Source: a virus. From it: a DNA stretch of 22,183 bases. Positions 1 to 22,183 of the stretch are shown here, in pieces. A program made the position numbers and the translations under genes. The stretch is taken from positions 1-22,183 of the IMG/VR virus record IMGVR_UViG_3300021197_000013, one strand, 5' to 3'. Numbering within the stretch: the stretch's first letter is position 1; each line of letters begins with the position of its first letter. The notes under the pieces were generated by a model, which worked only from the letters and a program-made list of their open reading frames with translations, searched no databases and had not been told where the DNA came from.

Positions 1-1
1 G

Positions 2-46
2 GTCTATGAACGTGTCTGCGGCACGAAGGAGTTTATAGATGAGTGA
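2..46 (+). CDS. 3' end of an unidentified gene (partial)
   Basis: An open frame enters from the left edge, encodes a short tail ending in CGTKEFIDE, and stops with TGA at 44-46. It overlaps the endolysin start by 8 bases and contains that gene's ribosome binding site. Such tight overlap is normal in this window, which is the main reason to think the frame is real. Too little remains to identify the product; by position it would be a late-block (virion or lysis) gene. Confidence 0.45.
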   Translation, partial: VYERVCGTKEFIDE

Positions 47-647
47 AGCACTAAAGACATTACAGGAAAAGATTGGATCTACACCTGATGGTTCGTTTGG
101 GCCTAACACTGCAAAGAAGATCTGTGATCACTACGCTTTAAACCCAGAGCGTGGGTCGCACTTCTTAGGACAACTTGTTCACGAGAGTGGTACGTTTCGT
201 TATACACAAGAAAACCTTAACTATAGCAAAGAATCTATACTAGGAGTATTTGGCAAATACTTTAAGTCTGAAAGCGATGCCGAAAGCTGTGCTCGTAACC
301 CGCAGGCTCTAGCTGATCGTGTATACGGTGACAGGATGGGCAATTCTGGACAGGGCTATCTGTGGCGGGGACGCGGATTTTTACAATGTACTGGAAAAAA
401 TAATTATTCTCAGTTTGCAGCGGACATGGATTTACCAGAGATCATGAAAGATCCTGATCTTGTAGCTACAAAATATCCTATGGAGTCAGCTATTTGGTTT
501 TTTCATAGAAATAAACTATGGGAAATATGTGATGAAGGCGTTAACGACGAAGTTATAAAAACAATCACAAAAAGAGTAAACGGTGGCTACAACGGGTTGA
601 AGCACCGTAAAGAAGAAACGAATAAGATATACGGATGGTTAACATAA
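39..647 (+). CDS. GH19/chitinase-like endolysin
   Basis: This is a predicted cell-wall hydrolase that cleaves peptidoglycan glycan strands at the end of infection. Residues 5-27 (LQEKIGSTPDGSFGPNTA) look like a shortened peptidoglycan-binding segment. The rest matches the phage GH19 'predicted chitinase' group: HFLGQLVHESGTF at 41-53 carries the presumed catalytic Glu49, TQENLNY at 56-62 carries Glu58, and GRGFLQCTG at 111-119 carries Thr118. From memory, the structurally studied endolysin SPN1S uses an equivalent Glu-Glu-Thr set. At 202 residues the length is typical. There is no signal peptide, so it should need a holin, and none is visible in this window. The start is supported by AAGGAG at 26-31, seven bases before the ATG. 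The gene is probably co-expressed with the virion genes that follow. Confidence 0.88.
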   Translation: MSEALKTLQEKIGSTPDGSFGPNTAKKICDHYALNPERGSHFLGQLVHESGTFRYTQENLNYSKESILGVFGKYFKSESDAESCARNPQALADRVYGDRMGNSGQGYLWRGRGFLQCTGKNNYSQFAADMDLPEIMKDPDLVATKYPMESAIWFFHRNKLWEICDEGVNDEVIKTITKRVNGGYNGLKHRKEETNKIYGWLT

Positions 648-651
648 TTGC

Positions 652-692
652 CAGTTTAAATTTTTGGTGTTACAGTTTAACTAAGTTTTTGG
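652..692 (+). repeat. Imperfect direct repeat in the gap before the first virion gene
   Basis: The 53-base gap between the endolysin and the next gene contains CAGTTTAAATTTTTGG (652-667) followed closely by CAGTTTAACTAAGTTTTTGG (673-692). The second copy runs into the GGAG ribosome binding site (691-694) of the gene at 701. The copies share the first eight and last seven bases. It may be a regulatory element or a local duplication. I see no hairpin or convincing promoter in the gap. Confidence 0.4.
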
Positions 693-700
693 AGATATAA

Positions 701-1846
701 ATGGTTCTTCCACTGTTATTTAGCATAGGGTTGCCCGCACTAGCAGGTTCAGGTGCGCTTGGGGCTACTCTTGGTGCTCTGTCAACACCTGCACTAGCAG
801 GAATAGGAGCAGGTCTAGGTGGCTTTATACAGACGGGAGATATAGGCAAAGGCATACAAACAGGTATGGCGTCTTTTCTTGGTGGTAAGGTGCTTGGCGG
901 TCTGTCTGGCTCAACTAGCACAACCGCAATTAACGCAGCACAAGGCGCAGAGGCAGCAATAAAACCTGGATTTCTAGAAGCTACATTAGGCCCAAGTCCC
1001 TCCGCATCATCTATTGTAGCAGGCGCTCCGTCTGATTTAGTTACTAAGTTTCTCGGATCAGAAACAGCTAGTGCGGCTATGCCCTTCGGCAGCACTCCAA
1101 ACGCCACTAAAGGAGGAGCACTTACAGCAAGTCAACAAGCCTTTATGCCTGGGATGATAGGTCAGACTATGACTGACATGCAGTTAATGCAGGAGGGATA
1201 TAAGAACCGCGTAGCTGAAGAAGAGGCTAGTAAAGGGTCAGCACCTATGCCGAATCCGATGATACGGACACTTAATCCTAATCCGTATGCAGGTGGCTTT
1301 GGGGAAGCAAACTACTTTAATTATCAACGTCCACCACGTCCTGACGGCAGTACTCCACAATACCCATACACGTATGCAGATGGTGGCATAATGGCTTTTG
1401 CCGAAGGTGGCGAAGCCGATGCCGATGCGATGATGGAAGAAACAGGCATGAACGAGAAAGATCTCATCATGAACGCTATTCTAGCAATAAAAGGAATGTC
1501 TGACCAATCGGAAATAGCGTTAGCTATGTTTGTTCAGAAGTATGGTGAGGAAGCACTACGCAACCTTGTCGATAAGGTGCAGTCTGGAGAGTTTGACGAG
1601 ACTGTAGAACGCTTTGCAGCAGGCGAACAGGGAATGGTTGAAGGTCCAGGAGATGGTTCTGGGGTTGACGATATGGTTCCTGCAACACTTGAGGGAGAAC
1701 AAGATGTTCTGTTGTCTGATGGAGAGTTTGTACTGAGGAAGAAAACTACTGATGCGTTAGAAAAGGCATATGGTGGTGGTTTTCTTGATGTTGTTAACCG
1801 TGCTGAAGAGGATGCACCAAATAAACTTGAACAAATGGTGGGATAA
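701..1846 (+). CDS. Gly/Ala-rich virion-associated protein with SDGEFV motif
   Basis: The product is probably a minor virion protein of unknown exact role. Residues 1-70 are Gly/Ala/Leu-rich and weakly hydrophobic, resembling the glycine-rich stretches of phage tail and internal proteins. Residues 70-225 are low-complexity and Pro-rich in places. ADGGIMAFAEGGE lies at 226-238. Residues 250-305 look helical and acidic. The C-terminal module (about 311-366) contains GPGDGSGVDDMVPATL and LLSDGEFVLRK. I associate this GPG...D.vPA.L..GE.vLs.GEFV pattern with structural-region proteins of uncultured marine phages. The start has GGAG six bases upstream. The stop codon directly abuts the GTG of the next gene. 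No enzymatic motif is seen; tail fibre, connector or internal virion protein remain possible. Confidence 0.6.
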   Translation: MVLPLLFSIGLPALAGSGALGATLGALSTPALAGIGAGLGGFIQTGDIGKGIQTGMASFLGGKVLGGLSGSTSTTAINAAQGAEAAIKPGFLEATLGPSPSASSIVAGAPSDLVTKFLGSETASAAMPFGSTPNATKGGALTASQQAFMPGMIGQTMTDMQLMQEGYKNRVAEEEASKGSAPMPNPMIRTLNPNPYAGGFGEANYFNYQRPPRPDGSTPQYPYTYADGGIMAFAEGGEADADAMMEETGMNEKDLIMNAILAIKGMSDQSEIALAMFVQKYGEEALRNLVDKVQSGEFDETVERFAAGEQGMVEGPGDGSGVDDMVPATLEGEQDVLLSDGEFVLRKKTTDALEKAYGGGFLDVVNRAEEDAPNKLEQMVG

Positions 1847-2260
1847 GTGAGAATTAGCTTAGTGCCTGAAGAGGCAGTGGGCCGTGTATGGAAGGATGTT
1901 GAAGGAATATTAAGCAAAGCTGTAGATACCGTTGAAAACAAATCAGATGTAATTGATATATTAAACGGAGTTTTTAGTGGTACTTATATTCTTTGGGTTG
2001 TATTAGATGACGATGATAAGATAATAGCCGCATTTACTACAAGACTTATAGTATATCCTCAACGGAAAGCACTGGCCTTAGATTGGGTAGGCGGAACGCA
2101 AATGAAAGAATGGGAAAATCAGTTGATTGACACTATGAAGCGTTACGCAAATGAATTAGACTGTAGCCATCTAGAAGGTTACGGAAGAAAAGCTTGGGGT
2201 AGAGCGTTAAAGAAGTATGGGTTCTATCCTGAGTACATAGCTTACCGAATGGAGTTGTAA
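1847..2260 (+). CDS. GNAT-like acetyltransferase-fold protein in the virion cluster
   Basis: This 137-residue protein has the layout of a small GNAT fold. A central strand pair, YILWVVLDDDDKIIAAFTTR (about 47-66), is followed by a strand ALALDWVGG (about 75-83), a helix (about 85-101), and a C-terminal GYGRKAWGRALKKYGF that fits the usual GNAT helix and last strand. The clear acetyl-CoA loop Q/RxxGxG/A is not obvious, so the fold may be kept without the enzyme activity. It starts with GTG immediately after the previous TAA, with no separate strong ribosome binding site, so translational coupling is likely. No in-frame ATG occurs early enough to be a better start. GNAT-like proteins of this size are, as I recall, common between virion genes of podoviruses, near the T7 gp13 position. 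A structural role is an equal possibility. Confidence 0.6.
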   Translation: MRISLVPEEAVGRVWKDVEGILSKAVDTVENKSDVIDILNGVFSGTYILWVVLDDDDKIIAAFTTRLIVYPQRKALALDWVGGTQMKEWENQLIDTMKRYANELDCSHLEGYGRKAWGRALKKYGFYPEYIAYRMEL

Positions 2261-2261
2261 A

Positions 2262-3308
2262 ATGGGCGGCAAAGGCAGTCAGCAAGTACCTACAGATACT
2301 ATGTCACGCACCACAAGCTTACCTGAGTACGCTGATCCGTACTTTCGTAGGACGCTTCAGGGCGCTGAAGATGCTATGTCACCGTTCAATCCTTATACGG
2401 GGCAATCTAACTATCAACCATATCCTGGAGAAAGACTAACTTCGTCTAACATGTACGGCGATATAGGTGCATCTCGTGCCATGACACGAGGCATTGCTCA
2501 ACAGGGTATCGCAGGTATGCCAGAAGCCATGCAGGCAGGCAGAATGGGTATGTCTGCTTCTGGACGTGGCATTGGGTACACAGATCAAGCAGTAAATCGT
2601 TTACGTCAAGCAGGACAATACGACCCTACAACTTTTACAGGTGGTGCGGTACAGCAATACATGTCTCCGTATATGCAGAATGTTGTGGATGTTCAGAAAC
2701 AGCAAGCAAGACTAGATTTTGATAGGTCTCAAGCAGGAAGAGACGCAGACGCTGTAAGCGCAGGTGCATTTGGTGGTTCTCGCAGAGGTGTTGTTGATGC
2801 GTTGGCAGAAGAAGGATTGCAAAGACAGCTTGGAGATATACAAGCTCTGGGACAGCAACAGGCATTTGACCAAGCGTCTCGTCAGTTTGAAGCTGATCGT
2901 TCAGATAGACAGTTTGGCATAGGTCAACTACTTGCAGGAGAGCAGGCATCGCTAGGCGCAGCTAATCAACTTGGCGGTATGGGGCAACAGTTTGCTAATA
3001 TGGGTGCAGGTCTAGCAAGTCTAGGTGAGCGTCAACGTGCTTCTGATATACAAGGCGCACAGCTACTTGACACCGTTGGTCGTGACATCCGTGCAGAGGA
3101 TCAAGGTCGTCTTGATCTGTCATACGAAGACTTCTTGCGTCAGCGTGAGTATCCACAACAGCAATATGAACGTTTTGCAGGACTTCTGAAAGGCATACCA
3201 GTGACGCCGAACGTAGATCAGCAACGAATGGCTGCTTACAATCCATTATCATCGGCTCTTGGCGCAGGCATTTCGGCCTTAGGACTTTATAAGGGGCTAA
3301 CAGGATGA
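2262..3308 (+). CDS. Virion protein with SPYMQNVVD and GAFGGSRRG motifs (internal or tail protein)
   Basis: This 348-residue protein is rich in Gln, Ala and Gly. After a disordered start come YMSPYMQNVVDVQ (133-145) and then AGAFGGSRRGVVDAL (167-181). A long helical region (about 182-300) follows, with QxxFDQASRQFEADRSDRQF-type Gln/Arg heptads. The SPY..NVVD plus GAFGGSR pair is a signature I associate with podovirus-like marine phage virion proteins in the internal/tail cluster. A Gly-rich hydrophobic end (328-345, SSALGAGISALGLYKGL) could contact membrane. GGAG lies seven bases before the ATG, inside the previous gene. The stop overlaps the next start as ATGA. By order it could be a T7 gp14-like ejection protein, which is inference only. 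Confidence 0.6.
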   Translation: MGGKGSQQVPTDTMSRTTSLPEYADPYFRRTLQGAEDAMSPFNPYTGQSNYQPYPGERLTSSNMYGDIGASRAMTRGIAQQGIAGMPEAMQAGRMGMSASGRGIGYTDQAVNRLRQAGQYDPTTFTGGAVQQYMSPYMQNVVDVQKQQARLDFDRSQAGRDADAVSAGAFGGSRRGVVDALAEEGLQRQLGDIQALGQQQAFDQASRQFEADRSDRQFGIGQLLAGEQASLGAANQLGGMGQQFANMGAGLASLGERQRASDIQGAQLLDTVGRDIRAEDQGRLDLSYEDFLRQREYPQQQYERFAGLLKGIPVTPNVDQQRMAAYNPLSSALGAGISALGLYKGLTG

Positions 3309-5545
3309 ACATAATTGACCTTCAAGAAAGCCTAAAAGATTATTCCGACAACAATTTATTAAAAGAATATAACCAACCTATAAATGACATACCTCAGTAT
3401 CTAATTTTAACAGAGCTGCAAAGACGTAAGCGTATGCGTGATGACTACAAGCGTCAAGAAGCATCTAACACGTCTACTGTAGCAGAAGAAATGATTACGG
3501 GCGTAGGAGTGCCACAAGAAGGTCTGATGACACTAGCAAGTGCATTAACGCCAAACACAGCCCTGTCACAAGATACAGGTATAGATCAAGCCACACCAAT
3601 GCAGGCAACACGTGCACCTCAACCACAGATGGCAGCGGATGGTGGCACTCTTAAAATGGCTGAAGGTGGGATAACTGCATTGCTTGATGGCGTTTTTGGT
3701 TTTGGTCGTGGGAAAGAAGACATCGGCAAGCCTGTACAACCATACCCTGACAACTCTCCAAACCCTCGTGATAGATCTACATGGATGAGAATGTATGGAG
3801 AAACACATAATCTTGATGGCTCTCCAAAAACAATGTCTCCTAACATCTCAGAAATAAACAAGCCAACAGACTATAAAAGTCCTTTTGTAAGCGATGTTAG
3901 TGCAGATATTGGTGATTTTACACCTAATCCTATATCTTCAGAAATGGATCAACTAGTCAATCAAGGAAAATCTCCTAATCTAAATAATATATCAAGAGTT
4001 GGCAGCTTACCTTTCTTACCTCCTGTTACAGATAATTCATTTTCTGAGCTGCCTATTCGCGGTGCAGATACAGACCCTGCTCAACAGTTAGCTAAATTTT
4101 TAGCGAGTCGTAGGTCTGATCTTCCTGGTGTTAACCTCCCTGGTGAGTCAGATCCTTACATAATAGATCCAGATGCGGCTTCAGAAGCAGGGCAAGCTAT
4201 ACTAGATAGCGAATTAAAAGATCCTAGCTCTCCCACTAATCCTACTATTGGCAGTTATGGTAGAACGACTGTTGGTCAAACAAAAGACGAAATAAAAAGA
4301 ATGAATGAGATACTAGATACAGCAGGCATCGGCCCTGACACTGCTACTGGCGGTGTTGATATGCTAGATCTTATGCTTCAAGCTCAAACAGAACGTGGTG
4401 GGTATGAAGCAGCAGATCAGTATAGTAAAGATGAACTGATGCAGTATCTTACTAACCAGAAACCAAGATTCCAAGGAGGAGCAGTCCCTGGAGGGTCATT
4501 CCCAACTGGTGCGATGTACAACCCCACTGCTTCAGGTGCTTTTCCTAACGATGCCGAACTTGCAGGACAGTATCCTAGCTCTTCTACTTTAAGTGGTGAT
4601 AATTTTAGCAATGATCCAACAAAAGGCTACTCATATCCAACAGATGTACCCGCTGATGACCCATCAATGGAAGGCAAGACTGTTCTTGGAAGGTTGGCTG
4701 AAGTTCAAGGTGGTAGCCTATCTGAAGATATATATGGGGGGTACACAGATCCAGAGGCGGTAGCGAGGCGACAGCAATTAGAGCGTATGCTTAGATTAGA
4801 GCCGCTAGGTGAAGGCATGCAAGAAGACGTTGCTACTACAATAGCTGAAGCCGCCAATCAAAAAGCAGCAGAAGAGCAAGAATCCAAAACAGCAGAAGAA
4901 GCGTTACAAAATCAAGAAGATAGTTTTGATCAACCTAACCCCATAGCGATACTTGACTCGGTTACTGACGGCGGTGCAGGCGGCGCGGGTTTTGGTTCTG
5001 CTGAGTCAGAGATTTCTAAGTTATTAGCAGATCGTAGAAAAAGAGCAGACCAGAATAAGTGGTTAGCACTAGCAGAAGCAGGGTTTGCTATGATGGGTCC
5101 AGCAGCAACTTTCGGTGAAGGCATCGGTAAAGGTGGTAAAGCAGGGTTAGCATCTCTACGCGAGTCACAAAAAGGTATGGATGCTTTTGAAACAGATATG
5201 CTCAAACTACAAGCAAGCATGAACATAGCCGATGCTAGAAACCAAACAACACTTGACGCCGCAAACATTCGTAGCGACGCAACATTAAAAGCAGCGTTAG
5301 CTCGCTTAAAAGGATCTGCTAAAAATGCTCCTGTAGGTTTAGTAACCGCCGCAGCAAGTCAAGTAGATGATGCTAGAACTGCTTTGCAATTCGCTAGAAC
5401 AGATCCAGAAAAACTATTGGCTAAAAATGCTCTTGATAAAGCACAAGCAACATTCGAGGAAATTTTTAATAGGGTTGCTAGTCAGTTTCCTGCAACTTCT
5501 GACATGTCAACAACCACATTAAGTGGGCGAACACAAGTAGGGTGA
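3305..5545 (+). CDS. Large low-complexity virion protein with coiled-coil C-terminus
   Basis: The 746-residue product has no enzyme motif. Residues 1-52 form a helical head ending in a basic run (LTELQRRKRMRDDYKRQEA). ADGGTLKMAEGGI at 111-123 closely resembles the ADGG...AEGG element of the protein encoded at 701-1846. Residues about 125-570 are Pro/Ser/Gly/Asp-rich and probably disordered. Residues about 580-615 are hydrophobic and Gly-rich (ALAEAGFAMMGPAATFGEGI), followed by an Ala-rich helix or coiled coil (about 615-730). This plan, together with the neighbours, suggests an internal or ejected virion protein comparable in position to T7 gp15. The ATG overlaps the previous stop (ATGA), implying coupled translation. 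Three bases separate it from the giant gene downstream. Confidence 0.55.
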   Translation: MNIIDLQESLKDYSDNNLLKEYNQPINDIPQYLILTELQRRKRMRDDYKRQEASNTSTVAEEMITGVGVPQEGLMTLASALTPNTALSQDTGIDQATPMQATRAPQPQMAADGGTLKMAEGGITALLDGVFGFGRGKEDIGKPVQPYPDNSPNPRDRSTWMRMYGETHNLDGSPKTMSPNISEINKPTDYKSPFVSDVSADIGDFTPNPISSEMDQLVNQGKSPNLNNISRVGSLPFLPPVTDNSFSELPIRGADTDPAQQLAKFLASRRSDLPGVNLPGESDPYIIDPDAASEAGQAILDSELKDPSSPTNPTIGSYGRTTVGQTKDEIKRMNEILDTAGIGPDTATGGVDMLDLMLQAQTERGGYEAADQYSKDELMQYLTNQKPRFQGGAVPGGSFPTGAMYNPTASGAFPNDAELAGQYPSSSTLSGDNFSNDPTKGYSYPTDVPADDPSMEGKTVLGRLAEVQGGSLSEDIYGGYTDPEAVARRQQLERMLRLEPLGEGMQEDVATTIAEAANQKAAEEQESKTAEEALQNQEDSFDQPNPIAILDSVTDGGAGGAGFGSAESEISKLLADRRKRADQNKWLALAEAGFAMMGPAATFGEGIGKGGKAGLASLRESQKGMDAFETDMLKLQASMNIADARNQTTLDAANIRSDATLKAALARLKGSAKNAPVGLVTAAASQVDDARTALQFARTDPEKLLAKNALDKAQATFEEIFNRVASQFPATSDMSTTTLSGRTQVG

Positions 5546-5548
5546 TAT

Positions 5549-8500
5549 ATGGGCGTTTATAAGTATGACGACCCCACAACTGGAATAGGCTACGATTTAA
5601 ATATTGCAGGGGGCGTACCAACTGATGCAGAGTTTGCTAAATTAGCTGCTGTACTAGAAAGAGATCGCGCTGATTTTATTACTCGTTACGAAGATGCTTT
5701 TGGCGAACCTCCTAAAGAAGTTGATGATGGTACAGCTATAAGCCGTGGTTTTGCTCGTGGTAAAAAACAAGTAAAAGGTGCTGTTGGAGAGACGATAGGC
5801 ACTATTGGTGAGCGGTCTGGGCTTGAGTTTCTTGAAAACTATGGCGAAGGTTTAGAAGAACGTGCTCAACAAGAGCTAGGTGAACTATCTCTCGAACAAC
5901 CTAAAAGATTACAGTCAACAGACGTAGATAGCGTAGGTTCCGCGTTGCAATACGCAGGAGAAGTTGTTGGTGAGCAAATACCGCAACTTGGTATTGGTCT
6001 AGGTGCAGCCGTAGTAGGTACAGCAGCCGCGCCACTTGTTGCCCCTGTTTTAGGTGCAGCAGCGCCGTTTGTTGCAGGTGCTACAGTCGCAGGTGCAGCA
6101 ACAGCACCGATCTTGTTTGGTAACAACATCCAACGTCAAGAAGATGAAGTAGCAGCAGGTAAAAAAGCATCCGTTGATGTTGGAGCCGCTCTTAAAGCCA
6201 CGTTTGGTCAAGCCGTCCTTGAAGGTGTTGCTGACAAGATCTTGTTAGGTGGTGCATTTCGTTCTCTAGGAAAATCTATTTTTACCCGTACAGCCTCACG
6301 TGTAGGCAGCGGTGCTACAACTGAAGGCTTGACCGAAGTTGGTCAACAGATGATGGAGCGATCACAAGCGGGGCTTCCTATAGATAGTGATGATGCAATT
6401 GCAGAATACCGTGAAGCAGCCATCGCAGGTGGTCTTATCGGTGGTGGCACACGAGCTACATTTGGTGCTATCGGAGAAGGTGATCCAGACACTGAAACAG
6501 GTGGTACGACCCGTGGTCAGGGCACGAACGTTGCACAGGGCATACAAACAGCTCCTCAGTTACAAAAAGATCAAGCACAAGGCGAGTTATTTCCAGAATC
6601 GGAGATTACCGCAGCACAAGAAAAAGATGCAAAAAATAAAGCTGACCCCAAACCAGAAAAGAGTAAAGCAGAAAAGACAAAAGAAGAGATTGCAGAAGAT
6701 TCGGCTGTAACAGGAGCTACAACAGGCGATACGGTATCCGCAGATGCACTAAGCAAAGAAGAGCAGAATGCTGTTAACAAAGTTACACGTGAAGAAGAAA
6801 AAGTCGCAAAGAAGGCAACGGAAAAAACAAAAGAATACTTAGAAGACAAACCAAAAGAAGATCGTGCCGCAGCACTTGAAAGCGAGCAGACTGGTCAACA
6901 GATTGAAGTGGGTAAAGAACCAGTACAAGGTGAGTTGTTTGCAGAAGAGGTATTCACACCTGATTATGTAAAAAACGTGCTCGGCATTACACGAGCTACA
7001 GCGCCACTTTTAAAAGCCGCAACAAAAGGTGACCTAAGTGGCAGATCTCTTGACGACCCTGAAATTGTGGATCGCCTTTCAAAATATGTAAATAGAAGAG
7101 GAGCTGAAAGCGAAACCGTAAAAGCTGTTATGAAAGGACGTGGCTACGACTATGCAAACTTCCCAGGCACAGACAGCATTGGGTTTATTAAGCCAAGGAG
7201 TGATATAGATGCAGGAGGAGATAGCACTACTACAGGAGGAGCTAGAGCAAGCGTTCAGAGTAGTGGATCTGGCGTGGCAGGAACGGGACGGGCAGGAAGT
7301 AGAGATCCGAGTACCGAAGACTCTGCATCATCTGACACAGAAGGAGTGGGAACAGATAGGGGAGATACTGTGCCACCTGTTGTGGCAGCAAGAGAACAGC
7401 CAGATACACTAAGACGTACAGCTTTACCACTAGGACAAGAAACAGCAGTCGACGCACAGTTAGGGCCAATACCTGAAGGCATTCCGCCTGTACCTAGGAC
7501 AGAAACAACGCAAGAAGCTGCACCTGAAGTAGATGTGCAAGCGCAGCAAGAACTAAATGTTGCAGCGCAGCAAGCTCTAAATGATCGTTTTGTTTTAGAA
7601 CCTGCTAATAATAAAGAAGGTAGAGATACCGCCGTCGCACGTCAGTATTACGAAGAACAACAATTAGAGAGTCAAGAACCCGATTCTACTAACGCAGATG
7701 ATAAACAAGCTATCTTAAATCTATTTTCCACTCAGAAAAACCAACTAACAGAAGAAGCTAAAGCCGCCAAAATATTTTTTGATAGATTCCGTCGCCCCAT
7801 AGATGCTTTAGAAGAAATAGGTGGTATGGAGGTTGTTGGTCCTACTCAATATACTAAAAAACTATACTCATCTGACGAGCTTGCTTTCTATACGGGGATG
7901 ACAAAAAGTAAAGCTCTTGCTGCACGTAAGTGGGTACAGCTTAACTTATCAGAAGAAGCTAGTAGTCGTGTAGCCCTTGCCGCACAACGAGCACGTAAAG
8001 ATACATCTAAGTTTAACCCCTCTGACAAAGAAATTGAAGCAGGTCGCGCAGCTAAAAAAGAAGCTAAAAACTTTCGTGATGCTCAGAATCTGGCATACAA
8101 ACGGCAAGTAGATGAGATTGTAAAACAAAACAATCTTGTAGCAAGTATACCTGCTCAGATTGAAGCAATGCCAGAGCAGAAGCAGATCATCCCTGATCTA
8201 GAAGTCGCGTTTAAAAAATACTTACGTGACCCACAAGGACTAAACTTTACACAGGCTGAAATAGACACGATGACCCCTGCACAGATACAAGAGTATCGTG
8301 ATGGCTATAATTATTCGTATCAATTAGGTCTGTACCTAGATGCAGATGCAGTACATGGATTAGACATTGCATTACTGCCTAGTGTACGCAGCGCACTTAT
8401 GAACGGTAATTTACGTGGGGCATTAGATGCTATAGCTGTAACCAATCAAATAGATAGTATTCGTGAGATCGCAGCTAAACTAGGGGCTGTTGTAGGCGAT

Positions 8501-11500
8501 ACGCAAGTGCGAGTGGTTGATAATTTATCACAAGTAACAGGGCGCAACACCGCAGGAATGTTTGAGCCTGAGACAAACACAATCTCTATCGATGCTAATA
8601 ACGGGATGAACGTGCATACTATACTGCATGAGATGACCCACGCAGCTACCTCGGCATCGATAGCTAACCCCTCACTACCTGAGACTAAACAGCTACAAGC
8701 AATATTTGACAACGTGCGAGAGCAGTTTGGCGAGGTGTATGGCACGACAAATTTAGATGAGTTTGTCGCTGAAGCATTTAGCAACCCAGAGTTTCAAAGT
8801 GCACTAGCTCTTACAAAAGTAGATGGGGGTAGACTGACAGGTTGGGAGAAGTTCACAGGTGCAATAAAACGTATCGTCCGTAAAGTATTAGGTTTGTCTC
8901 CCTCCCCCACTGCTTTATCTGAAGTTAATCGCATTATAGATGGTATGCTTTCTCCATCACCTGCTACACGTGCAGCTCCTTCTATGCTTATGTTAGCAGG
9001 TACAAAGACTGGGGCAAAGAACCTAGCCAGAGGCGCAGCAAGTGTTGTGCCTGAAGGTATTCGCAACTCAGTTGCAGACAGCGCAGACGTTATGTTTAAC
9101 GAAGGAGCGTCACGAACACTACGAAGTTGGTTCTTAAACACTCTACCTGTAAACATCTTGACAGACAAAGCTAAAAAATTCATTCCGTTTGCTAGAGAAC
9201 TTAACACCATAATAAACACAATGAGTGGGTCGTTAAGGAAAAAGTCAGAGATGCTAGACTCTATTCTTTTCAATCTCCATAAGTGGCAACGCAAAAACAA
9301 AGACAAAGCAAAGATATTAAACAACCTCATACCGCGTAGCACCTACCTACAGGTTGATCCGTCTCGTACCGATATAGAGTACATGAAAGACATTCGTAAC
9401 GACAAGGAACGCTCTGCCGAATACGATCAGCTAAGAGCAGAATATAATAAGTTAAAACCTGAAGGGCAGGCGTTTTATCGCCAGATGCGTAATTACTTTC
9501 AGGATACATACAAAGAGATAATGGAAGCGTTAGACATACGCTTAAATGCTACGATCCCTAACCTAGAGCAACGTAAGTCGGCGATGGCTAAGATACAGGA
9601 CATGATGCAAAAGCAAAGCAGCACCATCACACCATACTTCCCTTTGATGCGTAAAGGGGCGTATCGATTATCTTACACTGCTCCCGATCCGCAAAATTCA
9701 AATCCTAACCAAACAGGAGAGCGTTTTGTAGAATACTATCCTACAGAGCGTAAAGCGACACAAGCATTGCAGGCAGCGGAGAACGCAGGAGCTAGTGATC
9801 TGTCTATAACTTCGGCTTCAAAACGATTTGAGTATGAGAACAATCCTTCACCTGGATTTGTGGGCGAGCTTTTTGACACGCTAAATGAAAAAAATGTATC
9901 TAAAGAAGCAATGAGTGAGGTAATAGATCTTGTATTAGACGCCATGCCAGAACGCTCTTTCTTACAAGGCTTTCGTAAGCGTGGGAATGTACGTGGGTTT
10001 ATCGGAGATACCACACCGACTGGTATAGGTGGTACAGAGTTTGATGCTTACACTATGATGAAAGAAAAGGGTCGTGACCTAAACAGGCAGCTTGTACAAA
10101 TGAAAGCAAGCGCAGAGCTTGTTGGATTCAAGAACAAATTAACGAGTGGCAAGTACGATCAAGATCCACGCACAGCAATGATGGCAGGTAAGCTTGCACA
10201 GATAGCTACGTTTGCACAAAGCCCAGACATAAATCGTACTTCTCAAATAGTTAACAGCCTTGGATTTGGTTATACTATGGGGCTTAACTTCTCCTCCGCA
10301 GCTATAACGTTCTTTGATGTAGCTATGAGTGCTATGCCTGTGCTCGCAGGAAAACATGGTATTCGTGCTACTTCCAAAGCATTCGGCACAGCTTCCAAAT
10401 TGTTTATGGGCGCACCTAAAACAAGAACTGTTATGGTAACTGGGGCTGATGGGCAACTTGTTGAACAAGAAGTTAACATGGGTATGTTCGGTAAATCAGG
10501 CGCTAACTATGATTTAAATAGTTTACCTTCCGTATTGCAAGAAAATCGTGGGGACATATTACTTACGATGGGTACAGATCAGGGACAGTTTAATCAGTCC
10601 ATGACACAAGAAAATCTGGAGATGGGTCGCGGTGCACCACTAGAAACTTTTAATAAATTTTCTAGCTTTATGTTTCATCACTCAGAAAGATTTAATCGTG
10701 AGACTACTTTAGTAGCCGCATACTTATTGGAAGTACAGAAACTTAAACGAGAGAAAGGTGATCTTACTGAAGCTGACTACCGTGATGCAGCTCAAGAAGC
10801 TATAGACTCTACAGAGTTTACTCTCGGTGCAACTGCTTCCGCAGGGCGTCCAATCATAGCACAAAATGCCGTTGGTAACGTAGCATTTTTGTTTAAACGA
10901 TTTGCAATCAGCAAATATTATATGATGGCGAAGTTAGCCAAAGAATCAGCAGGCACGACTAATATAAATAAAATAATGGCTGACATGGATGTTTCTCGTG
11001 AAGAAGCGCAAGCCATAGCTAGTGACAGAAAGGTTGCACGTGCAGCAGGACGTAACTTTCTTGTATCCACAGGTATATTTGCAGGACTTGGTGGCATGCC
11101 GATGATGGGTGCAATCGGTGTACTCTACAACATGTTTGCAGATGAAGACGAAGATGACTTCGAGGCAGCTACACGTAAGTTTGTAGGAGAAGGTATTTAC
11201 GGTGGTCTTGCTAATGAGATGCTAGGCGTAGATCTAGCTAATCGTATTTCGATGAACAGCTTGCTTTATCGTGCACCAATCATAGACAAAGATCAGAGTA
11301 ATCTGTGGACGTTGATAGAACAACTAGGAGGCCCAGTAATTGGTGTAGGGTTAAGTGTTGAACGTGGTATGGGTGATGTTTACGAAGGAGAGTGGTATAG
11401 AGGCGTAGAATCTATGGTCCCTGCGTCTGTCCGTAACGGTATGAAGTCTTTTAGATTTGCAACTGAGGGAGCGACGACTCGACGTGGAGATGCAATTACT

Positions 11501-11872
11501 GAAGATATCAACCCGTACAATGTGGCAATGCAGCTCGCAGGATTTGCGCCGCAGGCTTATATACAACGGCTTGAAATAAACAAAAACGAAAGACGTAAAC
11601 AAACGTCACTAGACAGTAAACGCACAAAGCTCTTACGGAAACGTAACATGGCTATGCGTGAAGGTGACTATGAAGAGGTGCAGAAAGTAGACGAGTTGAT
11701 TTCTGAGTTTAACGCATCCATACCAGAAGCGTTTGTACGAGACGAGTTGATAACTATAGAAGCAAAAGAAAGATCGTTTAAAGCGTTCTTACAAATGTCT
11801 AGAAAAATGCGCGGTGGAGTATCTTTCACCGATGGTATGCTAGAAAGCCTAGAAGAATATGATCTAGAATAA
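5549..11872 (+). CDS. Giant polyvalent (ejected) virion protein with zincin metallopeptidase and PLxRFG-like domains
   Basis: A 2107-residue multidomain protein. In order: N-terminal helical region (1-140); Gly/Ala-rich membrane-like hairpin (about 143-190) and a second Gly-rich segment (about 292-310); Lys/Glu-rich linker (about 344-470) bounded by QGELF at 344 and again at 460; small domain (about 470-550); Gly/Ser/Thr and acidic linker (about 551-675); helical region (about 676-960); metallopeptidase domain (about 960-1150) with HEMTH at 1027-1031 and NLDEFVAEAF at 1068-1077 offering Glu1071 or Glu1075 as third zinc ligand; PLMRKG (1365-1370), a variant of the PLxRFG motif named for phage polyvalent proteins; SERFNRETTLVAAY (1712-1725); a hydrophobic segment (about 1837-1863); and a charged C-terminus. 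Polyvalent proteins are thought to be packaged and injected to act on host defences or DNA entry. AGGG lies upstream of the ATG. It is the last + gene and ends in the convergent terminator. Assignment as ejected protein is inference from family and position. Confidence 0.8.
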   Translation: MGVYKYDDPTTGIGYDLNIAGGVPTDAEFAKLAAVLERDRADFITRYEDAFGEPPKEVDDGTAISRGFARGKKQVKGAVGETIGTIGERSGLEFLENYGEGLEERAQQELGELSLEQPKRLQSTDVDSVGSALQYAGEVVGEQIPQLGIGLGAAVVGTAAAPLVAPVLGAAAPFVAGATVAGAATAPILFGNNIQRQEDEVAAGKKASVDVGAALKATFGQAVLEGVADKILLGGAFRSLGKSIFTRTASRVGSGATTEGLTEVGQQMMERSQAGLPIDSDDAIAEYREAAIAGGLIGGGTRATFGAIGEGDPDTETGGTTRGQGTNVAQGIQTAPQLQKDQAQGELFPESEITAAQEKDAKNKADPKPEKSKAEKTKEEIAEDSAVTGATTGDTVSADALSKEEQNAVNKVTREEEKVAKKATEKTKEYLEDKPKEDRAAALESEQTGQQIEVGKEPVQGELFAEEVFTPDYVKNVLGITRATAPLLKAATKGDLSGRSLDDPEIVDRLSKYVNRRGAESETVKAVMKGRGYDYANFPGTDSIGFIKPRSDIDAGGDSTTTGGARASVQSSGSGVAGTGRAGSRDPSTEDSASSDTEGVGTDRGDTVPPVVAAREQPDTLRRTALPLGQETAVDAQLGPIPEGIPPVPRTETTQEAAPEVDVQAQQELNVAAQQALNDRFVLEPANNKEGRDTAVARQYYEEQQLESQEPDSTNADDKQAILNLFSTQKNQLTEEAKAAKIFFDRFRRPIDALEEIGGMEVVGPTQYTKKLYSSDELAFYTGMTKSKALAARKWVQLNLSEEASSRVALAAQRARKDTSKFNPSDKEIEAGRAAKKEAKNFRDAQNLAYKRQVDEIVKQNNLVASIPAQIEAMPEQKQIIPDLEVAFKKYLRDPQGLNFTQAEIDTMTPAQIQEYRDGYNYSYQLGLYLDADAVHGLDIALLPSVRSALMNGNLRGALDAIAVTNQIDSIREIAAKLGAVVGDTQVRVVDNLSQVTGRNTAGMFEPETNTISIDANNGMNVHTILHEMTHAATSASIANPSLPETKQLQAIFDNVREQFGEVYGTTNLDEFVAEAFSNPEFQSALALTKVDGGRLTGWEKFTGAIKRIVRKVLGLSPSPTALSEVNRIIDGMLSPSPATRAAPSMLMLAGTKTGAKNLARGAASVVPEGIRNSVADSADVMFNEGASRTLRSWFLNTLPVNILTDKAKKFIPFARELNTIINTMSGSLRKKSEMLDSILFNLHKWQRKNKDKAKILNNLIPRSTYLQVDPSRTDIEYMKDIRNDKERSAEYDQLRAEYNKLKPEGQAFYRQMRNYFQDTYKEIMEALDIRLNATIPNLEQRKSAMAKIQDMMQKQSSTITPYFPLMRKGAYRLSYTAPDPQNSNPNQTGERFVEYYPTERKATQALQAAENAGASDLSITSASKRFEYENNPSPGFVGELFDTLNEKNVSKEAMSEVIDLVLDAMPERSFLQGFRKRGNVRGFIGDTTPTGIGGTEFDAYTMMKEKGRDLNRQLVQMKASAELVGFKNKLTSGKYDQDPRTAMMAGKLAQIATFAQSPDINRTSQIVNSLGFGYTMGLNFSSAAITFFDVAMSAMPVLAGKHGIRATSKAFGTASKLFMGAPKTRTVMVTGADGQLVEQEVNMGMFGKSGANYDLNSLPSVLQENRGDILLTMGTDQGQFNQSMTQENLEMGRGAPLETFNKFSSFMFHHSERFNRETTLVAAYLLEVQKLKREKGDLTEADYRDAAQEAIDSTEFTLGATASAGRPIIAQNAVGNVAFLFKRFAISKYYMMAKLAKESAGTTNINKIMADMDVSREEAQAIASDRKVARAAGRNFLVSTGIFAGLGGMPMMGAIGVLYNMFADEDEDDFEAATRKFVGEGIYGGLANEMLGVDLANRISMNSLLYRAPIIDKDQSNLWTLIEQLGGPVIGVGLSVERGMGDVYEGEWYRGVESMVPASVRNGMKSFRFATEGATTRRGDAITEDINPYNVAMQLAGFAPQAYIQRLEINKNERRKQTSLDSKRTKLLRKRNMAMREGDYEEVQKVDELISEFNASIPEAFVRDELITIEAKERSFKAFLQMSRKMRGGVSFTDGMLESLEEYDLE

Positions 11873-11899
11873 AAAAGACCCCCACAAGATGTAGGGGTC
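11871..11899 (-). terminator. Rho-independent terminator for the leftward operon
   Basis: GACCCC (11877-11882) pairs with GGGGTC (11894-11899). A C/A mismatch and ACA/TGT extend the stem around an AGA loop. Read leftward, the hairpin is followed by six T residues (A-tract 11871-11876), giving a classic intrinsic terminator for the replication genes. The T-tract overlaps the stop codon of the giant + gene. Read rightward there is no T-tract (AGTATAACA follows), so termination of the late transcript here should be weaker. Confidence 0.8.
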
Positions 11900-11908
11900 A
11901 GTATAACA

Positions 11909-11965
11909 ATGGAGAACAACATCTGGAGGACGTTGTCAGATATAGTATATCACACAGTTCTCCAT
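11909..11965. repeat. Nested inverted repeats between convergent genes
   Basis: A perfect 9-base inverted repeat, ATGGAGAAC (11909-11917) and GTTCTCCAT (11957-11965), encloses a short stem ACAAC/GTTGT (11916-11920 with 11932-11936) and a palindrome GATATA-G-TATATC (11939-11951). The palindrome covers the stop codon of the small leftward gene. The structure could fold in either transcript and may protect RNA 3' ends or help stop the rightward transcript, which lacks a T-tract at the neighbouring hairpin. Protein binding to the palindrome is another possibility. Function is not shown by sequence alone. Confidence 0.45.
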
Positions 11966-12189
11966 GCACGTAAACCAAGTTTTTTGTTTTCAACACAAAT
12001 TTGTACTTCAAGCTCCCATGCTTTCATTTTTGCAACACTTTTTAGCTGTTTTTTACCTTTTTCGGTATTGATGCAGGGTATAAATATAGATGACCCTACG
12101 TCCATCGCGTCCCAGTTTATTGTGATCCGAAGCCCGTCAGGGTTCAAATCATCAAGCTTCATCACTTTCTGATCCATCACTGCCCTCAT
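11950..12189 (-). CDS. Small conserved-looking phage protein of unknown function
   Basis: This is the last gene of the leftward block, 79 residues from the first ATG. It reads like a compact folded alpha/beta protein: strand LRITINW, then VGSSIFIPCINTEKGKKQ, a helix, and a final strand pair ending GLRAWRTV. Small phage proteins with an FxPC...YGxRxWRT pattern are familiar to me from other genomes but have no assigned role. It overlaps the primase-helicase gene by 38 bases. The start is uncertain: the first ATG (12189) has only a weak GAAGAG upstream, while the in-frame ATG at 12177 has GAGGG six bases upstream and would give 75 residues. It ends inside the palindrome and just before the leftward terminator, so it shares the operon's transcript. 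Confidence 0.7.
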   Translation of the reverse strand: MRAVMDQKVMKLDDLNPDGLRITINWDAMDVGSSIFIPCINTEKGKKQLKSVAKMKAWELEVQICVENKKLGLRAWRTV

Positions 12190-14965
12190 CTAGCTCTTCA
12201 AATTTCATCTCCAACACCCAATCTGGTGGCAGATTAAAGTCTGTGCCCTTGGTCAAACGTTTCTTTATACGCTTGGCGTTCAGCTTATCTTTTAGATCGT
12301 CCACAAGACTAGCATAGTTTATCTGTTGATCTATACACCACTCTCTAAATGGCTTGATACGTAGGAACAGCAGCTTTGTGTCAGGCTCGTACCGTGCAAC
12401 TAAGAAGCCTCTTGGCGATGCCGAAATAGGTACAAGTTGATCCAGGCCGTTGTCATGCTTACCACGTAAGTCCTGCGTACTCTCTATCTTCAACATATTG
12501 TTGTAGTTCTCTGACAAGTAGTTGTTGAGTGTTTGTGATACCGATGCACCGATGTCGTTGACGAAGTTGTTTCGTATAATCAGTTCCTTCACTACCCACT
12601 TATACACAGCACCCACGTCGTAGTTAACGAACCCAAGATTCTTAGCTATGATAAGACCTGCAAGAATTACAGCGTTGCCGTTTGACCAAAATCGGTTTTC
12701 TGGTCCTAGCCCTGCCGCAGCGTCTATTCTGCGCTTGACGGACTCAACGGTGCGCTTGGCTTCTTCTTTGTTGTTTATCACCCACTGCGTATACTCTGGA
12801 CCAATCCAACCGTAGTTTCTTTTTAACTCATTAAACAAATCAGTTGTATCGTCGTTCTTACCAACAGCATTAATTAACTTCTTTACCTGTATCTCGAACA
12901 GCCGCTGCATCTCTGCTTTCGGCATAGCCTTGTCTCGACTCAGTATCTCCCACGCACTGGTATTCCCAGAGCTTAGAGCTAGTAACTGCCAAGGCTTACC
13001 ACGAGTTCTTTCTATGTTACCGTTTGAAGCGAGACGGTTCTTCTGGCGTCCCCCCGATACTTGGTAAACATATTCAGACATTTGCATACTTGATATGTTT
13101 GTCATCTCATCTGACACCAGAGGTAGACTGTGCATCACTTCACCACGGTTCATCCTAGCGTTGTGTGTATCATCTTTGGCGTTCATCAGATCTTCTGGGT
13201 TGCCCCATAGAGATAAGCAAGCCATCTGTGCTGTTGTTTTACCTACGCCTGTGCCGCCATGCAGATGCACCGCCATGCTGTTTAGCCCTGTCAAAGCCAT
13301 CAGAGGCGAGCCGAATCCGACGCCGACGATGTATTGATGTAACTCCCACCCTGCTCTGTCGTAGAAGTTTAGCATGTCTATGCTTTTCTCACGCGAACCT
13401 TTTGGTTCAAACGCATCTATAAGCCCTGCTGTCTTAGATGATGGAGGGTTGTAGCTAATCTCTGCACCAGTGATAAGTTTATCTCCAAGTACAAACTCTT
13501 CCATATCGTCATCGACCCAACCAAACTGTCTGTGTGCTTCGTCTGCCATAGATGTTTTCTGTAATTCATCGACCCACTTTGTTGTATATGCCATAAGCTT
13601 ATCTAGACTCCTTCCCCATGCAGTTACGCCCTCTCGCGCCATGCTCTTACGAAACTCTTCTCTTGAAGTCACATGCGTAAGTGGCACACTAAACTGACGT
13701 ACACCATCTCTTGGTAAGTGTAGTCGAAATACTAATGTCTCGCCAAGCTCTTCATCATGCAACCTACGAGTGATGTATATATCATGATGATATATCACCT
13801 CTTCTTCTATGTCTCCATCAGCGTTGCTGCTACGCATAAATACGCCACCTGCTACCCCCCTAAAGTATGGTGAGGGGTATTCTGGTATATCAAACTCTTT
13901 GCTTTGCTTTTTACCTGCAACAGGTGCAGATACCGTTGCTGAACCCTGCGCTGCTTTAATACGTTTGCCCAATACAATCGGTGACTTTATCTCGCCCCAT
14001 AAAGGACATTCTGTGCACACTCCTTCGTTTAGTTCGTCAAAACGTGCACATGTATACGGACCTTTTATCTCGTCTACCTTCTTACGCATCCCATCTTCAC
14101 TATAATCAGGATGCCTATCAGATATTCTTTCTGCTGCCTTGTCCCCATCTATACAGAATTTTGTAATAGATAGCCCTGCTCTCCACAGGGGTTCGCTAAC
14201 TTCTTCTTGCTTTGTAGCTATAAACCGTAGCTGCTCACATCCACGTCCTTCGATAGTCTTTTTTATAATTGTCTTAAAAACATTTTCTGAGTTGTCAGCA
14301 TACGCTTCGTATAGCGCGTCAGTACCCAAGTCTAGGTTGGTAACTGGCTTCAACACGCCAAGCTTGGCGACAAACTCAGACAGTACAACAGGTTCTGGCA
14401 TGTCTACACCAAACAATTCCACCGCTAGAGGCGGATCATCTTTATAATTATGCGTATTCGGCACACGTAATATACGTGCCACATCTGCTGTCACGGCAGG
14501 GTCTGCGAGTAGTCCGTTATCGACGCAAGCCTGCTTTAATGTCTCTGCTACACTCACCCATTCCTCTGCCGAAACTGATTCGGTAAGGCTCCAGTATACG
14601 TGTACACCTCGTCCACTGTTGACCATTGTAGGTCTAGGCAGAGAGAGTTGTTTACAGAAACTACGCAACGCTTCGATTGCTGCTTGCTGCGTGGGATATT
14701 CTTTTGAAGGACCGCAGTCTAAATCCAAGAACAAGGATTTAAGTTCGTGTGCGTTGTCGCCCTTTCGGTTTGTGGGTTCTTTGAATGTACTAAGTGCAAA
14801 GTAGACATCGAATCCATCGGAGTTAAACTTGCTTGCGGCTCGTTCTACTTCTTCGATAGTATCGTAAAACTTTTGTATTCTCTTGTTATCTCTGCTTCTA
14901 GCGACAAACATACAGTAATGACCGCTGTCGCTTAGTACTCTCCCCAAAAAATCTGTTGTTTCCAT
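12152..14965 (-). CDS. Primase-helicase fusion (AEP-type primase plus DUF927-like ATPase)
   Basis: A 937-residue replication initiator that should prime and unwind phage DNA. The N-terminal domain has archaeo-eukaryotic primase motifs: LFLDLDCG with Asp81/Asp83, SGRGVHVYW (117-125) with His122, and RILRVPNTHNYK (164-175). A cysteine cluster at 306, 317 and 320 (CARFDELNEGVCTEC) may bind zinc. The C-terminal half resembles DUF927 helicase-like ATPases: Walker A GGTGVGKTT (570-578), Walker B-like PLVSDEM (615-621) with Asp619/Glu620, and a sensor-like LLALSSGN (661-668). The tail is acidic (EELDEGSDGSESDEA). GGAG lies eight bases before the ATG, and a strong hairpin lies upstream in the leader. 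I see no separate DnaB- or gp4-type helicase gene in the window, so this protein probably supplies the fork helicase. Confidence 0.85.
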   Translation of the reverse strand: METTDFLGRVLSDSGHYCMFVARSRDNKRIQKFYDTIEEVERAASKFNSDGFDVYFALSTFKEPTNRKGDNAHELKSLFLDLDCGPSKEYPTQQAAIEALRSFCKQLSLPRPTMVNSGRGVHVYWSLTESVSAEEWVSVAETLKQACVDNGLLADPAVTADVARILRVPNTHNYKDDPPLAVELFGVDMPEPVVLSEFVAKLGVLKPVTNLDLGTDALYEAYADNSENVFKTIIKKTIEGRGCEQLRFIATKQEEVSEPLWRAGLSITKFCIDGDKAAERISDRHPDYSEDGMRKKVDEIKGPYTCARFDELNEGVCTECPLWGEIKSPIVLGKRIKAAQGSATVSAPVAGKKQSKEFDIPEYPSPYFRGVAGGVFMRSSNADGDIEEEVIYHHDIYITRRLHDEELGETLVFRLHLPRDGVRQFSVPLTHVTSREEFRKSMAREGVTAWGRSLDKLMAYTTKWVDELQKTSMADEAHRQFGWVDDDMEEFVLGDKLITGAEISYNPPSSKTAGLIDAFEPKGSREKSIDMLNFYDRAGWELHQYIVGVGFGSPLMALTGLNSMAVHLHGGTGVGKTTAQMACLSLWGNPEDLMNAKDDTHNARMNRGEVMHSLPLVSDEMTNISSMQMSEYVYQVSGGRQKNRLASNGNIERTRGKPWQLLALSSGNTSAWEILSRDKAMPKAEMQRLFEIQVKKLINAVGKNDDTTDLFNELKRNYGWIGPEYTQWVINNKEEAKRTVESVKRRIDAAAGLGPENRFWSNGNAVILAGLIIAKNLGFVNYDVGAVYKWVVKELIIRNNFVNDIGASVSQTLNNYLSENYNNMLKIESTQDLRGKHDNGLDQLVPISASPRGFLVARYEPDTKLLFLRIKPFREWCIDQQINYASLVDDLKDKLNAKRIKKRLTKGTDFNLPPDWVLEMKFEELDEGSDGSESDEA

Positions 14966-14985
14966 TGTTGCTGCTCCAAAATGAA

Positions 14986-15022
14986 TCGTGGTGAGGTTTG
15001 ATAAGAGTCTACCTCACCACGA
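14986..15022 (-). promoter_or_regulatory. Strong hairpin in the leader of the primase-helicase gene
   Basis: TCGTGGTGAGGT (14986-14997) and ACCTCACCACGA (15011-15022) form a perfect 12-base-pair stem with a 13-base loop. In the leftward transcript it ends 8 bases before the GGAG ribosome binding site of the gene at 14965. There is no T-tract after it, so it is not a standard terminator. The loop contains CTCTT, which could pair with AAGAG just upstream of the stem and form a pseudoknot. A translational control element, RNA processing site or protein-binding operator are all possible. Confidence 0.6.
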
Positions 15023-15044
15023 CACTCTCTTGTTAATGTTAGGA

Positions 15045-15069
15045 TAAGAAGTTCCCCCTTACCTTCTTA
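15045..15069 (-). other. Small hairpin at the end of the SSB gene
   Basis: TAAGAAG (15045-15051) and CTTCTTA (15063-15069) form a perfect 7-base-pair stem with an 11-base loop rich in G on the transcribed strand. The stem includes the SSB stop codon. No T-tract follows. With the larger hairpin at 14986-15022 it makes the roughly 100-base gap between SSB and primase the most structured leader in the leftward block. Confidence 0.4.
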
Positions 15070-15774
15070 GTCATCCCAGTCATCAACAAGAGCCGAAAGA
15101 TCATCCTCTTCGTTAGAGGGAGCAGCTACCTCTTTCTTTTTGGCGACCTTCTTCGGTTCGGGAATCTCATCTGCCTCAACAGGTGCAGAATCAACCACAT
15201 CTTCAAACACGGCTGAAGCATCGTCCTCTTCTACAGAGAAACCATCTTGTGCTTCAAATGGAGAGTATTGCTTCTTCTCAGCAAGCTCTAACACTTGCAC
15301 GGCTTTTACTCTTAACGATACTCCGTGTGAACTCATACTATAAGGCACAAGAGTAACTCCAATGTTTATAGTGCTGCCATGAGTAAGCTTAAAAGACGGA
15401 GGTAACTTCCTGTTCTTCGCATCTACATGCAGAGGTGGATCTGTTACTTTACCTTTATACTGTCCTTTAAGTTGTACTGAACCAATATAACCACCGTCCA
15501 TGTCTACCTCAAACACGTCTGTGTGCTTGGGCATAGCAGGCCAGTCAGCAGACGCTTGTTCTTTATATGCGGCTACCATGATTTTATACAGCTCCTTTGC
15601 CTGTGCTTCGGTCATGCGAAAATCCATTTCGTATTTCGCATTCTCTTCTGTTGGGCCACAAGGTACAGTTTTACCCCTTGGTGGGATATCCCTATCGTAT
15701 CTGTATGTCTGATCCAGACGTGGATACATAGCTGTAACGTTCTTAATTAAGTGCATAGGTTTGGCTTCTGCCAT
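15067..15774 (-). CDS. Single-stranded DNA-binding protein (T7 gp2.5-like)
   Basis: This 235-residue protein should coat single-stranded DNA at the fork and recruit replication partners. The N-terminal part (about 5-168) has an OB-fold-like series of strands: VFEVDMDGGYIGSVQLKGQ, then PPLHVDAKNRKLPPSF, then GSTINIGVTLVPYSM and SLRVKAVQVLEL. These match the gp2.5-type phage SSB layout. SPFEAQDGF follows at 171-179. The remainder is acidic with a Lys-rich patch, ending DDLSALVDDWDD; an acidic aromatic C-terminal tip is the usual partner-docking feature of SSBs. AAGGAG lies seven bases before the ATG. The start shares one base with the previous stop (TAATG), so it is coupled to the four-cysteine gene upstream. 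The gap to the primase gene is structured. Confidence 0.8.
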   Translation of the reverse strand: MAEAKPMHLIKNVTAMYPRLDQTYRYDRDIPPRGKTVPCGPTEENAKYEMDFRMTEAQAKELYKIMVAAYKEQASADWPAMPKHTDVFEVDMDGGYIGSVQLKGQYKGKVTDPPLHVDAKNRKLPPSFKLTHGSTINIGVTLVPYSMSSHGVSLRVKAVQVLELAEKKQYSPFEAQDGFSVEEDDASAVFEDVVDSAPVEADEIPEPKKVAKKKEVAAPSNEEDDLSALVDDWDD

Positions 15775-16481
15775 TAGTCTTCTCCTTTGTTATACTCAAA
15801 CCCGTCTACTGCCGTAAACGGAGACTTATTTATAGCGTCCTCTTTTGGGATCGCTACGGTTTGTAGCGCAGCAATGCTTGCCGCATGGCTGCTCTTCTGC
15901 TTCAAAGCTATCTGAAGCTCTTGTTCTTCAAGTGCACGAACGGCTTTGAAAAACAATTTGGGTGAATCGATTCTATCATCAAAGCGCATCTGTGTCACCA
16001 CAGCTATAGACGGTGTCTTGTGCTTATGAAGATATTTTGCGTATGCCTGCATACCCATATTACCATCCTTGGCATTGCCAAAGATAGAGGTAGCAGGGAT
16101 TCGTATTTGATAAACTGTGTCCATCTGCCCTTCCAGAAGGATAGCTAGGCGTTGAGAAAACCTACAAGCGCGACCACCACCGTCACTTGATCCTTTGATG
16201 TTTTGCGGACAGTCCATACATCGAGCAGACTGTATTTGATCTGTCGGCACATCAACGGATGGTACTTGCGTATCTGGCGACCAACATGTCGGAGCAGATG
16301 GACTTCTTGGATCGTACTCATCTTTATAATAGGTACGAGCCAACTTTGCGGCATTTACTATTATCACGTTCATCGGGCTATCAACAGCACCGATACCTTC
16401 CCCGTTTATAGACCTGCTAAAACGTTTACCCCCCAAGGTAATCTGGTTCATCGTGCTTTTAGTAAGTGCCATATCAGACAT
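15774..16481 (-). CDS. Four-cysteine replication-block protein, function unknown
   Basis: This 235-residue protein has four cysteines, Cys66, Cys88, Cys91 and Cys106 (PTCWSPD; ARCMDCPQN; ACRFSQRLA), suited to binding zinc or an iron-sulphur cluster. The rest reads as mixed alpha/beta: DTVYQIRIPATSIFG, a helical AYAKYLHKHK, then SIAVVTQMRFDDR and KLFFKAVRAL. The C-terminus carries SPFTAVDGF at 220-228, the same element found near the C-terminus of its SSB neighbour. Proteins of this type next to gp2.5-like SSBs are familiar from marine phages but have no role I can name. It is coupled to both neighbours by TAATG overlaps, and its own ribosome binding site is weak. An SSB partner or a recombination accessory protein is an inference from the shared motif and gene order. 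Confidence 0.7.
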   Translation of the reverse strand: MSDMALTKSTMNQITLGGKRFSRSINGEGIGAVDSPMNVIIVNAAKLARTYYKDEYDPRSPSAPTCWSPDTQVPSVDVPTDQIQSARCMDCPQNIKGSSDGGGRACRFSQRLAILLEGQMDTVYQIRIPATSIFGNAKDGNMGMQAYAKYLHKHKTPSIAVVTQMRFDDRIDSPKLFFKAVRALEEQELQIALKQKSSHAASIAALQTVAIPKEDAINKSPFTAVDGFEYNKGED

Positions 16482-16681
16482 TATTCAGCCATTCCTGTTT
16501 TGCTTGCTTCTGATAGTGCAGACTCTACATCGTCTAGTCTAAACCTATAGACTTCACCGATTTTTATGTATGTATTGTCAGGTATGTAGTCGTTGTTTAC
16601 CCACTTACGGACGGTTGACACAGATACTTGGAAGTAATCTGCAACCTTGTTAATGTTTACATATGGAGTATCTTCGTTCAT
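16481..16681 (-). CDS. Small helix-turn-helix DNA-binding protein (excisionase/MerR-like fold)
   Basis: A 66-residue protein that is almost entirely one winged-helix domain of the HTH_17/excisionase type. It has VNINKVADYFQVSVSTVRKWVNNDYIP (about 8-34) with recognition helix STVRKWV, then a wing IKIGEVYRFRLDDVESAL (39-56). Such proteins bind specific DNA as repressors, excisionases or replication factors. No integrase is seen in the window, so a purely excisive role is unsupported; a regulator of this operon or an origin-binding factor fits as well. GAGG lies five bases before the ATG. It overlaps both neighbours: ATGA with the upstream gene and TAATG with the downstream gene. Confidence 0.82.
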   Translation of the reverse strand: MNEDTPYVNINKVADYFQVSVSTVRKWVNNDYIPDNTYIKIGEVYRFRLDDVESALSEASKTGMAE

Positions 16682-17067
16682 TTTTTCCTCACAGAGATGA
16701 CGTACTCCGAATCTACATTGAGACCTGAAGGAACTAACTCAGGATTCTCTTCTATAAATTGTCGTACATTGGTTTGATTTAAACGCTTCTCAAAGAACTC
16801 AAGGAGATCATGCTTTGCAATAAAGCCATACATAGAATCCCAATCGCTCGTCCAATAACGTTGTTTGACAGTGCGATAGAATAATCCCGCAGGAGTCCTT
16901 ACACTGTCCACGCCTTGCTCTTTACAATATCCTAGCAAAGCACGTTTAATCTTATCTTGCTTTTCAGCAAGACCGCCATCTTCTTCTTTGAATTTGGCAG
17001 ACAACTCCGAACGCTTGTCACGTATTTTGATGTAAGCTTTTGTAAGCCTTTCGACTGATACCGCCAT
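16678..17067 (-). CDS. Conserved phage protein of unknown function, helical N-terminus
   Basis: This 129-residue protein starts with a charged helical stretch (VERLTKAYIKIRDKRSELSA and on to about 50) that may be a coiled coil. A compact domain follows, with VRTPAGLFYRTVKQRYWTSDW (56-76), a helix FIAKHDLLEFFEKRLNQTNVR and a final strand VISVRKK. The pattern, IRD/K...Ae.y...r.adWd.~~ff...lnk..V...~e...P.Gv, is one I recognise in many phage early regions, but I know no tested function. GGAGA lies seven bases before the ATG. A candidate promoter sits just upstream, so this may be the first gene of a sub-transcript running through the HTH, four-cysteine, SSB and primase genes. Confidence 0.75.
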   Translation of the reverse strand: MAVSVERLTKAYIKIRDKRSELSAKFKEEDGGLAEKQDKIKRALLGYCKEQGVDSVRTPAGLFYRTVKQRYWTSDWDSMYGFIAKHDLLEFFEKRLNQTNVRQFIEENPELVPSGLNVDSEYVISVRKK

Positions 17068-17099
17068 TTATGTTCTCCATTATATATTTATATATCTGA

Positions 17100-17127
17100 C
17101 ATATAGTAACTTATACTACTTAGTCAA
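17100..17127 (-). promoter_or_regulatory. Candidate sigma70-type promoter at the end of the SNF2 gene
   Basis: Reading leftward, TTGACT (17127-17122) is followed 16 bases later by TATATG (17105-17100), close to the -35/-10 consensus, with AT-rich DNA after it. The -35 element overlaps the last codons of the SNF2 gene. The 52-base gap is the largest non-coding break between 15.1 and 22.2 kb, which supports an internal promoter. Phage promoters need not follow host consensus and the region is AT-rich, so chance is possible. Confidence 0.4.
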
Positions 17128-18655
17128 GTATTTCTTTATATAAATTTATCATTTCTGTGTGTATGTTGATACGAGCGTCTAGCATTCGGTAAATACGTTT
17201 TTCCGCAGCCGACCCTGCCAACTGTATCACAGTGCATTTATGCTTCTGTCCAGATCGATGAACACGTGCGTTTGCTTGTGCATATGTTTCTAGTGACGAT
17301 GTCGGTCCCCACCACACAACAGTGTTTGCTGCTGTAAGCGTAACCCCATGCGCTGCTGCTTGTGGCTGTATCACTAATACTTTGGGATCTGGATCGTGTT
17401 GAAAGCGAGCAAAGATGTCAGTACGTTTACTTGCAGAAACATCTCCTCGTATCATCTCAGACGTTACGCCGTCACGAGTAAGCTTCTCCATAAGCAAATC
17501 AATGGCGTGTTTAAAAGGTACAAATATCAGTATCTTCTGGCTGCTCTCGTCTATTACTTCTTTCAATGCTTGGTATCTATTCTTTATATCGAACTGCACT
17601 GTGTCACCGTCATCGGTGTACACCGCACCTGCACTTATCTGTAGGAGCTTGTTTAAATTGATCGCGGCATTGGCGGCTGTAACATCTTCTCCTGCCACCT
17701 GCATGACCATTCTTTTACGTAACATGTCATAGTATTGTTGTTGCTGTTTTGTCATCTCTACAAAACGTTTAGTATATACCATGTCAGGTAGGTCAAGACA
17801 CTCGTCTTTTGTAAAACGAATTGCAGGCTGCAACGCCTTGAAGACCGTATCTTTTGATGTGTCTTTAGGTTTCCATGTGAATTGAGTGACTTTCCACATA
17901 ACCATGTCACGCCACGATCCAAAAAATCTAGGTACAGACAGTGGATTCACTAGCTTTGCCAAGCCATAGGCATCTACTGGACTCTGTGCAGCAGGCGTAC
18001 CTGTCATCATCCATAGCCAATCGTTATCACCGATTAGTTTGTTGAGGGTCTTCCATCTCTTCGTTTGTGCATTTTTGTAGTGTGTAGCCTCGTCCACAAT
18101 AAACAAATCAAACCCACCGTTTGCTATCTCGTCTTTGACAACCTCTACACCGTCGTAGTTTATAATTACAAAATCAGCCCCACTATTTATAATTTTCTTT
18201 CGTTTGTCTTTGCTACCATGAGCAACGTCCACACTTCTGTGCATTGCAAACGCAAACAAGTCGTTACGCCATGCCGAATCCATTATAGATAGAGGACAGA
18301 TTACCAACACACGATTTACTTTACCTTGTGTCATTAGATAATCCGCAGCCCATATTGCAGACGCGGTTTTGCCTGTGCCCTGTTCGTTAAAACAAAAAGA
18401 CTTTTTATTCATAGTCATAAATGACGATGTGACCTTCTGGTGGTCAAAGGGCTTATACTGCCCAGGCCAGGTGTAGCGTTTAGTAATGGGTGACGGCACG
18501 TTTATATTTAACCCACGTAGGGTATGGGCTTCGTCAAGCCCCCAATTTACAACGACTTCATTCATTGACAACTCCTTGCTCTTTGGGATTACAGTCGTGA
18601 TCTGTTTAGGATTACGGACTTTCAGCAATATTGCCTTATCCCTAATTATCTTCAT
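17120..18655 (-). CDS. SNF2-family DNA helicase/translocase
   Basis: A 511-residue superfamily 2 ATPase that should translocate on double-stranded DNA, probably aiding replication, recombination or fork restart. Motifs in order: I FNEQGTGKTASA (89-100, Lys96), Ia VICPLSI (118-124), II LFIVDEATHYKN (184-195, Asp188/Glu189), III MTGTPA (217-222), V-like QPQAAAHGVTLTAAN (430-444), VI QANARVHRSGQ (460-470, Arg464/Arg467). The RVHRSGQ form of motif VI and TLTAAN are typical of SNF2 proteins, and the length suits phage members. The start at 18655 has GGAGAA six bases upstream, and its N-terminus resembles other phage homologues. A second in-frame ATG at codon 31 has an even better AAGGAG site and could give a 481-residue form. 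The 24-base gap to the upstream gene holds only the ribosome binding site. Confidence 0.92.
   Translation of the reverse strand: MKIIRDKAILLKVRNPKQITTVIPKSKELSMNEVVVNWGLDEAHTLRGLNINVPSPITKRYTWPGQYKPFDHQKVTSSFMTMNKKSFCFNEQGTGKTASAIWAADYLMTQGKVNRVLVICPLSIMDSAWRNDLFAFAMHRSVDVAHGSKDKRKKIINSGADFVIINYDGVEVVKDEIANGGFDLFIVDEATHYKNAQTKRWKTLNKLIGDNDWLWMMTGTPAAQSPVDAYGLAKLVNPLSVPRFFGSWRDMVMWKVTQFTWKPKDTSKDTVFKALQPAIRFTKDECLDLPDMVYTKRFVEMTKQQQQYYDMLRKRMVMQVAGEDVTAANAAINLNKLLQISAGAVYTDDGDTVQFDIKNRYQALKEVIDESSQKILIFVPFKHAIDLLMEKLTRDGVTSEMIRGDVSASKRTDIFARFQHDPDPKVLVIQPQAAAHGVTLTAANTVVWWGPTSSLETYAQANARVHRSGQKHKCTVIQLAGSAAEKRIYRMLDARINIHTEMINLYKEILD
18572..18577 (-). promoter_or_regulatory. Internal ribosome binding site in the SNF2 gene
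   Basis: AAGGAG on the leftward strand lies six bases before an in-frame ATG (18565-18563), codon 31 of the SNF2 gene. It matches the consensus better than the site at the annotated start. It may drive a shorter 481-residue product that keeps all helicase motifs and lacks only the N-terminal strand-rich segment. Confidence 0.4.
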
Positions 18656-18679
18656 GTTGTTCTCCGTGGTAGTGAAACA

Positions 18680-18967
18680 CTACCGCTTCTTCTTAGGGCT
18701 GCTCATAGCACCCCCTGCTGCACGATTTTTCTTGCGGCTTTGTACCTTCACACCGTCTTTGTTTTTTCCGCCTTTACTTAGCGGTTTCTTGTGGGCAATG
18801 TCCTTGCCTTCTCGTTTATCAGCTTTACCGTTCTTGTTCTTATCTACGCCTTTCTTATCCATTTTACGTCTAGCACGTTGGCGTTCCATACGATCTTCAT
18901 GCTCGCCACGTTTCTTTTGTTGCTCGTATTCCTTCTTATAAGGACGTTTTGTTTTAGTGTATGGCAT
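18680..18967 (-). CDS. Small basic HNH-like protein with EF-hand-like loop
   Basis: A 95-residue, very Lys/Arg-rich protein. Residues 1-40 are a basic helix (EYEQQKKRGEHEDRMERQRA). Residues 54-82 (GKDIAHKKPLSKGG, then QSRKKNRA) recall the small phage HNH-type proteins whose core reads GKDvDHkkPLskGG...NR. Here the residue before the key His is Ala56-Ala58 region (IAH) instead of the usual Asp-His pair, so nuclease activity may be lost. Between them lies DKNKNGKADKRE (42-53), which matches the spacing of an EF-hand calcium loop. GGAGAA lies six bases before the ATG, which shares a base with the previous stop (TAATG). A DNA-binding or packaging-associated role is plausible; function is unproven. 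Confidence 0.65.
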   Translation of the reverse strand: MPYTKTKRPYKKEYEQQKKRGEHEDRMERQRARRKMDKKGVDKNKNGKADKREGKDIAHKKPLSKGGKNKDGVKVQSRKKNRAAGGAMSSPKKKR

Positions 18968-19638
18968 TAGTTTCTCCCATTATGAGCACATTCAAGCACT
19001 GGACAGTGACGTTTACACAACCCAGAAGGGCGTGGATTCCATACGTCTACTTCAAATGCTTTTTCCATCCTACCATATACCCCTAACCATTTCTCCCAGA
19101 GATTTGGTTCTGAGTCAATTTCATACTCAGCTTTTATTAAACCTTTTGCTATTACAAAAAGAAGTCCTGCTTTAACCTTTGTTACTTGTGGGTAGTGTTT
19201 AAATATAATTAAAGCCATCAGTTCTAGCTGCCCTTTGTCAGCATACTTTGATGATTTACCTGTCTTGTAATCTACTACCCATGCAACACCTGCCAACACG
19301 TCTAGGATTACTAGGTCAGCTATACCTCTGAACCACACACGTTTGTCGAAAAACCCACACGGCTCTAGGTCAGCAGTCAGACCTAGCTTCTGTTCACATA
19401 TTTTAACACCGCGTTTGTTGTTAAGAGCATCAAGAGTTGACTGTATAAAATCAAATTTTTTAGGAAGAGGCACTTCTGATTTGATGTAATCTTCGCAAGC
19501 CTTATGAAAGTCTGTGCCATATCTCATGGCATCCGTCTCTTTAACAGGATACTGCTTTAAAATCTTTTCGTGGTAAAACTGTTTAGGGCATTGTTCAAAC
19601 GCTTTCGCTTTACTAAACGACCAAGGTGCGATGTTCAC
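18967..19638 (-). CDS. RecB/Cas4-like PD-(D/E)XK nuclease with predicted Fe-S cluster
   Basis: A 223-residue nuclease of the Cas4/RecB type, probably a 5' or structure-dependent DNA exonuclease in replication or recombination. Core residues are visible: YGTDFHKA with His45, GIADLVIL (105-112) with Asp108, VVDYKTGK (121-128) with Asp123 and Lys125, and QLELMAL (137-143) as the Q motif. Cys17 (FEQCPKQF) with Cys208, Cys212 and Cys217 (CKRHCPVLEC) forms the one-plus-three arrangement that holds a 4Fe-4S cluster in Cas4 and AddB-like nucleases. The start is GTG at 19638 with GGAGA six bases upstream. It overlaps the polymerase stop as GTGA. No CRISPR repeats or other Cas genes are nearby, so it is not part of a CRISPR system here. 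Confidence 0.88.
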   Translation of the reverse strand: MNIAPWSFSKAKAFEQCPKQFYHEKILKQYPVKETDAMRYGTDFHKACEDYIKSEVPLPKKFDFIQSTLDALNNKRGVKICEQKLGLTADLEPCGFFDKRVWFRGIADLVILDVLAGVAWVVDYKTGKSSKYADKGQLELMALIIFKHYPQVTKVKAGLLFVIAKGLIKAEYEIDSEPNLWEKWLGVYGRMEKAFEVDVWNPRPSGLCKRHCPVLECAHNGRN

Positions 19639-21461
19639 TCACAGTCTCCATATGATTTGCCTATACCGCTTTCACAGTCTATAGGTAGTCCTGCCGCCCA
19701 ATCGGGTGTCTCTCTCATACAAGTCTCCACGTGTTGTCGTGCTTCATCTACTTCTTTATCAGGAACACAGCATACAATCGAATCGTGTACTGTTAACACC
19801 ACTTTGTATTTCTTACTTATTCTTAACATTTGTTCGCCTATAATGCAACGAGCTAATGCTTGACACACGTTCTCTATTACCTTGCCGCCGTATATTCTGG
19901 TACGCCCTCTACGAGTTTTGTAGCTATGCTCCAAACCCTTTTCGGCTTGCTCTGCGTATAACTGTTCGTAAAAAATGCTAAGACCATTAGGCATGATAAG
20001 CGCATTGTTTGCTGCGTCTACAGTGACAATGCCACTACGCCCAAACTTTGCGGCTCTACCATTTGCTAATTGCTGCACCATGTAATTAGCGTCACGCCAC
20101 ACTTTACTTATTTTATAATTAGCATCACGATAAATCTGTATGATGCGACGCGCTTCGTGTGGTGGTACTTCAAACCCAAATGTCTTTAGCTGCACACCAA
20201 ACTTCTCAGCTCCCATGCCATACCCTGCACCAAGGATCGTAGTCTTACCAACAAACCGTTGATCTTTTGTTACGTCTCCTTCCTCACAGTTATATATACG
20301 TGCAGCCATCTTGACGTACACATCCTCGCCATTGGCAAACGCAGTGGTTAGTTCATCTTGCCCTGCAAACCATGCAAGCACTCGCGCCTCTATCTGTGCG
20401 CTGTCAGCTTCTACAATCGTATAGCCTTTGGGTGCGATGATAGCCTTCTTTAATTTCTTACCATTCGGTCCTCGACTCGGCAGGTTTTGCAAGTTAATCT
20501 TGTCAGCCCCACCCCATCTACCTGTATGCGCGGCGTAGTATCTTACGGGTACAGGGAGAAGCCCACGTTTAGATATACCTATAAACCTCTCTGTACGTGT
20601 TTCCTCTAAGGTACTTTTGTTACCCAGACGTGCGGCTATCAATGACTGCACCCTGTCGTCATCATGTTCTTGTAAAGCTTTAAAATCTTCATCGGACTTC
20701 GCAAAGGCGTAGGTCTGCTTGCCTGTCGTGGCGCTGATCTTCATGGGTGGTTCTACGTCAAGCCCTTGTAGCATGTCTGCGAACTTCTGATTGGACATCA
20801 AGTCCTTCTTGTCAGTGACGTTTGCATCACGTAACAACTTGTCTTTACGATCTCTTGTATCTTCAAGATGTTGTTCCAGTAGTCCAAGATCCAGATCAAG
20901 CATAGGCTCAATAAACATACGCAGGGTCAGGTCAATCAGCTTCAGTTCGCTACGTGGAAACTTAGCCCCCATAATTTTAAAGAGTTTATATGCTAGTTCA
21001 ACATCGTTCTTGGCATACTCGCCATACCGTGCGGTCTCTTCCGCAGTGAAATCGGCACGGCGTTTACCTTTGGCGTTGTGAACTTCAGACCCTTTGACTC
21101 CGATACTATAGCGTTCTGCTACCGCTTTGAGTGATGCACTTGTCTCCACACCATGCAGAGCACGTGCCATATACATCGTATCGAACCATGCTTTCGGTTT
21201 GATACCGTAATGCCAACTCAGTATCGCTCCATCAAACATGGTATTATGACACAAGATAGCACAGTCAGAGAAGTCTATGTGTGATAGCAAACGTTTGATT
21301 AGCCCTGGTTCACTTACATACTTAGTAGATTTATCGTTCTTTTTAATGGCTAGACCGATTACTTCAAACCGCCTGTCCCGAACATACTCTTCGGTTGTCA
21401 TCTTCGATAACGAGTAATCTTGAGCGTAGTAAGTCTCAAAGTCTAAGGTATAAACATCCAT
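19635..21461 (-). CDS. polA: Family A DNA polymerase with 3'-5' exonuclease
   Basis: A 608-residue replicative polymerase. The proofreading domain (1-170) is complete: LDFET with Asp7/Glu9, HNTMFD with Asn73/Asp77, and YAKND with Tyr149/Asp153. The polymerase domain has motif A VEADSAQIEAR (350-360, catalytic Asp353), motif B RFVGKTTILGAGYG (402-415, Arg402, Lys406, Tyr414) and motif C LTVHDSIV (556-563, catalytic Asp560). There is no 5' nuclease domain. At the O-helix position equivalent to E. coli Pol I Phe762, the residue is Leu410, not the Phe or Tyr of Pol I and T7. This is known in many marine viral PolA sequences and has been linked to slower, more accurate synthesis and proposed temperate lifestyles. 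The start shares one base with a 33-codon gene (TAATG); the stop overlaps the nuclease GTG start. Confidence 0.96.
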   Translation of the reverse strand: MDVYTLDFETYYAQDYSLSKMTTEEYVRDRRFEVIGLAIKKNDKSTKYVSEPGLIKRLLSHIDFSDCAILCHNTMFDGAILSWHYGIKPKAWFDTMYMARALHGVETSASLKAVAERYSIGVKGSEVHNAKGKRRADFTAEETARYGEYAKNDVELAYKLFKIMGAKFPRSELKLIDLTLRMFIEPMLDLDLGLLEQHLEDTRDRKDKLLRDANVTDKKDLMSNQKFADMLQGLDVEPPMKISATTGKQTYAFAKSDEDFKALQEHDDDRVQSLIAARLGNKSTLEETRTERFIGISKRGLLPVPVRYYAAHTGRWGGADKINLQNLPSRGPNGKKLKKAIIAPKGYTIVEADSAQIEARVLAWFAGQDELTTAFANGEDVYVKMAARIYNCEEGDVTKDQRFVGKTTILGAGYGMGAEKFGVQLKTFGFEVPPHEARRIIQIYRDANYKISKVWRDANYMVQQLANGRAAKFGRSGIVTVDAANNALIMPNGLSIFYEQLYAEQAEKGLEHSYKTRRGRTRIYGGKVIENVCQALARCIIGEQMLRISKKYKVVLTVHDSIVCCVPDKEVDEARQHVETCMRETPDWAAGLPIDCESGIGKSYGDCE

Positions 21462-21562
21462 TACTCTTCCAGTAAACTCAATAAAAGTTTTGCTTGGTAA
21501 TCACCACGTCTTGTCATGTCTCGTAAGTATTCCAGAAGCATATCTCTGAGTTCATCAGTCAT
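21461..21562 (-). CDS. 33-residue micro-gene coupled to the polymerase gene
   Basis: A 33-codon frame begins at ATG 21562 with GGAGAA six bases upstream and ends at TAA 21461-21463, sharing one base with the polymerase ATG (TAATG). It overlaps the end of the upstream gene by 8 bases. The product is two short amphipathic helices (MTDELRDMLLEYLRDMTRRG, then a Leu-rich second helix ending LLEE), which could be a dimerising helical hairpin. The good ribosome binding site and both-sided overlaps mimic its neighbours. It may be a small replication cofactor or a leader that couples polymerase translation. No homology is known to me. Confidence 0.6.
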   Translation of the reverse strand: MTDELRDMLLEYLRDMTRRGDYQAKLLLSLLEE

Positions 21563-22019
21563 TGTTTTTCTCCGTAATTTTATTTACTACCTCGCCGCCA
21601 CAAGCCATGTACCCACAGGCGTCTACCCAGTTGTCTATGTGTGTAGGATTAGAATGTATACGAGCGATCTTGAGTAACGCCATCATCGCTGCAACATCTT
21701 CTGTCTTTATAAAATCAATCAGTCCAAGGTGTGCGTTCCAGTATAAGGCGATGCGCTGAAAGTTATCTTCCATGTCGCCGTGGTCTGCTGCACGATCTTT
21801 CGTGACGTAGTTTTTAGCCGTGTCTAATACTTTTGCACGATCCCACATTGGCATTGTGGACACTTCTTCTCTCCAGTTTTCTGAACTGATCCGCGATATA
21901 AGATTTTTTACAAAGTGTATGTCAACGTCACACGCGTTTGCTACCTCGGCGTTTTCTGCTTGTCTGTTCTTCAGAAGATAATTCCATACCTTCTCTTCCT
22001 TCTTCGTCATGTTTGTCAT
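21555..22019 (-). CDS. HTH-DUF6378 fusion protein, unknown function
   Basis: This 154-residue protein has two parts. Residues 5-50 (KKEEKVWNYLLKNRQAENAE, then ANACDVDIHFVKNLISRI) look like a winged helix-turn-helix. Residues about 62-146 match the phage DUF6378 pattern: YVTKDRAADHGDMEDNFQRI (71-90), MMALLKIARI (112-121), HIDNWVDACGYMA (127-139). The conserved acidic, Lys/Arg and Asp residues (Asp79, Asp82, Asp85, Lys117, Arg120, Asp129, Asp133) suggest a metal or nucleotide site, but no activity is established that I know of. AGGGAG lies six bases before the ATG. It overlaps the upstream small gene by 92 bases and the 33-codon gene by 8. Confidence 0.8.
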   Translation of the reverse strand: MTNMTKKEEKVWNYLLKNRQAENAEVANACDVDIHFVKNLISRISSENWREEVSTMPMWDRAKVLDTAKNYVTKDRAADHGDMEDNFQRIALYWNAHLGLIDFIKTEDVAAMMALLKIARIHSNPTHIDNWVDACGYMACGGEVVNKITEKNND

Positions 22020-22140
22020 GCTGTTCTCCCTCTGCCCACGGTGCTTTTGATAACGACACCTCCATATTATTGTTTGCTAGTTTGCGCTTATACCCTAGCC
22101 ATTCTTTTTCTGCCTTAGTCCACTTTCTCACACGCTTCAT
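21928..22140 (-). CDS. Small charged protein overlapping the HTH-DUF6378 gene
   Basis: The frame starts at ATG 22140 with GGAG seven bases upstream, a strong site, and overlaps an upstream stop as ATGA. The first 40 codons are in otherwise empty DNA and read like protein: KRVRKWTKAEKEWLGYKRKL, then a MEVSLSKAPW segment. The last 30 codons lie inside the next gene in another frame and are very charged (EEGREGMELSSEEQTSRKRR). The N-terminal part may be the conserved portion, with the tail a by-product of the overlap. Alternatively a sequencing frameshift could hide a stop near 22020. Function is unknown; DNA or RNA binding is possible from the basic residues. Confidence 0.5.
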   Translation of the reverse strand: MKRVRKWTKAEKEWLGYKRKLANNNMEVSLSKAPWAEGEQHDKHDEEGREGMELSSEEQTSRKRRGSKRV

Positions 22141-22183
22141 ATTTTAACTCCGTTCATTCTCAGCTTAGAGACAAACGACTTTA
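22137..22183 (-). CDS. 3' end of an unidentified leftward gene (partial)
   Basis: Entering from the right edge on the leftward strand, a frame encodes KSFVSKLRMNGVKI and stops with TGA at 22139-22137. That stop overlaps the ATG of the gene at 22140 as ATGA, the same junction type used throughout this block. The other two leftward frames close within about 25 bases. Too little is present to identify a product. Confidence 0.45.
   Translation of the reverse strand, partial: KSFVSKLRMNGVKI

Follow-up and report, generated by a model that had tools for sequence, protein, structure and literature searches.

A 2107-residue viral protein with an internal-virion-type N-terminus, a predicted zincin and a PLxRFG tail is a probable podovirus ejection protein

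Polyvalent proteins of phages, described by Iyer et al. in 2017, carry at least two disparate domains of a published set in one chain and are encoded in the neighbourhood of late virion genes. These proteins have been proposed to be injected effectors, with the action of their zincins on host proteins as one option (PMC5512222). In the same work, LPD39 is listed among the potentially enzymatic domains, and DdrB of phage P1 is described as undergoing processing ahead of packaging (PMC5512222). LPD39 and a PLxRFG tail are found on many giant phage proteins, such as those of Pseudomonas phage Skulduggery (SKUL_28), Klebsiella phage ZX1 and Serratia phage Parlo (gp81). Ejection proteins form a second point of comparison. 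The vRNAP of coliphage N4 (gp50) is an ejection protein consisting of a membrane N-domain, cargo, an HExxH-containing C1 domain (2124-2375) and a large helical C2 domain (PMC12633501). Proteins of the gp16 class are recognized as the product of the largest and last gene of a 14-15-16 type operon (PMC8954989).

The window analysed here is the whole 22,183-nucleotide stretch of IMG/VR virus record IMGVR_UViG_3300021197_000013. The gene under study is the final member of a conserved late cassette (137-348-746-2107 aa), which is composed as follows:

1847..2260 (+), 137-aa gene, the size of T7 gp13 (phrog_25629; 21 relatives of 137-164 aa)
2262..3308 (+), 348-aa gene of the 'DNA ejection protein' family (phrog_4287, E=2.4e-9)
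3305..5545 (+), 746-aa gene, gp15-like by position, whose start overlaps the 348-aa gene
5549..11872 (+), whole 2107-aa gene (~230 kDa), a single uninterrupted open reading frame with ~60 homologues

The initial annotation had described one uninterrupted gene of 6.3 kb, and its 2107 codons are indeed intact, with an ATG located 3 bases past the stop codon of the gene before it. About 60 distinct viral contigs encode homologues of up to 2.0-2.7 kaa at 34-87% identity, and because of this conservation the reading frame can be regarded as coding beyond doubt. The length differences among the homologues are mostly linker changes. No relatives of the protein were found in one scan of bacterial genomes, and neither a PDB sequence search with the protein nor a Foldseek search of its multidomain model against the PDB resulted in a significant match.

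The sizes in the cassette parallel those of T7 (138-196-747-1318 aa, gp13-14-15-16) and N4 (150-644-3500), and the genomic slot and neighbour sizes are the same as those of T7 gp16 and phiKMV gp37. The 2107-aa gene is the largest and last of its 14-15-16 type operon, as expected for the gp16 class, and N4 gp50 is likewise encoded by the last gene of a three-gene ejection operon. The 348-aa gene is found upstream of the 2107-aa homologue at all 29 testable loci, and a convergent primase is found downstream at 59 out of 59. Homologues of the 348-aa protein occupy the same slot in MinM2, DSL-LC04, HTVC023P, HTVC027P and psg01, and are followed by a 'DNA transfer protein' in DSL-LC04 and by a 'putative structural protein' in HTVC027P; the papers on HTVC023P and HTVC027P make no mention of internal virion or ejection proteins (PMC9599517, PMC12753301). 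The 746-aa protein, for which no NCBIfam family match was obtained, is conserved only in its N-terminal part, which matches MinM2_24, and its gene adjoins the 348-aa gene downstream in most relatives.

Since the gene lies in a gp16-type ejection slot, 'an ejection protein carrying a peptidase' is preferred to 'an effector with membrane helpers'. The 2107-aa protein probably serves a podovirus as its largest ejection (internal virion) protein, on a polyvalent chassis that carries a zincin, although a protein of pure cargo could occupy this slot as well. The length, the largely helical character, the late region and the hydrophobic segments near both ends would also fit a long-tailed phage's tape-measure or fibre protein. 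This explanation is very remote, as no tape-measure or fibre family was matched in Pfam, PHROG or NCBIfam, homologue length varies mostly via the linkers, and the portal, terminase and cassette content of the relatives is podovirus-like. Along the protein, the following parts can be distinguished:

5726..6472 (+), residues 60-308, LUZ24-type internal virion protein N-terminal module (phrog_6958, profile matches)
5987..6118 (+), residues 147-190, Gly/Ala-rich hydrophobic segments (position conserved, hydrophobicity not above shuffled)
6479..6943 (+), residues 311-465, disordered linker of variable length (pLDDT, homologue lengths)
6944..7198 (+), residues 466-550, small exchangeable R-domain (pLDDT mostly 77-89; homologue survey)
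7199..7528 (+), residues 551-660, disordered linker (pLDDT below 50)
7529..8338 (+), residues 661-930, helical region (modelled as helices by AlphaFold, with a high pLDDT over 700-820)
8339..8998 (+), residues 931-1150, predicted zincin-like metallopeptidase domain (invariant residues, fold order, profile matches)
8627-8641 (+), residues 1027-1031, HEMTH (single occurrence in the protein)
8759-8773 (+), EFVAE with the second-helix glutamates E1071 and E1075
9104..9580 (+), residues 1186-1344, LPD39 (PF18858, E=1.2e-18, 67.9 bits against a cut-off of 27)
9632..11779 (+), residues 1362-2077, PLxRFG tail-700 (NF032893, E=3.5e-79, 267 bits)
9641-9658 (+), residues 1365-1370, PLMRKG (single occurrence in the protein)
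11069..11125 (+), residues 1841-1859, Gly-rich hydrophobic segment in the tail (hydropathy scan)

Residues ~60-300 match a virion structural protein family (phrog_6958, E=1.5e-8) and, by profile comparison, share homology with internal virion proteins of the LUZ24 type. The E-values of the profile searches come from sets of 15-50 proteins, for which bit scores are the fair measure; the N-terminal module scores 47 bits with Aeromonas phage phiA008 gp66, 32 with Bjorn gp53 and 28 with the Pae-1 particle internal protein, with hhalign values of 96%, 95% and 89%, respectively. POI1126 gp30 is a further profile match to this module. For Bjorn and Pae-1, the match ends at residue ~330-390, and their proteins are ~1060 aa long and, unlike the 2107-aa protein, without zincin or tail. 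The NF032893 tail is also absent from phiA008 gp66, which does have an HELGH motif. The LUZ24-type proteins and phiA008 gp66 are encoded in the late region, preceded by a gene of 505-681 aa. Residues ~60-300 are accordingly no new effector domain, as the initial annotation had thought possible for the region of about 1-140.

Hydrophobic Gly/Ala segments near both ends of the protein had also been described. The means over 19 residues on the Kyte-Doolittle scale are 1.86 (147-165), 1.55 (172-190) and 1.48 (1841-1859), and the maximum in shuffled sequences averages 1.66, with a 95th percentile of 2.08; the segments are therefore unexceptional on composition alone. They keep their position in 49-60 homologues, so that the conserved placement stands, while the hydropathy is within the shuffled expectation.

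The HEMTH motif is found exactly where it had been annotated. H1027, E1028, H1031, E1071 and E1075 are invariant among 44-47 aligned homologues, and residues 931-1150 show the strand and helix order of a zincin in two models, with a pLDDT of ~80-90. With HExxH and a glutamate on the downstream helix, these residues are a predicted zincin. Its profile matches Parlo gp81 and gp76 of Cellulophaga phage phi14:2 (Crassvirales), the latter with 46.6 bits. In phi14:2 gp76 (1421 aa), the homologous zincin reads HEIMH...HEFISEVISNP, and LPD39, the tail and the N-terminal module were undetected by the profiles used. The HELVH region of N4 gp50 is a borderline match (E=0.011 in a 43-protein set), beyond which the comparison with gp50 gave no homology in sequence. 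The layout of gp50 is alike, with a membrane-type N-domain, linker, cargo, HExxH domain and a C-terminal helical domain of ~1000 residues, but gp50 carries an RNA polymerase, for which the 2107-aa protein has no Pfam or NCBIfam match.

The phi14:2 gp76 record lists this zincin-bearing protein as structural by MS/MS, which also speaks for the ejection-protein reading. This annotation, the late-gene position and the processing of P1 DdrB ahead of packaging would be compatible with a scaffold-like or core virion protein, in which the zincin is a head-maturation protease acting in assembly and the protein itself is not delivered. Such a role is improbable, as the genome of one relative encodes its major head protein in a gene of its own, which matches families of head maturation proteases as well. 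In addition, the 2107-aa protein has the domains of injected polyvalent proteins, and its gene is placed like those of ejection proteins.

The tail match covers positions 2-664 of the 681 of NF032893, whose curated cut-off is 100 bits, and by this match residues 1362-2077 belong to a known family. PLMRKG is located as had been noted; K replaces the F of PLxRFG, with P, L, R and G retained, and K, H or D mostly stands at this position across the homologues. Y1363, L1366, R1368 and G1370 are invariant, also in six distant giants, where the block of LPD39 and tail is strictly C-terminal. PLxRxG is the start of one strictly C-terminal tail of ~720 residues and not an isolated module. Residues 1370-1700, previously considered a possible new effector, lie within it. 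In Skulduggery SKUL_28, ZX1 and Parlo gp81, the tail likewise comes after LPD39 at the very C-terminus, HExxH is present upstream in most, and no further large gene follows in the late region. These giants are 3.0-4.8 kaa long and labelled as DarB/methylase-type where annotated, whereas the protein described here is 2.1 kaa long without such domains, scores 267 bits with NF032893 against 689-783 for ZX1 and Skulduggery, and has PLxRKG rather than PLxRFG.

A DarB-like antirestriction label, which would be carried over by automatic annotation, was rejected. The best stretch of the PHROG match is confined to the shared tail (residues 1704-2078), and the label is unsupported because no methylase or helicase domains were found by Pfam or NCBIfam; such a label can spread through tail homology alone. 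JC1 gp69, for which proteomics has been reported (PMC9144972), was rejected as direct evidence on the tail because it is without tail-700 and LPD39, and is only a slot analogue. Foldseek matched the C-terminal model to internal core proteins of the T7/phiKMV type with E-values of 4.7e-10 to 7.5e-5, at TM-scores of ~0.2. With hhalign, the C-terminal block is at background against T7 gp16, phiKMV gp37, P12053L gp42 and N4 gp50, without sequence homology; the protein may therefore be said to 'work like' a gp16, not to 'be a gp16'. No zincin has been reported in T7 gp16 or phiKMV gp37, and a transglycosylase was not found in the 2107-aa protein by Pfam.

The zincin and LPD39, with the PLxRFG tail, and the late virion genes nearby support the earlier assignment as a polyvalent protein with zincin and PLxRFG-like modules. 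Because of this domain set and the late-gene setting, the protein is probably packaged in the virion and injected. An injected anti-defence or host-modifying effector, in which a host protein is cleaved by the zincin, enzymatic activity resides in LPD39 or the tail, and the neighbours transfer the DNA, is nevertheless unlikely as its main role. The proposals for polyvalent proteins and host-cutting zincins favour it, as do the invariant polar tail residues E1713, R1717 and E1718 and the potentially enzymatic LPD39, by which part of the constant block would be effector. However, variation lies inside the chain and the C-terminus is constant, the reverse of what an effector with an exchanged tip would show; methylase, helicase, ART and RNase domains were not found by Pfam; and the N-terminal module is of the internal-virion-protein type in a gene that fills the ejection slot. 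The initial view of a main ejected effector thus holds for the polyvalent nature, the late genes and the probable injection, and gives way on the slot and the LUZ24-type N-terminus.

As an ejection protein, the 2107-aa protein would be docked in the capsid by its C-terminal block (LPD39 and tail, 1186-2077), which would be required for packaging. On infection, it would exit via the tail, at least partly unfolded. The N-terminal module (60-300, with the Gly/Ala segments) may form a conduit across the envelope with the 348- and 746-aa products, as homology and gene order suggest. The flexible linkers may offer the small cargo domain (466-550) to a target in the host or to the DNA as it enters, and in some relatives this cargo would be an FtsK-gamma DNA-binding winged helix. 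The zincin (931-1150) may cleave a host protein or, prior to or following ejection, its own chain; self-processing seems the likelier. As the tail is joined to an internal-virion-protein front end in the ejection slot, a role of the tail in packaging or ejection is directly testable. The family links polyvalent proteins with the DNA-entry machinery of podoviruses, in a compact form that has the tail minus the usual methylase-helicase load.

Tentatively, podoviruses may share an 'ejectable chassis' of a membrane/ejection N-module, a zincin and a large helical C-terminal dock, with interchangeable central cargo. N4 would then carry an RNA polymerase as cargo, MinM2 domains resembling RelA/SpoT and ART, other giants a methylase-helicase, and the present family either a domain of 50-85 residues or an FtsK-gamma domain that reads DNA; the 2107-aa protein would be a near-minimal version, revealing which parts are chassis. 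Two long disordered linkers had been proposed, and residues ~300-465 and 551-660 indeed mostly have an AlphaFold pLDDT below 50. The regions 470-550 and 676-960 had been left without assignment, and this is upheld for the former and part of the latter: the R-domain gave no tblastn match in GenBank phages, and the helical region 661-930 no Pfam or NCBIfam family match. The R-domain, lying in the linker, is cargo-like: a related core is present in 44 of 59 homologues, and in one clade the FtsK-gamma DNA-binding domain takes the equivalent place (8 of 59), with both together in none.

The 2107-residue product of the gene at 5549-11872 (+), here called the giant, is a polyvalent protein, as the initial annotation held, with a zincin, LPD39 and the PLxRFG tail-700 in one chain. 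The protein is likely packaged and ejected. It had also been described as the main ejected effector of the phage, which is less likely than a role as an ejection protein that carries the zincin together with a small cargo domain that can be exchanged. The open reading frame is intact over 2107 codons, in line with the uninterrupted gene proposed earlier, and starts 3 bases past the stop codon of the 746-aa gene (3305-5545, +). The record that supplies the window is a virus contig of 22183 bases in its own right. The motifs HEMTH (1027-1031) and PLMRKG (1365-1370) and two long disordered linkers (about 300-465 and 551-660) are all present as reported. The Gly/Ala segments are found at 147-190 and 1841-1859, and their position and character are kept across homologues, but their hydrophobicity does not exceed that of shuffled residues.

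Two scans of viral contigs gave 27 and 79 loci, resulting in 61 distinct homologues (counted only if at least 1500 aa) with 34-87% identity to the giant. A single search of genome_contigs found no relatives, and GenBank phages gave only 22-29% identical matches, mostly in the C-terminal part. The N-terminal module (residues ~60-300), the zincin and the tail are far more constant among the homologues than the linker region 311-697, which measures 318 to 698 residues in those complete there; region 698-960 is likewise variable.

Between the two linkers, residues 466-550 are predicted by AlphaFold to form a folded domain (pLDDT mostly 77-89), here called the R-domain. Of the 59 homologues with sufficient sequence, 44 have a related domain with a conserved core of ~50 residues. 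Eight others, which form a clade, hold FtsK-gamma (Pfam PF09397) at the equivalent place, and the R-domain is undetected in them; the two never occur together (0/59), and seven of the 59 have neither. By record search, FtsK-gamma was found in 10 of 43 records, seven of them over the curated cut-off; among the ten is one record outside this clade, L018, with a match below it. FtsK-gamma is not new to polyvalent proteins, since an FtsK-type wHTH has been listed among their rare domains (PMC5512222). The observation made here is that it replaces another domain in one slot.

Pfam calls LPD39 at 1186-1344 and makes no call for the zincin in the giant itself. A zincin is nevertheless supported by the invariance of H1027, E1028, H1031, E1071 and E1075 (alignments of 44-47 sequences), by the order strand-strand-strand, HExxH helix, helix in two AlphaFold runs, which had most homologues in common, and by homologous HExxH domains in Parlo gp81 and phi14:2 gp76. 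DUF6782, a putative metallopeptidase family, matches two relatives weakly. Self-processing is the favoured role, because Iyer and colleagues propose the same for packaged giants and because cuts within the linkers would free complete functional blocks. The zincin-bearing protein of Cellulophaga phage phi14:2 (Crassvirales; L123:5629-9894) is a structural protein by MS/MS according to its record, and its zincin is near that of the giant in sequence. This closeness suggests that ejection proteins of podoviruses and virion proteins of crAss-like phages have exchanged the peptidase.

Residues 57-310 match a PHROGs 'virion structural protein' family. A profile of residues 1-310 matched phiA008 gp66 (47 bits), Bjorn gp53 (32 bits), POI1126 gp30 (28.5 bits, at 458-752), the 'particle internal protein' of Pae-1 (28 bits) and, more weakly, MinM2 (10.8 bits); reversed-sequence controls reached at most 3.1 bits in a 25-protein subset that left out POI1126. 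For the N-terminal module, hhalign probabilities were 96% (phiA008), 95% (Bjorn) and 89% (Pae-1). The Bjorn and Pae-1 proteins are annotated as virion structural or particle internal, whereas phiA008 gp66 is hypothetical; all three lie in the late region, each preceded by a gene of 505-681 aa.

At the other end, NCBIfam places the PLxRFG tail-700 (NF032893) at 1362-2077 (267 bits, cut-off 100), and PHROGs matches the C-terminal part to 'DarB-like antirestriction' and unknown families. The giant's family is a divergent branch of this tail: ZX1 and Skulduggery score 689-783 bits. Six distantly related giants (douglas 12A4, Skulduggery, Parlo, POI1126, ZX1 and 1F273_PE002) show the same order of LPD39 and tail, and in them the tail ends 3-16 residues from the C-terminus; 42 tail residues are invariant between four members of the giant's family and these six. 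This constant terminal position on proteins otherwise differing in contents points to a docking or packaging module, a reading supported by N4 vRNAP, whose encapsidation needs the region holding the peptidase domain (PMC5512222). Foldseek against viral models gave 80 matches at E ≤ 0.001, headed by large polyvalent proteins, with several phiKMV/T7-type internal core proteins after them. The modelled link to the core proteins is suggestive only, as their TM-scores are near 0.2 and sequence profile comparison of the C-terminal block with them gave no support.

On its upstream side the giant has a lysin-like gene and a cassette encoding proteins of 381, 137, 348 and 746 aa, and on its downstream side a convergent primase and a replication module. 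The 348-aa gene is upstream in 29 of 29 testable loci and the primase downstream in 59 of 59. In Synechococcus phage MinM2, DSL-LC04, HTVC023P, HTVC027P and psg01, a homologue of the 348-aa protein occupies the same slot, followed by a gene of 279-645 aa and then the slot's largest gene. A related 58-kb contig has portal, capsid and terminase, the latter 45-47% identical to those of pelagiphages HTVC023P/HTVC027P and phage 023Pt_psg01. The cassette shares its small-medium-giant order with T7 (138-196-747-1318 aa) and N4 (150-644-3500 aa). According to a review (PMC8954989), podovirus ejection genes form a small operon in this order; it points out that most gp15-type members are recognised from their size and synteny and not from sequence, and that gp16-type members are widely divergent. 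The 348-aa gene (2262-3308, +) itself matches a PHROG 'DNA ejection protein', and its middle part also resembles tailspike/S74-type chaperone-annotated stretches of other phages. In the giant's genomic slot, MinM2 encodes a 2803-aa protein annotated as RelA/SpoT (L102:14534-22945), with LPD38 near the C-terminus, a weak ART-PolyVal match and two HExxH motifs; it is a polyvalent protein with another load in the same position. L099, a relative of the window phage, encodes a 603-aa 2OG-Fe(II) oxygenase-type protein (L099:771-2582; phrog_61, E=8e-76) upstream of its tail-fibre and ejection region.

Three further genes of the window deserve comment:
12152-14965 (-), 937-aa replication protein with a primase-polymerase-like N-terminus and a DUF927 helicase-like domain
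16678-17067 (-), 129-aa protein, PHROGs 'minor head protein' (E=5e-25)
21555-22019 (-), protein matching PHROG 'phosphofructokinase' families, yet clearly Pfam DUF6378 (E=5e-31)

The 'minor head protein' label is probably wrong. The gene lies within the replication/recombination module, adjoining genes for a Gp2.5-type SSB, a helicase and an exonuclease, and its product has a weak Pfam match to Mu Gam/Gp157-like proteins (E=4e-4); a nuclease inhibitor with a Gam-like role would be more plausible. The name 'phosphofructokinase' for the DUF6378 protein looks like a propagated error. The N-terminus of the 937-aa protein has a weak LigD_Prim-Pol match.
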